Source of the DNA: Geodermatophilus obscurus DSM 43160
GTDB lineage: Bacteria > Actinomycetota > Actinomycetes > Mycobacteriales > Geodermatophilaceae
Length of the DNA: 64,000 nucleotides
Assembly (NCBI RefSeq): GCF_000025345.1
Contig: NC_013757.1
Coordinates: 1,860,001 to 1,924,000, forward strand
Direction of reading: 5' to 3'
In this document: in pieces, positions 1 to 64,000 of the stretch
Layout: every line of letters starts with the position of its first letter
Position numbering within the stretch: the stretch's first letter is position 1
The notes under the pieces: model-generated
Told to the model about the DNA's origin: nothing
Databases searched by the model: none
The model's input: the letters and a program-made list of their open reading frames with translations, nothing else
Translations under genes and position numbers: made by a program

Positions 1-2
1 AC

Positions 3-350
3 CTGCGCGGGCAGGTCGAACCGCTGGACCTCGAGGAGTCCCTGGAGCTGCTGCACCTCGGCGTCGGCGTTGCGCGGCGGGCCTACGACGCGCAGCACCG
101 GGGCATCCACGCCGCGCGGCGCGCCGGCGCCTCGTGGGAGCGGATCGGGGCCGTGGTCGGCACCACGGCGCTGACCGCCTGGAACGGCCACCAGCGGTGG
201 ATCGAGGAGCAGGTCGAGCTCTTCGAGCTCACCGGACGGGACGGGCTGGACGACGTCGGCGCAGTCGAGGCGCTGGAGCTGGCCGGCGAGCGCCCGGTGG
301 GGCTGGGCCACGTGAGGCAGGTCGCGGCACCCGAGGTGGCGCCCGACTAG
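3..350 (+). CDS. Hypothetical protein, C-terminal part, with possible HTH
   Basis: The reading frame is open from the left edge of the window, so the start lies outside it and at least 115 residues are seen. The middle segment (AARRAGASWERIGAVVG, about residues 39-55 of the visible part) resembles the helix-turn-helix pattern of small actinobacterial DNA-binding proteins in which SWxxIG precedes the recognition helix. The rest is acidic and helical, ending in a low-complexity tail rich in Val, Ala and Pro. No enzyme motif is visible. The HTH reading is an inference from pattern only. Confidence 0.6.
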   Translation: MRGQVEPLDLEESLELLHLGVGVARRAYDAQHRGIHAARRAGASWERIGAVVGTTALTAWNGHQRWIEEQVELFELTGRDGLDDVGAVEALELAGERPVGLGHVRQVAAPEVAPD

Positions 351-538
351 GGCCTGTCCTGCGGAGGCGACCGTGCCTCCGGAGCGACAGCGAGTCCGGC
401 CGAGCTGTGCCCCCACGTCACGATCTGGACACGCACAGGTGTGGCGCACCGTGTGACAGGAGTGACTGGCGGGACTCTCGTGCTGCGGCCCACCACGGAC
501 GGCGTAGGGGCCAAGCTGAGCGAGAGGTGAGTTCGGCG

Positions 539-823
539 ATGTTCGAACCTGGTCAGTGCTCCGGAGGCAACCACCCGGCCCCGAAGGCCGGTGGGTCCTG
601 CCCCTGCGGGATGGTCACCCGCATCCCCGCCCCCGAGCGGCCCGCTGCTGGGCCTCCGCCCGAGGTCATGACACTGCTCGCGCAGTGCCTCGACGACGGG
701 TCGGTGTCCCTCGACGCGGCGACCGTCGGGCTGCTCCGCGAGCGGGCCGACCGGCTGCTGACCGCGCTCACCACGGCCGGACTGGTGATCAGCGCGGGGT
801 CGGTCGACCGGCTGGCGGCCTGA
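539..823 (+). CDS. Small hypothetical protein with N-terminal Cys-rich segment
   Basis: A 94-residue ORF starts at an ATG preceded by a purine-rich site (GAGAGGTGA about 10 bases upstream). The N-terminus carries Cys8 followed by a CPC pair near residue 21 (CSGGNH then CPCGM), which could bind a metal, although too few ligands are visible to be sure. The C-terminal two thirds are predicted helical, with Leu-rich segments and the pattern LLRERADRLLTALTTAG. It is a monocistronic gene facing the glucosidase gene. I do not recognise the family. Confidence 0.65.
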   Translation: MFEPGQCSGGNHPAPKAGGSCPCGMVTRIPAPERPAAGPPPEVMTLLAQCLDDGSVSLDAATVGLLRERADRLLTALTTAGLVISAGSVDRLAA

Positions 824-905
824 GCCGTCCGCCGGACCTCGGACGATCGGGCCGGCGGGAGCGGCCCACGGCCGCTCCCGCCAGCCCGGTGACGCGCTGG
901 AACGG

Positions 906-972
906 CCAGCCTTCAGGGTCCCGCGCCGAGCGGAGCGAGGCGCGGGGGAAGGGTGGTCCTTGTTCAGTCCTC
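906..972. repeat. Family 1 intergenic palindromic repeat, copy 1
   Basis: This is a GC-rich imperfect palindrome whose centre is GCGCCGAGCGGAGCGAGGCGC. Read on the minus strand it begins inside the last codons of the glucosidase gene (GGAC-TGA) and continues with ACAAGGACCACCCTTCCCCC. Related sequences occur at about 3052-3118, 11968-12050 and 21841-21938. It could act as a 3' hairpin between the convergent genes. No function is known to me. Confidence 0.65.
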
Positions 973-2595
973 GAGCACCCACACGGCGCTGTCCGGCGGG
1001 AGGGCGACCGTGCCGCCGGAGCGGCGGACCGCCGCGGTGGAGGCGAGCAGCACCTGGCCGGGGCACCCGGCGAGCACCGTCTCGCTGCCCATGTTGACCA
1101 CGCAGCGCACCGCCTCGCCACCGCCGACCGAGCGGATGGTCAGCACGTCGCCGCGGGTGGTCACCGTCGCCGAGCCGGAGGCGAACGCCGGGTGCGCCTT
1201 GCGCAGCGCCAGCGCACGGCGGTGCAGGGTCAGCGTCGAGCCGCCCTGCCCCGTCTGCACCGAGACCGCGTAGCGGCCCCAGTCGGCGGGGATCGGCAGC
1301 CACGGCTCGGCCGCGCCCTCGGGTGAGAATCCGACGCCCTCGGTGGGGTTCCACGGCATCGGCACGCGGCAGCCGTCGCGGCCGGCGCGGGCACCGCCGC
1401 TGCGGTGGAAGATCGGGTCCTTCTTGGCCTCGTCGGGCACGTGCGCCTGCGGCAGGCCCAGCTCGTCGCCGGCGTACAGGTAGGCCGAGCCGGGCAGCGC
1501 CAGGGTCAGCAGCGCCGCGGCGCGGGCCCGGGCGGTGCCGACCTCGCCGCCGCCGAAGCGGGTGACCTGCCGCTCCTTGTCGTGGTTGCCCAGCACCCAC
1601 GACACCGGCGCACCGACCCGGCCGTAGGCGTCCAGCGCACTGGAGATCGCCTCGGCGAACGGCGCGACCGCCCACGGCGACTTCAGCAGCCGGAACGACA
1701 GCGACTGGTGCAGCTCGTCGGGACGGGAGTACAGGGCGACCTGCTCGAGGTCGGCCAGGCAGACCTCGCCGACCAGCATCGTGTCGGGGTACTCGTCGCA
1801 GATCGACCGCCAGCGGCGCCACACGTCGTGCACCTCGGGCTGGTTCCAGGTCATGGCCTGCTCGGGACCGTGCCCGAAGAGCGTGGGGGAGTAGCTGCCC
1901 GGGTTGTCCCGCAGGCCGGCGTCCTTGTAGAGGCCGTAGGCGACGTCGACGCGGAAGCCGCTGACGCCGCGGTCCAGCCAGAAGCGCAGGGTCCGCTCGA
2001 AGTCCTCGGCCACGACGGGGTCGCGCCAGTTGAGGTCGGGCTGCTCCGGGGCGAACAGGTGCAGGTACCAGCGCCCGTCCGGGGTGCGCGACCAGGCCGG
2101 CCCGCCGAACAGCGACCGCCAATTGTTCGGCGGCTCCTCCGACGCCGGCGCGAAGTGGTACCGCGCGGCCTCGGGGGAGTCCGGGTCGGCCAGGGCCGCC
2201 TGGAACCACGGGTGCTGGTCCGAGGTGTGGTTGGGCACGACGTCCAGCACGACCTTCAGCCCCAGCCGGCGGGCGTCGTCCACCAGGGCCTCGAGGTCGG
2301 ACACGTCGCCGTAGTCGGGGTCGACCGCCCGGTAGTCGACGACGTCGTAGCCGCCGTCCGCGCCACCCGAGGGGTAGTGCGGGTTGATCCACACCGCGCC
2401 GACACCGAGCCAGGACAGGTACGGCAGCCGCTGCCGCAGCCCGCGCAGGTCACCGATGCCGTCGCCGTCGCTGTCGGCGAACGAGCGCAGGTACACCTGG
2501 TAGACGACCGCGTCCCGCCACCAGGGGGCGGGCGCGGCTGCGGGGGCGACCCGGCGCCGGGGCTGGGTCCTCGCGAGGGAGAGGCGGCGTGCCAT
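964..2595 (-). CDS. GH13 alpha-glucosidase / alpha-amylase family protein
   Basis: The 543-residue protein belongs to the retaining alpha-glucoside hydrolases of family GH13, probably hydrolysing maltose or isomaltose-type oligosaccharides in the cytoplasm, since no signal peptide is visible. The four conserved regions are present: DVVPNHTS (about 118-125), GFRVDV with nucleophile Asp217, GEVC with acid/base Glu277, and NHD with transition-state Asp339. The N-terminal WWRDAVVYQVYLRSF is typical of oligo-1,6-glucosidase and alpha-glucosidase members, and the length fits them. A short C-terminal beta domain follows residue 450. The ATG at 2595 was chosen because the GH13 domain begins 25 residues later; the longer upstream frame is not family-like. 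The gene stands alone. Substrate specificity cannot be read. Confidence 0.93.
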   Translation of the reverse strand: MARRLSLARTQPRRRVAPAAAPAPWWRDAVVYQVYLRSFADSDGDGIGDLRGLRQRLPYLSWLGVGAVWINPHYPSGGADGGYDVVDYRAVDPDYGDVSDLEALVDDARRLGLKVVLDVVPNHTSDQHPWFQAALADPDSPEAARYHFAPASEEPPNNWRSLFGGPAWSRTPDGRWYLHLFAPEQPDLNWRDPVVAEDFERTLRFWLDRGVSGFRVDVAYGLYKDAGLRDNPGSYSPTLFGHGPEQAMTWNQPEVHDVWRRWRSICDEYPDTMLVGEVCLADLEQVALYSRPDELHQSLSFRLLKSPWAVAPFAEAISSALDAYGRVGAPVSWVLGNHDKERQVTRFGGGEVGTARARAAALLTLALPGSAYLYAGDELGLPQAHVPDEAKKDPIFHRSGGARAGRDGCRVPMPWNPTEGVGFSPEGAAEPWLPIPADWGRYAVSVQTGQGGSTLTLHRRALALRKAHPAFASGSATVTTRGDVLTIRSVGGGEAVRCVVNMGSETVLAGCPGQVLLASTAAVRRSGGTVALPPDSAVWVLED

Positions 2596-2818
2596 GCCGC
2601 CACCATCGGCTGATCTGCAGCCGAGGTTGTGCAGCGGATCCCACGAACTGGTGAGGCGGCGCTGGCACAACCCGCCAACGGGCCAGGTCGCCTGTGACGC
2701 CCGGTGCGCATGTGCCGGATGGGCGCGCCAGGACGCGCGGGCGGTCGCCTGGTCGCCTGGTCGCGTGCGCGGGCCGCCTGCTGGGTACGGACCGACGCAC
2801 CGCTGGAGGGAGGACACC

Positions 2819-3040
2819 GTGGAGCCTGATCCCCGGCCCGGTGAGAACGACGTCGACCGCGACGACGCGCAGGCGCTGACCCGGGCGACCGGCGGCGGCG
2901 AGAGCGACGAGCCCGACGCGTCGAGCACCACGGGCACCGGCGACTCCGCTGGGTTCGTCGGGCGGGTTGCCGGTCAGGACGTCGGCTACGCGGAGGAGAC
3001 CGGGGCCGAGCGCCGGGCCGCCGCCCAGCAGGATGACTGA
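2819..3040 (+). CDS. Small acidic hypothetical protein
   Basis: A 73-residue ORF starts at GTG with a strong Shine-Dalgarno sequence (GGAGGGAGGA) seven bases upstream. The product is very acidic and low in hydrophobic residues (rich in Asp, Glu, Gly, Thr), so it is probably soluble and largely disordered. No motif or family is recognised. It lies between the glucosidase gene and the end of the sdh operon, both on the other strand, with the family 1 repeat just downstream. The ribosome-binding site is the main support. Confidence 0.6.
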   Translation: MEPDPRPGENDVDRDDAQALTRATGGGESDEPDASSTTGTGDSAGFVGRVAGQDVGYAEETGAERRAAAQQDD

Positions 3041-3051
3041 CAGCCCCCGGC

Positions 3052-3118
3052 CACCCTCCAGGGTCCCGCGCCGAGCGTGCGAGGCGTGGGGGGAAGGGTG
3101 GTCCTCCTTCAATCCGGA
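3052..3118. repeat. Family 1 intergenic palindromic repeat, copy 2
   Basis: The sequence shares CAGGGTCCCGCGCCGAGC and GGGGGAAGGGTGGTCC with copy 1. Read on the minus strand it starts at the last codon and stop of sdhB (GGAT-TGA) and continues AGGAGGACCACCCTTCCCCC. It sits between convergent genes. Confidence 0.65.
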
Positions 3119-3924
3119 CGGTGCCGCCGGATCTTCGACCCGAGCCAGGTGAGCGGGTCGTACCGACGGTCCACGACCCGCTCCTTGAGCGGGATGATCC
3201 CGTTGTCGGTGAGGTGGATGCCCTCGGGGCACACCTCCGAGCAGCACTTGGTGATGTTGCAGTAGCCGAGGCCGAACTCCTGCTGAGCGGCGTCCCGCCG
3301 GTCGACGACGTCGAGCGGGTGCATGTCGAGCTCGGCGAGCCGGATGAGGAAGCGCGGCCCGGCGAAGGCGGCCTTGTTCTCCTCGTGGTCCCGGATGACG
3401 TGGCAGGTGTCCTGGCACAGCCAGCACTCGATGCACTTCCGGAACTCCTGCGGCCGGTCGACGTCCACCTGCTGCATCCGGTGGTTGCCGTCGGGGTCCC
3501 GAGGGCGTGGGGTGAACGCCGGGACCTGAGCGGCCTTCTCGTAGTTGTACGAGACGTCGGTGACCAGGTCGCGGATGACGGGGAAGGTCCGCAGCGGGGT
3601 GACCGTCACCGTCTCGTCCTCGGCGAACGTGTTCATCCGGGTCAGGCACATCAGGCGCGGCCGCCCGTTGACCTCCGCGCTGCAGGACCCGCACTTGCCG
3701 GCCTTGCAGTTCCACCGAACGGCCAGGTCGCCGGCCTGGGTGGCCTGCAGTCGGTGGATGACGTCGAGGACGACCTCGCCCTCGTTCACCGGGACGGTGA
3801 AGGTCTGCAGCTCCCCGCTGGACGCATCGCCGCGCCAGACGCGGAAGGTGGCGTCGTAGCCGCCGCGGTTCCCTCCCGGGCCCTCGTCGACCGCGCGGAT
3901 GCTCGATTCCCCCGGTTCTGTCAC
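3109..3924 (-). CDS. sdhB: Succinate dehydrogenase / fumarate reductase iron-sulfur subunit
   Basis: This 271-residue subunit carries electrons from the flavoprotein to the membrane quinone site. The N-terminal [2Fe-2S] domain has Cys73, Cys78, Cys81 and Cys93. The C-terminal ferredoxin domain has the CIECWLCQDTC block (Cys164, 167, 170, 174) and the CNITKCCSEVC block (Cys222, 227, 228, 232). Together these give the expected ligands for the [4Fe-4S] and [3Fe-4S] clusters. It is the last gene of a minus-strand operon, 73 bases after sdhA. The order anchor-sdhA-sdhB resembles the mycobacterial Sdh1 operon rather than the sdhCDAB type. The stop codon lies inside a family 1 repeat. Confidence 0.95.
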   Translation of the reverse strand: MTEPGESSIRAVDEGPGGNRGGYDATFRVWRGDASSGELQTFTVPVNEGEVVLDVIHRLQATQAGDLAVRWNCKAGKCGSCSAEVNGRPRLMCLTRMNTFAEDETVTVTPLRTFPVIRDLVTDVSYNYEKAAQVPAFTPRPRDPDGNHRMQQVDVDRPQEFRKCIECWLCQDTCHVIRDHEENKAAFAGPRFLIRLAELDMHPLDVVDRRDAAQQEFGLGYCNITKCCSEVCPEGIHLTDNGIIPLKERVVDRRYDPLTWLGSKIRRHRPD

Positions 3925-3997
3925 GTCCCCTCCTCGCCGGCGCTCGTCGGGTTCGTGTCCGGCCGTGCGGTGTCCCTGTGTGACCTCGCGAGCTCGG

Positions 3998-5794
3998 TCA
4001 CGTCTGCTCCTCGAAGACCTCGGCCAGCTCCGGTGGCATCTCCGGCAGCGGCTGCCGGGCCACGGTCACCCCGCCGTCCGGCGTCCGGGTGCAGACCAGG
4101 TTGATGCGTCCCCACGCCGTGTCGGTGGCGGGGAAGTCGTCGCGGGTGTGCCCGCCGCGGCTCTCCTCACGGGCGAGCGCGGCCCGGGCGATGCACTCGC
4201 TGACCGCCAGGAGGTGCGGCAGGTCGAGCGCCAGGTGCCAGCCGGGGTTGTACTGCCGGTGCCCCTCCACGGACAGCGCCGCCACGCGGTCGCGCAGCGC
4301 GGCGATCCGCTGCAGCGCGCGTTCCATCTCCGGGGCGGTGCGGATGATCCCGACGAGGTCGTGCATCGTCTGCTGCAGCTCGGACTGCACCGTGTAGGGG
4401 TTCTCACCCCCCTCCCGCTCGAACGGCTCGAGGGCCGCACGCGCCGCCTCGGCCAGCGCCTCCTCGCGGAGCGCGACAAGGCCGGCCCGTTTCCCCGCGT
4501 GCTCGGCGGCGGCGGCACCGGCGCGCCGGCCGAAGACCAGCAGGTCCGACAGCGAGTTGCCGCCCAGCCGGTTGGACCCGTGCATGCCGCCGGCGACCTC
4601 GCCCGCCGCGAACAGCCCGGCGACCGACGCCTCCGCGGTGTCCGGGTCCACCTGGACACCGCCCATCACGTAGTGGCAGGTCGGGCCGACCTCCATCGGC
4701 TCGGCAGTGATGTCGACGTCGGCCAGCTCCTTGAACTGGTGGTACATCGACGGCAGCCGCCGTCGGACGTACTCGGCGGGGCGCCGACTGGCGATGTCGA
4801 GGAACACCCCGCCGTGCGGGGAGCCGCGCCCGGCCTTGACCTCGCTGTTGATCGCCCGGGCGACCTCGTCACGGGGCAGCAGCTCGGGCGGGCGCCGGTT
4901 GTTCCTCTTGTCGTCGTACCAGCGGTCGGCCTCGTCCTCGGTCTCCGCCGTCTCCTTGCGGAAGAAGTCGGGGATGTAGTCGAACATGAACCGGTTGCCG
5001 GCCGAGTTCCGCAGGACGCCGCCGTCGCCCCGGACGCTCTCGGTCACGAGGATCCCGCGCACCGACGGGGGCCACACCATCCCGGTGGGGTGGAACTGGA
5101 CGAACTCCATGTTCACCAGGCCGGCGCCGGCCTGGAGCGCCAGGGAGTGTCCGTCGCCGGTGTACTCCCACGAGTTCGAGGTGACCTTGTAGGCCTTGCC
5201 GATCCCGCCCGTGGCCAGCACGACCGACGGCGCCTCCCACGCGACGAACCGCCCCGACTCGCGCCAGTAGCCGAACGCGCCGGTGATGCCCTCGGCGTCG
5301 GTGAGCAGCCGGGTGACCGTGCACTCCATGTAGACGTCCACCCCGAGGGCGACGGTGCGCTGCTGGAGGGTGCGGATCAGCTCCAGCCCCGTGCGGTCGC
5401 CGACGTGGGCGAGGCGGGCGTAGCGGTGGCCGCCGAAGTCGCGCTGGCTGATCAGCCCGTCAGGGGTGCGGTCGAACAGCGCGCCCCAGTCCTCGAGCTC
5501 GCGCACGCGGTCGGGCGCCTCCTGCGCGTGGAGCTGGGCCATCCGCCAGTGGTTGAGCATCTTCCCGCCGCGCATGGTGTCCCTGAAGTGCACCCGCCAG
5601 TCGTCCTCGGGGTAGGCGTTGCCCATCGCCGCGGCGATGCCGCCCTCGGCCATGACGGTGTGCGCCTTGCCGAGCAGGGACTTGCAGACGACGGCCGTAC
5701 GCGCCCCGGCCTCGTGCGCGGCGATCGCGGCCCGCAGGCCCGCGCCGCCGGCTCCGACGACGACGACGTCGTAGCTGTGCCTCTCGAAGTCCAT
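3998..5794 (-). CDS. sdhA: Succinate dehydrogenase / fumarate reductase flavoprotein subunit
   Basis: The 598-residue protein oxidises succinate to fumarate at a covalently bound FAD. The dinucleotide-binding motif VVVVGAGGAGLRAA lies near residues 10-23. His45 in KAHTVMAEGG is in the position of the flavinylated histidine. QFHPTGM, RGDGGVLRN and GSNRLGGNS are the conserved substrate- and FAD-binding blocks. The start ATG at 5794 overlaps the stop of the upstream membrane anchor gene (ATGA), which shows translational coupling. The C-terminal helical domain (NPGWHLALDLPHLLAVSE) is complete. Whether the enzyme works mainly as dehydrogenase or fumarate reductase cannot be told from sequence. Confidence 0.95.
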   Translation of the reverse strand: MDFERHSYDVVVVGAGGAGLRAAIAAHEAGARTAVVCKSLLGKAHTVMAEGGIAAAMGNAYPEDDWRVHFRDTMRGGKMLNHWRMAQLHAQEAPDRVRELEDWGALFDRTPDGLISQRDFGGHRYARLAHVGDRTGLELIRTLQQRTVALGVDVYMECTVTRLLTDAEGITGAFGYWRESGRFVAWEAPSVVLATGGIGKAYKVTSNSWEYTGDGHSLALQAGAGLVNMEFVQFHPTGMVWPPSVRGILVTESVRGDGGVLRNSAGNRFMFDYIPDFFRKETAETEDEADRWYDDKRNNRRPPELLPRDEVARAINSEVKAGRGSPHGGVFLDIASRRPAEYVRRRLPSMYHQFKELADVDITAEPMEVGPTCHYVMGGVQVDPDTAEASVAGLFAAGEVAGGMHGSNRLGGNSLSDLLVFGRRAGAAAAEHAGKRAGLVALREEALAEAARAALEPFEREGGENPYTVQSELQQTMHDLVGIIRTAPEMERALQRIAALRDRVAALSVEGHRQYNPGWHLALDLPHLLAVSECIARAALAREESRGGHTRDDFPATDTAWGRINLVCTRTPDGGVTVARQPLPEMPPELAEVFEEQT

Positions 5795-6624
5795 CAGAAG
5801 AACCTCAGGTCGCTGATCGTGCCGGTGGCCAGCAGGAAGACGTAGAAGTCGGCGAACGCGACGGTGAACAGCGAGATCCAGGCGTACTGCATGTGCCGGG
5901 CGTTCAGCTTCGACACCGCCGTCCACGCCTTGTAGCGCAGGGGGTGCTTCGAGAAGGTGTTCAACCGGCCACCGACGATGTGCCGGCAGGAGTGGCAGGA
6001 GATCGAGTACAGGAACAGCATCACCGCGTTGACCAGCAGGATCACCGTGCCCAGACCCATGTGACCCCACTCGCCGGTCTCGTCGCGGAACCCGCGGAAG
6101 GCCTCGTAGAAGAGGATCACGTTGAACAGCAGTGCGGCGTACAGGAAGTACCGGTGGACGTTCTGCCCGACCAGGGGGAACCGGGTCTCACCGGTATAGC
6201 GGCGGTGCGGCTCTGCGACCGCGCACGCCGGCGGGGCCAGCCAGAACGATCGGTAGTAGGCCTTGCGGTAGTAGTAGCAGGTCAGCCGGATGCCCAGCGG
6301 CAGCACGAGGATGTAGATCGCTGGCGAGATCCAGGCCGGGCCGGTGAAGAACTCGGGGAAGCTGTCGCCCTCGCACCGCGTCGTGATGCACGGCGAGTAG
6401 AACGGCGAGATGTAGGGCTCGGAGAAGTAGTACGCGTTCTGGAACGCTCGGAACGTCGAGTACGCGATGAAAAGCACCAGGACGACGACGGTGACCAGCG
6501 GCTGCACCCACCACCGGTCCGTCCGCAGCGTCCGCGCCGCGATGGCCGCACGGCCCGGGGCCGTCCCTCCGCCGCCGCTTCCCGGGGGGGCCGCCCCGGT
6601 CCCGCGCGGCGCAGTCGTCGTCAC
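5794..6624 (-). CDS. Succinate dehydrogenase membrane anchor, Sdh1-type
   Basis: This is a 276-residue membrane protein with about five hydrophobic helices: LVTVVVLVLFIAYSTF, ISPAIYILVLPLGI, YFLYAALLFNVILFY, LGTVILLVNAVMLFLY and WISLFTVAFADFYVFLL. Several His residues sit near helix ends (NVHRYF, CHSCRH) and could ligate heme. The size and position before sdhA match the single anchor subunit of the mycobacterial Sdh1 complex. The GTG at 6624 overlaps the stop codon of the preceding 85-codon gene, and the gene's own stop overlaps the sdhA start, so three genes are translationally coupled. A Pro/Gly-rich N-terminal tail of about 30 residues precedes the first helix. Heme content is inferred only. 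Confidence 0.85.
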   Translation of the reverse strand: MTTTAPRGTGAAPPGSGGGGTAPGRAAIAARTLRTDRWWVQPLVTVVVLVLFIAYSTFRAFQNAYYFSEPYISPFYSPCITTRCEGDSFPEFFTGPAWISPAIYILVLPLGIRLTCYYYRKAYYRSFWLAPPACAVAEPHRRYTGETRFPLVGQNVHRYFLYAALLFNVILFYEAFRGFRDETGEWGHMGLGTVILLVNAVMLFLYSISCHSCRHIVGGRLNTFSKHPLRYKAWTAVSKLNARHMQYAWISLFTVAFADFYVFLLATGTISDLRFF

Positions 6625-6878
6625 CGGACGGCGCGGCCGGACCCGCCGGGTCCCGGGTCGTAGCCGTCGTCGTACAAGATGGCCGAGGAGGCCGGGGCCT
6701 CTCGTGCCACGCGCGCCGAGCCGCACAGGAGGGCGAGGTCGTCACGCAGCCGGGCGACGTCGATCCTCAGCCGGCGCGCGTCCACCGTGTCCCCGAAGTG
6801 CCGGGCGAGCGGGGTGCACGCGTTCTCCAGCGCGTCGACGGCCCGGCGGGCCGCCGCCACGTCCTGCTCCAGGGACAT
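6621..6878 (-). CDS. Small protein, first gene of the sdh operon
   Basis: The 85-residue product is mainly helical and charged, with heptad-like segments (SLEQDVAAARRAVDALENAC and VDARRLRIDVARLRDDLALL), so a short coiled coil or four-helix packing is likely. It has no membrane segment. A strong GGAGG lies upstream of the ATG, and its stop overlaps the GTG of the anchor gene. From memory, a comparable small conserved gene precedes the anchor gene in mycobacterial Sdh1 operons (Rv0250c), which would make this a conserved accessory or assembly factor. That role is an inference from position. Confidence 0.75.
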   Translation of the reverse strand: MSLEQDVAAARRAVDALENACTPLARHFGDTVDARRLRIDVARLRDDLALLCGSARVAREAPASSAILYDDGYDPGPGGSGRAVR

Positions 6879-7097
6879 CGCTGCCTCCAGGTGCCGGTCA
6901 CACCGCCGCCGAGGCGGTTCGCGCAGTCGACCACGGAAGCCCGGCCCGCGGAAGGACTTCCGCAGCGATGGGCGGCGGCTCGGCCGCCGGCACGGCGCGG
7001 CCCAGGGCATGTCCGACGGACCTGCGGCCTCGGGATCACCGCCCAGACCGCACGACCGTCGGCACGGGTCCGTCGGACACGCCTAGCATCGGCGGCC

Positions 7098-7826
7098 GTG
7101 CGGCCCTTCCTCCTGCTGGCCTCGCGGCCCGAGGACGAGGCCGCGGACGACGAGTACGCCGCCTTCCTCCGCGCCACCGGACTCGACGAGTCCGGGCTGC
7201 GGCGCATCCGGCTGGAGGCCGGGCCGCTGCCGCCGCTGGACCTCGACGACTACGCCGGGGTGTTCCTCGGCGGGGGGCCGTTCAACTCCAGCGACCCGGC
7301 CGAGGGCAAGTCCGCCGTCCAGCGGCGGGTCGAGGCGGAGCTGTCGGCCCTGCTGGACGAGGTCGTCGCCCGCGACCTCCCCTTCCTCGGCGCCTGCTAC
7401 GGCATCGGCACCCTCGGCGTGCACCAGGGCGGGGTGGTCGACCGCACCCACGGCGAGCCGGTCTCCTGCGTGCCGGTGTCGCTGACCGGTGCCGGCCGGG
7501 TCGACCCGCTCCTCGCGGGCATGCCGGAGGTGTTCGACGCGCTGGTCGGGCACAAGGAGGCCTGTCGGGTGCTGCCGCCCTCGGCCGTGCTGCTGGCCAC
7601 GTCGGCCGGCTGCCCGGTGCAGATGTTCCGGGTCGGGCGCAACGTCTACGCCACCCAGTTCCACCCCGAGCTCGACGTCGCCGGCGTCGTCACCCGGGTG
7701 CGGGTCTACCAGCACGCCGGCTACTTCCCGCCCGCGGAGATGGAGGACCTGATCGCCCGGGTCAGCCAGGCGGTGGTCACCGAGCCCAGCCGGGTCCTCG
7801 CCAACTTCGTCGCCCGGTACGGCTGA
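7098..7826 (+). CDS. Class I glutamine amidotransferase-like protein
   Basis: This 242-residue protein has a class I glutamine amidotransferase fold as in GuaA and related enzymes. It shows an oxyanion segment (VFLGGGPFNSSDP), a nucleophile elbow (GACYGIGTLG, with the catalytic Cys near residue 101) and QFHPEL with the catalytic His. The domain normally releases ammonia from glutamine for a partner synthetase, but no synthetase domain or gene is adjacent. It is therefore a stand-alone GMP-synthase-like protein whose acceptor is unknown. The GTG start gives the shortest N-terminus that begins directly at the first beta strand. It is followed after four bases by the MFS gene. A decayed relative lies near 49.6-49.9 kb. 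Confidence 0.85.
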   Translation: MRPFLLLASRPEDEAADDEYAAFLRATGLDESGLRRIRLEAGPLPPLDLDDYAGVFLGGGPFNSSDPAEGKSAVQRRVEAELSALLDEVVARDLPFLGACYGIGTLGVHQGGVVDRTHGEPVSCVPVSLTGAGRVDPLLAGMPEVFDALVGHKEACRVLPPSAVLLATSAGCPVQMFRVGRNVYATQFHPELDVAGVVTRVRVYQHAGYFPPAEMEDLIARVSQAVVTEPSRVLANFVARYG

Positions 7827-7830
7827 GCCG

Positions 7831-9345
7831 GTGGCCCGGGGACCGGTCCTGCCGGACGGCGGCCTGCGGATGGGCACGCCGCAGGGCCGCTGGGTGCTGC
7901 TGGCGACCGTGCTCGGGTCGAGCCTGGCGATGCTGGACGCCACCGTCGTCAACGTGGCGCTGGAGCGGATCGGCACCGAGTTCGACGCCGGCTTCACCGG
8001 CCTGCAGTGGACGGTCAACGCCTACACGCTCACCCTCGCCTCGCTGATCCTCATGGGCGGCTCGCTCGGCGACCGCTTCGGCCGGCGGCGGGTGTTCGTC
8101 GTCGGCACCGTCTGGTTCGCCGCGGCGTCCCTGCTGTGCGGCCTGGCACCCGACGTGGGGACGCTGGTCGCCGCGCGGGCGCTGCAGGGCGTCGGCGGCG
8201 CGCTGCTGACCCCGGGCAGCCTGGCGCTGATCTCGGCGTCCTTCTCCGGTGCCGACCGGGCGGCGGCCGTCGGCGCCTGGTCGGGGCTGGGCGGGGTGGC
8301 CGGTGCGGTCGGGCCGTTCGTCGGCGGTTGGCTGGTCGGCGTCGACTGGCGCCTGGTCTTCCTGCTCAACCTCCCGCTGGCCGCGGTCGTCGTGGCCGTG
8401 GCGGTGCGCCACGTGCCGGAGTCCCGCGACCCGGAGGCGGCGCGCTCCCTGGACTGGCAGGGGACGGCGCTCGTCGTCGCCGGCCTCGGTGCGCTCACGT
8501 ACGGCCTCACCGCGGCGGGCGAGCCCGGACGCGGCCCCGGCGTGTGGGGCTGGGTCGCCGCCGGGCTGGTCGCGCTGGCGGGCTTCGCCGTCGTCCAGCG
8601 GCGTTCCCCGGCGCCGCTGGTGACCCCGGCCCTGTTCGCCTCCCGGCAGTTCACCGCCGCGAACGCGGTCACGCTGCTCGTCTACGCCGCCCTCGGGGTG
8701 GTCTTCGTGCTGCTGGTGCTGCACCTGCAGGTGGTGGCCGGGTTCGACCCGCTGCCGGCCGGTACCGCGGTGCTCCCGGTGACCGCCCTCATGCTGCTGT
8801 TCTCCGCGCGCGTGGGTGCGCTGGCCCAGCAGGTCGGCCCGCGGCCGCTGCTGACCGCCGGGCCGCTGGTCGCCGCCGCGGGGGTGCTGCTGATGGCGCG
8901 GATCGGCCCGGACGCCGGCTACCTCACCGACGTGCTGCCCGCGACGGCGGTCTTCGGCGCGGGGCTCACGCTGCTGGTGGCGCCGCTGACCGCGACGGTG
9001 CTGGACTCCGCGCCCGACCGGCTGGCCGGCGTCGCTTCCGGGGTGAACAACGCCGTGGCCCGCGCCGCCGGCCTGCTGGCCGTCGCGGTCGTGCCGGCCG
9101 CGGCGGGGCTCGGCGGGGTCGGGGTCGGCGACCCGGCCGCCTTCGGCGCCGGCTTCCGCACGGCCATGCTGGTCTGCGCCGGCCTGCTGCTCGCCGGCGC
9201 GCTCGTCGCCGCGGTTCTGGTGCGCCGGCCGCTGGGGACGCCGGAGCCCGGGCCGCAGCGGCGGCTGCCGATCGAGGAGTGTCTGCACTGCGGCGTCACC
9301 GGGCCGCAGGTGCACCCGGCTGCGATGGGGGAGAGGACGCGATGA
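7831..9345 (+). CDS. MFS drug transporter, DHA2 (14-helix) family
   Basis: A 504-residue integral membrane protein of the EmrB/QacA group, expected to export small molecules using the proton gradient. LDATVVNVAL in helix 1 is the DHA2 motif D1, and LGDRFGRRR after helix 2 is the MFS A motif. GGWLVGVDWRLVFLLNLP matches motif C and the family's conserved loop. About 14 hydrophobic helices can be counted. The C-terminal cytoplasmic tail carries CLHCGVTGP, a possible metal-binding pair found in some actinobacterial members. The start is GTG at 7831 (an in-frame ATG at 7870 is possible). The stop overlaps the ATG of the NhaA fusion gene, so the two transporters are translationally coupled. Confidence 0.9.
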   Translation: MARGPVLPDGGLRMGTPQGRWVLLATVLGSSLAMLDATVVNVALERIGTEFDAGFTGLQWTVNAYTLTLASLILMGGSLGDRFGRRRVFVVGTVWFAAASLLCGLAPDVGTLVAARALQGVGGALLTPGSLALISASFSGADRAAAVGAWSGLGGVAGAVGPFVGGWLVGVDWRLVFLLNLPLAAVVVAVAVRHVPESRDPEAARSLDWQGTALVVAGLGALTYGLTAAGEPGRGPGVWGWVAAGLVALAGFAVVQRRSPAPLVTPALFASRQFTAANAVTLLVYAALGVVFVLLVLHLQVVAGFDPLPAGTAVLPVTALMLLFSARVGALAQQVGPRPLLTAGPLVAAAGVLLMARIGPDAGYLTDVLPATAVFGAGLTLLVAPLTATVLDSAPDRLAGVASGVNNAVARAAGLLAVAVVPAAAGLGGVGVGDPAAFGAGFRTAMLVCAGLLLAGALVAAVLVRRPLGTPEPGPQRRLPIEECLHCGVTGPQVHPAAMGERTR

Positions 9346-11972
9346 GCACCAGCGTCAGCCGGCAGTCCACGCCGGGCGGGTGGGGCCTGCTCGCCCGGGT
9401 GGCCCCGCTGCGGCAGCGGCTGCGCACCGAGGCCGGGGGTGCCGGGCTGCTGCTCGCCGCCACCGTCGTCGCGCTGCTGTGGGCCAATTCGCCCTGGGGC
9501 GGCAGCTACGAGACCTTCTGGCACACCGAGTTCGCCGTCCGCTTCGCCGGCGCCGAGCTCGCCCTGGACCTGCAGCACTGGGTCAACGACGGCCTGATGG
9601 TCTTCTTCTTCTTCGTGGTCGGGCTGGAGATCAAGCGCGAGCTGGTGATGGGCGAGCTCACCGACCGGCGGCGGGCCGCGGTGCCCGCGCTGGCCGCGGT
9701 CACCGGCCTGGCGGTGCCGGCGCTGGTCTACGTCGCGTTCACCCTCGGCGACGAGGCGGCCTCGGCGTGGGGCGTGGTGATATCCACCGACACCGCGTTC
9801 CTGCTCGGCGTGCTCGCGCTCGTCGGGCCGGCCTGCCCGGCGCAGCTGCGGCTGTTCCTGCTCACCCTGGCCATCGCCGACGACGTCGGGGCGCTGACCG
9901 TGATCGCGCTGTTCTACACCGAGGACCTCGCCGTGGGCCCGCTGCTGCTGGCCGTGCTCGGGCTGGCGCTCATGGTCGCCCTGCGCTACCTCAACGTGTG
10001 GCGCGGGCCGGCCTACCTGGTGCTCGGCCTCGCGGTGTGGGTGGCGATGTACCTCTCCGGCGTCCACCCCACCCTCGCCGGGGTGGTGATCGCGCTGTTC
10101 ACCCCCGCCTATCCGGCGCGCCGGGACGAGGTGGCGGACGCCGCCCGGCTGACCCGGGCCTACCAGCAGTCGCCCAACCCGAGGTTCGCCCGGGCCGCGC
10201 GGCTGTCGATCGACCGTTCGGTGTCGGCCAGCGAGCGGCTGCAGCAGCTCTGGCAACCGTGGACCAGCTTCGTGATCGTCCCGGTGTTCGCCCTCGCCAA
10301 CGCCGGCGTCCCGCTCACCGGCGAGACGCTGCGCACCGCGGCCACCTCGCCGGTCACCCTCGGGGTCGTCGCCGGCCTGGTGCTCGGCAAGCTCGTCGGC
10401 ATCCTGGTCGGCACCGGCCTAGCGGTCCGGCTGCGCCTCGGCGAGCTGGCCCCGGGACTGACCTGGCTGCAGCTCGCCGGCGGCGCGGCGCTGTCGGGGA
10501 TCGGCTTCACCATCTCGCTGTTCATCGTCGACCTGGCCTTCGACGACGAGGCGCGGGCCGACCAGGCGCGGGTCGGCGTCCTGGTCGCGTCGGTGCTGGC
10601 CGCGCTGCTGGGCTGGGCGCTGTTCCGGCTGGCCGACCGCCGCCGCCCACCCGGCGCCGGGGCGCGGCCGGTGCTGCTCGACCCGCCGGTCGACGTCGAC
10701 CGCGACCACGTCCGCGGGCCGGCCGACGCGCCGCTCACCCTCGTCGAGTACGGCGACTTCGAGTGCCCGTTCTGCGGCCGCGCCACCGGGACGGTCGAGG
10801 AGCTGCGCGAGCGGTTCGGCGACCGGCTGCGCTACGTCTTCCGGCACGTGCCGCTGGTCGGCGTCCACCCGCACGCGCGGCTGGCCGCCGAGGCGGCCGA
10901 GGCCGCCGACGCGCAGGGCCGGTTCTGGGAGATGCACGACCGGCTGTTCGCCGGCCAGGACCGGCTGATGCCGACCGACCTGCTGGAGCACGCCGCGGCA
11001 GCCGGGCTCGACGTGTCGCGCTTCGCCCGGGACCTGGGGTCGAGCCGGTTCGCCCGCCGGGTCGAGGAGGACGTCGAGTCGGCCGAGGCCAGCGGCGTCA
11101 CCGGCACCCCGACCTTCTTCGTCAACGGACGGCGGCACACCGGGCCGTTCGACGCCGACAGCCTCGCCGCGGCGCTGCTCGCCGCCGGAGGGGAGGAGGG
11201 GCTGCCGCCGTCCGGTGACGACGGCCTGTCCGGGCTGGTGCTGCCGGCGCTCGGGCAGCGGCGCGGCGAGCCCCGTCCTGAGGCGGACGACGCGCCCGCG
11301 GACGTGCCGGCCGACCTGCCCGAGACGCCCGACCGGGACGGCGCCTTCCCCCGGCTGACCGACGAGCAGATCGCCCTGGTCGAGCGCTCCGCCACCCGCA
11401 TGCGCTGCGCGCCGGGGGACACCCTCTTCCGCGAGGGCGACGCCGGGTACGCCTTCCACGTCGTCGTCTCCGGGACCGTCGCGATCGTGGAGGACCACGG
11501 CCGGACCGGCCAGCGGGTCATCTCGGTGCACGGGCGGCACCGCTTCCTCGGCGAGCTGGACCTGTTCAGCGGCCAGCCGGTGTCGCTGACCGCCCTGGTG
11601 TTGCAGCCGGCCGAGGTGCTCCGCGTCGAGCGCGAGCAGCTGCGGGCCGTCTTCACCGCCGACCCGGCGTTCAAGGAGCTGGTGCTGCGGGCCTTCCTGC
11701 TGCGCCGCTCGATGCTGCTCGAGCTCGCCGCCGACCTGCGCATCGTCGGCCGGGGCGGCTCGCCGGACAGCCGGCGACTGCAGGAGCTGGCGCGCAGCCG
11801 CCGGCTGTCGGCCGGCTTCGTCGACCTGGACGCCGGCGGTGACGGCGCCGCGGTGCTCACCGAGCTGGGGGTCACCGAGGACGACCTGCCCGTCGTGGTG
11901 GGGCGGCGCGGCGGAGTGCTGCGCAACCCGACCGACGACGAGGTGATGGCGGCCGTCGAGGCCGTGGACTGA
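9342..11972 (+). CDS. nhaA: NhaA antiporter fused to DsbA, cNMP-binding and glutaredoxin-like domains
   Basis: The 876-residue protein has four parts in one frame. Residues 15-430 are a complete NhaA Na+/H+ antiporter with STDTAF (Asp150) and IADDVGA (Asp180/Asp181), the latter matching the essential aspartate pair. Residues 455-615 are a DsbA-type thioredoxin fold with CPFC (Cys475, Cys478) and a cis-Pro in TGTPTFFVNG. Residues 670-790 are a cyclic-nucleotide-binding beta-roll (PGDTLFREGD, FLGELDLFSG), but the arginine of the usual phosphate-binding cassette is replaced in GQPVSLTA. Residues 798-876 resemble the short glutaredoxin-like segment that links cNMP-binding domains to thioredoxin reductase in other proteins; here the flavoprotein part is absent. 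NhaA-DsbA fusions are known in actinobacteria. The two further domains suggest redox or ligand control of sodium export. The ATG overlaps the MFS stop. Confidence 0.9.
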   Translation: MSTSVSRQSTPGGWGLLARVAPLRQRLRTEAGGAGLLLAATVVALLWANSPWGGSYETFWHTEFAVRFAGAELALDLQHWVNDGLMVFFFFVVGLEIKRELVMGELTDRRRAAVPALAAVTGLAVPALVYVAFTLGDEAASAWGVVISTDTAFLLGVLALVGPACPAQLRLFLLTLAIADDVGALTVIALFYTEDLAVGPLLLAVLGLALMVALRYLNVWRGPAYLVLGLAVWVAMYLSGVHPTLAGVVIALFTPAYPARRDEVADAARLTRAYQQSPNPRFARAARLSIDRSVSASERLQQLWQPWTSFVIVPVFALANAGVPLTGETLRTAATSPVTLGVVAGLVLGKLVGILVGTGLAVRLRLGELAPGLTWLQLAGGAALSGIGFTISLFIVDLAFDDEARADQARVGVLVASVLAALLGWALFRLADRRRPPGAGARPVLLDPPVDVDRDHVRGPADAPLTLVEYGDFECPFCGRATGTVEELRERFGDRLRYVFRHVPLVGVHPHARLAAEAAEAADAQGRFWEMHDRLFAGQDRLMPTDLLEHAAAAGLDVSRFARDLGSSRFARRVEEDVESAEASGVTGTPTFFVNGRRHTGPFDADSLAAALLAAGGEEGLPPSGDDGLSGLVLPALGQRRGEPRPEADDAPADVPADLPETPDRDGAFPRLTDEQIALVERSATRMRCAPGDTLFREGDAGYAFHVVVSGTVAIVEDHGRTGQRVISVHGRHRFLGELDLFSGQPVSLTALVLQPAEVLRVEREQLRAVFTADPAFKELVLRAFLLRRSMLLELAADLRIVGRGGSPDSRRLQELARSRRLSAGFVDLDAGGDGAAVLTELGVTEDDLPVVVGRRGGVLRNPTDDEVMAAVEAVD

Positions 11973-12050
11973 GGAAGGACCGCCCTCCCCCTCGTAGAAG
12001 GACCCCCCCTCGCAGGCTCGAGGCGGTGCCCTGGACGAGGCCAGCGGCGG
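11968..12050. repeat. Family 1 intergenic repeat, copy 3 (plus orientation)
   Basis: Starting at the last codon and stop of the nhaA fusion gene (GGAC-TGA) the sequence runs GGAAGGACCGCCCTCCCCC. It is followed by a second AGAAGGACCCCCC unit and an arm CGCAGGCTCGAGGCGGTGCC that resembles copy 4. It lies in the 300-base spacer before the phosphodiesterase gene. That spacer also holds several short direct repeats of GGGACCCTGC. Confidence 0.55.
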
Positions 12051-12274
12051 GACCCTGCAGGGGGCCGGCGGTGTCCTGGACGGGGCCGGGACCCCGGAGG
12101 GTGGACGGTCCAGTACGTCACCGCGCTCGTGGCGGGACCCTGCCACGGGCCTGCGGTGCCTGACCGGAGACCCTGCAGGGGCGGGCAGAGCTCCTCGGAG
12201 GTTTCACAGGTGGGCCACCAACACGGCAGGTGGCCGTCGTCCGACGGTCGCGCGGGACGGCCAGCGTCCGCGCC

Positions 12275-13021
12275 ATGCGCGTCATCGGCCATCGCGGCAC
12301 ACCCACCGGCCCCCTGCTCACCGAGAACACCCTCCCGGCGGTGGCCGCCGCCCTCGAGGCCGGCGCCGACGGGGTGGAGGTCGACGTCCGGGCCACCGCT
12401 GACGGGGTCCTCGTCGTCGTCCACGACCCCGACCTCGGCCGGGTGCTGGGTACCCGCGCCGGAACCGGACCGGTCGTCGCGGAGACCCGCTACGCCGCGC
12501 TGCGCGTCCTCCGGTTGCCCGGCGGCGCGTACGTCCCCGTCCTCGACGAGGTCCTCGACCTCGCCGCCGCCTCCCGCGCGCTCGTCGTCACCGAGGTCAA
12601 GGCGGGCCTCGGCGGCCGGCGCGCCCAGACCGCAGTGCTGCTCGCCGGCCACCTCGAGGAGCGGAGGCGGCGGCGGCCCGGGGCCGACCGGATCATCACG
12701 TCCTCCTTCGACACGGTCAGTGCCCGGACCCTCGCCGGGAACGGCACCGTCGGCGGGGCGGTGATCCTCGAACCGTGGCAGGACCCCCGCCGGATGGCCG
12801 GCTGGGCTCGGCGCTGCGGGCTCACCGAGCTGCACCTGTCCGTCGAGCACATCCGTCGCGACCCGGCCGTGGTCGCCGACCTGCACGCGATGGGTCTGGC
12901 GGTCGCCGCGGGCCTCGTCGACGACCCCGAGGAGGGCGCCCGGTTCGCCCGGCTGGGCATCGACCTGCTGTGCACCGACGCGGTGGCCCGCGTCGAGGCC
13001 ACCGTGGGGTCGAGCGCCTGA
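12275..13021 (+). CDS. Glycerophosphodiester phosphodiesterase family protein
   Basis: The 248-residue cytoplasmic enzyme should hydrolyse glycerophosphodiesters to glycerol-3-phosphate and an alcohol. The family signature is complete: GHRG (His5 and Arg6), ENT in TENTLPA, VEVDVR with the two acidic metal ligands, and HDPDLGR with the second catalytic His. TEVK in the middle strand is a further metal-ligand position. The length fits the short bacterial UgpQ-like enzymes, and no signal peptide is seen. The ATG at 12275 places the first beta strand directly at the N-terminus; the longer frame upstream has no homology. No transport genes adjoin it, so it may recycle membrane phospholipid head groups. 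Confidence 0.9.
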   Translation: MRVIGHRGTPTGPLLTENTLPAVAAALEAGADGVEVDVRATADGVLVVVHDPDLGRVLGTRAGTGPVVAETRYAALRVLRLPGGAYVPVLDEVLDLAAASRALVVTEVKAGLGGRRAQTAVLLAGHLEERRRRRPGADRIITSSFDTVSARTLAGNGTVGGAVILEPWQDPRRMAGWARRCGLTELHLSVEHIRRDPAVVADLHAMGLAVAAGLVDDPEEGARFARLGIDLLCTDAVARVEATVGSSA

Positions 13022-13026
13022 CGGGG

Positions 13027-13395
13027 TCAGGCGGGCACGGGCTCGGCGTGGTCGTCGTCCAGGAGGTGCGGGCCCAGGCGCAGCCGGGTCAGCACGCGCT
13101 GCAGGTCGGGGGAGGTGCCGCTCAGCGTCATCCGCCGGTCGTGCCGCAGGAGGCGGCGGTAGGCCGCGCCGATCGCCCGCAGCCCGGTGTGGTCGGTCAC
13201 GGTGAGCGCGGCGACGTCGAGCACCCAGCGCCGCTGCTCGGTGAGCAGCAGGCCGGACACCGCGGAGTGCAGGATCCGGGCCGTGCGGGAGTCCAGCCGG
13301 CCGATCAGCCGCAGGCGACCGCCGACGACGTCGACCTCGGCGAGGAGGGGCGGGCGGGGGAGCTCACCGACCGGGGAGGACGGCGGGAGGGACAA
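13027..13395 (-). CDS. STAS-domain protein (anti-anti-sigma type) with altered phosphosite
   Basis: This 122-residue single STAS domain resembles anti-sigma factor antagonists (SpoIIAA/RsbV). It has LIGRLDSRTARILHSAV after the first strands and WVLDVAALTVTDHTGLRAI around the regulatory loop. In the family the loop reads D-S-S/T-G-L, the first Ser being phosphorylated by the anti-sigma kinase. Here it is D-H-T-G-L, so the usual acceptor is His and only the following Thr remains. It may therefore be a non-classical or constitutively free antagonist. It converges with the phosphodiesterase gene and has no kinase neighbour. Confidence 0.8.
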   Translation of the reverse strand: MSLPPSSPVGELPRPPLLAEVDVVGGRLRLIGRLDSRTARILHSAVSGLLLTEQRRWVLDVAALTVTDHTGLRAIGAAYRRLLRHDRRMTLSGTSPDLQRVLTRLRLGPHLLDDDHAEPVPA

Positions 13396-13820
13396 GCGAT
13401 CACCTCGGAGCGAGCACGAGGCGGAGAAGCCGGCGGCCGTGCTGTGGGTCGAGCGGGGGCTGGCGTTTGACCCGCGGTCAGCCTAAACGGAACAGTCCCG
13501 TCTCGGCAACGCGGTGGTGCCTCCTACGGTCGGTCCCTCATCGGCCGCGGGGCAGCCGGGCCGGGGCGCGTCCGTGAGACTGCTCCGCTGGGCGCACCGT
13601 CGTACGGCCGTCTCCGTCTGTACCGGCGCGCCGACCGCTGCGGAACAGGCAGCGACTCCTCTGTGCATCGGGTGTGTGACCGCTCGTAGGCGACCCGGGC
13701 GGAGCGGGCCGCTCCCGCGGGGCACACGCGGCGTCGCGCCCTGCTGATCGCTGTCCAGGGCGCCTGCGTCCCGGTTCGGAGCCCGACCTAGCGTCGGCGC
13801 GGTCCGCACGGGCTCCAGCA
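13396..13820. other. Gene-free spacer between STAS gene and riboswitch
   Basis: Divergent promoters for the STAS gene and the riboswitch transcript must lie here. I see no convincing coding frame: the candidates are Arg/Pro-rich and lack ribosome-binding sites. No strong palindrome was found. Confidence 0.5.
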
Positions 13821-13992
13821 TCACCGAACCGCGGTGACACCCGTCGGACGCCGCCCAACCGGGTGCCGGCAGTGAGCCGGCTCCCGGGCCGGGGACCCAA
13901 CGCAGTACCTGGGGTGAAGCAGGACGGGACACCAGTCCCGGTCTGCCGGGCGAGTTCCCCGCCCGAACCCGTCAGCTAACCCGGTCGGCGGT
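13821..13992 (+). promoter_or_regulatory. Cyclic di-AMP riboswitch (ydaO/yuaA class)
   Basis: The segment before the secreted-protein gene contains blocks of the ydaO/yuaA RNA in order: TCACCGAACCGCGGTGACACC, a GC-rich stem (GCCGGCAGTGAGCCGGC), CCGGGGACCCAACGCAG, GGGGTGAAGC, a hairpin GGGACACCAGTCCC, and the 3' signature CCGAACCCGTCAGCTAACC. This class senses c-di-AMP and in actinobacteria commonly precedes genes for secreted peptidoglycan-active proteins, which fits the next gene. The limits are approximate. Assignment is from remembered consensus; a covariance-model search would decide. Confidence 0.88.
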
Positions 13993-14017
13993 CAAGGAGA
14001 ACAGGAGCACGTCCTCC

Positions 14018-14527
14018 ATGACGACTACTACTCGCGTGCCCACGGGCCGGCGTCCTCTCGGCGGCCGGCGGGCCGTGGTGGCACTCCTCGCCGGTGCCGG
14101 GGTGGCTTTCACGGCCCTCCCCGCACAGGCGCACATGGCGACTGCGGCCACCGCCGTCGCCGAGGCGCCGGTTCCGTCGAGCAAGCCGACCCCGACCTCG
14201 AGCACCTACGGCATGTGGGACCCGCACGTCCGACCCGTCGTGCAGGAGGTCGCCGCGCGGTTCGGCGTCTCCACGGTCCTCACCCGTCCCGGCCACAGCC
14301 CCACCCAGGGCCGCGCCGCCGACTTCATGGTCCACAGCGACCGGGCCAAGGGCGACGCCATCGCCCAGTACGTCATCGACAACGCCGCCCGCTTCCGCGT
14401 CGATTACGTGATCTGGAAGCAGCGCATCTACCTCGTCTCGTCCGGCTCGTGGCGTGCGATGGAGGATCGCGGATCCCCCACGGCCAACCACATGGACCAC
14501 CCGCACGTGTCCTTCCGGCCGGCCTGA
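14018..14527 (+). CDS. Secreted protein with peptidase-like C-terminal domain
   Basis: The 169-residue protein starts with a Sec signal peptide: a basic N-region (RRPLGGRRA), hydrophobic core (VVALLAGAGVAFTAL) and a likely cleavage after AQA near residue 40. A short Pro/Ser/Thr linker follows. The remaining 110 residues (WDPHVRPVVQEVAARFGV, GRAADFMV, DYVIWKQRIY, NHMDHPHVSF) match the conserved C-terminal domain of actinobacterial secreted resuscitation or cell-wall-active proteins, with conserved His and Asp that could bind metal. The upstream c-di-AMP riboswitch supports a cell-wall role. Catalytic activity is not proven by the motif. A strong terminator follows. Confidence 0.85.
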   Translation: MTTTTRVPTGRRPLGGRRAVVALLAGAGVAFTALPAQAHMATAATAVAEAPVPSSKPTPTSSTYGMWDPHVRPVVQEVAARFGVSTVLTRPGHSPTQGRAADFMVHSDRAKGDAIAQYVIDNAARFRVDYVIWKQRIYLVSSGSWRAMEDRGSPTANHMDHPHVSFRPA

Positions 14528-14531
14528 CGGA

Positions 14532-14569
14532 CGAGAGCCTCCCCGCCCGGTCGGGCGGGGAGGCTCTCG
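14532..14569 (+). terminator. Strong intrinsic-type hairpin after secreted-protein gene
   Basis: A perfect inverted repeat has 17-base arms around a loop of about four bases (GAGAGCCTCCCCGCCCG ... CGGGCGGGGAGGCTCTC). It begins five bases after the stop codon and ends before the convergent small gene. It lacks a T-run, as is usual in high-GC actinobacteria, and may serve both strands. Confidence 0.85.
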
Positions 14570-14580
14570 CGGGGCTCGAT

Positions 14581-14889
14581 CTAGTCGGTGGCCGGCGGCA
14601 GGAGCCGCGGCATGAACACCTCGTCGATCGGGCGCGGGCCGACGTACTGCCGGCAGGTGCACGGCACCCACTGGTGCCCGGTCCAGCGCCCCCGCTTGTC
14701 GTGCACGTCGCGCCGCAGCTCGGCGTAGCAGGTGTTGGTCTCGGTGTCGTGCTGGCTCAGCGTGTGACCGCACCCGCACAGCGGCGCGGACGGCGCCGGC
14801 GGGGGAGTGGGCCGACGGCGGCTCAGCCGGCCGCCCAGGAAACCGGCCGCGAGCAGCACCGCACCGACCAGCAGGCTGACAGGTTCCAC
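14581..14889 (-). CDS. Membrane-anchored small protein with Cys/His cluster
   Basis: A 102-residue product starts at GTG (14889), chosen because GGGAGGAG lies nine bases upstream. An N-terminal helix (SLLVGAVLLAAGFLGG) anchors it, and the basic segment RLSRRR places the rest inside the cell. The cytosolic part has CGCGH, then a single Cys (NTCYAEL) and CTCRQY. This Cys/His spacing suggests a zinc or other metal site. The Pro-rich linker PTPPPAPSAP separates membrane and metal parts. Another protein near 62.3 kb begins with a similar CRCGH...CPC arrangement. Function unknown. Confidence 0.72.
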   Translation of the reverse strand: MEPVSLLVGAVLLAAGFLGGRLSRRRPTPPPAPSAPLCGCGHTLSQHDTETNTCYAELRRDVHDKRGRWTGHQWVPCTCRQYVGPRPIDEVFMPRLLPPATD

Positions 14890-14974
14890 CGGCGTGCTCC
14901 TCCCGATCGCGGCACCCACGACGGTAGCGCGCGGGAGCGGGGTCGGGAGCAGGTCGGCCGGTGTGCTCCCGGTG

Positions 14975-15559
14975 TCAGCCCTGCTGCTTGCCCCTGCCGC
15001 TGACAGCGTCCCGGAGGTGGTCGATGAGGCTGGCGACCGGCCCGGCGACCGTGCGGACGACGCCCTCGTTCGGCGTCAACGGGTGCGGGCGGGTGGGCGC
15101 CATGGCCTTGACGCGCTCGACGTCCTGGGCCATCTCCACCAGTTGCTCGCGGGAGAACGTCGCCCGCAGCTCGGTGAACATCCGGCTCTCCTCGTGCTCG
15201 ACGTGGTGCCGGATCTCCCGGATGAGCGTCGCCACCTCGGTGTCGAACTGCGGGTCGTCGGGGTCCATGCGCTCGAGCCGCTTCATGGTCTCCTCGGCCT
15301 CGGCGTGTTCGTGCTTGGAGTGCTCGGCCTCCTCGCGGTCGACCTGCCCCTCGACACGCGGGTAGACCCGGGTCTCCTCGGCGACGGAGTGCTTGACGAG
15401 GCCGATCGTCACCTCGTCGACCAGCTCCCGTTTGCGCCGCAGGACGTCCGGGCCGGTCTGCCCGAACAGGCCCTCGAGCTCGGTGAAGATCCGGTCGAAC
15501 TCGCGGTGGTCGGCGCTGAGCAGGTCGACCACGTCACGCTGGCTGTCGGTCTGGGTCAC
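14975..15559 (-). CDS. Hemerythrin HHE domain protein
   Basis: The 194-residue protein has a four-helix hemerythrin-like domain with the expected ligands: LSADHREFDRIF (first His), LVKHSVAEETRVYP (His and Glu), HSKHEHAEAEETMKRL, and IRHHVEHEESRMF. These can hold a non-heme di-iron site that binds oxygen or senses redox state and nitric oxide. It is cytoplasmic. The GTG start was chosen for the AGGAG upstream and for closeness to the first helix. The C-terminal 35 residues (TRPHPLTPNEG onward) are basic and non-conserved. It stands alone on the minus strand. Confidence 0.88.
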   Translation of the reverse strand: MTQTDSQRDVVDLLSADHREFDRIFTELEGLFGQTGPDVLRRKRELVDEVTIGLVKHSVAEETRVYPRVEGQVDREEAEHSKHEHAEAEETMKRLERMDPDDPQFDTEVATLIREIRHHVEHEESRMFTELRATFSREQLVEMAQDVERVKAMAPTRPHPLTPNEGVVRTVAGPVASLIDHLRDAVSGRGKQQG

Positions 15560-15688
15560 GGCTGGCTCCTGTCGGTCGGGCGTACGCCCGCAGGGTTCCC
15601 CGGCCGGGTGACGCACACACCCGAGCACAGCGCCAGTCGTGACCCGTTCGTGTTGTTTTGCCGGTGTGAGGCAGGGCACAACCTGATC

Positions 15689-15949
15689 GTGCAGTCCTAT
15701 GCCGTGGGGTTCGCCCGCCCGGACCGCTGGTCCCCGGGCAGGCCGACCGAGCAGAGCAGACCGTGGCACGCCGTCGAGGCCCACCGGCCGCCGAGCGAGC
15801 TGGACGGCGAGGTCGAGCTCGCCGTCTGCGGGGCGATCGTGCAGGTGTGGGGGTCGCAGGACTGGCAGCGGGTCGGCGTCGGCCGGACCGCGTGCCCGGA
15901 GTGCCGTGACCTGACGTCGGTGGCCCGGCCGCTCAGCCGGGCCGGCTGA
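15689..15949 (+). CDS. Small hypothetical protein with Cys pair
   Basis: The 86-residue frame begins at GTG, preceded by a weak GAGGCAGGG. An alternative GTG at 15650 would add CRCEAGH and a further possible metal-ligand pair. The body contains RPWHAVEAHRP, VELAVCGAIVQVWG and ACPECRD, so up to three Cys and one His could form a zinc site. No known family is recognised. It is divergent from the hemerythrin gene and converges with the acyl-CoA dehydrogenase gene. Confidence 0.6.
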   Translation: MQSYAVGFARPDRWSPGRPTEQSRPWHAVEAHRPPSELDGEVELAVCGAIVQVWGSQDWQRVGVGRTACPECRDLTSVARPLSRAG

Positions 15950-15974
15950 GCGGCCGCGCCCCCGCCCGACCCGG

Positions 15975-17162
15975 TCAGCGGCGCTCGGACCGCCGTCCAC
16001 TGATCGCCGAGAGCCCGGTGATCTCCCGGCCCACGATCAGCGCCTGCACCGAGTCGGTGCCCTCGAACGTGAAGACGGCCTCCATGTCGGCGTGGTGGCG
16101 GGCCACGTGGTGGTCGATGAGGATGCCGTCGCCGCCGAGGATGTCGCGGGCGTCGGCGACGATGGCCCGGGCCTTGGCGGCGTGGTTCATCTTGGCCAGC
16201 GAGGCCATCGCGGCGGTCATCCGGCCGGCGTCGGCGAGCTTGGACAGCCGCCAGCACATCAGCTGCATCGCGGTGATCTCGGCGAGCATCCGCGCCAGCT
16301 TGTCCTGCACCAGCTGGTAGCCGGCAATCGGCTGCCCGAACTGCTCCCGGCGCAGCGCGTGCGCCAGCGCCAGCTCGTAGGAGGCGGTGGCCAGCCCGAG
16401 CGCCCGCCAGGCGACGGTGTAGCGGGTGCGGTCGAGGACCTGGGAGACGTCCTTGAAGGAGTGGCAGTTGGCCAGCCGGTTCTCCGCCGGCACCCGGACG
16501 TCGGAGAGCGTGATCTCGGCCTGCCACACCGCACGCAGCGCCGTCTTGCCGGTCATCACCCGGGCCTCGTAGCCCGGCGTGCCCTTGTCGACGACGTAGC
16601 CGCCGACGGCGCCGTCCTCCCCGCGGGCCCAGATCAGCACGTGGTCGGCGATGGTGCCGTTGCCGATCCACTTCTTCTGCCCGTTGAGGACGTAGGAGTC
16701 GCCGTCGCGGCGCACGAAGGTCTCCAGGCCGACGGCGTCCGAGCCGTGCGCCGGCTCGGTCAGCCCGAAGGCGCCGACCTTCTCCAGGCGGGCCATCGCC
16801 GGCAGCCAGCGCTCGCGCTGCTCCTCGTCGCCCAGCATCGCGATGGACTGCATCGCCAGGAAGCTGTGCACGCCGTTGAAGGTGCCCACGCTGCCGTCAG
16901 CGCGGGCCAGCTCCGCGGCGACCAGACCGGCCGACACGTTGCTCATCCCCGGGCAGCCGTAGCCCTCGATGGTGCCGCCGGCGATCCCCAGCTCGGCGAG
17001 CTTGGGCACCAGCTCGAAGGGGAACTCGGCACGCTCCCAGTAGTCGTTGATGCGCGGGGTGACCTCCTTCTCGCAGAAGGCGCGCACCCTGTCGCGGATC
17101 TCGATCTCCTCCGGCTCGAGGAGCTCCTCCAGGTCGTAGAAGTCAGGGCTCGGCTCGCTCAT
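15975..17162 (-). CDS. Acyl-CoA dehydrogenase, glutaryl-CoA dehydrogenase-like
   Basis: The 395-residue flavoprotein catalyses alpha,beta-dehydrogenation of an acyl-CoA. It has FGLTEPAHGSDA and GQKKWIGNGTIADH (FAD and substrate loops), RREQFGQPIAGYQLVQDKLA and a catalytic Glu in FTFEGTDSVQALIVGREITG. The last block with the Glu and ALIxGRxITG is typical of the glutaryl-CoA dehydrogenase branch rather than ordinary fatty acyl-CoA dehydrogenases. Glutaryl-CoA as substrate is an inference; the decarboxylating Arg cannot be confirmed here. The length is standard. The gene is monocistronic and no electron-transfer flavoprotein genes are nearby. Confidence 0.9.
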   Translation of the reverse strand: MSEPSPDFYDLEELLEPEEIEIRDRVRAFCEKEVTPRINDYWERAEFPFELVPKLAELGIAGGTIEGYGCPGMSNVSAGLVAAELARADGSVGTFNGVHSFLAMQSIAMLGDEEQRERWLPAMARLEKVGAFGLTEPAHGSDAVGLETFVRRDGDSYVLNGQKKWIGNGTIADHVLIWARGEDGAVGGYVVDKGTPGYEARVMTGKTALRAVWQAEITLSDVRVPAENRLANCHSFKDVSQVLDRTRYTVAWRALGLATASYELALAHALRREQFGQPIAGYQLVQDKLARMLAEITAMQLMCWRLSKLADAGRMTAAMASLAKMNHAAKARAIVADARDILGGDGILIDHHVARHHADMEAVFTFEGTDSVQALIVGREITGLSAISGRRSERR

Positions 17163-17261
17163 GTGACCGACGCTACGCCGACTGGGCCCCACTGCCTGGC
17201 CGGACAGCGTGCGGCCGTCCCCGGCCCCACCGCCCGGCTGCGACGGAGCCGATCTCCTACG

Positions 17262-17303
17262 CACGTCGAGCCGCACGACCTCGAGGTCGTGCGGCTCGAC
17301 GTG
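17262..17303. terminator. 42-base perfect palindrome
   Basis: The sequence is a perfect palindrome with 21-base arms centred on CTCGAG (left arm begins CACGTCGAGCCGCACGACC). It lies 100 bases upstream of the acyl-CoA dehydrogenase start and at the 3' end of the broken HNH gene. It could be a terminator for that gene or a protein-binding cruciform. No spacer loop is present. Confidence 0.7.
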
Positions 17304-17317
17304 GGCTGGTCTCCGGG

Positions 17318-17881
17318 TCAGGCGGCGGTGGGAAGAGCCGGACCGGGGAGTGGTGGGCCGGTGCGGCCCGGTCCGGTGCGGATCTCGGTGCCGTCGGGTC
17401 GCCGGGTGCGCCATCGGCCGTCGGGTTGTCGCTCGACCCGGAAGCCGTGGTGGACACAAGGTGCGAGTGCCGCTCGCACAGCAGCGCGCTGTTGGCCAGG
17501 CTGGTCTGACCGCCGTCGATCCAGGTGAGCAGGTGGTGCACGTCGCACCAGTGCGTGGGGGCGCCGCAGCCGGTGAACACGCAGCCGCCGTCGCGGACTT
17601 CCGCGGCCCGGCGGACGTGCGGTGGCACCAGGCGCACGGTGCGGCCGTGCTCCAGCGGCAGCCCGTCGGGGCCCATCACGATGCGGGTGACGGCCCCGTC
17701 ACAGGCGATCCAGCGGACCCGGGCCGCGGAGATCGTCGTGCCGAACCCCAGCTCGGCGGCACCCCGCCCGGTGGCCGGATCGAAGTCTCTCGGAGTCGGC
17801 GTCCTTCAGCAGCACGGATCCCCAGCTCAGGAGCTCGTCCACAGGTCCAGCAAGGGGCTTGACGGAAGCCGGGAGACGCAT
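17318..17881 (-). pseudogene. Broken DUF222 / HNH endonuclease gene
   Basis: Pieces of a DUF222-HNH protein occur in three frames. An N-proximal piece (LAGPVDELLSWGSVLLKDADSE) is followed in another frame by DFDPATGRGAAELGFGTTIS and RWIACDGAVTRIVMGPDGLP. These lead into the HNH domain VFTGCGAPTHWCDVHHLLTW and LANSALLCERH. A second shift moves the end (VHHGFRVERQPDGRWRTRRPDGTEI) to a third frame. The usual N-terminal 200 residues are missing. Genes of this family are abundant and often decayed in actinobacteria, possibly linked to mobile elements. At least two frameshifts make a functional product unlikely. Confidence 0.8.
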
Positions 17882-18117
17882 CCGGAGTGCCCGATTCCGG
17901 GGCCGTGAGCCGTGCGAGGGAATCCCGACCGGAGCCGCACGTCAACGGCCGGGCACGGGCCAGGAGAGGCTGGGTCGGCCCGGTCCTGCGCCCGGCGGTC
18001 GGCACCCTGCGCGTCGCGATCCCGCGCCGTCGTCCTCACCCTGCGGTGGTAGGAGCAGCACCTGGCCGTGATCGAGATCCGCTACGTTCCCCCGGGTCGT
18101 CGTCGGGGAGGTCGCAG

Positions 18118-19155
18118 GTGCCGTTCCTGGTCGCGCGCCTGGCGCGTCTGCTGCGCGTGCGGTTGCCCGGGTGGCGGCTGCCGCTGGCCGTCGCGGTCTT
18201 CGTCTTCCTGTCCAGCTGGGCGGCGATGGCGGTGGTCGAGCCGGCCAGCACCGGCATCGCCTCGCCGGGCACCTACTGGTGGTACTTCGTCGTCACCGCG
18301 GCCACCGTCGGCTACGGCGACGTCTACCCGGCCTCGACCGCGGGCCGGGTCGTGGGCGCCTACGTCATCGTCGGCGGCATCGTCACGCTCACCCTGCTCT
18401 TCACGCAGCTCTCAGCCGCGCTGCAGACGGTGAGGGGCAAGAGACTGAGGGGGCTGGTCGGACTGGACCTGACCGACCACGTCGTGCTGCTCGGCTACAC
18501 GCCGGGGCGGACGGCGCGCATCGTCGCCGAGCTGACCGCGGAGGGCGGGACGCCGCTGGTGCTCTGCACCTGGGACGACGACGTCTCCGAGGACCCGCTG
18601 CCCGAGCGGCTGGACGTGCACTTCGTCCGCGGCGACCTCACCTCGCCCGACGTCATGACCCGCGCGAGCGTGGCGCGCGCCCGAACTGCGGTGATCGACG
18701 TCCGCGACGACAACGAGGCCCTGGCCGTCGCCCTCGCCGTCACCCACGCCAACCCGCGGATCCACCTCGTCGCCGCACTCCGCGACCTCGGCCGGCTGGA
18801 CACGCTGCGGTACGTGCACGCCGACGTCCAAGGGGTGCAGTGGCACATGCCCTTCCTGCTGACCGAGGAGGCCAACGACCCCGGCATCGCCCAGGTCTAC
18901 AGCGACCTGATGACCAGCGGCGGGCACGGCAACACCTACTCCGCCCGCGTGCCGGAGGGCTTCCCGCACCGCACGTTCGGCGACTGCCAGACCTGGTTCG
19001 GGCGCACCTTCGGCGCCACGGTGCTCGCCCTGCGCACCGACGGCGGTCCGCTCGTCGTCAGCCCCGGCTGGAACAGCTCGGTGCCCGAGGGCACGACGCT
19101 CTACTACGTCGCCGGGCAGCGCATCGACGCCGCCCGCCTGCGCGCCGGGTCCTGA
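18118..19155 (+). CDS. Potassium channel with RCK (TrkA-N) domain
   Basis: The 345-residue protein has two membrane helices (LPLAVAVFVFLSSWAAMAVV and VVGAYVIVGGIVTLTLLF) flanking a pore loop with the selectivity filter TVGYGD. A cytosolic regulator-of-K+-conductance domain follows (DHVVLLGYTPGRTARIVAEL with an altered nucleotide-binding glycine motif, and HFVRGDLTSPDVMTRASV). This is the 2TM/P plus RCK architecture of MthK-like channels. The C-terminal part (about 250-345) is less conserved and may be a second, degenerate lobe. The GTG start has GGGGAGG nine bases upstream. It is the only ion-channel gene near and probably contributes to turgor or membrane potential. Confidence 0.88.
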   Translation: MPFLVARLARLLRVRLPGWRLPLAVAVFVFLSSWAAMAVVEPASTGIASPGTYWWYFVVTAATVGYGDVYPASTAGRVVGAYVIVGGIVTLTLLFTQLSAALQTVRGKRLRGLVGLDLTDHVVLLGYTPGRTARIVAELTAEGGTPLVLCTWDDDVSEDPLPERLDVHFVRGDLTSPDVMTRASVARARTAVIDVRDDNEALAVALAVTHANPRIHLVAALRDLGRLDTLRYVHADVQGVQWHMPFLLTEEANDPGIAQVYSDLMTSGGHGNTYSARVPEGFPHRTFGDCQTWFGRTFGATVLALRTDGGPLVVSPGWNSSVPEGTTLYYVAGQRIDAARLRAGS

Positions 19156-19158
19156 CCC

Positions 19159-19665
19159 TCAGCGCCCCAGCAGGCCGCGCAGGTAGGCGGCCTGCCCCAG
19201 GTGCTGGAGGTCGTCGGAGAGCACGCTGACCAGCCGGACGCCGAGGGTGACCGGCGGGTCCCAGTTCGTGTCGACGACCCGGTCGAGGTCCTCGTCGGAG
19301 AGGCCGCGGAGGAACTCCGCCGACCGCGCGTGCACGGCGCGGGAGTAGCCCAGCAGCAGGTCCGCCGACGGCACGCGGACGGCGTCGACCTCCTCGTCGG
19401 TCATCCCGTAGCCGGTGGCCGCGTCGTCCACGGGGAGGCCGAAGCGGCCGGTCCAGCCCTCGGCGGTCCACACCTGCTCGGTGCCCGCGACGTCGGCGAC
19501 GTGGTCGTCCTGCACCCGCAGCAGGTGCCAGGCCAGCCAGCCGATCGGGTTGGCACCAGGCTGCAGCCTGCGGTTGAGGTCGTCGGGCTCCAGCTCCTCG
19601 AGGGTGCGGGTGAACGTCTCCTCGACCTGCTCGTAGGCGTAGCTGAGGACGTCGCGGCTGCGCAT
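19159..19665 (-). CDS. DinB-like / DUF664 family protein
   Basis: The 168-residue protein has the DinB-type four-helix pattern used by mycothiol- and bacillithiol-dependent enzymes. Conserved spacing gives histidines in GWLAWHLLRVQDDH and LSDDLQHLGQAAYLRGL that can form a metal site. The ATG at 19665 was chosen because the first helix (SRDVLSYAYEQVEETF) follows at once. It converges with the channel gene with three bases between stop codons. In actinobacteria such proteins often use mycothiol in transfer or detoxification reactions, but the specific reaction is unknown. Confidence 0.75.
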   Translation of the reverse strand: MRSRDVLSYAYEQVEETFTRTLEELEPDDLNRRLQPGANPIGWLAWHLLRVQDDHVADVAGTEQVWTAEGWTGRFGLPVDDAATGYGMTDEEVDAVRVPSADLLLGYSRAVHARSAEFLRGLSDEDLDRVVDTNWDPPVTLGVRLVSVLSDDLQHLGQAAYLRGLLGR

Positions 19666-19694
19666 GCGTGCAGCGCTACCCGGAGGCCGGCCGC

Positions 19695-19820
19695 TCACTC
19701 GCCCGGCGCGGTCTCCTCCGACGGCTCGCTCTGCGCCTCCAGGTCGGCGGCCTGCTCGGGGGTCTCCAGCTCCAGGGCGATGTCGCGGGGCTGCGGGGTC
19801 TCGGCGGACGGCGTCGTCAT
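19695..19820 (-). CDS. Tiny acidic protein (41 residues)
   Basis: The frame starts at ATG 19820 and encodes a very acidic peptide with 10 Glu and Asp residues, including DIALELETPEQAADLEAQ. The ribosome-binding site is weak. It lies between the kinase gene and the DinB-like gene on the same strand. The composition differs from random antisense frames, which in this genome are Arg/Pro-rich, and this is the main reason to list it. Function unknown. Confidence 0.4.
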   Translation of the reverse strand: MTTPSAETPQPRDIALELETPEQAADLEAQSEPSEETAPGE

Positions 19821-19854
19821 GGTCCGAGCCTGCCGCAGGACGCGGTGGTCCGCG

Positions 19855-21090
19855 TCACCAGCCGAGCAGAGCCCCGGCGAGGACGACCAGGCCGGCGGCC
19901 ACGGCGAGCAGCGCGAGCACCACCACCAGCACCGGGACGACCACCCAGCGACGGCGGAACCGGCGCCGTTGCGGCCGATTGCCGGGTCGTTCCGCGGGCC
20001 GACGTCCCGCCGGGGGCGCGGGCGGCGCCTCCGGGGGTGCGGTCTCGCGCCGCCGGACCTCCCGGCGCTCCCGTCTGCGCTCGGCCAGGTGGCGGGCCTG
20101 GTCCCGGGCATCCCGGGCCACGGCACCGATCACGGTCGCCGACGCGGCCGCCAGGGCGCGCAGGTCCGCGGCGTCGATCCGCTCCACCTGCTCGTGCTCG
20201 GGCGCCGGCCGCTCCGCCTGCGGCGGCGCGGGCTCCGGTGCCCAGGGTGTGGCGCCCCGCGTCGAGTCGAGGGCCGCGTGCAGCTCGCGGCGTGCCTGCT
20301 CGGCGGTCATCCGATGCGCCGGGTCCTTGGTGAGCAGGCCGCGCAGCACCGGCTCGAGCGGACCGGCGTGGACGGGCGGCGGCGGCTCCTCGGTCACGAC
20401 CGCCATGAGCGTGGCCATGGGCTCACCGCGGGCGAACGCCTGGCGGCCCTCGACCGCGGTGTAGAGCGTCGCGCCGAGGGACCACAGGTCCACGGCCGGC
20501 CCGGGCTGCTCGCCGTGGGCGCGCTCGGGTGCCATGTAGGAGGGCGAGCCGATGATCGCGCCGGTCGTGGTGATCGCCGGGTCGCCGGCGGCGGTCGCGA
20601 TGCCGAAGTCGGTGAGACAGGCCCGCCCGTCGGGGGCGACCAGCACGTTGCCCGGCTTCACGTCGCGGTGCACGATCCCGGCCTCGTGCGCGGCGGTCAG
20701 CCCGGCGAGCACGTCGAGCCCGATGCGGGCGACCGCCGGCCACGGCAGCGGGCCCTGCCCGTCGAGGACCTGCTGCAGGCTGCACGACTCCACGTGCTCC
20801 ATGACCAGCCAGGGACGGCCGTCCTCCTCGACAACGTCGTAGACCGAGGTGACCGACGGGTGGTCCAGGCGGGCGGCGGTGCGGGCCTCGCGCATCGTGC
20901 GCTCGCGCAGCAGGCGGCGCTCCTCGTCGGACAGGTGCAGCGCGAAGGTGACCTCCTTGACCGCCACCGGCCGGTCCAGCTTCAGGTCGGTGGCCCGCCA
21001 GACGACGCCCATGCCGCCACGGCCGAGGACCTCGCTGAGCGCATAGCGCCCGGCGAGCAGACGTTCGGCGGACGCCGGCTCCGCGGTCAT
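19855..21090 (-). CDS. Membrane-anchored Ser/Thr protein kinase (PASTA-less)
   Basis: The 411-residue protein has a complete N-terminal eukaryotic-type kinase domain (15-275): glycine loop LGRGGMGVVWRA, Lys in VAVKEV, catalytic loop HRDVKPGN, DFGIA, and APE in SYMAPER. A proline- and arginine-rich juxtamembrane region follows. A single C-terminal membrane helix (WVVVPVLVVVLALLAVAAGLVVLAGALLGW) ends the protein, so there is no extracellular sensor domain. The signal must act inside the membrane or through partners. The domain order resembles PknB-type kinases lacking PASTA repeats. It is divergent from the stress-protein gene, and no phosphatase gene is adjacent. Confidence 0.92.
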   Translation of the reverse strand: MTAEPASAERLLAGRYALSEVLGRGGMGVVWRATDLKLDRPVAVKEVTFALHLSDEERRLLRERTMREARTAARLDHPSVTSVYDVVEEDGRPWLVMEHVESCSLQQVLDGQGPLPWPAVARIGLDVLAGLTAAHEAGIVHRDVKPGNVLVAPDGRACLTDFGIATAAGDPAITTTGAIIGSPSYMAPERAHGEQPGPAVDLWSLGATLYTAVEGRQAFARGEPMATLMAVVTEEPPPPVHAGPLEPVLRGLLTKDPAHRMTAEQARRELHAALDSTRGATPWAPEPAPPQAERPAPEHEQVERIDAADLRALAAASATVIGAVARDARDQARHLAERRRERREVRRRETAPPEAPPAPPAGRRPAERPGNRPQRRRFRRRWVVVPVLVVVLALLAVAAGLVVLAGALLGW

Positions 21091-21246
21091 GAGGCGGACG
21101 GTACGCCGAGGCGGGCGGTCCTCGCGCCCCCGAGCGCGCGCCGGGACCGAGGGCCCTGTCGCCTCCGCGGCGGAACACGCATGATCGACGGTGCCGGTCG
21201 TCCGCGGGCACCGGGGCCTCGGCGGCCGGCCTGCGAGGAGGCGGTC

Positions 21247-21825
21247 ATGACCGAGCAGGCCGAACGGGTCGAGGGTCCCCAGGCGCGGGGGCCGCGCGTG
21301 GTCGTGGGTGTGGACGGCTCGGCGGGAGCACGGGCCGCGGTGCGGTTCGCGGTCGAGGACGCCGTCCGACGGGGTGTGCCCGTCGAGGCAGTCATCTCCC
21401 ACCGGCCACCCGAGGCGTGGATGGACTTCGACGCGATCGGTGACTTCGAGTACGACAAGGCGACGGCCGCGGCGGTGGAGCGGGCCGAGACGTTCATCGC
21501 CGAGGTGCTCCGCGACGTCCCGGAGCCGCACCCGGAGATCCACGTGACGGCCGTCCTCGGCTCGGCGGCGGACGCGCTCATCCGGGAGTCGGCCGGTGCG
21601 GACCTGCTGGTGGTCGGCAGCCGGGGTCACGGCGGGTTCTCCAGCATGCTGCTCGGGTCGACGAGCATGCAGTGCGCCCTGCACGCGCCGTGCCCGGTCA
21701 CCGTCGTCCACTCGCCCGAGTCGCACCGTGAGCGGCTGCACCTGCGGCGTCGCCACGACGGGGAGCGGGTGCGTGCCCGACGGCGCCGCTTCCGTGGGGC
21801 CACGGCCGACTTCACCGGACCCTGA
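21247..21825 (+). CDS. Universal stress protein (UspA family)
   Basis: The 192-residue single-domain protein has the UspA pattern. VVVGVDGSAGARAAVRFAV opens the first strand and ADLLVVGSRGHGGFSSMLLGS gives the ATP-binding G-x2-G-x9-G(S/T) motif, ending in CPVTVV. It is cytoplasmic and probably binds ATP. The extra C-terminal 35 residues are strongly basic (LHLRRRHDGERVRARRRRFRG), unusual for the family and possibly a nucleic-acid-binding tail. The ATG is preceded by GAGGAGG. Related actinobacterial proteins respond to hypoxia or dormancy signals; nothing here shows the regulation. Confidence 0.9.
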   Translation: MTEQAERVEGPQARGPRVVVGVDGSAGARAAVRFAVEDAVRRGVPVEAVISHRPPEAWMDFDAIGDFEYDKATAAAVERAETFIAEVLRDVPEPHPEIHVTAVLGSAADALIRESAGADLLVVGSRGHGGFSSMLLGSTSMQCALHAPCPVTVVHSPESHRERLHLRRRHDGERVRARRRRFRGATADFTGP

Positions 21826-21840
21826 CGAACGGCCTCCCTG

Positions 21841-21938
21841 CAGTAGAAGGACCCCCTCCTCCCCACCACTCGCAAGCTCGCGGCGGTACCCGGGAGGAGG
21901 CCGAGGGGCGGGGGCAGGGAGATCCTTCTTCAGTCCGG
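21841..21938. repeat. Family 1 intergenic repeat, copy 4, with terminal inverted repeats
   Basis: This is the most complete copy. The left end reads GTAGAAGGACCCCCTCC and the right end, on the minus strand, reads TGAAGAAGGATCTCCCTG, giving related inverted termini. The centre is a palindrome (CGCAAGCTCGCGGCGGTACC). The right end begins at the GGAC-TGA of the DUF2505 gene. It separates convergent genes. Confidence 0.65.
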
Positions 21939-22430
21939 GGTGCCGAGCCAGCGGCGCAGCACGTCGTCCTCGCGGCGCAGCACGACCATCGCCAGCTCCC
22001 GGACGGCGGCCTCGGCCTGCCGCCCGACGACCGGCGCGTCGACCTCCGCCTCGCCGGTGACCGTGGAGCGGGTGCCGGCGGCGGTCGGGCGGAGCCGCCG
22101 CTCGCCGCGCACCGCCGCCGTCCGGCCGAGGATGCGCGTCTCCACCTGCAACACCCCGCGGTGCCCACCGTCGCCGTCCGCCGTCCAGCTCCGCCGGTCG
22201 GCGACGGCGACCTCGCGGCCCACGAAGCGGGTGAACACCGCCGGGATGCCCAGCGTGGGGACGACGAGCCGCACCGTCGTGCGCGGGCTGCCGCCGTCCG
22301 GGACGCTCTCCACCGACTCGAGCCGGGCACCGAGGACCTGGGCGTAGTCGCGGAGGAAGGCCTCGTCGGTGAGGACGGCGAGGACGTCGTCCGGACCGGC
22401 CGGGAACGTGGCGGTGTGGTCGATGGACAC
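21930..22430 (-). CDS. DUF2505 family protein
   Basis: The 166-residue protein starts SIDHTATFPAGPDDVLAVLTDEAFLRDY, the usual opening of DUF2505, a START/SRPBCC-like hydrophobic pocket family common in actinobacteria. Later strands include VRLVVPTLGIPAVFTRFVG and the helix AAVRELAMVVLRREDDVLRRWLG. A lipid or other hydrophobic ligand is likely, but none is known. The GTG start at 22430 was chosen by family similarity. The frame is open without a stop into the gene upstream, which itself seems to have lost its own frame near 22570. The stop lies in a family 1 repeat. Confidence 0.8.
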   Translation of the reverse strand: MSIDHTATFPAGPDDVLAVLTDEAFLRDYAQVLGARLESVESVPDGGSPRTTVRLVVPTLGIPAVFTRFVGREVAVADRRSWTADGDGGHRGVLQVETRILGRTAAVRGERRLRPTAAGTRSTVTGEAEVDAPVVGRQAEAAVRELAMVVLRREDDVLRRWLGTPD

Positions 22431-22504
22431 GCGCCATCCTGCGACGGGGAGCCCGCGCGCGCCCGTCGAGCCCCGATCCGCCGGGTGCGCGACCCGGCCC
22501 GCGG

Positions 22505-23114
22505 TCAGCCCGGGGTTCCGTCGGCGGAGCTGACCGCGCCGCGCAGGAACCGGCCCCGGGTGATCGCGGTCGACCTCGTCGACGACCAGGTCGACCAGCC
22601 AGCGCACCGGCCCGGTGTGCGCGAGGAGTCCCTCACCGGCCCGCTCCTGCGGCGTGGCCAGCAAGCCGAGGGTGCCGGCGACCGCGGCGAGGGCGGCGTC
22701 CTCCGGCGTCCACTCCCGCCGCCGTGGCTCCTCGAGGACCTGCTCGTCGGCCGCCGTGCGGTCGGCCCGGCAGTCGACGTAGCGGGTGCCGAGCAGCCGG
22801 CGGCGCACCGTCCACGACCCGCGACGCAGGTGCTCGGCGGCGAGCTCCTCCTGGTCGACCGGGCCGCCGCGGAGCAGGTCGGTCAGCGAGTCGGCGCCCT
22901 CGGCCGGCAGCCGGTCGGCGGGGGCGGAGCCGGACGGCGGGTCGTCGAACTCGACGGCGTCCTCGGTGTCCCGCACCCGGCCGCGCAGCGCGAGGTCGAC
23001 CAGCAGGGTGCCGCGCACCGCCAGCGCCGTCACCAGGTCGTCGGTCAGCCGGCCCCGGTCGAGCGCCAGGGCGGCCAGCCGCATCGACACCGAGTCGTCC
23101 CAGTCGTCCTCCAC
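22505..23114 (-). pseudogene. GPP34-like protein gene with a frameshift near its 3' end
   Basis: The N-terminal 185 residues look intact (SMRLAALALDRGRLTDDLVTALAVRGTLLVDLALRGR, then GPVRWLVDLVVDEVDR). They resemble actinobacterial GPP34 (Golgi phosphoprotein 3-like) proteins, which bind phosphoinositide-type or acidic membranes. After DEVDR the frame continues as a basic tail and runs into the DUF2505 gene. The neighbouring frame instead reads ITRGRFLRGAVSSADGTPG and stops at 22505, a natural ending. One extra base, or two missing, near 22570 explains this. It may be a real mutation, a sequence error or a true read-through fusion with DUF2505. Confidence 0.6.
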
Positions 23115-23169
23115 GCGCGCATCCTGTCGCGGCACGGGACGGCGCGGGCCCGGTCGTGCCGCCGACCGG

Positions 23170-23583
23170 TCAGTCCCGGCGGGCGGTGGGCAGGCGACGG
23201 GCCACGGTGGGGACGACGATCGCCGCGGCGACGAGGTGGGTGACCATCAGCAGCACCCGGGTGCCGGTCGTGGCGTCGGCGACCAGGTCGGGGACCAGCG
23301 AGAGCGCGGTGAGCACCACGGTCGTGCGCACGAAGGTGCTGCGCGGCTGCCGGGCGCGACGGGCCAGCACGGCGGCCAGCGCAACACCCACCAGGGAGAA
23401 CACGACGGTCAGCACCGCGAAGCCGGACACCGGGATGGGCGCCCCGCTCACGTCGAGGCTGATCCCGGCGGCCGAGCCCGCGGCGGCGACGGTGCTGGTC
23501 GCGAGGGCGGCGACCGCCGTGGCGGCCAGGCCGGCGCCGACGATCGAGCGGGTGGTGGTGGCGGTGGTCAGCGTGGCGGTCAC
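23170..23583 (-). CDS. DUF6069-like four-helix membrane protein
   Basis: The 137-residue protein has four hydrophobic helices (IVGAGLAATAVAALATSTVAAA, FAVLTVVFSLVGVALAAVLA, TTVVLTALSLVPDLV and VLLMVTHLVAAAIVVPTVA). The segment SLVPDLVADATTGTRVLLMVTHLVAA is characteristic of the DUF6069 family of actinobacterial membrane proteins. The start is GTG at 23583 with GGAGGACG upstream. No transport or catalytic motif is visible. It lies in a run of minus-strand genes, but spacing does not show a clear operon. Confidence 0.75.
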   Translation of the reverse strand: MTATLTTATTTRSIVGAGLAATAVAALATSTVAAAGSAAGISLDVSGAPIPVSGFAVLTVVFSLVGVALAAVLARRARQPRSTFVRTTVVLTALSLVPDLVADATTGTRVLLMVTHLVAAAIVVPTVARRLPTARRD

Positions 23584-23665
23584 GACGTCCTCCAGGGGGA
23601 ACGACCGGCTCGGTCACCGGCCTCTCACCAGGACGTCGAACGGCCGCGGCCTGGATCGACACGGG

Positions 23666-24235
23666 TCACGGGGAATTCCCGGCACGGCGTCCCTGCCGCC
23701 ACCGGTCGGCGAGCCGGAGCAGACCGGACGCCGCGACGTGCGCCCCGACCACGACCAGGGGTCCGAACACGGCCGCTGCGCGGGCGGTCGGTGCCACCGG
23801 GACCCCGGCGCGCCGGAGCCTCGACCGCGCCCAGAGCGCGAACGGCACGACGACCGTGGGGGCCGTGAGCACGCCCGGGGTGTAGCCCCGCGTGACCACC
23901 GCGGAGGCGACATGGGGGACGGCGTGCCACCCGAAGCCGGCCAGCGTGGCCTGGTAGAGCGGATCGGCGCCGCCGGTGCGCGCACCTCGGGCCGAGGCGG
24001 CGGCGACGAAGGCGCCCACGAGGCCGATGGCCACGGTCGCGTGCGGGCGGGAGACGCTCAACGCGTCCCGGACCCGCGCCGGCGCCCGGGGCAGGGTGCG
24101 CTCCAGGCGCGGCCGGGCGCGGTCCGCCCAGCCGGGCATGGTGACCAGCTCCTCCGCGTCGTGGACGGCCCACGCGGCGAGCAGGCCCCACGTCACGCTG
24201 CGTGGGAGGCGAGGGACAGGGGCGGGAACGGGCAC
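23666..24235 (-). CDS. HXXEE-domain membrane protein
   Basis: The 189-residue protein has the HXXEE signature near the start (WAVHDAEELVTMPGW), a family of multi-helix membrane proteins of unknown function in which the His and Glu residues are conserved. Further histidines occur in the second half (GWHAVPHVASAVV, VVVGAHVAAS), which could make a membrane metal site. About five hydrophobic segments are visible. GTG at 24235 was preferred over GTG at 24262 because the latter adds an unlikely tail. It follows the broken HAD gene closely on the same strand. Confidence 0.75.
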   Translation of the reverse strand: MPVPAPVPRLPRSVTWGLLAAWAVHDAEELVTMPGWADRARPRLERTLPRAPARVRDALSVSRPHATVAIGLVGAFVAAASARGARTGGADPLYQATLAGFGWHAVPHVASAVVTRGYTPGVLTAPTVVVPFALWARSRLRRAGVPVAPTARAAAVFGPLVVVGAHVAASGLLRLADRWRQGRRAGNSP

Positions 24236-24294
24236 GCGTCCATCCTGGGACCCCGCCAGCACCGGTCAGCCGGAGCCGTCCCGCAGGACGACGG

Positions 24295-24881
24295 TCAGAT
24301 CGCCGGGGCGCTGTACAGGTGGGCCCGGAGTCCCACCCGCGCCGCGGCGTCGACGTCGACCTGCTGGTCGTCGACGAAGCGCACCGATCCGGCGGCAGCC
24401 CGGAGGCCGAGCAGACCGCGACGAACACCTCCGGATCGGGCTCGGCCCGGCCCAGCGCCGAGCTGTTGAAGACGGCGTCGAACTCGTCGTCCAGTCCCAG
24501 CCGCTGCAGGTCGCGGGGCAGCCGGTCGGTCGCATCGCTCAGCAGCGCCACGGGACGGGAGCGGCGCTGCTCGCGGAGGACGGCGACGACCCGCCGGTCG
24601 ACCTCTCCGCAGGGGCCCGACCAGGCGGCCACCGCTCCGGCCGCGGCCTCCCCGTGGACGGCGACCAGCCGTGTGGCGATCCCCGCCCGCCACCGGGCGT
24701 CGCTGATCCGGCCGGTGACGACGGCCCGCAGGGTGGCCGCGTCGGCGGATGCCGCGCGGTCGAGCGCGCCCGGGGGCAGACCGGCTCGTCGCTCGGCGGA
24801 GGAGACGATCGCCGGGTCCCAGATCCGCAGGACGCCGTCGAGGTCGACGACGAGGGCGGAGTCCGAGGACCGGCGGCTCAT
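24295..24881 (-). pseudogene. HAD-family hydrolase gene with a one-base frameshift
   Basis: The first frame gives a HAD phosphatase with motif I ALVVDLDGVLRIWDP, motif II VALLSDATDR and motif III-like GRAEPDPEVFVAV. After GLPPDRC the expected motif IV (FVDDQQVDVDAAARVGLRAHLY) continues in the neighbouring frame and ends at 24295. The whole span is 587 bases, one short of a multiple of three, so one base seems missing near 24383. Otherwise the gene would be a normal 195-residue sugar-phosphatase-like HAD protein. Its ATG overlaps the stop of the phosphotransferase gene, so the two formed an operon. Confidence 0.8.
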
Positions 24882-25668
24882 GCGGGGAAGAGCCACGCGG
24901 TGCTGCGCCGGGCGGCCTCGGTGTACTCCGCGCGGCCGGTCCGCAGGCCGTACTCGAGGTCCTCGAGGGCGGCGCAGCGCGCGAAGAACTCGATCCGCGG
25001 CCCGGCGTCGGGCAGGCCGCCGTACGCCTGCAGGGCCTCGGCGAGGAAGGCCGGCCCGAAGTCGCGGTACAGCCGGGCGAAGTCGAGGGCCGGGTCGGTG
25101 ACCGCGCAGTCCGACCAGTCGATCACGCCGGTGACGCGCGTTCCCTCCGCGAGGAGGTGCTCGGCGCCGAGGTCCGCGTGCGCCACCGCGCGCAGCGGGG
25201 AGGCACGCGGCACGCTGGACCGGACCACGCGCAGCAGCTCGGCGGGCCCGTCGAGGTCCACCAGCCACTCGGCGGGGTCGGCGTCCTCCACGTCGATGAA
25301 GGCGCGCACCGCGTCGGGGTCGGTGGCGTGCAGGTTGCGCAGGAACCGGCCGAGGACGGCGCCGGTGCCCGGCGCGGCGTTCGCCCCAGCAGCGGCCGTC
25401 CCGGCAGCAGCCGGTGGCCGAGGACGCCGGCGTCCCCGTCGGCGAACACGGGGACGGGGACGGCCAGCGGCAGCCGCGGCGCGAGGAGCTCCAGCAGGGC
25501 CGCCTCGCGCGCCACGTCGGTGCCGTCGGCCACCCGGAGGACCAGCTCGCCCGCGGCGAAGGCGGTGTTGTCCAGCCCGCGGCCCAGCTCCCGCAGCGGC
25601 AGGCCGGCGAGCTCGGGAGCGTGCCGCCGGAGCGCTGCGGCGGCACGTGCCGCCGCGGGCTCGGTCAC
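24878..25668 (-). pseudogene. Aminoglycoside phosphotransferase-like gene with a one-base frameshift
   Basis: The N-terminal frame (LRELGRGLDNTAFAAGELVLRV, ALLELLAPRLPLAVPVPV) and the C-terminal frame (FLRNLHATDPDAVRAFIDV, AVAHADLGAEHLL, VTGVIDWSDCAVTDPALDFA) together make a complete APH/ChoK-fold kinase of about 263 residues. Its catalytic loop is HADLGAEH and its metal site IDWSD. They are joined by a shift near 25385, since the span of 791 bases lacks one. Such kinases phosphorylate small molecules and are not necessarily resistance genes. Together with the HAD phosphatase downstream it would have formed a kinase-phosphatase pair. Confidence 0.8.
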
Positions 25669-25693
25669 GGGCCCGGCCTGCTGACCGCTCCGC

Positions 25694-27154
25694 TCACTCG
25701 CGCGGCGGGGCGGGCGCCGCGCGCCGGTGGTGCGGGCTGTCCGGGTTCAGCAGCGAGTGCCTGCGGCCGTAGGCGAAGTAGATGACGAAGCCGATGACCA
25801 GCCAGACCCCGAAGCGCGCCCAGGTCTCCCAGGGCAGCTGCCAGATCAGGAACAGCGACGACAGGACCCCGAACGCGGGGACGAAGGGCATGAGGGGCAG
25901 CCGGAAGGAGCGGGGCGTGTCGGGCCGGGTGTAGCGGAACAGGATAACTGCGACGCACACGACGATGAACGCGGACAGGATGCCGATGTTCGTCAGGTCC
26001 GCGACGGCGCGGATCGGGAAGACGCCGGCGAGCAGGGCCGATCCGATGCCGGCGATCCACGTCACCCGCTGCGGGGTGCCGTGGCGGTCCACCCCGGCGA
26101 ACCACGGGGGCAGCAGCCCGTCGCGGCTCATGGAGAACCACACCCGGGTGACGCCGAGCAGGAAGGTCAGCATGACGGTCAGGATGGACAGCACGGCGAA
26201 CACCGAGATGATGCCGGCGATCACCGGCAGGCCGACGCTGGTGAAGGCCGAGGCGAAGCCGGCCGTCGGGTCGATCTCCTGGTAGTTCTGCATCCCGGTG
26301 AGCACCAGCGTGGCCGCCACGTACAGCACCATCGCGATGACCAGCGACAGGATGATCGCCCGCGGCATGTGCTTCTTGCCGTCCTCGGCCTCCTCGGCGG
26401 CGGTGCTCATGGCGTCGTAGCCGAAGACCGCGAAGAAGACGGTGGCCGCGCCGGTGAGCACGGGGCCGAACCCGGCCGGCATGAACGGGTCGTAGTTCCC
26501 GGCGTCGATGTAGAAGATGCCCAGCCCGATGATGAACAGGATCAGCAGGATCTTGATCGCCACGGCGACGAGCTCGAACCGGCCGAAGGTCCTGGTGCCC
26601 CGGCTGAGGATGAAGGTCACGAGCAGGCAGATCAGGACGGCCGGGACGTTGACGACACCGCCCTCCTCGGCCGACGCGGTGACCGACACCGGCAGGCTGA
26701 GCCCGAAGCCGTCGAGGAACGCCTCCAGGTAGCCGGAGATGCCGATCGCCACGACCGCGACGATGGCGATGTACTCCAGCAGCAGGTCCCAGCCGATGAA
26801 CCACCCGATGACCTCGCCGAGGGCCACGTAGCCGTAGGTGTAGGCGGAGCCCGCCCGCGGGATCATCCCGGCGAACTCGGCGTAGGACAGCGCCGCGGCC
26901 GCGGAGGCCAGCCCGGCGATGAGGAAGGCGATCAGCACGGCCGGGCCGACGCCGGGGTTGTCCTCGTCGCCGGCCGCCACCAGGCCGGCGAGGGAGAAGA
27001 TCCCGACGCCGATGATGCCGCCGACGCCGATCGCGGTCAGCTGCCAGAGCCCGAGGCTCTTGGCGAGCACGCCCGCTCCGCTGTCCTTCTCGATCTCGTC
27101 CATCCGGTCCACCGGCATGCGCCGCCAGATCGAGTGCCTCGCCTGCGTGCTCAC
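25694..27154 (-). CDS. APC superfamily amino acid permease
   Basis: The 486-residue protein has about 12 membrane helices and the APC opening GLWQLTAIGVGGIIGVGIFSLAG, where the unwound helix 1 glycines bind the substrate backbone. SYAEFAGMIPRAGSAYTYGYVALGE and the helix 6 region FFAVFGYDAMSTAAEEAEDGKKHMPRAI match the cationic amino acid transporter (CAT/YfnA-like) branch. A cationic or broad-range amino acid is therefore likely, but this is inferred. The GTG start follows GAGGGGG. It lies 35 bases after the AMP-ligase gene on the same strand, so co-transcription is possible. Confidence 0.88.
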   Translation of the reverse strand: MSTQARHSIWRRMPVDRMDEIEKDSGAGVLAKSLGLWQLTAIGVGGIIGVGIFSLAGLVAAGDEDNPGVGPAVLIAFLIAGLASAAAALSYAEFAGMIPRAGSAYTYGYVALGEVIGWFIGWDLLLEYIAIVAVVAIGISGYLEAFLDGFGLSLPVSVTASAEEGGVVNVPAVLICLLVTFILSRGTRTFGRFELVAVAIKILLILFIIGLGIFYIDAGNYDPFMPAGFGPVLTGAATVFFAVFGYDAMSTAAEEAEDGKKHMPRAIILSLVIAMVLYVAATLVLTGMQNYQEIDPTAGFASAFTSVGLPVIAGIISVFAVLSILTVMLTFLLGVTRVWFSMSRDGLLPPWFAGVDRHGTPQRVTWIAGIGSALLAGVFPIRAVADLTNIGILSAFIVVCVAVILFRYTRPDTPRSFRLPLMPFVPAFGVLSSLFLIWQLPWETWARFGVWLVIGFVIYFAYGRRHSLLNPDSPHHRRAAPAPPRE

Positions 27155-27189
27155 GCGTTCCCCCTCGCGGTCGGACCAGGGACGGTCGG

Positions 27190-28842
27190 TCAGGAGCCGC
27201 CACGCAGCTCGCGGCGGAGGATCTTGCCGGTGACCGTCTTCGGCAGCTCGTCGACCAGGACGACGCTGCGCGGGTACTTGTAGGCCGCCATGCGCTCCCT
27301 GCAGTGCGCGATGAGCTCCTCGGGCGTGGCGCTCGCGCCCGGCACGAGGCTGACGAAGGCCCGCACCGTCTCGCCGCGCTTCTCGTCGGGGACACCCACG
27401 ACCGCCGACTCGCGGACCGCCGGGTGCTCGGCGAGGACGTCCTCCACCTCGCGCGGCCACACCTTGTAGCCCGACGCGTTGATCATGTCCTTCTTGCGGT
27501 CGACGATGAACACCCAGCCCTCGGGGTCCATGAAGCCGACGTCGCCGCTCCTGAGCGCGCCGCCGGGCAGGTTGGCGGCGGTCTCCTCCGGTTTGCCCCA
27601 GTAGCCGGCGACCACCTGCGGTCCCTCGGCGACGATCTCGCCGACCTCGCCGAGCGGCAGGTCCTCGCCGTCGTCGTCCTGGATGCGCACGATCGTGTTG
27701 GGTGCGGGGACGCCGACCGACAGTGCCCCCGAGTCGGGGTCGACCGGGGACGGCGAGCCGAACGGCGTGACCGTCATGGGCGAGGTCGTCTCGGTCAGCC
27801 CGTAGGCGTTGTGCACCTGCTTGCCGGTGGCCTCGAGGAACCGTCGCTCGGCGGTCGGTGAGATCGCGGCACCGCCAGAGTAGATCGACGTGAACGACGC
27901 GAAGTGGTCCGCGGTCATCCCCGGTGCGTTGAGCAGGGCGGTGAACGCGGTGATCGCGCCGATGGTGGACGTCGGCCGGTGCTCGAGGAAGGCGTCCAGG
28001 ACGACCTGCGGCTCGAACCGGTAGGCCAGCACCAGCGGCGCGGGGGCCAGCATGCTGACCGCGATGTGCCCGATGAGCCCGGTGATGTGGAACAGCGGGG
28101 CGATGCCGAAGATGGCGCCGTCCTGCCCGGCCCGCACCCAGTCGCGGTAGACCTGTGCGGTGAAGACGACGTTCCGGTGGGTGTTCATGGCGCCCCTGGG
28201 CACCCCCGTCGTCCCCGAGGTGTAGGTCAGGAACGCGACGTCGTCCGGGCCCAGCTGCACCGGCGGCGGCGTCTGCCCCCGGTGCTCGGCGACGAACTCG
28301 GCGAGGTCCGTCGTCCCCTCGGAACGCTGCCGGCTCACCCCGGCGAACAGCCGCTCGTCGTCGCGGGTCTGGAACTCCAGCTCGCTGGTCGTCAGCACCA
28401 GCCGGACGTCGGTGTCCGGCACGACGTCCCGGGCGACCTGGTCGTACAGCGACTCCAGGGCGACGAGGACGGTGGCCCCGGAGTCCTCGAGCAGGTAGGA
28501 CAGCTCACGGGCCCGGCTCATGGGGTTGATCGACACCATGACGCCGCCGGCCTTCCAGGCCGCGACCATCGCGATGACGAACTGCGGGACGTTCTGCAGG
28601 TAGACCGCCAGCCGGTCGCCGGGTGCGAACCCGTTGGCCAGCAGGCCGCCGGCCAGGCCGTCGCTGAGCTCGTCGAGCTCCTGGCGGCTGAGGACGCCGT
28701 CGAAGTACCGCAGCGCGTCCCCGGACGGGTCCCGCGCCAGCCCGGCGCGGAACATGCTCAGGGCGTCGTCGAACTCGATGTCGTAGTCCGCCGGCTGGTC
28801 CCCGTAGCGGGCGAGCCAGGGGCGGTCGTCGTACGTGCTCAC
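27190..28842 (-). CDS. Acyl-CoA synthetase (AMP-forming), long-chain fatty acid CoA ligase type
   Basis: The 550-residue ANL-superfamily enzyme activates a carboxylic acid as acyl-AMP and then forms the CoA thioester. The P-loop TYTSGTTGVPRGAMNTH, the motif YGLTETTSP, the hinge region WVFIVDRKKDMINASGYKVWPREVE and the C-terminal catalytic Lys in LPKTVTGKILRREL are all present. The length is normal. The start is GTG at 28842, eight bases after the stop of the shortened cyclase gene, so they are an operon. The acid substrate is unknown; neighbouring genes suggest carboxylic or hydroxy acids. Confidence 0.92.
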   Translation of the reverse strand: MSTYDDRPWLARYGDQPADYDIEFDDALSMFRAGLARDPSGDALRYFDGVLSRQELDELSDGLAGGLLANGFAPGDRLAVYLQNVPQFVIAMVAAWKAGGVMVSINPMSRARELSYLLEDSGATVLVALESLYDQVARDVVPDTDVRLVLTTSELEFQTRDDERLFAGVSRQRSEGTTDLAEFVAEHRGQTPPPVQLGPDDVAFLTYTSGTTGVPRGAMNTHRNVVFTAQVYRDWVRAGQDGAIFGIAPLFHITGLIGHIAVSMLAPAPLVLAYRFEPQVVLDAFLEHRPTSTIGAITAFTALLNAPGMTADHFASFTSIYSGGAAISPTAERRFLEATGKQVHNAYGLTETTSPMTVTPFGSPSPVDPDSGALSVGVPAPNTIVRIQDDDGEDLPLGEVGEIVAEGPQVVAGYWGKPEETAANLPGGALRSGDVGFMDPEGWVFIVDRKKDMINASGYKVWPREVEDVLAEHPAVRESAVVGVPDEKRGETVRAFVSLVPGASATPEELIAHCRERMAAYKYPRSVVLVDELPKTVTGKILRRELRGGS

Positions 28843-28849
28843 GGCAGTC

Positions 28850-29323
28850 CTACTCGATGACGACGGAGTTGACCGGGGAGCCGCTGCCCCTGGCGACCTC
28901 GAGCGGCGCGGCCACGTGGAGGAAGGCGTACCGGCCGTCCTCGGCGCAGTCGGCGGCGAACTGCTCGAGGTCGGCGATCTCGGTCAGCGTGACCCCGAGG
29001 TCGCGCATCAGCGCGTTGTGCAGGACGAGGGCGACGCCGGTGTCGGGGTCGAAGGTCACCTCGTCGGCGATGGTGTCGGTGGCCAGGTTGGGGACCTTCA
29101 GGTCCTCGTGCGTGGAGGTCTCGCCCTCGTCCAGGGTGTCCCGCCCGCGGAAGCGGGCCATGTCCAGCAGCACGGCCCGGCTGACGACGCCGCGCTGGGC
29201 GATCGGCTCGACGCCGGCCTCATCCAGGCCGCCGATGGTCGTGCGGGCGTCGTAGCCGCTCCAGATCTCCCCGTCGTACCGGACATGGGCCAGCCCGTCG
29301 TACTGCGTGGAGCCCTCGGTCAC
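28850..29323 (-). CDS. Shortened cyclase-family protein (kynurenine formamidase-like)
   Basis: The 157-residue product joins two ends of a cyclase-family domain. The first (GSTQYDGLAHVRYDGEIWSGYDA, VSRAVLLDMARFRGRDTLDEGETSTHEDL) corresponds to the metal-site half, with its first His replaced by Gln or Ser. The second (VALVLHNALMRDLGVTLTEIADLEQFAADC, FLHVAAPLEVARGSGSPVN) is the C-terminal half. Members are usually near 300 residues, so the N-terminal 70 or so and the middle (about 80 residues holding further catalytic residues) are missing. A good AGGAGG precedes the GTG, so it is still translated. It is probably not an active hydrolase. Confidence 0.7.
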   Translation of the reverse strand: MTEGSTQYDGLAHVRYDGEIWSGYDARTTIGGLDEAGVEPIAQRGVVSRAVLLDMARFRGRDTLDEGETSTHEDLKVPNLATDTIADEVTFDPDTGVALVLHNALMRDLGVTLTEIADLEQFAADCAEDGRYAFLHVAAPLEVARGSGSPVNSVVIE

Positions 29324-29471
29324 AGGGGCCTCCTGGATCTCGGAGCTGTCCGGTCGCAGACGTGGGGAACGGCGTCGTGGACTATTCCGTCGGTGTGGTG
29401 CCCGCCACAAGCACGTGCAACATTCGGCGCAGCTCGCGCAGCCGCACGGTCCGATCGCAGAGAGGGATGTC

Positions 29472-30761
29472 ATGAGCACCGTCTCGCCCGCCCACCCCGA
29501 GTCCGTCTTCACCTACGGAGCGCCGCTGCTGAAGTTCGGGAGCGGGGCCTCCGACGAGATCGGGTACGACCTGAGCCGGTACGGCGTCCGGCGGGTGCTG
29601 GTGGTCACCGACGCCGGACTCGCGGCCACCGGCATCCCGCAGCGGGTGGCCGACCAGATGGCGCAGTTCGACATCGAGGCGCGCGTGTACGACGGCGTGC
29701 ACGTCGAGCCGACCGACGTCAGCCTCGTCGCCGCGATCGAGGAGGCCCGCTCGACCGGGCCCTGGGACGCCTTCGTCGCCGTCGGCGGGGGCTCCAGCAT
29801 CGACACGGCCAAGGCGATCGACCTGCTGACCACCAACCCCGGCGAGCTCATGGACTACGTCAACGCCCCGGTGGGGAAGGGGCAGGCGCCGTCGAAGCCG
29901 CTGAAGCCGCTCATCGCCGTCCCGACGACGACGGGCACCGGCTCGGAGAGCACCACGATCTGCGTCATGGACGTCATCGCGGCGCGGGTGAAGACCGGGA
30001 TCAGCCACGCGATGCTGCGCCCGACGCTGGCCGTGATCGACCCGGACCTCACGCTGACCCAGCCGCCGGGAGTGACCGCGGCGTCGGGCATGGACATCCT
30101 CTGCCACGCCCTGGAGAGCTACACGGCGCGCTGGTACACGACCTACGAGCACAAGACGCCCGAGAAGCGGGTGCCCTACTGCGGCTCGAACCCCATCTCG
30201 GACATGTGGTCGGAGAAGGCGCTCACCCTGCTGGCCGGCTCCTTCCGGCGGGCGGTGCGGCACGGGGACGACGTGCAGGCACGCACCGACATGTCGATGG
30301 CGGCGACCTTCGCCGGCATGGGCTTCGGCAACGCCGGCGTGCACATCCCGCACGCCAACGCGTACCCGATCGCCGGCCAGGTGAAGGACTTCCATCCCAA
30401 GGACTACCCGGCCGACGAGCCGATGGTCCCGCACGGGATGTCGGTCGCGCTGACCGCGCCGGAGGCCTTCCGCTTCACCTTCGAGGCGGCGCCGGACCGG
30501 CACGTCCGCGCGGCGCAGCTGCTGGCCCCGAACGCGGGTCTGCCGACGGACGCGGTCGACTTCCTGCCCATGGTGCTGACGGACCTGATGCGCGACATCG
30601 ACATCCCCAACGGCGTGGGCGCCGTCGGCTTCGGCGAGGGCGACGTCGACGACCTGGTGGAGGGGACGATGAAGCAGCAGCGGCTGCTGGCCACCTGTCC
30701 CCGCGAGGTCACCGAGGACGACATCGCCGGCATCTTCCGCCGATCGATGTCGCTGTGGTGA
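29472..30761 (+). CDS. Iron-containing alcohol dehydrogenase, hydroxyacid-oxoacid transhydrogenase type
   Basis: The 429-residue protein belongs to the group III (Fe-type) dehydrogenases. VGGGSSIDTAKAIDLL binds the nucleotide, and VPTTTGTGSESTTICVM, ASGMDILCHALESYTA, GNAGVHIPHANAYPI and VPHGMSVAL contain the Asp and His metal ligands. The insert YEHKTPEKRVPYCGSNPISD is found in hydroxyacid-oxoacid transhydrogenases (ADHFE1 type). These oxidise 4-hydroxybutyrate using 2-oxoglutarate as acceptor with tightly bound NAD. That reaction is an inference. It is divergent from the cyclase/ligase operon and abuts the convergent thioesterase gene. Confidence 0.88.
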   Translation: MSTVSPAHPESVFTYGAPLLKFGSGASDEIGYDLSRYGVRRVLVVTDAGLAATGIPQRVADQMAQFDIEARVYDGVHVEPTDVSLVAAIEEARSTGPWDAFVAVGGGSSIDTAKAIDLLTTNPGELMDYVNAPVGKGQAPSKPLKPLIAVPTTTGTGSESTTICVMDVIAARVKTGISHAMLRPTLAVIDPDLTLTQPPGVTAASGMDILCHALESYTARWYTTYEHKTPEKRVPYCGSNPISDMWSEKALTLLAGSFRRAVRHGDDVQARTDMSMAATFAGMGFGNAGVHIPHANAYPIAGQVKDFHPKDYPADEPMVPHGMSVALTAPEAFRFTFEAAPDRHVRAAQLLAPNAGLPTDAVDFLPMVLTDLMRDIDIPNGVGAVGFGEGDVDDLVEGTMKQQRLLATCPREVTEDDIAGIFRRSMSLW

Positions 30762-31178
30762 TCAGCGGAGGCGGACGACGCTCTTGGTGACCTGGGCGGC
30801 GGCGACCACGTCGCCGTCCACCGTCGCCTCGGCGCGCATGAAGGCGACCGCGCGGCCGCGGCGCAGCACGGTCCCCACGACGTCGACGCGCTTCCCGGCG
30901 GCCACCGGCCGGAGCAGCGACACCGTGAGGTCGTGGGTCACGGCGTGCTCGTCATCGGACAGCTGGGGGAGCAGGGCGAGGAACGACGCGACGTCCAACA
31001 GCGTGTAGACCACGCCGCCGTGCAGCACCGCCGCCTGGTTCCGCGCCGGCCCGTCCACCGAGAACCAGATGCCGACCGACGGCTCGGCGGGATCCCGGAG
31101 CTCCATGCCGAGGAACTGGTGCAGCGGGATGTCGAGCACGGCCTGCACCCGGGCAGCGAGCACGGTGTCGGACGGCAC
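30762..31178 (-). CDS. PaaI-type hotdog thioesterase
   Basis: The 138-residue protein has a single hotdog fold with the PaaI pattern: HQFLGMELRD, AAVLHGGVVYTLLDVASFLALL (central helix with conserved Gly and the Asp near the active site), and VTHDLTVSLLRPVAAGKRVDVVGTVLRRGR. It should hydrolyse aryl- or acyl-CoA thioesters as a tetramer. The GTG at 31178 is preceded by GAGAGG. Its stop codon directly abuts that of the convergent dehydrogenase gene with no gap. With the AMP-ligase and dehydrogenase it may form a small acyl-CoA metabolism group. Confidence 0.85.
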   Translation of the reverse strand: MPSDTVLAARVQAVLDIPLHQFLGMELRDPAEPSVGIWFSVDGPARNQAAVLHGGVVYTLLDVASFLALLPQLSDDEHAVTHDLTVSLLRPVAAGKRVDVVGTVLRRGRAVAFMRAEATVDGDVVAAAQVTKSVVRLR

Positions 31179-31267
31179 GCGGGCCACCTCTCGTCGGGGA
31201 CCTGGCGAGCCTCGCACGCGCCGGTCGTGAGGGGCCCGGCCCCACCCGTGTCCGCGCGCGGGGTCGG

Positions 31268-31444
31268 TCACTCCGCGGGCGGGGGGACCGGCTCCTCCAG
31301 CCAGTTCCAGCTGTGGTGGCTGAACAGCGTCTTGTTGCCCTTGGCGTCGTACACCACGAGGTGACCGGTGGCGGTGAAGCTGAAGCGGGCGTCGTTGCCG
31401 AAGCGGATCACTTCACCGTCGGCGCGGTGCAGGTCGAAGGCCAT
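31268..31444 (-). CDS. Small hypothetical protein (58 residues)
   Basis: A complete frame from ATG to TGA encodes a well-balanced small protein with alternating hydrophobic pattern: FDLHRADGEVIRFGNDARF, SFTATGHLVVYDAKGNKTLF and SHHSWNWLEEPVPPPAE. The pattern suggests a small beta-sheet protein. It lies between the thioesterase gene and helR on the same strand. No known family is recognised. The amino acid composition, with aromatic residues and few Arg/Pro, argues that it is real. Confidence 0.72.
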   Translation of the reverse strand: MAFDLHRADGEVIRFGNDARFSFTATGHLVVYDAKGNKTLFSHHSWNWLEEPVPPPAE

Positions 31445-31504
31445 GCCCGGAGCCTGGCACGAGAGCGGGCCGGCCCGTGTCGATCTGCCGCGGTGCGGCC
31501 CGTG

Positions 31505-33655
31505 TCAGGAGCTCGTGAGGACGACGAGTCGCTGGGTCGCCCGGGTCATCGCGACGTAGCGGTCGACCGCTCCCTCGGTGCCCGTGCCGAACGCCTCGGG
31601 GTCGACGAGGACGACGAGGTCGAACTCGAGCCCCTTCGCCAGCTCCGGGGTCAGGGGCCGGACGCGGGCGGTCCCCGAGAACGCGGGGTCGCCGATGACG
31701 CAGGCGGTGCCGTCGGCGTGCGCGGCGAGCCAGGTGTCGAGGACCGCGTGGAGGTCCGAGACGGGTCCGTGCCCGACGGGGACGCCGGTGCTGCGGACGG
31801 AGGTCGGCACGTTGGCGTCCGGGAGCACGGCCCGGATGACCGGCTCCGCCTCGGCCATGACCTCCACCGGCGTCCGGTAGTTGATGCTGAGGGAGGCCAC
31901 GTCGACCCGGTCGAGCCCGACTCGCCCGAGGCGTTCCTGCCAGGACTCGTGGAACCCGTGCCTGGCCTGGGCGCGGTCGCCGACGATGGTGAAGCTCCGG
32001 GAGGGGCAGCGGAAGAGCAGCATCTGCCACTCCGCGTCGGTCAGCTCCTGGGCCTCGTCCACCACCACGTGCGCGAACGGGCCGGCGAGCAGGTCCGGGG
32101 CAGCGCTGGGCAGCGCGGCCTGGTCCACCAGCGCGTCCCGCAGGTCCTGGTGGCGCAGGCTCGTCATCAGCAGCAGCTCGGAGTCGTCGGCCGCGATCAG
32201 CTCATCGATGACGTCGGCCATGCGCTCGCGTTCCGCGGCGACGACGGCGTCCTGCCGGCGCCTGCGCCGGGACACCTGCGGGTCGCCCAGCCGCTGCCGT
32301 GCGGCGTCCAGCAGCGGCAGGTCGGACACGGTCCATGCCCGGGGGTCCTCGCGCTGCAGCAGCCGGACCTCGTCGGCATCGAGCCAGGGAGCGCACCGGC
32401 GCAGGTAGGCGGGGACCGACCACAGGTCCCCGACGAGGTCGGTCGCCTCCAGCAGCGGCCAGGCGCGGTCGAAGGCGGCGAGCAGCTCCCCGTTCTGCAG
32501 CAGCGACCTGCGGAGCTGGTCAGCCGGTTCGTCGCCGTCGTCCTCATTGACCAGGATCGTGACCAGCTCGTCCAGAACCCGGTCGCGCGCCTCGTTGTGC
32601 GGAGTGCCGGGGTCCGGTGCCTCGAACGCCTCGGCCCAGTCGTCGGCGCTGAGCCAGATGTCGGACGACTCGGTCTCGACGGTCATCCCCCTGCGAGGTG
32701 GCTCCTCGTAGAACCGGACGGCCGTCTCGATCGCCGTGCCCACGTCCATGGACGCCTTCAGGTCGGCCACGCGCGGATCGGGCTCGACCCCGGCTGCGGC
32801 CCCTTCGGGGACGAGGTCCCGCAGGGTGCACGTCTGCACGCCCTCCTCGCCGAGGCTGGGGAGGACGTCGGCGACGTAGGCCAGGTACGGCTGGTGCGGG
32901 CCGACGAAGAGCACGCCGCCCCGGTGGTGTCCGAGGCGCGGGTCGGCGTAGAGGAGGTAGGCGGTGCGGTGCAGCGCGACGACGGTCTTCCCGGTGCCGG
33001 GGCCGCCGTCGACGACGAGGGCGCCCTGGGACCCCGCGCGGATGATGGCGTCCTGGTCGGCCTGGATGGTGCCGAGCACGTCCCGCATCCGGGGGGAGCG
33101 GCTGCTGCCCAGGCTCGCGATGAAGGCGGACTGGTCGTCGAGCGCGGCGGCGTGCCCGGCGAACCCGTCGGCGGTGAACACCTCGTCCCAGTAGTCGGTG
33201 ACCCGGCCACGGGTCCACCGGTACCTGCGGCGGCTCACCACACCCATCGGGTCGGCGTGGGTCGCGCCGAAGAACGGCTCGGCCGCGGGGGAGCGCCAGT
33301 CGACGATCAGCCGGCGACCCGTGCTGTCGGTGAGACCCAGTCGTCCGACGTACACGGGCTCGGGATCGTCCGCGCGGACGAAGTGCCCGAGGCACAGGTC
33401 CAGACCGAAGCGACGCAGGGCGCGCAGGCGGGCGGTGAGCCGGTGCACCTCCAGGTCCCGGTCGAGCGCCTCCTGGCCGGTGCCGCCGGGCGCCCTGCGC
33501 TCGGTGCCGAGGCGGTCGGACAGGTCGGCGATCGACTGCTCGAGGCTTTCCGCGATGGCCGCGAAGTGCTGCTCGTCGCCGGCGATCAGCGCCGGGTCGG
33601 CCTTGGGGGAGAGGTGATCGGGGAGATCGAACACGCTGGTGGTCAGGGGGATCAC
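31505..33655 (-). CDS. helR: HelR-type RNA polymerase recycling motor ATPase
   Basis: The 716-residue SF1 helicase-like ATPase has the Walker A motif GGPGTGKT, Walker B in VVVDEAQELT, a motif III region QMLLFRCPSRSFTIVGD, SINYRTPVEV and the C-terminal VAMTRATQRLVVL. The N-terminal coiled region (HFAAIAESLEQSIADLSDRL, EVHRLTARLRAL) followed by GRLGLTDSTGRRLIVDWRSP is characteristic of HelD-like proteins that enter RNA polymerase. In actinobacteria HelR displaces rifamycins and frees stalled polymerase. The assignment to HelR rather than another HelD class is strengthened by the rifamycin-associated element upstream. The GTG start has GGAG ten bases before it. Confidence 0.88.
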   Translation of the reverse strand: MIPLTTSVFDLPDHLSPKADPALIAGDEQHFAAIAESLEQSIADLSDRLGTERRAPGGTGQEALDRDLEVHRLTARLRALRRFGLDLCLGHFVRADDPEPVYVGRLGLTDSTGRRLIVDWRSPAAEPFFGATHADPMGVVSRRRYRWTRGRVTDYWDEVFTADGFAGHAAALDDQSAFIASLGSSRSPRMRDVLGTIQADQDAIIRAGSQGALVVDGGPGTGKTVVALHRTAYLLYADPRLGHHRGGVLFVGPHQPYLAYVADVLPSLGEEGVQTCTLRDLVPEGAAAGVEPDPRVADLKASMDVGTAIETAVRFYEEPPRRGMTVETESSDIWLSADDWAEAFEAPDPGTPHNEARDRVLDELVTILVNEDDGDEPADQLRRSLLQNGELLAAFDRAWPLLEATDLVGDLWSVPAYLRRCAPWLDADEVRLLQREDPRAWTVSDLPLLDAARQRLGDPQVSRRRRRQDAVVAAERERMADVIDELIAADDSELLLMTSLRHQDLRDALVDQAALPSAAPDLLAGPFAHVVVDEAQELTDAEWQMLLFRCPSRSFTIVGDRAQARHGFHESWQERLGRVGLDRVDVASLSINYRTPVEVMAEAEPVIRAVLPDANVPTSVRSTGVPVGHGPVSDLHAVLDTWLAAHADGTACVIGDPAFSGTARVRPLTPELAKGLEFDLVVLVDPEAFGTGTEGAVDRYVAMTRATQRLVVLTSS

Positions 33656-33759
33656 GTCATCAGCTCCGATGTGAGGCGTTCGCGACCATTGCCTGCAGCG
33701 GTGCGCCTGGACCGCTTCCGCAGTTCTCGGCCTCGGTCGGCGATTCTGCGGCTCGACCC

Positions 33760-33778
33760 GGGTCTTGCCACAAGTCCC
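33760..33778 (-). promoter_or_regulatory. Rifamycin-associated element (RAE) upstream of helR
   Basis: On the minus strand the 19 bases form an interrupted inverted repeat, GGGACTTG-TGG-CAAGACCC, with one mismatch. This agrees with the published RAE consensus as I remember it (GGGGCTTGCGGCAAGGCC-like), which precedes rifamycin-inducible resistance genes in actinomycetes. It lies about 105 bases upstream of the helR start and in the same direction. Direct comparison with the published matrix would decide. Confidence 0.75.
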
Positions 33779-33894
33779 CGGGTGCGCTATACGTTCAAGT
33801 GGAGGGAGGTGCAGTTCTTCCTTTTCACCGGGCCGACTCCCTCCGCGACTGCTGACCATCGCGGATCTGGCACCCCGCAGCGAGCCCCCGGTCG

Positions 33895-34209
33895 ATGAGC
33901 GCTGCTGGTGTCGTGGCGGTGCAGAGGATGTTCAGGCACGCCTCCACCGTGAGAACGCTCGACGGCTACTCCGGGCTCTTCGACGACGACCTGACCGCTC
34001 TCGCGGAACGCGCGGATTCCACCCACGACGGGCTGGTCACGAAGCGGTTGTGGGCACCGGCCGAGGATCGCGACCTCGCCAGACAGCGCCACGCCGGCCT
34101 GCGGGTTCTTGCGCGGGCCGGTGGGCTCGAACCCATGGCCCAGGGATCAAGAGTCCGGACGACCCGGGACCTGGAGTCGAATACTCGGGTGTCGCCGCGA
34201 CGGACCTAG
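33895..34209 (+). pseudogene. C-terminal fragment of a tyrosine recombinase (integrase)
   Basis: The frame encodes AGVVAVQRMFRHASTVRTLDGYSGLFDDDLTALAERAD. This is the end of a phage-type integrase: the last active-site His/Arg helix context (usually LGHxSxxxTLDxYxxLF) and the nucleophile Tyr in GYSGLF. Everything upstream, including the Arg and first His of the catalytic set, is missing. After residue 60 the frame runs into a tRNA-end-like sequence and is no longer family-like. The fragment lies next to the first of three att-like repeats, as expected for an integrase gene at the edge of an island. Confidence 0.78.
34125..34195 (-). repeat. tRNA 3'-end-like att remnant, copy C
   Basis: Read on the minus strand it contains GATCCCTGGGCCATGGGTTCGAGCCCAC, a tRNA T-arm-like sequence. 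It shares with copies A and B the flanking motif GTCGA(A/G)TACTCGG. It overlaps the integrase fragment. Confidence 0.55.
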
Positions 34210-34472
34210 CGCATCCCCACCCGCCCGACGGACGCGGTGTGGAGGTGCTCGCTCCGTCCCCGTTGAGGGCGTGGTCACCGGTCGCCCTCTTCAACTTCGG
34301 GTGTGACCGGTCTCGAAGCGGAGGAGGGCGCACCTCCCTGGGCAGGTGCGCCCTCGTGATCGCGGGGCGTTGCGGTTGCGGGGAAGTAGGGCACACCGGC
34401 CTGCAGGGTGGTGATCCCCGGATGCGGCCGGGCGAACCCCACCGCCGACACGTGCTCGTGGAGCGCGCGGGG

Positions 34473-35528
34473 TCAGATGCGGGCTTCCAGCACGATGTTG
34501 AAGGGCGTCTCCGCAGCCCGCCGGACCGAGCCGAACCCGGCGTCGTGCAGGAGCTCGGTCAACGTCGCCTCACCCGCCTGCGCGCCAAGGGCGGTCCGGG
34601 GTTCCGCCGACATGGAGTGCGCCACGCAGATGACCGTGGACGCCCCGTAGTAGAGCCTTCCCACGGGGTTGAGGTTGTCCTCGACCCGGTCACCGGCCAT
34701 CGGCTCCACGAGGAGGAGGGTCCCGTCTTCCTCCAGCACCTCGCGGATGTGCTTGGCCGCGCCCAGGGGGTCGGGCATGTCGTGGAGGGCGTCGAAGATC
34801 GCCACCAGGTCGTAGTCCGTGCCGGGGAAGTCTGCGGCGGATGCGACCTCGAAGGAGACCCGGTCGGAGATTCCGGCCTCGACGGCCCGCTTGCGGGCGA
34901 GGTCGATCGACGCCGGGTGGTAGTCGAAGCCGATGACCTCCGAGGCGGGGAAGGCGTCGGCCAGCAGCAGGGTCGAGGACCCGTGCCCGCAACCGACATC
35001 GGCCACCCGAGCCCCGGCCCTCAGCTTGGCCTCGACGCCGTCGAGGGCGGGGATCCACGAGGAGACGAGGTTCATCGCGTAGCCCGGGCGGAAGAAACGC
35101 TCCACGCCCTCGAAGAGTTCAGGGTCGTGGTCGTGCCAGGGGAAGCCGCCGCCGGTACGGACCGCCTCGGTGATCCGCTCGATGTTCTTGGCCACTGCGA
35201 CCGGAATGTGGAAGGCGGCGGCCGCTTGCAGCCCGCCCGTGTCCGCGAGGAGGAACGCCTGCTCCTCGGTGAGCGAATAACGGCCGCTGGCCGGGTCGTA
35301 GGTGACGTAGCCGCCGGCGGCCTGGCCGGCCAGCCACTCACGCACGTAGCGCTCCGCGGCGCGCGCTTCGGCCGCCACCTCCTCGGGGGTGGCCGGCATG
35401 GTCATCTGCAGCGCCCGGTACAGCCCCAACCGATCACCGAGGACGGCGCTCAAGGCCTGGTAGCTGCCGCCGAAGTCGGTGACGAAGCGGCCGAGCAGCT
35501 CGTTGAGCCTGTTCTCATCGAGGGTCAT
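34473..35528 (-). CDS. Class I SAM methyltransferase with Rv2258c-like winged-helix N-terminus
   Basis: The 351-residue protein has an N-terminal winged-helix dimerisation domain (GRFVTDFGGSYQALSAVLGDRLGLYRAL, then SLTEEQAFLLAD). A SAM-binding Rossmann fold follows with motif I VADVGCGHGSSTLLLA, motif II region VIGFDYHP and motif post-I FDALHDMPDP. The arrangement resembles mycobacterial Rv2258c and O-methyltransferase-like enzymes acting on small lipophilic acceptors. GGAGG lies nine bases before the ATG. It stands alone between att-like repeats C and A. The substrate is unknown, and the position in an integrated segment suggests recent acquisition. Confidence 0.88.
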   Translation of the reverse strand: MTLDENRLNELLGRFVTDFGGSYQALSAVLGDRLGLYRALQMTMPATPEEVAAEARAAERYVREWLAGQAAGGYVTYDPASGRYSLTEEQAFLLADTGGLQAAAAFHIPVAVAKNIERITEAVRTGGGFPWHDHDPELFEGVERFFRPGYAMNLVSSWIPALDGVEAKLRAGARVADVGCGHGSSTLLLADAFPASEVIGFDYHPASIDLARKRAVEAGISDRVSFEVASAADFPGTDYDLVAIFDALHDMPDPLGAAKHIREVLEEDGTLLLVEPMAGDRVEDNLNPVGRLYYGASTVICVAHSMSAEPRTALGAQAGEATLTELLHDAGFGSVRRAAETPFNIVLEARI

Positions 35529-36299
35529 GGCAGAACCTCCTTGTGGATCCCACGGGGCACTCGAGCCCTGGTGGTGAGGCGCCGCCGCGTGGAACCTGCC
35601 CGGGGCGTGTGGAGGCGCTCCTCCTCTTGGCTGCGGCACCGCCTGTCCAGGGACCCCCGTCGGGTGCAGGGGACTGTTTCGCCGGTTGCCCGCGGGTGCA
35701 AGAGGCGGAAGTAACCGACTGGGAAGCACGGTCTGCTCAACCGCGGTCGCGGCGGCGGACGAGGCGAGGCCCGTCGGGGCATCAGTTCGGAGTCTCCACT
35801 GAATCCGGCGCGGACAGAGCTCTTCGGCAACCATCGCCGGGAGCGTGGCGTCTCACTCCGGAGATGAGGCTGCTCCGCTGTAGGAGCGCTGTGCGGGACC
35901 CCCTATGTGATCTCAGCTCCCATCTACGCTGATGGAAGGCTCGTTGTGGGGCGGTGGGGCTCGAACCCACGACCCGGGGATCATTAGTGCTCACGCACTG
36001 CGCGCTGTGCCCACCTGCGTCGCCGCAGTTCGGGCGTAAGCGTAAGGCGTCGGATACCCGGGTCTTACGCGGACTGCTCAACCGACCTGCACCCGCGCAG
36101 GCGGCATGATTGCCGGAGTGCCGGGACGTGATAGGGCATGGCGGTTAGTCGGCTCGTGGCGCCGGCCGGGAGCCATGGACGCCCTGATCCTGACCTCCTA
36201 GCCTGGAAGCCCACCTCGACAGCCGAAACAGTCCGAGCATCTGGCCCGAGGCGCGTCGGCGCGGCCCCGTGCGATGCGTCGAGAGGACGGCGCGCGCTC
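35529..36299. other. Gene-poor spacer containing att-like copy A
   Basis: No convincing coding frame is seen in these 770 bases. The segment holds the tRNA-end-like repeat at 35946-36064 and presumably the promoters of the divergent methyltransferase and FAD oxidoreductase genes. Confidence 0.55.
35946..36064 (-). repeat. tRNA 3'-end-like att remnant, copy A
   Basis: On the minus strand it ends GTCGTGGGTTCGAGCCCCAC followed by CGCCCCAC, a T-stem/loop and acceptor strand of a tRNA gene. No anticodon arm of normal length precedes it. Similarity to copy B extends about 118 bases, including AGTGCTCACGCACTG and the far end (CGTCGGATACCCGG versus CGTCGAGTACTCGG). Confidence 0.7.
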
Positions 36300-37625
36300 A
36301 TGACGATCTCACTTCCTGGGCTCGACGCAGTTCTCGTCACGGACGAGGCAACGCTCACCGCCTGCGCCCGCGACTACGGCCGCGTGGTGCACCGCATGCC
36401 CTCGGCGGTGCTCCGGCCGGCCGCGGTGCGCGACGTGGTAGAGGCGCTGCGGTCCTGCGGCGACCAGGCGCTTCCGGTCGCCGCGCGTGGTCAGGGGCAC
36501 AGCACTGCCGGACAGGCCCAGGTGGAGAGCGGGCTGGTCATCGACATGTCCACGCTGGACGACATCGGTCCCATCCAGGACGGTCGGATGCGGGTGCAGG
36601 CCGGCGCGACGTGGAGACAGGTGCTGAGCCGGACCGTTCCGCTCGGCTGGTCGCCGCCGGTCGTGACCGGCTACACGGGTCTGTCGGTCGGTGGCACGCT
36701 GTCGATGGGCGGCATCGGCGCGGCCAGCTTCCGGCGCGGTCCCCAGGTGGACAACGTCCTCGCGCTGCAGGTGGTCACCGGCGAGGGCCAACTCATGACC
36801 TGCTCTTCCAGCGAGCACCCCGAGCTGTTCTCCGCCGTCCTGGGCGGTGTCGGCCAGTACGGGGTGATCGTGGAGGCCACGCTGGCGCTGACGCCGGTCG
36901 CCCCCCGGGCCCGCTACCACCTCCTCGGGTACGACGACGCGGACGCCTTCTTCGCCGATCTGCGGACGCTCACCACGCGAGACCGGGTCGATGGGCTCTA
37001 CGGGCAGGTCCTGCCGAGTGCGCAGGGAGGCTGGTCGTACCTCCTGCACGTGGTCGAGTTCTACTCATCAACGTCCAGCGACTCGGCACTGCTGGCCGGG
37101 CTTCGCAGCGCCCCTGGGGCCCGCACCGTCATGGACTTGGACACGCTCGCCTTCTCCACCGTCGTCGACGAGCAACTCGAGGCCCTCGGACTGACCCACC
37201 TGCCGCGGGTGTGGAGAGACGTCTTCCTCCCCGGCTCGCGCATCGAGGCCTTCGTCGCGGACGCGCTGGCCGAGCTGGCCGCGGAAGAGCTCGGGCCGGC
37301 CGGCTTCGTGCTGCTGTTCCCGATCCGCAACGCCGCGCGGCCCTGCGCCCTGCGGCTGCCCGAGGAGGAGCAGGTCGTCCTCTTCGACATCTGCACCTCC
37401 GGTTCGCCGGAGGATCCGGACTACGTGCCGACCCAGCTGCATGAGGCGCGCTCGATGTACGAGCGGGCCCGCGCGTTGGGCGGAACGCTCTACCCCATCG
37501 GCAGCACGCCACTGACCACGGAGGACTGGCGGACCCACTACGGGTCGGGCTACCAGGCCCTGCGCACGGCGAAGGAGCACTACGACCCGGCGATCGTCCT
37601 GACGCCCGGAGCCGAGATCTTCTGA
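36300..37625 (+). CDS. FAD-linked oxidoreductase, cytokinin-dehydrogenase-like
   Basis: The 441-residue protein has a PCMH-type FAD domain. VAARGQGHSTAGQAQVESGLVIDM contains the GxGHS block whose His is the covalent FAD attachment site in cytokinin dehydrogenases. VTGYTGLSVGGTLSMGGIGAASFRRG and GQYGVIVEATLAL complete the FAD-binding region. The C-terminal substrate domain (AFSTVVDEQLEALGLTHLPRVWRDVFLPGS, then YGSGYQALRTAKEHYDPAIVLTPG) also fits that family, although the protein is somewhat short. Similar bacterial enzymes act on cytokinins or aromatic natural products. The ATG at 36300 is preceded by GAGAGGAC; an earlier in-frame ATG at 36138 exists. Confidence 0.85.
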   Translation: MTISLPGLDAVLVTDEATLTACARDYGRVVHRMPSAVLRPAAVRDVVEALRSCGDQALPVAARGQGHSTAGQAQVESGLVIDMSTLDDIGPIQDGRMRVQAGATWRQVLSRTVPLGWSPPVVTGYTGLSVGGTLSMGGIGAASFRRGPQVDNVLALQVVTGEGQLMTCSSSEHPELFSAVLGGVGQYGVIVEATLALTPVAPRARYHLLGYDDADAFFADLRTLTTRDRVDGLYGQVLPSAQGGWSYLLHVVEFYSSTSSDSALLAGLRSAPGARTVMDLDTLAFSTVVDEQLEALGLTHLPRVWRDVFLPGSRIEAFVADALAELAAEELGPAGFVLLFPIRNAARPCALRLPEEEQVVLFDICTSGSPEDPDYVPTQLHEARSMYERARALGGTLYPIGSTPLTTEDWRTHYGSGYQALRTAKEHYDPAIVLTPGAEIF

Positions 37626-37635
37626 GGGGAATCGC

Positions 37636-37869
37636 ATGATGGCGTCGAGCAGCACGCTGAATCGAGCCGAATTGCACGTGCCGGCTGAGGTTCCTCGGCT
37701 GGTGAACTGCACCGCGGCGCGGCTGGAGGCTCGCTACCGTGCGACGGGAAAGACCGATGAGATCGGCCCCTTGCACGTCCACGATCAGCCATCGCTCGGA
37801 GATCCCGCTCGGGCCACCGCGGCTCGCGCCTGTAAATTGGGCACAGCGGTGAAAGCTGCCCAATCATGA
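37636..37869 (+). CDS. Doubtful small ORF between oxidoreductase and methyltransferase genes
   Basis: A 77-residue frame begins 10 bases after the oxidoreductase stop with a weak GAGGGG site, and its stop overlaps the ATG of the methyltransferase gene. The arrangement looks like translational coupling. The product shows no recognisable fold or family, so it may be only a spacer reading frame. Conservation in relatives would settle it. Confidence 0.3.
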   Translation: MMASSSTLNRAELHVPAEVPRLVNCTAARLEARYRATGKTDEIGPLHVHDQPSLGDPARATAARACKLGTAVKAAQS

Positions 37870-38966
37870 CCCGACCGGGATCTGCTGCGTCCACACCAAG
37901 CGGCAAGGCGGGTCTGGTCGACCTGTCGGGATCCGCCGACAGTGACCGCCGGGCCGTGCAGGACGATGATGAACTTCTCGCGGTGGTGGGGATGCTGCGC
38001 GGGCAAGGGCTTGCACGTGCGGTGGAGACGGCCGCGGAGCTCGCCGTCGCTGACCTCGTAGCGGAGGGTCCGCGATCCGTCGATGACCTCGCCGAGGCCA
38101 CGCGCAGCCACGCGCCGTCCCTCTACCGGCTGCTGCGGGCCCTCGCCGCCCACGGCGTGTTCGAGGAGCTCGAGGGACAGCGCTTCGCGCAGACCGCGCG
38201 ATCGGCCACGCTCGCCTCAACCCATCCCAAATCGTTGCGCGACGTCGCTCGCATGTTCGGTTCCGAGTGGGAATGGCGTTCCTGGGCGGCCTTGCCGCAC
38301 AGCATCCGTACAGGTCAGCCTTCGGTCGACGCGGTCTACGGGATGTCGCTGTGGCAGTACTTCGAGGACGTCGACCCCGCGGCCGGGGCTGTCTTCGACG
38401 CGGCCATGACGGGCGGGTCCAGCCGCCTCACGCCGGCAATCGTGGCGGCCTATGACTTCTCCGTCTTCGCCACGCTGGTCGACGTGGGCGGTGGCCGGGG
38501 GCACCTGCTCGCCGCTGTGCTGCAGGCGAACCCGCGGCTGCGGGGCGTGCTGTTCGACCGCCCCTCCGCCGTGGCCTCGCTGCACGACAGCCTGCGTGAG
38601 CCGGGTGTGGCCGAGCGTGTCGAGGTGGTTGCCGGTTCGTTCTTCGACCGCGTTCCTCCCGGCGCCGACGCCTACCTCGTCAAGTTCGTGCTGCACAACT
38701 GGGACGACGAGTCGGCCGGGCAGATACTGGGTCGCCTGCGCGAGGCGGTTCCCGCCCACGGCCGACTGCTCCTCGTGGAGCGTGTCCTCTCCCGGGCTAC
38801 GGACTTCCCCGGCGCGACTCTGGTGGATCTTGTGATGCTCAAGAACCACGCGGGTCGGGAGCGAACGGAGGGCGAGTTCCGTGCACTCCTCTCCAGTGCC
38901 GGGTTCGAGCTGACCCACGTCGTACCAGCCGGACCCCTCTGCATCCTGGAAGCGCGGACCGACTGA
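37866..38966 (+). CDS. O-methyltransferase, plant/polyketide type (Methyltransf_2)
   Basis: The 366-residue protein has the N-terminal winged-helix dimerisation domain of small-molecule O-methyltransferases (LAVADLVAEGPRSVDDLAEATRSHAPSLYRLLRALAAHGVF). The SAM domain follows with TLVDVGGGRGHLLAAVL (motif I) and YLVKFVLHNWDDESAGQIL, whose His is the usual catalytic base. ERTEGEFRALLSSAGFELTHV closes the fold. Related actinobacterial enzymes tailor polyketides, phenazines and similar aromatics. It follows the FAD oxidoreductase and may share its transcript, so the two may modify one aromatic substrate; this is inferred. Confidence 0.9.
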   Translation: MTRPGSAASTPSGKAGLVDLSGSADSDRRAVQDDDELLAVVGMLRGQGLARAVETAAELAVADLVAEGPRSVDDLAEATRSHAPSLYRLLRALAAHGVFEELEGQRFAQTARSATLASTHPKSLRDVARMFGSEWEWRSWAALPHSIRTGQPSVDAVYGMSLWQYFEDVDPAAGAVFDAAMTGGSSRLTPAIVAAYDFSVFATLVDVGGGRGHLLAAVLQANPRLRGVLFDRPSAVASLHDSLREPGVAERVEVVAGSFFDRVPPGADAYLVKFVLHNWDDESAGQILGRLREAVPAHGRLLLVERVLSRATDFPGATLVDLVMLKNHAGRERTEGEFRALLSSAGFELTHVVPAGPLCILEARTD

Positions 38967-39369
38967 CGACCTCGGACACGGTCAGCGACCGAGAGGCACG
39001 TGGTGGGGCGGGTGGGGCTCGAACCCACAACCCAGGGATCGTGAGTGCTCACGCACTGTGCGCTGTGTTCAGCTGCGACAAGCAGGTCGCGCGGGAGCGT
39101 AGGTCGTCGAGTACTCGGATCCAAGCCTGAGCCTCCTCCAGGCACTCGCTGATCGCTCTGTGTAACAGGCGGAGCCCTGCCGGTGTCAGTCCGGTCCCTC
39201 GCCCGCTTGCTGAACAGGTCTGCGAATGTTCTGTGTACGGCACCGGGCCTCTGTGAGAGCTGGCCCTGAGGGTCTGCGTTGACGAGTTGACGGGGGTCCA
39301 ACGACTCTGGCCCAACGCGGTCGGAACTTGGAACCTCATCTCCCTCCGAACACCCGGAGGTGTGGAGAC
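38967..39369. other. Spacer containing att-like copy B
   Basis: No gene is supported in these 403 bases. The tRNA-end-like repeat occupies 39003-39120. The rest shows no strong palindrome or coding frame. Confidence 0.5.
39003..39120 (-). repeat. tRNA 3'-end-like att remnant, copy B
   Basis: On the minus strand it contains GATCCCTGGGTTGTGGGTTCGA and continues GCCCCACCCGCCCCAC. It is in the same orientation as copy A, about 3.06 kb away, and shares AGTGCTCACGCACTG beyond the tRNA-like part. It looks like an old attachment-site duplication. Confidence 0.7.
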
Positions 39370-39669
39370 ATGCGGATGATGCTGAGACTGCAGGTGCCAG
39401 CTGAGGCCGGGAGCCAGGCCATGCGTGCCGGCCGGATCGGCCCGCTCATGCAGGACCTCATGAAGCGAGTGCAGCCGGAGGCTGCCTACTTCCACGAGCA
39501 AAATGGCATGCGCGGGGCATCGATCGTCTTCGATCTTGAGTCACCAGCGTTGATGCCTGCCATCGCGGAACCGCTGTATCAGGAACTTGGTGCCACCGTG
39601 GAGTTCCTCCCCGTGATGAACATGGAGGACATGCAGCAGGCGCTCGCCGAGGTTCAACCAGACTCCTGA
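39370..39669 (+). CDS. Small protein, possibly DUF3303-like alpha/beta barrel dimer
   Basis: The 99-residue protein (MLRLQVPAEAGSQAMRAGR, MQDLMKRVQPEAAYFHEQNGMRGASIVFDLESPALMPAIAEPLYQEL) has the beta-alpha-beta pattern of ferredoxin-like small proteins such as DUF3303 or muconolactone-isomerase-like dimers. GGAGG lies ten bases before the ATG. The sequence is Met- and Gln-rich with a lower GC third position than the surrounding core genes. No catalytic residue can be assigned. It stands alone after att-like copy B. Confidence 0.65.
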   Translation: MRMMLRLQVPAEAGSQAMRAGRIGPLMQDLMKRVQPEAAYFHEQNGMRGASIVFDLESPALMPAIAEPLYQELGATVEFLPVMNMEDMQQALAEVQPDS

Positions 39670-40290
39670 TGGGGGTTGGCGGCCGCGTCACCAGTAACCG
39701 GCCGAAAATGTGAAGCGTCGGCCGCCTGCATCTTCTTCCTCAGGCAGCCTGAGCCGCGGCACAATTCAAACTAGCGCATGGATTGCCGGGCTCGCTCCGG
39801 TGTTGCCGTCCTCGCCCGTGGGAGCGGCTAAGTCAACGTAGGACTGGCAGTTGTGTGGTGGAGCCCCCGGAGGCGCTCGTCGACTACTCCAACAACCAAC
39901 GATGAGGGATCGCAAGGTCGGGTCAAACACTGGGCCGACATAGCCCAGATTGCGTTTTCGAGCATAGGACAGCATTCACTCGGCTGTGTTCGTCCGAGCG
40001 ACCGGGTGTCCGTTCAACCGCGTGAAACCTCAGCTATAGGCCGCTGGCACAGCCAGACAGTCAGGTAATGAAGTTTTTTCACCAGGAATCCGTGCCGGTT
40101 GAAGGCTGTGATTGATGCCGCTGGCCAGGCCTGCAGCGAGTCGTCAGGGACTTCCAGCGCGGCCCCTCGGAACAGGCTCCCGCCAAGAGGCACTCGGCGC
40201 TCGGCCGACTCACGACGCTGACCTGCAGCGATGCCTCTCTTGCTCGTCCGTGGACGGCGAATCCTGGTGAGAAAACCTCAATAGAAGCGG
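39670..40290. other. Gene-free, lower-GC spacer
   Basis: The 620 bases have a visibly lower GC content than the rest (for example AAGTTTTTTCACC near 40072). I see no supported gene, RNA or clear repeat. It may be a degraded mobile-element segment. Confidence 0.5.
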
Positions 40291-41190
40291 TCAGCGGGTG
40301 AGGTGCTCGACGAACCAGTCGCGGGCGGCCGGGCCGGAGACGTCGAAGCCGTCGACGTAGGCGTCAAAGTGCCCACCGGGCAGAAACTGCAGCTTTTTCG
40401 GCTCGCGCGCCTTCTCGTACGCGGCGACCGCCAGGTCGGTCGGAGTAAGCACGTCGTTCTGCGCCGGCAGCATCAGCAGCGGGGTGGGGCTGATGTAGGG
40501 CACGTAGGTGATCGGTTCGTACTCGGTGAGCATCTCGACGCTACGCAGGGTGACCTCGTTGCGCCAAGACGGCGCCCGCTGCTCGTGGGTCTCGGTGAAC
40601 CAGGTGTAGGAATCCGGGGTGGGCAGCGCGGACGGGGCAAGCGGGTCCGGGTCCACGACCGGGACCATCGCAGGCTTCTCGCCGTGGAAGCGGGCGGCGC
40701 GGTCGGCGTCGAACTGGGCGCGGAAGTCGTCGATGAAGTCCGACCGGACGAGGGTGCGGAAGTTGTCGTGCCCGCTGACCAGCGGGACCTGGCTGACCAC
40801 CGCCTTGACCCGGCGGTCGAGCGCGGCGACGACGAGCACGTGGCCGCCGGAGTAGCTGCTGCCGAAGACGCCGATCCGGTCGGCGTCGACCTCGGGCAGG
40901 GTGGTGGCGTAGGTGATCGCGTGGCGGTAGTCGCGCACCTGGGCCCAGGGGTCGATCTCTTGGCGAGGCTCGCCGTCGCTGGTGCCGAAGTTGCGGTTGT
41001 CGTACACGAGGGAGTTGAGTCCGGCGGCGGCGAAGGTCTCGGCGTACCGGTCCAGGTACATCTCCTTCACAGCCGAGAAGCCGTGGGCCATGACGATGGT
41101 GGGAGCCGTGCCGCCGGCGCCCTCGGCGGGGTAGAACCAGCCGCGCAAGGTGATGCCTTCGGCGTTGAACTCGATGTCGCGTCGAGCCAT
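40291..41190 (-). CDS. Alpha/beta hydrolase (dienelactone hydrolase / acetyl xylan esterase-like)
   Basis: The 299-residue protein has the alpha/beta hydrolase core: IVMAHGFSAVKEMYLDRYAE (oxyanion strand), the nucleophile elbow GVFGSSYSGGHVLVVAAL with Ser in GSSYSGG, a likely acid Asp in LPAQNDVLTPT and the His in LPGGHFDAYVDGF. It lacks a signal peptide. It is the last gene of a minus-strand operon (MetX-like hydrolase, SDR, alcohol dehydrogenase, this gene). In the context of Baeyer-Villiger enzymes it probably cleaves an ester or lactone, or removes an acyl group. The exact substrate is not predictable. Confidence 0.88.
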   Translation of the reverse strand: MARRDIEFNAEGITLRGWFYPAEGAGGTAPTIVMAHGFSAVKEMYLDRYAETFAAAGLNSLVYDNRNFGTSDGEPRQEIDPWAQVRDYRHAITYATTLPEVDADRIGVFGSSYSGGHVLVVAALDRRVKAVVSQVPLVSGHDNFRTLVRSDFIDDFRAQFDADRAARFHGEKPAMVPVVDPDPLAPSALPTPDSYTWFTETHEQRAPSWRNEVTLRSVEMLTEYEPITYVPYISPTPLLMLPAQNDVLTPTDLAVAAYEKAREPKKLQFLPGGHFDAYVDGFDVSGPAARDWFVEHLTR

Positions 41191-41275
41191 ATCGCACTCC
41201 TTTGGGTCGCATGGGTGGCCCAGGGAGAGGGTTCGCTCAGCTCCGGGCCGTTGTGACTGCTGAGCCGCTCGCTGC

Positions 41276-42340
41276 TCAGAAGGTGATCAGCGGCTTGATG
41301 ACCCCGTCCTCCTTGCTGGACATCATGTCGAAGGCCCGCTCGATGTCGTCGAAGCCGAACCGGTGCGTGGTCATGGGCGTCGGGTCGATGCGTCCGGACT
41401 GCAGGAGGCGGAAGAACCGGGTCATGCGCTCGCTTCCGCCCGGACACAGGCCGGTGTGGATGGACTTGTCGTTCATCCCCAGCCCAATCGCGTCGAGCGG
41501 CAGTTGCAGCGGGTTCGGGTTCTCGCCGTGGTAGCCGATGTTCGACACCCGGCCGCCGGCCTTCGTCACCCGCACGCACGCCTCGAACGTCTGCGGGAAG
41601 CCGAAGGCTTCAATGGCGGCGTCGACACCCTCTCCGCCGGTGAGGTCCATGATCTGCTCGACCGGGTCGCCCTGGGTGAAGTCGACGATCGTGTCGGCGC
41701 CGAACCGCTTGGCCAGCTCCTGCCGCTCCGGCCTGGCCTCGACGGCGATGATCTGGCCGGCGCCCATGAGGTTGGCACCCATCGTGGCGCAGAGCCCGAC
41801 AGGGCCCTGGGCGAAGATCGCCACCGTTTCGCCGAACTGCAGTTGGGCGTGCTCGGCACCCATGAACCCCGTCGAGAGCATGTCGCAGGCGTAGACGGCC
41901 TGTTCGTCGGTGACGTCGGCCGGGATCGGGGCGAGGTTGGCCTGCGCGGCCGGGACGATGAAGTACTCGGCCATGTTGCCGTCGATCTGGCCGGTGTACT
42001 TGTAGCCGCCGAGGGGGCCGCCGCACTGGCTGGTGAACCCGCGCTGGCAGTAGCTGCACCGGTAGCACGGCGTGACGGCGTTGACCGCCACCCGCTGGCC
42101 CTCGGAAAAGCCGGTGACAGCCGATCCGAGCCGGTGGACAACACCGACGGACTCGTGGCCCAGAGTGCGGCCGGCCGGCACCGGCAGGGCGCCCTTGACC
42201 GTGTGGACGTCGGAGGTACAGATGAGCGCTGCGGTCGTCCGGATGACCGCCTCCTCCGGCCCCGGTTCGGGGATGGGTTTCTCCATCACCGCTGTCCGGC
42301 CGATCTCCTTGAAGACCAGGGCCCGCATCGTGTTGCTCAT
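41276..42340 (-). CDS. Zinc-dependent alcohol dehydrogenase (MDR superfamily)
   Basis: The 354-residue protein has the catalytic zinc ligands Cys in ICTSDVH and His/Glu in GRTLGHESVG. Part of the structural-zinc region is present (PCYRCSYCQRGFTSQCG). The NAD(P) site is VAIFAQGPVGLCATMGANLMGAGQIIAVEARPER. The architecture resembles Thermoanaerobacter-type secondary alcohol dehydrogenases, which oxidise secondary alcohols to ketones. That reaction would supply the substrate of the Baeyer-Villiger enzyme encoded nearby. It lies 67 bases after the SDR gene in the same operon. Cofactor preference cannot be stated from the visible motif. Confidence 0.92.
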   Translation of the reverse strand: MSNTMRALVFKEIGRTAVMEKPIPEPGPEEAVIRTTAALICTSDVHTVKGALPVPAGRTLGHESVGVVHRLGSAVTGFSEGQRVAVNAVTPCYRCSYCQRGFTSQCGGPLGGYKYTGQIDGNMAEYFIVPAAQANLAPIPADVTDEQAVYACDMLSTGFMGAEHAQLQFGETVAIFAQGPVGLCATMGANLMGAGQIIAVEARPERQELAKRFGADTIVDFTQGDPVEQIMDLTGGEGVDAAIEAFGFPQTFEACVRVTKAGGRVSNIGYHGENPNPLQLPLDAIGLGMNDKSIHTGLCPGGSERMTRFFRLLQSGRIDPTPMTTHRFGFDDIERAFDMMSSKEDGVIKPLITF

Positions 42341-42407
42341 GCCTTTTTCCTTTCAGTCGACGGGCCGCGGGGACAGTGCTTCGGGCGGCCAGCGCTCGCG
42401 GTCGCGG

Positions 42408-43166
42408 CTAACGCGCGGTGTAGCCGCCGTCGATGACGAGTTCGGAGCCGGTGACCCACTTGGCCTGGTCCGATGCGAGGTAGACCGCGCCCCACGCGAT
42501 GTCGTCGGGCTCACCGGTGCCGCCGAGCGGGTGCAGGGCGTCCAGAGCCGTGCGCGCATCGGGTTCGGACATGCCGGCCTCGGCGACGTAGCGGTGCACC
42601 ATCGAGGTGAAGATGAAGCCTGGGTGGATTGAGTTCACCCGGATTTTGTCCGGTGCGTAGGTGAGAGCGTCGTTCTTGCTCATCGTGCGCACCGCACCCT
42701 TGGACGCATGGTAGGGCGGGACGTCGCCGCCGCCGAGGATGCCGTAGATCGATGAGATGTTGATGATGCTGCCGCCGCCGGAGGCGCGCAGGTGCGGGAT
42801 CGCGTGCTTGGTGCACAGGAACACCGCGGTCGCGTTCACGGCCATGACGCGGTTCCACTCCTCGAGCGGCAGCTGGTCGGTGGGCTTGTTCATCCCCTCG
42901 ATGCCAGCGTTGTTGACGAGTACGTCCACGCGACCGTGCTGAGTCGCGACGGCGTCCAACGCGGCGCGGACCTCGTCCTCGTTCGTGACATCGCAGGCGT
43001 GGAAGCTGGCCCCCGTCAACGCGCCGGCGACGCGCTCGCCGCCGGCCTTGTCGATGTCGACGACGGCGACAGTGGCGTCCTCCTCGGTCATGCGAGCGGC
43101 GATGGCCTCGCCGAGGCCGTTGGAACCGCCGGTGACCACAGCGACCTTGCCCGTGAGCCTGCCCAT
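42408..43166 (-). CDS. SDR-family dehydrogenase
   Basis: The 252-residue classical short-chain dehydrogenase has TGGSNGLG (cofactor binding), NNAGIEG, the catalytic Ser in INISSIYG and YHASKGA with the Tyr-Lys pair. It ends with GTGEPDDIAWGAVYLASDQAKWVTGSELVIDGGY. VDIDK after the second strand, with an Asp, favours NAD(H). It lies 42 bases after the MetX-like hydrolase gene and probably oxidises an alcohol or hydroxyketone intermediate. Two dehydrogenases of different folds in one operon suggest two oxidation steps or different stereoisomers. Confidence 0.92.
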   Translation of the reverse strand: MGRLTGKVAVVTGGSNGLGEAIAARMTEEDATVAVVDIDKAGGERVAGALTGASFHACDVTNEDEVRAALDAVATQHGRVDVLVNNAGIEGMNKPTDQLPLEEWNRVMAVNATAVFLCTKHAIPHLRASGGGSIINISSIYGILGGGDVPPYHASKGAVRTMSKNDALTYAPDKIRVNSIHPGFIFTSMVHRYVAEAGMSEPDARTALDALHPLGGTGEPDDIAWGAVYLASDQAKWVTGSELVIDGGYTAR

Positions 43167-43208
43167 GGTGTGCTCCTTGTCGATCGAGATCGTAGAGGTG
43201 GTGGTGGG

Positions 43209-44270
43209 TCAGACGGGTGTGGCGAGCAGTTCGCCGAGGTGCTGGTCGATCTGCGACATGTAGGTCGGCGCGACGCCGAACAGGCCGAGGTGGCCGAGGA
43301 TCTCGTCGATCACCCGCAGCTCGCTGCCGGCGACCAGCTCCTGCTCGGCGCGACAGTCGCGGACGGGGAAGAACATGTCCTCGTCGATGGGCATGACGAA
43401 GGTCTTCGCGGTGATCCGACCTAGTGCGGCGGCGAGGTCGCCGCCGGTGTGGCGGGCGACGTCCCCGTGCTGCCACTTCCACGCCATGCACAGCAGGTCG
43501 TTCGGGTCCATCACCGTGAAGTACGGCCGCAGGAACCCGTCGAGGAAGGCCTCCTTCGAGTCGAAGTCCATCGCGCGCCAGAACTCCTGCTTCCACGCCT
43601 CGGTGGAGAACCCCATCACCGCCCAGATGTCGGCGTGCCGGGTCAGGCCCGCCACGACGTCGGCGTTGGACTTGTACTCGCCCGCGGCGAAGCCCGGGTC
43701 GGAGGTGATCGCGTCCATGAGCACGGAGGCGAACAACTGGTCGTGGGGTGTGTTCTGCGCTGTGCCGGCGATCGGTGCAGCGCGCAGCACCTTGTCCGGG
43801 AAGCGGACTGCCCACTCGTAGGTCTGCTGGGCGCCCATCGACCCGCCGACGACGAGCTGCAGCTGCTCGACACCGAACCGCTCACGCAGCAGCCGCTCCT
43901 GGGCGACGACGTCGTCGCCGATGCGCACCCGCGGAAAGCCCGACATCGCGATCGACGCGTTCTCCCCGTCGGCGTTGTGCGGCGACACCGACAGCCCGCT
44001 GCCGATCTGGTCGACCGCGACGATGAAGTACTGCGCCGGGTCCAGGGCGTGCCCCTCGCCCACGTAGACGTCGCGCCAGATCTGGTGCGTGCCGGAGTAC
44101 CACGTGGTGATGAGGACGGCGTTGTCCTTCGTCGGCGACAGCTCGCCCCACGTGGTGTAGGCCAGCCGGCAGTCCGGAATCGTCCCGCTCTCCTCGAGCT
44201 CGAGTCGGCCGACGCTTGCCACGTTGTACTCGCCGTGGAACTCGGGGCTGTAGAACGGGTTCTCGATCAT
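43209..44270 (-). CDS. MetX-like alpha/beta hydrolase (homoserine acetyltransferase family)
   Basis: The 353-residue protein has the MetX-family layout: CRLAYTTWGELSPTKDNAVLITTWYSGTH at the start, VDQIGSGLSVSPHNA, the nucleophile elbow LVVGGSMGAQQTYEWAV (Ser in GGSMGAQ), MPIDEDMFFPV with the catalytic Asp and a likely His in LGHLGLFG. Divergent members act as esterases or acyltransferases rather than in methionine synthesis, and no met genes are near. It is the first gene of the operon, with GGAGGAG before the ATG. The 17-bp palindrome lies 65 bases upstream of the start. Confidence 0.87.
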   Translation of the reverse strand: MIENPFYSPEFHGEYNVASVGRLELEESGTIPDCRLAYTTWGELSPTKDNAVLITTWYSGTHQIWRDVYVGEGHALDPAQYFIVAVDQIGSGLSVSPHNADGENASIAMSGFPRVRIGDDVVAQERLLRERFGVEQLQLVVGGSMGAQQTYEWAVRFPDKVLRAAPIAGTAQNTPHDQLFASVLMDAITSDPGFAAGEYKSNADVVAGLTRHADIWAVMGFSTEAWKQEFWRAMDFDSKEAFLDGFLRPYFTVMDPNDLLCMAWKWQHGDVARHTGGDLAAALGRITAKTFVMPIDEDMFFPVRDCRAEQELVAGSELRVIDEILGHLGLFGVAPTYMSQIDQHLGELLATPV

Positions 44271-44334
44271 CGGGTCTCCTCCGGGGCCGTGTGGGGGACG
44301 GCGACGACTGTGTCGGGGGTCCTGGGCGACGGAG

Positions 44335-44351
44335 TGTCCGAATCTGGGACA
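44335..44351. promoter_or_regulatory. 17-bp palindromic operator, site 1
   Basis: The sequence TGTCCGAATCTGGGACA is an inverted repeat (TGTCC...GGACA) between the divergent operon and regulator genes. An almost identical copy precedes the first BVMO gene. It is the likely binding site of the regulator encoded at 44409; this is inferred from repetition and position. Confidence 0.75.
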
Positions 44352-44408
44352 CCGGTGGCCCTTGACCGCTGTTCCACGATGTGACGTGAGACACGAGGGA
44401 GTGCCGTC

Positions 44409-46214
44409 ATGCTCGATCGCGCCGACCGGAGGCTGCTGCTCACCAGTGCCCGGGCGCACCTGCTGGAGGGCGCGGACCCGGCTCTGCGGGGCGTCCCGGG
44501 TCACGTGGCGGCGTCCTGGCGGCGCAGTGCCTCCTCCGGCGTGGACCCCGGCGAAGTCTCGAACGAGTACTTCACCGACCTCGACCTCGGCTCCCGGCTC
44601 ATCCACTGTGCGCGGCCGGTGATCGAGCAGCTCGCCGAGGAGATCGCCGACGCGCCGATGTGCGTCGCGCTGACCGACAACGGGGCACGCCTCCTGGTGC
44701 GCCGGGACAGCGACGCCCAGATCGGCCGGGTCCTCGACCACGTCCACTTCGCGCAGGGCTTCGGCTACGCGGAGGGCACGGTCGGGACCAACGGGGTCGG
44801 CACGGTCCTGGAGTTCGGCGAGTCGGTGCACATCATCGGAGCCGAGCACTTCGTCGAGCCGTTGCAGACCTTCGCCTGCGCCGGGGCGCCGATCCGCGAC
44901 CCGTTCACCGGGCGGATCGCTGGCGTGCTGGACATCAGCTGCCGCAGCCAGGACTCGACTCCGCTCATGCACTCCCTCGTGCGCACCTCGGCGGCGCGCA
45001 TAGAGCGGAATTTGCTCATGGACCGCGACCAGACCCAGCAAGCACTGTTCGAGCTCTACTCGCGGGTCGACGCGCGCAGCCGTGGAGCAGTCCTCGCCGT
45101 CGGGCAGCGGATGGTGATGAGCAACGCGGCGATGCAGACGCTGCTCGACTTGGCCGACCTGGAGGCCCTCCAGGACCACATGCGGTTCGCGATGACCGGG
45201 CACGCCCGCCTTGACAACCAGGTCGACCTGCCGTCCGGGACGCGGGTACGGGTGCGCGGGTCGACGGTGGTCGTCGGCGGTGACATCGCCGGGGTCGTCG
45301 GCGTGGTCGGGGTGGTGCACGAGCCCGACGGGTTGAGCGCCACGGCGCTCGAGCGCCGGCCGGCTCCGCAGCTGCTATCCGACACCGGACGTGCTCGTGG
45401 CGGTCGCGTCGTGGCCAGCTCCAGCCCCGCATGGCGGGCGGCCGCGGCCACCGTCGAGCAGGCGCTGCGGGCCGGGCAGGCAGTCGTCGTCCTCGGCGAG
45501 CCCGGCACGGGTCGGGCCACCCTGCTGTCCGATCTGCACCTCTCCCTGCACCCGGCCGGTTCCATCGTCTTCGTCGAGGCGGACGAGGTCGAGGCCGCTC
45601 CCCGGGAGGCGGCGGACCGGCTGCTACAGCCCGGTTCAGAGCCGGCGCTACACGTGCTGCGGGACGTTGACCGGCTGTCCCCGCGGACGGCGCAGGCCCT
45701 CTTCGCCAGGCTGAGGACGACTGCGCGGCCGCTCGAGCACGTGGCCGCCACGGCGGTGCAGAGCGGCACGGCGGAGGCCCCGCACGGCCCGCTGCTGGCG
45801 CTGTTCCGGGCGTCGACGTCGGTACCGCCGCTGCGCCACCGGTCCGCGGACGTCCCCGCCCTCGTCCGGGCCCTGCTGGCCGAGCTGGCACCGTACCGCG
45901 AGGTCCGGCTGGACGGCGAGGCGATGCGGCTGGTGGTCCGCTACTGCTGGCCGGGCAACGTGCGGCAACTGCGGGAGGCGCTGGCGTCTGCGCTGCGCCT
46001 GCGTCCGGCCGGCTGCATCCAGGCGCGAGACCTGCCCACCTACTGCTCAAGCGTCCCGCGCAGCTCCCTCCGCCCCGTCGACGAGGCCGAACGCGACGCC
46101 ATCGTCACGGCGCTGCGTTGCGCCGGTGGAAACAAGGTCGCGGCGGCCACCGCGCTCGGACTCGCGCGGTCGACGCTCTACCGCAAGATCCGGCAATACG
46201 GCATAAGCGACTGA
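44409..46214 (+). CDS. GAF / AAA-like / Fis-type HTH transcriptional activator (AcoR/MimR-like)
   Basis: The 601-residue regulator begins with a helical segment (VPGHVAASWRRSASSGVDP, the usual start of the AcoR group) and a GAF sensor domain (about 70-210: GYAEGTVGTNGVGTVLEFGESVHIIGAEHFVEP). A PAS-like middle and a reduced AAA-type domain follow, with Walker A VVLGEPGTGRATLL and PLRHRSADVPALVRALLAE. It ends with a Fis-type helix-turn-helix (GGNKVAAATALGLARSTLYRKIRQYGI). The sigma-54 contact motif GAFTGA is absent, as expected in an actinobacterium. Relatives activate propane/acetone and ketone monooxygenase genes in Rhodococcus and Gordonia. It is divergent from the hydrolase operon and upstream of the BVMO gene. 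Confidence 0.88.
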   Translation: MLDRADRRLLLTSARAHLLEGADPALRGVPGHVAASWRRSASSGVDPGEVSNEYFTDLDLGSRLIHCARPVIEQLAEEIADAPMCVALTDNGARLLVRRDSDAQIGRVLDHVHFAQGFGYAEGTVGTNGVGTVLEFGESVHIIGAEHFVEPLQTFACAGAPIRDPFTGRIAGVLDISCRSQDSTPLMHSLVRTSAARIERNLLMDRDQTQQALFELYSRVDARSRGAVLAVGQRMVMSNAAMQTLLDLADLEALQDHMRFAMTGHARLDNQVDLPSGTRVRVRGSTVVVGGDIAGVVGVVGVVHEPDGLSATALERRPAPQLLSDTGRARGGRVVASSSPAWRAAAATVEQALRAGQAVVVLGEPGTGRATLLSDLHLSLHPAGSIVFVEADEVEAAPREAADRLLQPGSEPALHVLRDVDRLSPRTAQALFARLRTTARPLEHVAATAVQSGTAEAPHGPLLALFRASTSVPPLRHRSADVPALVRALLAELAPYREVRLDGEAMRLVVRYCWPGNVRQLREALASALRLRPAGCIQARDLPTYCSSVPRSSLRPVDEAERDAIVTALRCAGGNKVAAATALGLARSTLYRKIRQYGISD

Positions 46215-46224
46215 ATCCCGCCAG

Positions 46225-46241
46225 TGTCCGGATTTGGGACA
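46225..46241. promoter_or_regulatory. 17-bp palindromic operator, site 2
   Basis: TGTCCGGATTTGGGACA differs from site 1 at two central positions only. It lies 11 bases after the regulator stop codon and 72 bases before the BVMO start, a suitable distance for an activator site. Confidence 0.75.
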
Positions 46242-46312
46242 TCACTGTGAGGTCGGGCAGTGCCCACGATGGCAGCGCCCGTGAGGTAGACCACAGAGAG
46301 GCGTTCCCCGCG

Positions 46313-47956
46313 ATGACGTCAACCATCGAGACCGCATCCCCGTCCAGCGCGCCCGAGGCGGACCTCGAGCTCGATGCGGTGGTGCTCGGCGCCGGCGTGG
46401 CCGGCCTCTACCAGCTCCATCAGCTGCGCGAGCAGGGTTTGCGGGTCCGTGCCTTCGAGGCCGGGGACGACGTCGGCGGGACCTGGTACTGGAACCGCTA
46501 CCCCGGTGCCCGCTTTGACAGCGAGGGTTACATCTACCAGTACCTGTTCTCCGAGGAGCTGTACAAGGACTGGAGCTGGAGCGAGAAGTTCCCCGGTCAG
46601 CCGGAGATCGAGCGCTGGATGCACTACGTCGCCGACCGGCTCGACCTCCGTCGGGACATCCAGTTCTCCACCACGATCACAAGCGCCCACTACGACGAGG
46701 ACCGCGGCCGCTGGACGATCCGCACCGACCGCGGCGACACCATCGACACCCAGTTCTTCATCACCTGCGGCGGGATGCTCTCGGCCCCGATGGCGGAGTT
46801 GTTCGAGGGGCAGGACAGCTTCCGTGGGACCGTGTTCCACACCTCCCGGTGGCCGAAGGACGGCGTCGAGCTGGCCGGCAAGCGGGTCGGCGTGGTGGGC
46901 ATCGGCGCCACTGGTATCCAGGTCATCCAGACCATCGCCGACCAGGTCGCCCACGTGACCGTCTTCGCCCGCACCCCGCAGTACGTCTTGCCGATGAAGA
47001 ACCCGAAGTACGGGGCGGTCGAGCAGGCCTGGTACAAGAGCCGCTTCGAGGAGCTGCGGTCGACGATCCCGCGCACGTTCACCGGCTTCGAGTACGACTT
47101 CGAACACGCCTGGGCCGCGTGCACCCCCGAGCAGCGGCGCGAGGTCCTCGAGGAGATCTACGAGGACGGGTCGCTCAAGCTGTGGCTGGCCAGCTTCGGC
47201 GAGATCTTCTTCGACGAGGAGGTCAGCGAGGCGGTCTCCGAGTTCGTGCGGGACAAGATGCGCGCCCGGCTCAAGGACCAGCGGCTCATCGACATCCTCG
47301 TCCCCTCTGACTACGGCTTTGGTACCCACCGGGTCCCGCTGGAACGCGGCTACCTCGAGGTCTACCACCGGGAGAACGTCGAGCTGGTCGGGGTCAGGAG
47401 CAACCCCATCGTGCGGATCCGCCCCGAGGGCATCGAGCTCGCCGACGGCAGCGTGCACGAGCTCGACGTCATCATCATGGCCACCGGGTTCGACGCCGGC
47501 ACCGGCGCCCTGACCCGCATCGACATCCGCGGTCGAGGCGGCCGCGCCTTGGCTGACGACTGGAGCCGCGACATCCGCACCACGATGGGGCTGATGGTCG
47601 AGGGCTACCCGAACATGCTCACCACGGCGGTCCCGCTGGCTCCCTCCGCAGCCCTGTGCAACATGACCACCTGCCTGCAGCAGCAGACCGAGTGGATCAG
47701 CGACACCATCCGCACCTTGCGCGAGCAGGGGAAGTCGGTGATCGAGCCGACCAAGGAGGGCGAGGACGCCTGGGTCGCCCACCACGAGGAGATCGCCAGC
47801 GCCACCCTCGTGCCCAAGACGCACTCCTGGTACCTCGGGTCCAACGTGCCCGGCAAGCCCCGACGCCTGCTGTCCTACATCGGCGGCGTGGGTACCTACC
47901 GGCTCAAGTGCGAAGAAGAGGCTGAAGCCGACTACCCGGCCTTCCGGATGAGCTGA
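46313..47956 (+). CDS. Baeyer-Villiger monooxygenase (flavin-dependent, type I)
   Basis: The 547-residue NADPH- and FAD-dependent enzyme converts ketones to esters or lactones. The FAD site is VVLGAGVAGLYQLHQLRE, the BVMO fingerprint is FRGTVFHTSRWP (F-x-G-x3-H-x3-W-P), and the NADPH site is VGVVGIGATGIQVIQTIA. DVGGTWYWNRYPGARFDSEGYIYQY and IMATGFDAGTGAL are further conserved blocks, close to the cyclohexanone/phenylacetone monooxygenase group. The start ATG at 46313 was chosen because it is followed by a short variable tail before the FAD site. Control by the upstream regulator through site 2 is likely. The ketone substrate is not identifiable. Confidence 0.93.
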   Translation: MTSTIETASPSSAPEADLELDAVVLGAGVAGLYQLHQLREQGLRVRAFEAGDDVGGTWYWNRYPGARFDSEGYIYQYLFSEELYKDWSWSEKFPGQPEIERWMHYVADRLDLRRDIQFSTTITSAHYDEDRGRWTIRTDRGDTIDTQFFITCGGMLSAPMAELFEGQDSFRGTVFHTSRWPKDGVELAGKRVGVVGIGATGIQVIQTIADQVAHVTVFARTPQYVLPMKNPKYGAVEQAWYKSRFEELRSTIPRTFTGFEYDFEHAWAACTPEQRREVLEEIYEDGSLKLWLASFGEIFFDEEVSEAVSEFVRDKMRARLKDQRLIDILVPSDYGFGTHRVPLERGYLEVYHRENVELVGVRSNPIVRIRPEGIELADGSVHELDVIIMATGFDAGTGALTRIDIRGRGGRALADDWSRDIRTTMGLMVEGYPNMLTTAVPLAPSAALCNMTTCLQQQTEWISDTIRTLREQGKSVIEPTKEGEDAWVAHHEEIASATLVPKTHSWYLGSNVPGKPRRLLSYIGGVGTYRLKCEEEAEADYPAFRMS

Positions 47957-48067
47957 CCTCCTCCAGGCCACTCGGTGCAGGCAGCCAGCGTGCGCACGGC
48001 GTGCTCGGTGCGTCCCGCCAGCAAGTCCTAGAGCTTGGCGCCCGCATCGCCGCCAATACGGCAACAC

Positions 48068-48091
48068 GTGGATGGGATGTGGGACATCCAC
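48068..48091. promoter_or_regulatory. Inverted repeat with operator half-site
   Basis: GTGGATG ... CATCCAC flanks a core that contains TGGGACAT, the right half of the 17-bp operator. It lies about 120 bases upstream of the EthD-like gene. It might be a degenerate third site; the left half does not match. Confidence 0.35.
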
Positions 48092-48207
48092 CATGGCTGG
48101 CTCACCTCGTCCCAGGTGAGCATGCTCCCTGGTCGGCTGCGGCCGTCCCGAGGCAGACGAACTCCGGGCATCCCGCGAGGGGCCCGACCATCCCGTGAGG
48201 AGATCGC

Positions 48208-48519
48208 GTGACGCACAGATTGCTCGTCCAGTACGGCCGTCCGACCGACCCCGCCGCGTTTGACCAGCACTACCGCGACGTCCACGTCCCGCTCGCGCAG
48301 AAGATACCCGGCGTGGTCCGCTTCGACATCGGGCACGCCAGCCCTCTCGACGGCGACGCGGCGCCGTACCTGGTTGCCATGCTCGACTTCGAGTCGGCCG
48401 AGGCGTTCGCCGCGGGTATGCAGTCCGCGGAGGGTGCGGCCGCCGCCGGCGACGTGCCGAACTTCGCCACCGGCGGCGCGAGCATGAGCCACTACGATGT
48501 CGAGGACTTCACCGCCTGA
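48208..48519 (+). CDS. EthD-family small protein
   Basis: The 103-residue protein (LLVQYGRPTDPAAFDQHYRDVHVPLAQKIPGVVRFDIG, YLVAMLDFESAEAFAAGMQSAEG) matches EthD, a dimeric ferredoxin-like fold. EthD is named for a gene needed with a cytochrome P450 in ether degradation and is often found in catabolic clusters. The His in YRDVHVPL is conserved in the family. GAGGAG precedes the GTG start by five bases. It follows the BVMO gene by 250 bases on the same strand and probably supports the same pathway, perhaps protecting against or turning over a reactive intermediate. Confidence 0.88.
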   Translation: MTHRLLVQYGRPTDPAAFDQHYRDVHVPLAQKIPGVVRFDIGHASPLDGDAAPYLVAMLDFESAEAFAAGMQSAEGAAAAGDVPNFATGGASMSHYDVEDFTA

Positions 48520-49079
48520 CCTGCCGGGGCGCCGTCCTTCCGGACAACGGGGGACGGCACCCCGGGTTCAGCCGAGGTCAGGGCGCCTCGCTCACCCCAC
48601 CGGCCAGAGGCGCGGCCTGGCGAGCGGCCCCCGTCAAGACCTCCCAGTGGGAGGGCGCCACATGGAGGCCGAATGTCTTCTGACCGGGCGGTCGACTCTG
48701 ACTAGGAGGGGTGTCAAGGAGTTCCGCTTTGCGACGAACTCGGGCGGATGCCTTCGAACGAACCCACCTGGGGCGCGAGCCGAGGCGCGCAGCATCTCAA
48801 TCGGGCCCAGGATCGTCATCGTCAATCTGCTGCGGCCACGCCGGGCGACGAACATCCGGCCCGTTGACCCAGAACTGACCCGGGATACACGGCTGCGTGC
48901 GGTGATCGATGGAACTGCGGCCTGACCTGGGGTTACCTCGTTGGGCGCTGATGGCCGGCGACGACCGATGTCGGCTGAGTTGCGGACTTTCTGCGGACTG
49001 AGACGGCGTGATCCGCGGGCCCCATCCCAGCCGTCCTGAGGAGCCAGGCAACCCCTCCACAGCCCGCCGAGGGTGCCAA

Positions 49080-49158
49080 CTGCAGCGGGTCGCCGGAAGG
49101 GCGCTGCGCGTCCCTGCGGGATGGGCCTTCGGCCCACCATTCCCCCGGCCCGCTGCAG
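49080..49158. repeat. Family 2 hairpin repeat, copy 1
   Basis: A conserved core (GGAAGGGCGCTGCGCGTCCC ... TTCCCCCGGCC) is enclosed by inverted arms CTGCAGCGGG and CCCGCTGCAG. The second copy at 55896-55984 has nearly the same core but entirely different, again perfectly complementary, arms. Confidence 0.7.
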
Positions 49159-49438
49159 CCGGATCGAAGCCGGTTGTGGGAAGCGGCCAGGAGTGTGTGG
49201 ATGGGCGTCGGGGCATCGGCGGCAACCCACCCGTCAGCCGGGGGACCCCGCATCCCCGTTCCCCGGCCGGCAGGGCGGGCTGTCCGCGGCGCTGCCTGCC
49301 CGTTCCCCGCCCGGGACGCCGGTGCAAGCCGCAAAGGTTTTCAAGCTTGGTACAGGGGGCTGTCGAACCCACACTGATCAACCGTTTTCACAGGTCAAAG
49401 CCCGAATCGCTCAGACCGGTGGCTACCGCCAATAGCCC

Positions 49439-49465
49439 CTACGTGCCCGTACTACGGGCACGTAG
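49439..49465. terminator. Hairpin with 11-bp arms
   Basis: CTACGTGCCCG and CGGGCACGTAG are perfect complements around a five-base loop (TACTA). It may be a terminator or a protein-binding site. There is no T-run, and no intact gene ends here. Confidence 0.5.
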
Positions 49466-49609
49466 CGGGCACGGCCGTGCTCGGCCAGATGCGCTTCCAC
49501 CCCGGCACGCTGCAACTCCTCCACGACGAACCGCCACCCGGGCGCTGCGCGTACGGGATGGACCTCCAGCCCCCGCCGCGCCGCAGCCGGACGGATCGAC
49601 AACCTGGTC

Positions 49610-49870
49610 CAGCAGCAGGATCAGTTCCCGCTTCACCCCTCGTTTGACGGCTGAGTTCGCCTGCCCGGTGTCGCTGGAGTTGGATGTCCCCCCGCCGAGG
49701 AAGATGCCGGAGTAGTCGTCAAGGTCGAACTCGGCCAGCAGCGCGGACTTTTATGCGGATCCGGTGCAGCAGCCGGCGAGGCTCGTGCATCAGAGGAACG
49801 CTGCGTACTCGTTGTCCGCGGCTGTGCCATCGGCGCGAGGACAGCAGCGGGAAGCACTCGCCGACCGGCG
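49610..49870 (-). pseudogene. Decayed glutamine amidotransferase gene fragment
   Basis: On the minus strand one frame reads EFDLDDYSGIFLGGGTSNSSDT and continues QANSAVKRGVKRELILLLDQVVD. This is clearly related to DLDDYAGVFLGGGPFNSSDP and ALLDEVV of the intact gene at 7098-7826. Upstream in a different frame DNEYAAFL is followed by a stop where the intact protein has DDEYAAFLRATGL. The Cys nucleophile region and everything after it are lost. It is a frameshifted, truncated relative, probably brought in with the island or left by an old duplication. Confidence 0.8.
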
Positions 49871-50037
49871 CTGAGTCGGAGCGTCACGCCTGTCCCTTCG
49901 GACGACGATGTGGCCCTGGTTGTGCGCCATCGCGGTCATCCCTGTTCCCGGGTCCCCGCGCACGCCGGGCCGCGCTGCCCGGAGGACGGGTCTGCGCGCC
50001 TCCCGTCGGGGGGAGGCGTAAGCCGGCGCCCGACCGG

Positions 50038-50973
50038 TTACCGAGCCCGTTCTGCAGCGTCGTAGAAGGCGGCTGCGAGGTCGTCGATGAGCACGGCGCC
50101 ACTGGGTGTGGCACCGAGTGTCCAGGCGAAGCCGTGCAGCATGCCGTCGTAACGCTTCGCGGTGACGTGCACTCCCGCGGCGCGCAGGTTGGCGGCGTAC
50201 GCCTCGCCTTCGTCGCGCAGCGGGTCGAACTCGGCGGTCGCGATGAAGGTTGGGGGGAGGCCCACGAGGTTGTCAGCGCGCGCAGGGCAGGCGAACGGGT
50301 CCTTGCCGAGGTCCTGGGCACCAAGGTAGTGCGCCCAGAACCACTGCATGGAGCCCTTGGTAAGCAGGTACCCGTCGCCGTTCTCCTGGTAGGACCCGGT
50401 CGTGAAGTTGAAGTCGGTCACCGGGTAGATCAGCAACTGCGCGGCGAGGGGCGGCCCCTGCCGGTCGCGGGCGGCAATCGCGACGGCGGCGGCAAGGTTC
50501 CCGCCGGCGCTGTCCCCGCAGGTCGCAATCCGAGTGGGGTCACCGTCCAGCTCGGCGGCATGCTCCGAGACCCAGGCCGTCGCGGCGTAGCAATCGTCGA
50601 ATGCTGCGGGGTAGGTGTGCTCGGGCGCAAGCCGGTAGTCGACGGAGACGACGACCGCACCGGTCCGGTTGGCGATCCGGCGGACCGGGTTGTCGCAGAC
50701 GTCGAGGTCGCCGATCACCCAGCCGCCGCCATGGAAGTACATGATCACGGGCTTCGACCCGTCGCCGGCAGGGGTGTAGACGCGGATGGGGATCTCCCCG
50801 GCGGGACCGGGGATCGCCCGGTCCTGGGTGGGAAAGTCCTCGGGCTCCCCTTGGAGGTTGATGAAGCCCTTTGCGGCCTCACGCGCCTGCGGCACGGTCA
50901 TGTGCTCGAACGGCGGCAGTCCTGCTGCCTCGAGCGCGGCGAGCAACTGCTGGGCTTCGGGGTGGAGGGGCAT
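50038..50973 (-). CDS. Hormone-sensitive-lipase-family esterase
   Basis: The 311-residue alpha/beta hydrolase has the HSL-family oxyanion motif HGGGWVIGD, the nucleophile Ser in GDSAGGNLAAAVAI, the acid Asp in AEFDPLRDEG and the His in GMLHGF. The absence of a signal peptide suggests cytoplasmic action on short-chain or lactone-type esters. It lies 188 bases after the second BVMO gene on the same strand, so it probably hydrolyses the ester or lactone made by that enzyme. ATG 50973 was chosen because MPLHPEAQQLLAAL is the usual N-terminal helix. Confidence 0.9.
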   Translation of the reverse strand: MPLHPEAQQLLAALEAAGLPPFEHMTVPQAREAAKGFINLQGEPEDFPTQDRAIPGPAGEIPIRVYTPAGDGSKPVIMYFHGGGWVIGDLDVCDNPVRRIANRTGAVVVSVDYRLAPEHTYPAAFDDCYAATAWVSEHAAELDGDPTRIATCGDSAGGNLAAAVAIAARDRQGPPLAAQLLIYPVTDFNFTTGSYQENGDGYLLTKGSMQWFWAHYLGAQDLGKDPFACPARADNLVGLPPTFIATAEFDPLRDEGEAYAANLRAAGVHVTAKRYDGMLHGFAWTLGATPSGAVLIDDLAAAFYDAAERAR

Positions 50974-51160
50974 GGCGTCTCCGATCTCGGGAGGCTTGGG
51001 TCTCGGGCGGCGCGGCGACGCGCCGGCGAGCAGCCGTGTAGGCGGCAGCGAGCGCGGTCGAACGCAGCCGACCCCGCTCGCTGCCGCACGCCTCGGCCCG
51101 TCGGCGGGACGTGCCGAGTGGGTTGTCACGGTCATAAGGCGGTGGTGCTTGGGATGCTGA

Positions 51161-52882
51161 TCAGCCGATCACCGCGCGCGCCGTCTTGACCGGGAAGCGA
51201 CTGGCAGGTCGCGTTCCGGTCACCGAGGACGATCCGTACTTTGCCATTCCGAATCCGTCATAGCCATGGGCTGCAACCTCCTCGCATATCTCCCGGTAAT
51301 AGCCCACGCCGCCGACGTACGGATACAGGTTCCGCGGCTTCCCGGGGATGTTCGCCCCGACCCACCAGGAGTTGGCCATAGGCAGCAGAGTCGCCTGGGT
51401 CACGGTGTTGTGGTGTTCCACCCAGTCATCTTCCGCTTCCACCAGTGGCTCCACCTTGTCGATGTTGTGTTCGCGCATGTAGCGGATGCAGTCGGCGATC
51501 CAGTCGACGTGCTGCTCGATGGAGACCGGCATGTTGCTCAGCACGGACGGACTCTGCGGCCCGGTGATCATGAACATGTTCGGAAAGCCTTGCGTCGCGA
51601 CGCCAAGATAGGTCCGCGGCCCCTCCGCCCACTTCTCTTGCAAGGCGACGCCGCCCCGGCCGGAGATGTTCATCTTGAAGAGTGTGCCGGTCATCGCGTC
51701 GAATCCGGTCGCGAATACAATGGTGTCGACCTCGTACTCGTCGTCTCTCGTCCGCACACCCGTTTCGGTGATCTCTTCGATCGGTGACCGCCGGACGTCG
51801 ACCAGGGTCACGTTGTCTCGGTTGAACGTCTCGTAGTAGCCGTTCTCGAGGGGTGGACGCTTCGTGAAGAAGGGGTGGTCCTTCGGGACCAGCATCTCGG
51901 CGATCTCCGGGTTCTGCACCCTCTCCCGGATCTTCGCGCGGACGAATTCCGAGGCCGTTTCGTTCGCCTTCACATCGACCAGGAGATCGTTGAACGTCAG
52001 GCCGATGCGGAAGCCGCCTTCCGCCCACGCGGTGTCGTAGATGCGCTGCCTCTCATCATCGGGCACTGAGAGGGCCGGCCGGTCCGGAGCGTCATAGGGG
52101 AACCCGAAACTCGTCTCCCTCGTCCGCTGCCAGATCTCCTTGTAGTTGGCCTTGGTCCGCTGCACGTACTCGGGGTCCAGTGGTCCGTTTCCCCCCGCGA
52201 TGTCGTAGTTCGGAGTGCGTTGCAGCACGTACACGTGCGCCGCCTCTTTGGCGATCTCCGGAATGGCCTGGACCCCGGTCGCCCCCGTGCCGATCACGGC
52301 GACCCGCTTGCCGGTGAAGTCGACTCCTTCGTGCGGCCACAGTGCGGTGTGGTACTGCTCGCCCCGGAACTTCTCGCGCCCTTGGAACTCCGGCAGGTTG
52401 GCCGCGGACAGGCACCCGACGGCGGTGATGAGGAACTTTGCGGTCACCCAGTCGCCGTCGTCTGTGCTGATGGCCCAACGGCTTCTCGCCTCGTCATAGC
52501 TAGCCGCGGTGACACGGGTATTGAACTGAATGTCCCGGCGAAGGTCCCATCTGTCGGCGACATGTTGGAGGTACCGGAGGATCTCCGGTTGGCCGGCGAA
52601 ACGCTCGCTCCAGGTCCACTCCTGGAGGAGCTCCTCGGACAAGCGGTCGGAGAAGCTGTAGAAGTAGCTCTCCGAATCACACCGCGCGCCCGGGTAGCGA
52701 TTCCAGTACCAAGTGCCACCGACGTCGTCGGCGGCCTCGTACACTCGCGCTGACAATCCCAGCTTGTCGCGCAGGCGATGGAGCATGTACAGACCGGAGA
52801 ATCCGGCTCCTACAACGACGGCGTCGAATTCACCGACTGGGTCCGTGCTGGCTTCCTGCCGGTCCTGCTGAACAGCGGACAT
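51161..52882 (-). CDS. Second Baeyer-Villiger monooxygenase
   Basis: The 573-residue type I BVMO has FAD motif VVVGAGFSGLYMLHRLRD, fingerprint FRGEQYHTALWP, NADPH motif VAVIGTGATGVQAIPEIA, and the conserved blocks DVGGTWYWNRYPGARCDSES and FATGFDAMTGTL. It is a paralogue of the enzyme at 46313-47956 rather than a copy; for example, the insert YDAPDRPALSVPDDERQR differs and the C-terminus is longer (EICEEVAAHGYDGFGMAKYG). Codon use seems less GC-biased than its neighbours. It lies before the HSL esterase gene, forming a ketone-to-alcohol-plus-acid pair. Neither 17-bp operator is seen upstream. Confidence 0.93.
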   Translation of the reverse strand: MSAVQQDRQEASTDPVGEFDAVVVGAGFSGLYMLHRLRDKLGLSARVYEAADDVGGTWYWNRYPGARCDSESYFYSFSDRLSEELLQEWTWSERFAGQPEILRYLQHVADRWDLRRDIQFNTRVTAASYDEARSRWAISTDDGDWVTAKFLITAVGCLSAANLPEFQGREKFRGEQYHTALWPHEGVDFTGKRVAVIGTGATGVQAIPEIAKEAAHVYVLQRTPNYDIAGGNGPLDPEYVQRTKANYKEIWQRTRETSFGFPYDAPDRPALSVPDDERQRIYDTAWAEGGFRIGLTFNDLLVDVKANETASEFVRAKIRERVQNPEIAEMLVPKDHPFFTKRPPLENGYYETFNRDNVTLVDVRRSPIEEITETGVRTRDDEYEVDTIVFATGFDAMTGTLFKMNISGRGGVALQEKWAEGPRTYLGVATQGFPNMFMITGPQSPSVLSNMPVSIEQHVDWIADCIRYMREHNIDKVEPLVEAEDDWVEHHNTVTQATLLPMANSWWVGANIPGKPRNLYPYVGGVGYYREICEEVAAHGYDGFGMAKYGSSSVTGTRPASRFPVKTARAVIG

Positions 52883-54557
52883 ACGAGCTGCTCCTCACGG
52901 TTGATGTTCTGCTTTGCAGCCTTGCTGTGCTGTTACCTCGCTCGGGGACGGGCTGTTGCCCAACCGCGACAGCGTGGGAGCTGCGGCCGGTCACGCACGG
53001 GGCGACTTGACTGCCGGACTCGACGGGACCTGACGCGCCGCGCGAAGGTGGTCGAGGGCGGCGCCTGGGGCAACCGTTTCGGCGCCCGGCTCCTGAGCTG
53101 CGGTGGCGTAGTCTTCAATCACCTCGACAGCCGAATCGGTAGACGGAATGGCCGGATGCCCATTCCGTCGTTCGGATTCCCGCGCTCGTGGCGCCCCCGG
53201 CAGGAATTACTCGCGGAGGGGGTACGGTCGGCCGACCAGGGGCGCATCCTGCACTGCCCTGAGAGGCTGGGCCTACGACGTGCCTCCGCCGATCAACGCT
53301 TCGTCATTATGTGCGACGCGGCGCTCAGATAAAGGTAGCGAGATGCAGTCTCGGCCTGCCCTCGTCGGAGTGTCAAGGGATGCCATCGTGGCCAACAGGC
53401 CCCGGACGGTGATCGTGAGCGGCGCTCGAGCGTGGTCCAGCGGCTGTCGAGTGCTTTCCTCGAAGCCGGACGGGAGCGGTCGTCGCGCGAGGAGCCGGCG
53501 TGCCGGTCGAGACGCCGGGTCGCGGCTCGGCGCGTCGACACAACACGACACCGCACTGTGGGCGGGGCGATGACCGCGAGCCCGTAGGGCGCGGTGACGG
53601 GGCATCCCTGTCGTCGGTGCGGGACGGTAGGTCAAGCGGCCAACCCACCGAGGCGGTGCTGCGCCCCACTTGCGATCACCGAGCGGCACCTCGATCCGCG
53701 GCCGCGACACCCCTTGCTCGCCGATGGCGACCTACCTGAACCGCCGGGTCCGGTGGACCGAAACACCGCCTCCCGCTGCGCCGGACTCAACCGCGGCCGC
53801 CGACGCCAGCTACCCCTGCCGGCTGCCGGCTGCTCGTAGCGCTGGCTCTGCTACTGGTCCTGCTGCTGGTGGTCATCGGGACGCTCCCGGTACCGAAGCC
53901 GAAACCAAATCGGGAGGAACTTGAGGACAGATGTCCTGCCTCGTTTCCCGGCCCGTCCGGCGCAGAGCTTCGCTCAAGGGCCAAGAGCGGCGGCGGGGGA
54001 CGACCGGACCAAGACTGCTTCCCCAGCGCAGCGCCCGTAGGGCGAAAGTATCTTGGTCCGATCGGGGGGGGGCGGCACGGAATGCCACCACGCTGAGCTG
54101 CCGGACGGGCCGGGGGACCAACAGGCAGAGCCCGCCGGAGACGGACCCCGATGCCGGCGCAGTCGGGCCACGCGCAGCGTAGCCCGAAGAGCGCTCCTGC
54201 TACGTCCAATGCACCGCGGTGCGACGACGTCGGCGATTCCCCGGTTACGAAGCCGCGGTGGTCCGCCACGCCGCGGGGCCCCGGCCGGGCCGAACGCGGA
54301 CCCCGTGGTCTTGCCGCGCCCTGGGTACCGTGTCGAGCGCCCTGAGTTGGGCGTGGCCAGATCTGGGACGCCCCAAGGTGTCGCCCTGACAGGGGTCACT
54401 TTACCTCCAGGGCCGCCGCCCAGCCCTGCACCTCGGCCACCAGGCCTTCACAGGGCCACCAGGCCTTCAGAGCGCATCCGCACCCGCTGCTACCAACCCT
54501 CGCCCAATCTCGGCAGCGACACGTTCAAGTGCCGTTGCAGAGTCAAGGAGAGGCGGC
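52883..54557. other. Gene-poor region of 1.7 kb
   Basis: I find no intact gene. Present are a 10-bp-arm inverted repeat at 53142-53169, a frame with one strong hydrophobic segment (LLVALALLLVLLLVVIGTL near 53830-53885) that has no usable start, and two direct copies of CCACCAGGCCTTCA near 54438-54470. The region may be decayed island DNA. Confidence 0.5.
53142..53169. repeat. Inverted repeat, 10-bp arms
   Basis: GACGGAATGG and CCATTCCGTC flank an eight-base loop. It lies about 260 bases upstream of the second BVMO gene, in a gene-poor region. It may be an operator or a terminator; no gene nearby decides between them. Confidence 0.5.
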
Positions 54558-54992
54558 TCAGCCGAGACGGGCCTGTACCGCCGCCAGACCGCCTGCGTAC
54601 AGACTGCCCGCCAGCAGGTCGTCCATGGCCTTCTCGTCTTCAGGCTCGCAGTCGTACGTGCTCCACCATTCGACGAAGCTCGCGCCCCCGTGGGTGACAG
54701 GGCTGACGCGTATGGTCGAGTAGTACCTGGTAAACGGGAAAGGTCCCTCCAGCAGGTGATAGGTGTAGCGGCGATCGAGGTCGCTGAGGGCGACCAGCCG
54801 CTCCCGCACCAGCGAGCCGTCATTCAGCGTCAGCTTCCGCTCGCAGCCGACCTGATCGGCGGGCTTTCCACCCAGGATCTCGCTCGCGGTGATGGCGTCG
54901 ACGAATTCCGGTGTGCGGTTGAAGTCGCGAAGGAAACCCCAGACGGTGTCGGGATCGGCACCGATGACGGAGCTGGTATACGAGCGCGGCAT
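54558..54992 (-). CDS. SRPBCC-family protein
   Basis: The 144-residue protein (YTSSVIGADPDTVWGFLRDFNRTPEFVDAI, RLVALSDLDRRYTYHLLEGPFPFTRYYSTIRV, ASFVEWWSTYDCEPEDEKAMDDLLAGSLYAGGLAAV) has the SRPBCC (Bet v1/START-like) fold, the polyketide-cyclase/dehydrase-2 group. Such proteins form a deep hydrophobic pocket and bind or cyclise small lipophilic compounds. The ATG is preceded by GAGTAG only, a weak site. It stands alone in a gene-poor stretch. A role in handling hydrophobic substrates of the BVMO pathway is possible but not shown. Confidence 0.85.
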   Translation of the reverse strand: MPRSYTSSVIGADPDTVWGFLRDFNRTPEFVDAITASEILGGKPADQVGCERKLTLNDGSLVRERLVALSDLDRRYTYHLLEGPFPFTRYYSTIRVSPVTHGGASFVEWWSTYDCEPEDEKAMDDLLAGSLYAGGLAAVQARLG

Positions 54993-55058
54993 CGTCTACT
55001 CCTCAGGAAACGCGGCACGGGAACATCCGGTGCGAAGAACCTTGCGTAGTGTGCTGAG

Positions 55059-55100
55059 CCAGCCAGCCAGCCAGCCAGCCGGCAGGCAGGCAGGCAGCCA
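55059..55100. repeat. Tetranucleotide microsatellite
   Basis: Five successive AGCC units are followed by four GGCA units. It lies about 70 bases upstream of the start of the SRPBCC gene on the minus strand. Slippage here could change promoter spacing, but no promoter is recognisable. Confidence 0.7.
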
Positions 55101-55895
55101 GTCCCGACGCTTTCACGACCGGCTCTGTGCGCTTGCTCGGGCGAAGGGCGCGGAAGGCGTCAGAGGATTGCGCTGCGTCTAGCGGATGCGTAGGTCCTCG
55201 AAACCTCGACGGAGCATCCGGGTCCGCCGCAGGATCGATTCCTGCCTCGGTCGCCCCGGCTGCTCCAAACCTGGCCAGTCGTCCCGGCATCGGCCACCTT
55301 CTGTCCGACCGTCCCCGAACAGCGCCTACCGGGACGCTAGTCCCAACAGCGACACGTGTCACTGGACCTCGTCCCCGCGCGCCCTCGGCGGCGTCGTTGC
55401 GGGCAAATGCTGAACCGCCCCGTGGCCTGTTGCTTGTTTTGTGGAGTCCAATTGTTGGATGGACATCTTGAGGACCTTCTGCGGACTCGGTGCGGACTAC
55501 GAGGGCGACCGTCGTCCTGGGCCGTTGATAACGAATGGGCCAACTCGCCGATCCCGTCCTGACCGCGCGTCCGCGGCGACCTCTGCCTTGCTTTCACCCT
55601 CCGGCAGCCGGCGCGGTCGGAGGTACAGCGGTGGCGTCGCCGGGCTGACCAAGCCTGTGGATAGCCACCGCGGCGGCCTCAGCTGGTTTGGTTGGCTGAG
55701 TGGGGCTGGTCGGGTGTAATCCACCCCTGCGGGCGGGCTCCTCATGGCGTAGGGGATCCGGCGCCGTCACGGCGAAGGAGCCCGACCAGCTTCTGTGGTT
55801 CCTCGACAGCTGGCCATGAATCTTGGTTCCAGGCTGTCAGTAGTCACTGCAACGGTGTGCTCGGATGCGGCACCTGCTCCCCTCCGTGTGAGCGT

Positions 55896-55984
55896 CTCCG
55901 ATTGCGCCAACCGCTGGAAGGGCGCTGCGCGTCCCTGCGGGATGGGCCTGCGGCCCACCCTTCCCCCGGCCAGCGCAATCGGAG
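55896..55984. repeat. Family 2 hairpin repeat, copy 2
   Basis: The core (GGAAGGGCGCTGCGCGTCCC, GGGATGGGCC, CGGCCCACC, TTCCCCCGGCC) is nearly identical to copy 1. The enclosing arms are CTCCGATTGCGC and GCGCAATCGGAG, 12 perfect base pairs unrelated to the arms of copy 1. Confidence 0.7.
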
Positions 55985-56157
55985 GAAAGCTGGTTACGGG
56001 AAGCGGGGGAAAGTCGCGGCTGACAGTCCTCGCGCGATGCGGCAGAGCCGAATTCGAGCGTTCCGCGCCGCCGAGCCGACGCGGCTCACGCGGCTCGACG
56101 CGCGATGATCGCCCGCGGGCGGCGGCGGAGAACCCGCCGCCGCCCGGGACCCGCCGG

Positions 56158-57414
56158 TCAGTCCTCGATCGACTGGTACACGACCGTCCGAAAGTCAGCC
56201 TCGGGCAGGTCGAAGCCGACCATGTGCTGCGTCAGGAGCACGCCGACGACCTCCTCGACCGGGTCGACCCAGTAATAGGTCTTCGCCGCACCGGCCCAGC
56301 CGAACTCGCCAGCGGAGCCGGCCAGCGCGCTCTGGCCAACGTCCATCGCCACGCGAGAGCCCAGGCCGAACCCGTAGCCGAGCGCCGGTACGCCGGCGAG
56401 GGCGTACGGGCGCAGCGCCGGTGCGAGATGGTTCGTGTGCATCAACTCGAGCGTCTTGCGGCCGAGAATGCGGGTGCCGTCCTCCGCCTTGCCCGTGAGC
56501 AGCATGTTCGCGAAGCGCATGTAGTCCAAGCCCGTCCCGAAGAGGCCCAGGCCGCCACGCTGGAAGACGTCCGCCGCGTCGCTCGGATAGGTCGCCTCCA
56601 CGTCGCGGCGGCCCAAGTCGCCGGCGGCGAACGCGCCCGCCAGGGTGCTGAACGTCATGTCCTGGGCTAGGAGGTCCGGCAGGCCGTACATGGCCGAAAT
56701 GCGGCCGCGCGCGGACTCCGGCACGCCGAAGGCCGTGTCGGTCATCCCGAGCGGCCCAAAGAGGCGCTCCTGGAGGAAGTCCCCGAGCTTCTGGCCCGAG
56801 ATGACCTCGATCAGGCGCGCCGTGACGTCGGTGCCCAGGCTGTAGTGCCACATCGTCCCGGGCGCGAAGGCAAGCGGGATCGTCGCAAGCTCGTCGATCA
56901 GCTGCTCTAGCGTGCGCGTCGGGTCGTGCATGAGCTGCCTCGCGCGGTACTGCTCCGCGACCGGGAAGTCCTCGAGGAAGTCGTAGGTGAGCCCACTCGT
57001 ATGGCTCATCACGTCGCGGATCTGCATCGGACGCAGCGGCGACTGATCCTCGAGCGTCCCGCCCGGCCCAGCGATCTTCGTCGCCCCGAACGCCGGAATC
57101 CACTTGGCGACCGGGTCGACGAGCTGGAACTTCCCCTCCTCGAAGAGCGTCATCAGCGCAGTGCAGACGATTGGCTTGGTCATCGAGTACAAGCGGTAGA
57201 TCGTGTCCTCCGCCAAGGGCACCTCGGCTTCGCGGTCCTGCCAGCCGATCCGCCCGGCGTGGACGAGCTGGCCGCGGCGCGACACGAGCGTCGTGAAGCC
57301 TGGATAGCCGCGCTCGTCAACGTACTTCTGCAGCGCGGGCGTGACGCGCTCAAGGCGGTTGGCGCTCATCCCCACCGACTCCGGAGACGTGAGCTGGGAT
57401 TCGACCTGGGTCAT
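56158..57414 (-). CDS. Serine hydrolase, beta-lactamase (class C)/esterase EstB family
   Basis: The 418-residue protein has the S-x-x-K motif in RLYSMTKPIV, a Tyr in WHYSLGTDVTARLIEVISGQKLGDF as the Y-x-N equivalent, and a W-x-G-type C-terminal motif around EFGWAGAAKTYYWVDP. These are typical of family VIII esterases and penicillin-binding-protein-like hydrolases rather than true beta-lactamases. There is no signal peptide, so it probably acts inside on esters or amides. The length is usual. It may be another hydrolase of the island's ester catabolism. GGAG (in AAGGAGTC) precedes the ATG. Confidence 0.9.
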   Translation of the reverse strand: MTQVESQLTSPESVGMSANRLERVTPALQKYVDERGYPGFTTLVSRRGQLVHAGRIGWQDREAEVPLAEDTIYRLYSMTKPIVCTALMTLFEEGKFQLVDPVAKWIPAFGATKIAGPGGTLEDQSPLRPMQIRDVMSHTSGLTYDFLEDFPVAEQYRARQLMHDPTRTLEQLIDELATIPLAFAPGTMWHYSLGTDVTARLIEVISGQKLGDFLQERLFGPLGMTDTAFGVPESARGRISAMYGLPDLLAQDMTFSTLAGAFAAGDLGRRDVEATYPSDAADVFQRGGLGLFGTGLDYMRFANMLLTGKAEDGTRILGRKTLELMHTNHLAPALRPYALAGVPALGYGFGLGSRVAMDVGQSALAGSAGEFGWAGAAKTYYWVDPVEEVVGVLLTQHMVGFDLPEADFRTVVYQSIED

Positions 57415-57850
57415 TCACAGACTCCTTCGATCGGGACGGGCGCCGACCATACGCCTGTGGCGTATCCGGCAATCGCCCGGTCGCTTGCACCCTGCGCCCG
57501 TTAGTGCCCAGTGTGGTTGGGCAGGTCCGCGTCTATCTCATCTGTACGGCGACGGGCGACACAGGTGGGGAGGGCTTGCCACGGTTCTGCCCGCGTCCGA
57601 TCAGCGGCGCCGCCGTGGCCGGTTTGCCGCGCCCCGTAGTGCGTTGGCAGTAGCCGATGACGTCGATGTCGCTCCAGCCTGAGTCCTGCTGGGCCACGTA
57701 GTCCGGGTGACTGGCTCATCGCCTGCGGGACGCCGAACGGCTCCGACGTCATGCGTTGACTGCGTCGTAGGGGGTTCCTCTGACGGGATAACGTCTCCGC
57801 CCTGCCGCCCAAGGTCCCTCGGTAGCCCCCGAAGTCCTCGACGACCGCGT
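57415..57850. other. Spacer between serine hydrolase and insertion sequence
   Basis: No supported gene lies in these 436 bases. The short Arg/Pro-rich frames have no ribosome-binding sites. It may contain the serine hydrolase promoter. Confidence 0.45.
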
Positions 57851-58738
57851 AACAACCCGTTTCAGAACGACCGAAGCCGGCGGTAGCAGATCAGGACGCA
57901 GGCCAGCTGGAGCAGTCCGAGGTGGAGGTCGGCGCGGCGTTCATACCGGGTGCGCAGCCGCTTGAACGCGTGCAGCCAGGCGAAGCTTCGTTCGACGATC
58001 CACCGCTGACGGCCCAGGCCCGAGCCGTGGGCGACGCCGCGGCGGGCGATCCGCGGAGTGATCCCGCGCTGTCGGAGCTGTCGACGGTAGATGTCGTGGT
58101 CGTAGCCGCGGTCGGCGAACAGCTCCCGCGGTCGGCGGCGAGGGCGGCCGCGTCGGCCCCGAATCGGCGGGACGGCGTCGACCAGCGGGATCAGCTGGGT
58201 GATGTCGTTGCGGTTGCCGCCGCTGAGTGTCACAGCCAGCGGGATGCCGCCGGCATCGCAGATCAGGTGGTGCTTGGAGCCGGGACGCCCGCGGTCGACC
58301 GGTGAGGGGCCGACGTGGTCCCCCCTTTGAGGGCTCGCACGTGGGAGCCGTCGACCGCGCACCGGTCCAGGTCCAGCTCACCGAGCGCGCGCAGTTGGGC
58401 CAGCAGCTGCTCGTGCAGCGCCGGCCAGACGCCGGCCTCGGTCCAGTCGCGCAGCCGCCGCCAGCAGGTCACCCCCGAGCAGCCGACCAGTGCGGTGGGC
58501 AGCTGGTTCCAGGTGATGCCGGTCTTGAGCACGAAGACGATGCCGGCGAGTGCGGCCCGGTCGTCGATCGGCCGGCGGCCCGGATACCGGTGGCGACGGG
58601 GCTTGGGCGGCGGCAGCAGCGGAGCGATCCGCTCCCACAGCCCGTCAGGCACGAGCTTCTCGATCACCCAGGCCAGCCTGCTCAGGACCGACCATGTCCT
58701 ACGGCAGCCACGCCGAGGTCAAAGTGAAACGAACTTTT
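57851..58738 (-). mobile_element. IS5-family insertion sequence, about 0.89 kb
   Basis: The transposase gene is bounded by imperfect inverted ends: AACAACCCGTTTCAGAACGACC on the left and, on the other strand, AAAAGTTCGTTTCACTTTGACC on the right, 14 of 22 positions identical. The size and two-frame transposase are typical of the IS427 group. Target duplication was not identified, so the exact ends are uncertain by a few bases. Confidence 0.7.
57862..58667 (-). CDS. IS5-family (IS427-like) transposase made by -1 frameshift
   Basis: The first frame (58667 to about 58320) encodes the N-terminal domain (LWERIAPLLPPPKPRRHRYPGRRPIDDRAALAGIVFVLKTGITWNQLP, CAVDGSHVRALKGG with the first catalytic Asp). 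The second frame, one base back, continues DHVGPSPVDRGRPGSKHHLI, LFADRGYDHD (second Asp) and WIVERSFAWLHAFKRL (Glu). They are joined at a CAAAGGGGGGACC run, a plausible slippery site. The span of 806 bases is two more than a multiple of three, as required for one -1 shift, giving about 268 residues. The DDE triad is therefore complete and the element may still be active. Confidence 0.85.
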
Positions 58739-58902
58739 AGGGCGGACCATTCAATGGCGTAGGCGCCGCCGGAGTGATCGAGCATCTCGACCGCTCCGGT
58801 TGCCACTCCTCCGGCAGTCGATGACGGCCGGTCACCTCTGCAACTGTCCGCTCCGGTTTCGGAACTGGCAACAGGTCGGCCAGCGGCCCCTACGGTCGGT
58901 GG

Positions 58903-59163
58903 ATGCCACGGACTGTGTTCGTCTGGATCTGCCGCGAGGAGTCCACGCTGGCGGCCCTACAGGGGCTGGTGAGGACGCTGGAGGACCACAACGGCCTCCG
59001 CTACGCGACCATCAAGATCCTCACGGTGAACGAGAGCCGAGGGATCGAGATACCGGCGGGGAGCCGTGGTCCCGATGGCCGGCCGCTCGGGCCTCACGTG
59101 TTCACCGTGGACAACTGCCCCGCAGGAGGAGTCCTCCTGCTGACCGACGAGGAGGAAGACTGA
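58903..59163 (+). CDS. Small hypothetical protein (86 residues)
   Basis: The product (FVWICREESTLAALQGLVRTLEDHNGLRYATIKILTVNESRGIEIP, FTVDNCPAGGVLLLTDEEED) looks like a small alpha/beta protein with two Cys residues and an acidic end. No family is recognised. The ATG has no clear Shine-Dalgarno sequence (CGGTGGATG). Amino acid balance and hydrophobic pattern support a real gene. It lies outside the insertion sequence and converges with the next hypothetical gene. Confidence 0.65.
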   Translation: MPRTVFVWICREESTLAALQGLVRTLEDHNGLRYATIKILTVNESRGIEIPAGSRGPDGRPLGPHVFTVDNCPAGGVLLLTDEEED

Positions 59164-59223
59164 CCCCGCCGCCTGGCCGGCAGGTCGGTCAGCCGGCCGA
59201 GGCCGATCAAAGGCCATCGACGC

Positions 59224-59577
59224 TCAGGCACTGGCCTCGGGTGGCTCAGATGGCCTGGACCACCCGCGCCACTCGATGAGCATGTCCCGGGCCTGTGCCA
59301 GCACGTCGGGCTTGTCCGGATCGATGAACACCCACAGGACGCCGTTGACCGTGATGGCTGCACACACGGCCCTGCCTCCCAAGGGCCGGGACCGCAACTC
59401 GACGGAGCCGCCGCACAGGGTCCGGTCGTCCGAGCCGGACGTCAGTCCGCGGGGGCCGGACAGGGCGGCGATGAGTTCCTCGAGGCAAGCCTCGTCCGCG
59501 AAGGAGGTCAAAAGAGTGTCTCCTGGGGAGCCGGCCGCCGGGGTCAGAGGCGAACGCGGAGTCAAGCAGACACTCAC
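59224..59577 (-). CDS. Hypothetical protein (117 residues)
   Basis: The frame has a variable N-terminus and a better-looking core (DEACLEELIAALSGPRGLTSGSDDRTLCGGSVELRSRPLGGRAVCAAITVNGVLWVFIDPDKPDVLAQARDMLIEWRGW). This suggests beta strands followed by an amphipathic helix. A later start is possible. I do not recognise a family. The pair with the neighbouring HTH gene on the same strand may be an operon, but 85 bases separate them. Confidence 0.6.
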   Translation of the reverse strand: MSVCLTPRSPLTPAAGSPGDTLLTSFADEACLEELIAALSGPRGLTSGSDDRTLCGGSVELRSRPLGGRAVCAAITVNGVLWVFIDPDKPDVLAQARDMLIEWRGWSRPSEPPEASA

Positions 59578-59662
59578 GGTACTGATGTGGGATTGTCTGC
59601 CACAAGGCAGCGCATAACGGGGTCGAGGACGCGGGAAAGCACCCGCACCTCCCGCGGCTGGG

Positions 59663-60073
59663 TCACTCCTCGCGGGAACGCTGGAGGTCCTCCGCGATGA
59701 GTTGCAGCAGCCGCGCCCGGAGCCGCGCCTTCTCCTCCTCCGGGACCTCCTCGTCCCCGAGAAACCGCGCTACCTCGAACCCCAGGTCCCGTTGCTCGTC
59801 GCCGCGTACCTGGTAGCCGGCCGCGACCTGCGCGGCCTTCATCAAGTCGGACTCGCTGATCGGAAGGACCGCGGCCAGCGCCCGCACGATGTCCGGAGGC
59901 ACCTTGTGCCCCTTGGGCCAGGGCTGGTTGGGGTTGAGATGGCGCGCCACAGAGGCCCGACGGGTGTCGTCGAACCCCGCGCGGCGGATCAACTCCCGCA
60001 CAGAGACGTTGTGTCCCTCGTCGCGGATGAGCTGGCGTCGCGCCTCGTCCACCGCTCGCTGAAAGGCGTCCAT
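59663..60073 (-). CDS. HTH-type DNA-binding protein (XRE-like)
   Basis: The 136-residue protein has a helix-turn-helix at about residues 23-70 (NVSVRELIRRAGFDDTRRASVARHLNPNQPWPKGHKVPPDIVRALAAVLPIS), the pattern of XRE/Cro-type repressors in which a second helix pair follows. The rest is charged and helical (EEVPEEEKARLRARLLQLIAEDLQR) and may mediate dimerisation. Similar proteins are encoded in actinobacterial islands next to small hypothetical genes. ATG 60073 was preferred because it starts directly before the first helix. The target is unknown, although a perfect interrupted palindrome lies 210 bases upstream. Confidence 0.75.
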   Translation of the reverse strand: MDAFQRAVDEARRQLIRDEGHNVSVRELIRRAGFDDTRRASVARHLNPNQPWPKGHKVPPDIVRALAAVLPISESDLMKAAQVAAGYQVRGDEQRDLGFEVARFLGDEEVPEEEKARLRARLLQLIAEDLQRSREE

Positions 60074-60528
60074 CAAGTGACGGATCGTAGTCCGATTACT
60101 CGCGCCGTCGCACACTCCACGGCTCCCAGCACCGCTTTTGTCTAGCCAACGCCTCCGCATCATCACGGATAGTCACAACGGCGTGCTTGAGTCCGGGCGG
60201 GTCCAACCGCTGACCGGAGCGCGCACTGGACGTCTGCGGTCCGCGTCAGCGTTCAGAGAACCGGGTCCGATGTCCCCATTAGTTGATCAGTGTCCTGATC
60301 AATGAGACAGTCGACCGGTGAGACGAATCCTCGACCGCCACACGGCCAGAGGACAGAACGAGCGGAATCACGATGGGTCGCTGCTGCCGAGCTGTCGTGC
60401 GGAAGCCGTCTCCACATGCGTGGCCCTCGGTTTCCGCGCTCACCCGGGTGGTCCATCTGACCGCGAGCCTGCATCCATGCGAGCCGTGACAGTGCGACGA
60501 CTCGTCGTCCAGGTGCATTGGAGGAGAT
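60074..60528. other. Intergenic region with palindrome
   Basis: The region separates the divergent HTH gene and a small membrane-protein gene. It contains the interrupted palindrome listed below. No other gene is supported. Confidence 0.5.
60283..60302. promoter_or_regulatory. Perfect interrupted palindrome TTGATCAG-TGTC-CTGATCAA
   Basis: Eight-base perfect arms around a four-base spacer form a 20-bp site typical of dimeric repressor operators (TetR or PadR size). It lies between divergent genes. The HTH protein encoded at 59663-60073 is a candidate binder, but this is inferred from position only. Confidence 0.6.
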
Positions 60529-60933
60529 GTGTGGGTCCTGTGGATCGCGGGCGGTCTCCTCGTCTGGACCGTGGTCGCAGTACTCGTGTGTCTGGCGCTC
60601 GGCAAGGTGCTCGGGCGCGCCGGCGAGGCGGAGCCTCAGGGTCCTGCCGGCTGGCGACACGCGACCGAACTGCGGCCCCTCCGTGGCACAGGCCCGTGCG
60701 CCCGCCGACGTGTCCTCGACTCCCCGGGTTCGTCCGCCCTCGCGTCCTCCAGACTGCCGGCGGTGTCCGCCGCCGTACGGGCCGGCCCCGGCCGCGTCCT
60801 CCGGGCGGTGAGTGGGTCACACCTCCCGGCGGAGGTGCCACCCCAGACAGGTGACGAGACGGCGGATCCCTGCAGTGGCTTGGAACCGCAATGGCACGTG
60901 TGCGTGTCGCCGCCGCGATCGGTCGAGGGCTGA
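60529..60933 (+). CDS. Small membrane protein with uncertain C-terminus
   Basis: The frame starts at GTG, preceded by GGAGGAG. It encodes an N-terminal hydrophobic helix (WVLWIAGGLLVWTVVAVLVCLALGKVLGRAG). The first 40 residues look like a genuine short membrane protein. The remaining 95 are Arg/Pro/Ser-rich without pattern, so the true gene may have been shorter or carry a frameshift. No family is recognised. Confidence 0.5.
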   Translation: MWVLWIAGGLLVWTVVAVLVCLALGKVLGRAGEAEPQGPAGWRHATELRPLRGTGPCARRRVLDSPGSSALASSRLPAVSAAVRAGPGRVLRAVSGSHLPAEVPPQTGDETADPCSGLEPQWHVCVSPPRSVEG

Positions 60934-61222
60934 TAGCAGCGTGTGGCGATGCGCTGCGATTCACGATAGGAGTGCCTCTTGCAGTGTCCTATTGCGGCCG
61001 GCTGTCTTAGCCCCTCCCCGCCCGATCAAGGGGAGGTGTCTGTAGGAGCTCAAGCAGCAGTTGGGGCGTGCCCGTCAGGAAGGGCCATGCGCGCCTGTGT
61101 CGATGTGGCGCTGACGGCCGGGTTCTCCCTGCTCGACAAAGTTCGTACCAGACGAGTCAGCTGTACGGGATGGACCTCAACCGACACGCTGGCCGAAACT
61201 CTCGACGCGGGAGTGACGACTG

Positions 61223-61447
61223 ATGCTGGTGTTTCTACTCGCTGTGTTCACGCCTCTCGTTCTGTTGGCAGCGGGCTTCCTGCTTGGAGTGATCTGGTTG
61301 CGCGACGAGTACGCCCGGCTGACCGCGCTGCGCGAGGAGATCACGCAGAAGTCCGCGACCATGCAGCAGCTGGCGCATGACCGCGATGCCGACTCCGAGG
61401 CGCGCGGTGAGTCGCCGCCAACCGGTCGCCACCATCAGGCCGGCTGA
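61223..61447 (+). CDS. Small membrane protein (74 residues)
   Basis: One strong hydrophobic helix (VFLLAVFTPLVLLAAGFLLGVIW) is followed by a charged helical segment (LRDEYARLTALREEITQKSATMQQLAHDR) with coiled-coil character, then a short tail. This is the layout of small bitopic membrane proteins. No family is recognised. The upstream site GACTGATG is weak. Confidence 0.6.
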   Translation: MLVFLLAVFTPLVLLAAGFLLGVIWLRDEYARLTALREEITQKSATMQQLAHDRDADSEARGESPPTGRHHQAG

Positions 61448-61552
61448 TGCACCGAGGGCTGGTGGAGCGGCTGGCCGGCTTCGTCCTGGTGGTCGTCGTA
61501 TCGCGGGCGTGGCGGGCGCATTCGACCGGGCGGGGTCGGTGAGGGATCCCGG

Positions 61553-61804
61553 ATGAGGGTCAACAGGAGTGGATGGACCGTCGGCACCGACCGCATGGCA
61601 CCGCGGGACTGGTCCGGCGAGGTCGTCCAGATGCCCTCCGGTCGGCTGCATGCGGTCAGCGACCCCGGCTTGATCGCCGGCCGGGCCCTGTGTCTAGCCC
61701 CGGTGATCCTGCTGGACCCGCGCGACTGGCGCTGGCCCGACGACGGGGACCAGGAATGGCCGCTGTGCCGGATCTGCCTCGAACTGACCCACGTCGGACT
61801 CTGA
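61553..61804 (+). CDS. Small hypothetical protein with C-terminal Cys pair
   Basis: The 83-residue frame ends with LCRICLEL, and a further Cys occurs in RALCLAPVILLDPRDWRW. The pattern (MPSGRLHAVSDPGLIAGRALCLAPVIL then DWRWPDDGDQEWPLCRICL) resembles small zinc-binding proteins common near actinobacterial HTH genes. No function can be given. Confidence 0.6.
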   Translation: MRVNRSGWTVGTDRMAPRDWSGEVVQMPSGRLHAVSDPGLIAGRALCLAPVILLDPRDWRWPDDGDQEWPLCRICLELTHVGL

Positions 61805-62020
61805 CCGCACCGAACCGTGCAGGACTCGACCGCATGAGCACGCAGCGGTTTGTGATCACCATGGCCATAGCAGCGCGGCAGCCGGACCGTTGACGCGGCG
61901 AAGCACCGGGAGCGGGTGAGGCCTGCAGTTGACGCACTTACGACCGGGGTGGCGGCGATCCCGCCGTCTCCGCGTTCAGGGCGCGCCCGCGCGACGGGAC
62001 GCCATGAGAGGACCAGCCGT

Positions 62021-62305
62021 ATGACGACGAACCGGTATCGGCGTCCCGACCGGGCCGCGGCAGTGCAGGCGGCCCTCCGCCGGCTCGAGATGGCCGAGCG
62101 GGGGCGGAAGCGGGAGGCGCGCGAGCAAGGCAGGGCGCTGTGGTGGCGTCTGCGCCGATGCACCCACGGTCGTCGGCGGGGCCAGTACGGGCCGACCACA
62201 ACTCTGGGTGCCGACCGGGTCGAGAACTGGGCACCTCGCGGTCGCGGTGGTCGCGGGTTGACGGTCCACGAGGTCGGGTCGTTGCCGGCCAGGGCGGCGG
62301 CGTGA
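62021..62305 (+). CDS. Small basic hypothetical protein
   Basis: The 94-residue product is strongly basic (for example RPDRAAAVQAALRRLEMAERGRKREAREQG), probably a charged helix, followed by a Gly/Arg-rich tail. GAGAGGACC lies upstream of the ATG. Its stop overlaps the GTG start of the next gene (GTGA), so the two are translationally coupled. No family is recognised. Confidence 0.55.
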   Translation: MTTNRYRRPDRAAAVQAALRRLEMAERGRKREAREQGRALWWRLRRCTHGRRRGQYGPTTTLGADRVENWAPRGRGGRGLTVHEVGSLPARAAA

Positions 62306-63216
62306 CCCCGCGGACGTGCCGATGCGGTCACTCGCTCACGGCCCATCAGCACCTGCCCGGCGCCGAGGGGTGTGAGCGCTGCCCGTGCCCGACGTTCCGT
62401 CCGCCGCTGGTCGAAACCCGCCGGGACCGCGTGCTGCGCGCCTTGCTCGCGGCCGCGGTGCTCCTGGGGCTGGCCGCGGCGACGGCGCTGCTCGCGACGC
62501 GCGGAAGCGGTGAGGGTGCCTCGACGACGCCAGCCCCGTCCGCGTCCGAGGATCCCCCGGTCAACCGGGAGGACGCTCCGCCGGCGACCACCGGCCCGGG
62601 GAACGCGAGCACCCCAGCTGAGGGAGCGGCGAAGCCGGGGACCGTCCCGACCGGAACAGTCCAGCCGCAGGATGTCGACCAGGTGCCGGCGGCCACCGAC
62701 CATGGCTCGCTGATGGCCGCCGAGGAACCCGCGGCCTCCTCGGCGGAAGAGCTGCGGGCCGGCCGATCCTGGGCCGGTGCGCCGGTGTCCGGGTCGTCAT
62801 CTCCGGCTGAAGCGCAGGGCTCGGGCGCTGCGCCGGCCGCTCCATCGCCACCGTCGGCCGAGCCTTCCGGTTCGGATTCCGGCTCGGTGGGGCCTCCGTC
62901 GCCGTCGCCGACGGCTGCGTCGGTGCGGCAGCCGATTCCTGACCCGCTCACTCCAGCTCCCGCGCCGACATCCGCGCCGACACCGGAGCCGGTGCCGACA
63001 GCCGCGCCGGTGCCCGACGTGGCAGCGCATGCGCCGGATCCGGCCGCGCCGACGACGACACCCGACCCGGAGCCGGCCGGGCCGGATAGCGCCCACCACC
63101 GAACCGCCGACGACGACCGGACCGCCGCAGACGACGAGACCGAAGCCGAAGACGATAGCCGCCCCGGTGCCCGACCCCGAGCCGATGAGCACACCTCCGG
63201 TCACCGAGCCGGCTGA
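62302..63216 (+). CDS. Membrane-anchored Pro/Ala/Ser-rich protein with N-terminal Cys cluster
   Basis: The 304-residue product begins TCRCGHSLTAHQHLPGAEGCERCPCPTF, a likely zinc cluster. A single membrane helix (VLRALLAAAVLLGLAAATALLA) and a long extracellular Pro/Ala/Ser/Thr-rich region follow. At about residue 260 (near 63090) the low-complexity character moves to the next frame, which reads TTEPPTTTGPPQTTRPKPK and TEPAETTKPAETTEPAARTA. This suggests a one-base shift and a longer original protein. The first 85 residues are the best supported. It may be a cell-envelope linker protein. The start overlaps the preceding stop. Confidence 0.6.
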   Translation: MTPRTCRCGHSLTAHQHLPGAEGCERCPCPTFRPPLVETRRDRVLRALLAAAVLLGLAAATALLATRGSGEGASTTPAPSASEDPPVNREDAPPATTGPGNASTPAEGAAKPGTVPTGTVQPQDVDQVPAATDHGSLMAAEEPAASSAEELRAGRSWAGAPVSGSSSPAEAQGSGAAPAAPSPPSAEPSGSDSGSVGPPSPSPTAASVRQPIPDPLTPAPAPTSAPTPEPVPTAAPVPDVAAHAPDPAAPTTTPDPEPAGPDSAHHRTADDDRTAADDETEAEDDSRPGARPRADEHTSGHRAG

Positions 63217-63349
63217 GACCACCAAGCCGGCTGAGACCACCGAGCCGGCCGCCAGGACCGCGGTGGAACCAGACCGCTCCCGGCACGCCGGGGCGAGGGT
63301 GAGCCCGACGCCCGACCTCGGACGAGTCGAGGGCTCGGCACCATTGATG

Positions 63350-63847
63350 TCAGCGACGGATTTCGACGAGCAGGACCCACACGGTCGCCAGCCCTGCCAG
63401 GAACGCCTCGATGGCCGCGGGTGCGACCCAGTACAGGCCGCCACCGACGCCCGCGATCAGGCTCGACCCGGCGAGCACCAGGAACAGCGCGATCGTCACA
63501 CTGGGCAGGAGGCGGAACAGCCACCAGCTGTACCGCGGTTCCAAACTCCCTCGGCTCGCCGGCCGATTGACCGGCAGCAGGCAGGCGCCAGCCGCGATTC
63601 CGGCGGCCACCAGTTCGACGCCCAGCGCCGTCCTCGGCTGCCCTGGTATCAGCAGCAGCGTGCCGATCACCAACGGGACGACGAACAGGATCATCGTGCT
63701 CAGGCTGCGCGCGGTCAGGGCGTCGCTCGTCAAGATCCGCTCGATGTTGATCGACAGGGCGACGAACAGCAACCCGGTGAGTGCGGCCGAAGCACCCACC
63801 ATGGACACCGAGAAGTCCGACCACGACGCGGTGAGGTAGCCACTCAT
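63350..63847 (-). CDS. Four-helix membrane protein of unknown function
   Basis: The 165-residue protein has four to five hydrophobic segments (FSVSMVGASAALTGLLFVALSINI, LSTMILFVVPLVIGTLLLIPG, LGVELVAAGIAAGACLLP, LPSVTIALFLVLAGSSLIAGVGGGLYWV and AIEAFLAGLATVWVLLVEI). SGYLTASWSDFSVSMVGASAALTGLLFVALSINIERIL resembles a conserved family of small actinobacterial and proteobacterial membrane proteins. No catalytic motif is seen. The ATG at 63847 is the natural start. The 150 bases to the window end hold nothing I can support. Confidence 0.82.
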   Translation of the reverse strand: MSGYLTASWSDFSVSMVGASAALTGLLFVALSINIERILTSDALTARSLSTMILFVVPLVIGTLLLIPGQPRTALGVELVAAGIAAGACLLPVNRPASRGSLEPRYSWWLFRLLPSVTIALFLVLAGSSLIAGVGGGLYWVAPAAIEAFLAGLATVWVLLVEIRR

Positions 63848-64000
63848 GGCGATTTATCCTGCCGCCGGGGACCGCGGCTTTGATGCCGCACGGGACCGGC
63901 GCTCAGGTCTCGACATCGACGACCGGACACCGACGACCGGCCCGCAGGATGCGCCGTGTCGGACGATGGTCGTCCCCAGGACCTTCGTGGCAGGCGGCCG

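Follow-up and report, generated by a model that had tools for sequence, protein, structure and literature searches.

A single gene in a 64,000-nucleotide stretch of the Geodermatophilus obscurus genome (the window) joins an NhaA-type Na+/H+ antiporter, a DsbA-like thioredoxin domain, a cyclic-nucleotide-binding (cNMP)-type beta-roll and a glutaredoxin (Grx)-like domain in one chain. The fusion is a new arrangement of known parts and a variant of the NhaA-DsbA kind. We tentatively read its product as an NhaA-family antiporter with a cytoplasmic redox-control tail, on which a flavoprotein may dock and thereby gate exchange; this proposal is possible but short of probable. A search of open-licence papers, covering titles and the beginnings of abstracts, returned no description of this four-part architecture and no paper on the function of NhaA-DsbA fusions. 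The features of the gene and its neighbours are listed in Table 1.

Table 1. Features located in the window (positions in the window; residues in the fusion protein)
Feature	Position	Strand	Basis
DHA2/EmrB-type MFS transporter gene	7831..9345	+	TIGR00711 235 bits (cut-off 230.2); stop overlaps fusion ATG as ATGA
NhaA-DsbA-cNMP-Grx fusion gene, 876 aa	9342..11972	+	open frame; Pfam; full length in 22/26 genus genomes
NhaA antiporter domain, residues 26-427, 12 helices	9417..10622	+	PF06965 2e-139; TIGR00773; alignment to 1zcd
Extended VIII-IX loop, residues ~255-294, predicted cytoplasmic	10104..10223	+	alignment to E. coli NhaA; model; topology count
DsbA-like thioredoxin domain, residues 454-612	10701..11177	+	PF13462 3e-24; PF01323 5e-19
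CPFC dithiol motif, residues 475-478	10764..10775	+	sole Cys pair common to every fused protein aligned
Disordered linker, residues 615-650	11184..11291	+	pLDDT <50 at 617-651; fastest-changing part
cNMP-type beta-roll, residues ~667-790	11340..11711	+	
Degenerate phosphate-binding cassette RFLGELDLFSGQPVSLTA, residues 734-751	11541..11594	+	Gly-Glu present, Val in place of the canonical Arg
Cysteine-free glutaredoxin-like domain, residues 797-876	11730..11969	+	profile match to 2lqo, 1e-7; fold topology
Glycerophosphodiester phosphodiesterase-like gene, downstream	12230..13021	+	PF03009 1e-28

Architecture and occurrence of the fusion

The frame is uninterrupted over 876 codons, from an ATG start to a TGA stop. 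Pfam searches assigned its product Na_H_antiport_1 (residues 26-427, 2e-139), Thioredoxin_4 and DSBA (residues 454-612, 3e-24 and 5e-19, respectively) and cNMP_binding (residues 688-772, 1e-15), and the last 80 residues gave no Pfam match above the gathering score. A profile built from 48 relatives of the C-terminal part matched PDB 2lqo, titled "putative glutaredoxin Rv3198.1", at 1e-7. The commonest Pfam match among these 48 Grx-like members was PF00462 (18/48, best 6e-4), with none for the window's own domain. AlphaFold2 predicted a beta-alpha-beta-alpha-beta-beta-alpha topology for this part. In structure searches with the tail, matches to the cNMP domain took up the results, and the Grx-like kinship rests on the profile and the model topology. 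Pfam, the profile match and the predicted fold together bear out the four domains that the sequence-only reading had proposed, its cNMP and glutaredoxin-like parts each having a match. The full-length structure model had a pLDDT of 78.7 and a pTM of 0.51, a value at which the mutual placing of the domains is not given by the model.

The join is genuine. The genome is a single 5.32-Mb contig, and the same full-length frame occurs in 21 of the 25 other genus genomes, which rules out an assembly artefact or a chance joining of two genes. Searching the 26 genus genomes with the tail revealed a strong match (E <1e-40) in 24; 22 of these encode the full four-part chain and two (G013 and G021) encode only a cNMP-Grx-flavoprotein. 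G007 and G008 have neither the fusion nor a flavoprotein tail at E 1e-25 and carry NhaA-DsbA only. The survey of the architecture that the sequence-only reading had called for found the full-length build (a match starting at or before residue 21 and ending at or after residue 865) in 54 of 112 family genomes. This count includes G063, whose whole-chain match contains one in-frame TAA, and leaves out the broken or stop-containing copies of G042 and G057. Two clades make up the family carriers, one of genus type and a second with 51-56% identity, and G085 has one of each.

We also searched samples of the order (397 genomes), class (394 genomes) and phylum (396 genomes, E up to 1e-150), which overlap and whose matches were listed down to an E-value limit. 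Among the matches listed, the order sample held no full-length fusion outside the family, the class sample held at least one (G585, from another family) and the phylum sample held no new one. NhaA-DsbA proteins without the tail were frequent in all three samples and also occurred on plasmids. These two-domain fusions, found in Actinomycetota and on some proteobacterial plasmids, carry the counterpart of residues ~20-620 in one chain with 39-69% identity and differ in lacking the cNMP-Grx tail; the records seen were annotated nhaA or had no gene listed.

All trees were "quick" trees, and gain and loss cannot be distinguished by their label-change counts. The tail tree included 24 fused tails, from 40 distinct fused proteins, and these formed one side of a branch with support 83, not starred. 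The NhaA-DsbA tree, built from 25 fused proteins (again of the 40) and 47 without tail, forced at least three label changes, and on it the tail-less G444 and G466 proteins grouped with the genus-type clade (support 93).

Retained and lost functional residues

The NhaA domain exceeded the curated cut-offs of both TIGR00773 (340.8 bits; cut-off 254) and PF06965 (465 bits; cut-off 23.5). In the alignment to E. coli NhaA (PDB 1zcd), D180/D181 and K350 matched D163/D164 and K300, the Asp pair and the Lys that serve transport, and a His also stood at a matching position. The Asp pair and the Lys were kept in all 40 fused proteins aligned. These profile scores and transport residues agree with the intact antiporter core of the sequence-only reading, and the domain is a predicted Na+/H+ antiporter whose core looks competent. 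The 12-helix core, obtained for the fusion by grouping by hand the helix bounds of the full-length model, is also shared with E. coli NhaA, whereas the VIII-IX loop of the fusion is longer and about 445 extra C-terminal residues form three domains.

Counting Lys and Arg in the loops gave 27 on the N-terminal side versus 2 on the opposite side, and a hydropathy scan beyond residue 440 found no segment reaching the threshold used. From these two results and the 12-helix model, a cytoplasmic position is expected for the DsbA, cNMP and glutaredoxin-like domains, as predicted from the positive-inside rule and from homology to E. coli NhaA and its topology.

The DsbA-like domain passed its fold profile (PF13462, 86.6 bits; cut-off 23.2). 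CPFC and Pro590 of the cis-Pro loop were present in 40/40 fused proteins aligned, and the Thr-Pro loop was kept in 39. Cys165, the only other cysteine in most fused proteins, was kept in 32 of the 40. The glutaredoxin-like domain lacks cysteines, which leaves CPFC as the sole conserved dithiol. Among the NhaA-DsbA-only proteins, both cysteines were found in 17 of the 19 aligned (of 47 distinct). The two others, L200 and L202 (from G008 and G002), have FTNA and FTSA in place of the CxxC; together with the G007 protein they share a very long branch on the NhaA-DsbA tree.

These data bear on a different reading of the protein, in which the DsbA-like domain works as a thiol oxidoreductase tethered to the membrane, NhaA is a mere anchor or a local source of pH or Na+, the tail positions the enzyme and antiport is unregulated. 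The retention of both cysteines and of the Thr-Pro loop fits such an enzyme, as does the wide spread of tail-less NhaA-DsbA proteins in Actinomycetota and on proteobacterial plasmids. However, a mere anchor would have no need of the antiport residues kept in every fused protein, and the domain is predicted to lie inside, whereas DsbA-like oxidases usually act outside the membrane. We regard this reading as rather unlikely.

The third domain has the beta-roll fold of a cyclic-nucleotide-binding domain, and its phosphate cassette is indeed atypical, as proposed: the cassette Arg of the solved cNMP domain 2pqq aligns with Val in the window protein. No Arg occupied the canonical column in any of the 79 tails aligned, fused or not, and the cassette Glu was also gone in the second-clade tails aligned. 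Some of the 79 tails have an Arg one position earlier, which may point to an altered ligand-binding mode. The beta-roll could then be a true sensor whose ligand, be it a cyclic nucleotide or some other small molecule, controls NhaA allosterically in the manner of CNB-domain channels, with the Grx-like domain only coupling the parts; given the missing Arg throughout and the further loss of Glu, we consider this quite unlikely. For the redox- or ligand-gated exchange suggested by the sequence-only reading, a cyclic nucleotide as the gating ligand is unsupported because the domain lacks the cyclic-phosphate arginine.

Cysteines were likewise missing from the glutaredoxin-like part, with none in 24/24 fused tails aligned and hence no active-site Cys of a glutaredoxin. 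The nearest solved sequence relative of this domain is glutaredoxin Rv3198.1 of M. tuberculosis (2lqo), also known as mycoredoxin-1, and its Cys-x-x-Cys stretch aligns with Ser-Pro-Asp-Ser in the window protein. The window tail is 97% identical to that of G. poikilotrophus. Judged from their residues, the beta-roll and the glutaredoxin-like domain both look chemically degenerate. The simplest role for such chemistry-less domains would be binding, either holding a partner or keeping the shape that they have ahead of flavoproteins.

Flavoprotein relatives and gene neighbourhood

Of the 49 tail matches listed in the class sample, 46 run on into a cNMP-Grx-flavoprotein with a pyridine-nucleotide oxidoreductase half; the Grx profile was below threshold in three of them (L181, L183 and L184). 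The other three matches are the window fusion, the G585 fusion and G719, a gapped locus (389 N) whose 273-aa cNMP-Grx frame was left out. Within the family, the tail occurs outside an NhaA frame in nine genomes among the matches listed (E 1e-25, the broken G057 aside), always in a protein of the cNMP-Grx-flavoprotein kind, as it does at all 17 tail loci (two of them repeats) in the family of G730. The last two domains of the fusion thus correspond to the front half of a cNMP-Grx-flavoprotein, as the sequence-only reading had supposed. The Actinomycetes fusions of this kind (L037 and L137-L165) have the same ~220-residue module, with 27-47% identity and the same missing cassette Arg, and differ in carrying a thioredoxin reductase-like flavoprotein half behind it and neither NhaA nor DsbA. 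A second kind, the response-regulator-Grx-flavoproteins (L190, L226 and L227), has a related Grx-like domain ahead of the same kind of flavoprotein; a receiver domain replaces the cNMP domain, and there is no membrane part. Two genes of the second kind lie elsewhere in the window's genome, L226 at ~2.34 Mb and L227 at ~3.87 Mb. The flavoprotein half was aligned for L226 and judged by eye only for L227.

The parent of the tail had been taken for a thioredoxin reductase, a point that found no support. Against TIGR01292 the flavoproteins scored 190-210 bits in 4/4 proteins, below the cut-off of 343.45, and the CATC of the best-matching solved thioredoxin reductases aligns in L226 to a stretch without a Cys pair. 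L037, L038, L041, L166, L167 and L190 gave the same reading by eye. On these scores and the missing CxxC in the flavoproteins inspected, we rejected a true thioredoxin reductase as partner.

Stand-alone cNMP-Grx-flavoproteins and the full fusion were seldom found together, the fusion being present in one of the nine family genomes with the stand-alone protein (hypergeometric P 0.02, uncorrected for kinship). In 8 of the 22 genus carriers (G002, G003, G004, G006, G010, G016, G024 and G025), the TGA of the fusion overlaps the start of a response-regulator-Grx-flavoprotein gene, as ATGA in four and GTGA in four. It is followed in all eight by a gene matching the cNMP-domain histidine kinase of L190, the locus in which Pfam was read for both downstream neighbours. 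Loss of the flavoprotein half, as first suggested, is one possible order only, for these eight genomes encode a flavoprotein in the next, overlapping gene. On the tree of the 40 fused proteins, the eight operon rows need a single change (support 68), so the operon is probably one event, since kept, or else an earlier arrangement that the window's branch has lost.

A comparable overlap was found in G730, a distant actinomycete of another family, where a tail-less NhaA-DsbA gene and a cNMP-Grx-flavoprotein gene overlap as TGATG. By hand count, 15 class-sample genomes have both NhaA-DsbA and a cNMP-Grx-flavoprotein; the genes are adjacent in G730, ~1.8 kb apart and tail to tail in G499, and ~15 kb apart in G497, and in the other 12 genomes they lie at a large distance or on different contigs. 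No flavoprotein gene stands beside the fusion at the window or at the 14 second-clade loci read. At two of three second-clade loci inspected (L196 3394-5919 and L198 5435-6529), the fusion and a gene for a DUF2382 protein are arranged tail to tail, and in G585 (L168 8074-9261) the next same-strand frame after the fusion encodes a luciferase-like monooxygenase.

The overlapping MFS gene had been proposed as a second, coupled transport step. The ATGA overlap stands, and the gene lies upstream of the fusion in 21/22 genus carriers (the exception is G014). However, it was missing beside the fusion at all 14 second-clade loci read, and we therefore place it outside the core system and reject it as a core partner. 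The MFS protein ends (window 9260-9342) in a hydrophilic segment bearing a Cys-x-x-Cys-like pair, ECLHCGVTGPQVHP. The downstream glycerophosphodiester phosphodiesterase-like gene is probably unrelated to the fusion. The window also contains a GATase (by Pfam only), and a promoter and terminator scan at the window found none.

Possible redox control and selection on the domains

Because the tail pair is homologous to the flavoprotein front and some flavoprotein genes overlap the fusion, we propose a docking mechanism for the redox-control tail. The beta-roll and glutaredoxin-like pair would form a docking platform shared with the cNMP-Grx-flavoproteins. A flavoprotein supplied in trans would dock on it, encoded by the overlapping next gene in some species and by a response-regulator-Grx-flavoprotein gene elsewhere in the genome in others. 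The docked flavoprotein would set the redox state of CPFC, directly or through a small thiol carrier, and this state would alter antiport through the NhaA C-terminus and the long VIII-IX loop. A likely use, guessed from the habitat of Geodermatophilus, would be tuning Na+/pH control to oxidative or drying stress.

This redox-control model is favoured by the antiporter residues and CPFC kept in 40/40 proteins, the cytoplasmic prediction, the operon in 8/22 carriers, the G730 overlap, the two flavoprotein genes in the window's genome and the rare co-occurrence (1/9). It is weakened by the flavoproteins inspected, which lack a CxxC and thus leave no evident electron path to CPFC. The eight operon genomes count as one event, and 12 of the 15 class-sample pairs are far apart or on other contigs. 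Further points against it are that no flavoprotein lies beside the window fusion or the 14 second-clade loci, and that the tail changes faster than NhaA and DsbA.

A more specific form, which we consider unlikely, is a split membrane-anchored relay, in which a CxxC-less flavoprotein under two-component control (the receiver domain and the cNMP-domain histidine kinase) binds to a dead platform of cNMP and glutaredoxin domains on the antiporter chain and switches Na+/H+ exchange through the cytoplasmic DsbA-like domain. If true, soil actinomycetes would possess a circuit by which NAD(P)H directly controls an ion gradient. The tail and the gene neighbours name a concrete candidate partner, a thioredoxin reductase-like flavoprotein, which makes two questions testable jointly: the purpose of DsbA domains on antiporters, and the substrate reduced by those cNMP- or receiver-fused flavoproteins of actinomycetes that lack the CxxC.

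We calculated pooled pairwise pN/pS for each domain, with counts uncorrected for shared ancestry and for saturation. The values for NhaA, DsbA, cNMP and Grx were 0.17, 0.28, 0.48 and 0.34 in the window's close group (8 proteins), 0.26, 0.25, 0.45 and 0.55 in the 8-genome operon group, and 0.41, 0.33, 0.61 and 0.67 in the second clade (15). All four domains are thus under constraint, which is weaker in the tail. Single comparisons against the window gave dN/dS values, also uncorrected for shared ancestry, of up to 0.87 for cNMP and 0.92 for Grx and above 1 in the linker.

The weaker constraint raises the reading that the tail is a passenger carried over from gene fusion, whose role today would at most be in stability or oligomerisation. 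The two tail domains have pN/pS of 0.34-0.67 versus 0.17-0.41 for NhaA, single-pair dN/dS comes to ~0.9 in the tail, and the catalytic residues are gone. However, the full-length chain persists in about half of the family genomes surveyed, in two clades with just 51-56% identity, pooled pN/pS stays below 1 in each domain and the overlapping flavoprotein gene has been kept in eight species; we find this reading decidedly unlikely. A passenger role for the whole chain is not favoured either, given pooled pN/pS below 1 in each domain. The Grx-like domain of the eight-operon group (L058-L065) had a dN of 0.34-0.44 compared with the window, far above that of the window's closest relatives, and two fusions without the flavoprotein operon, L013 and L067, had values as high (0.44 and 0.38).
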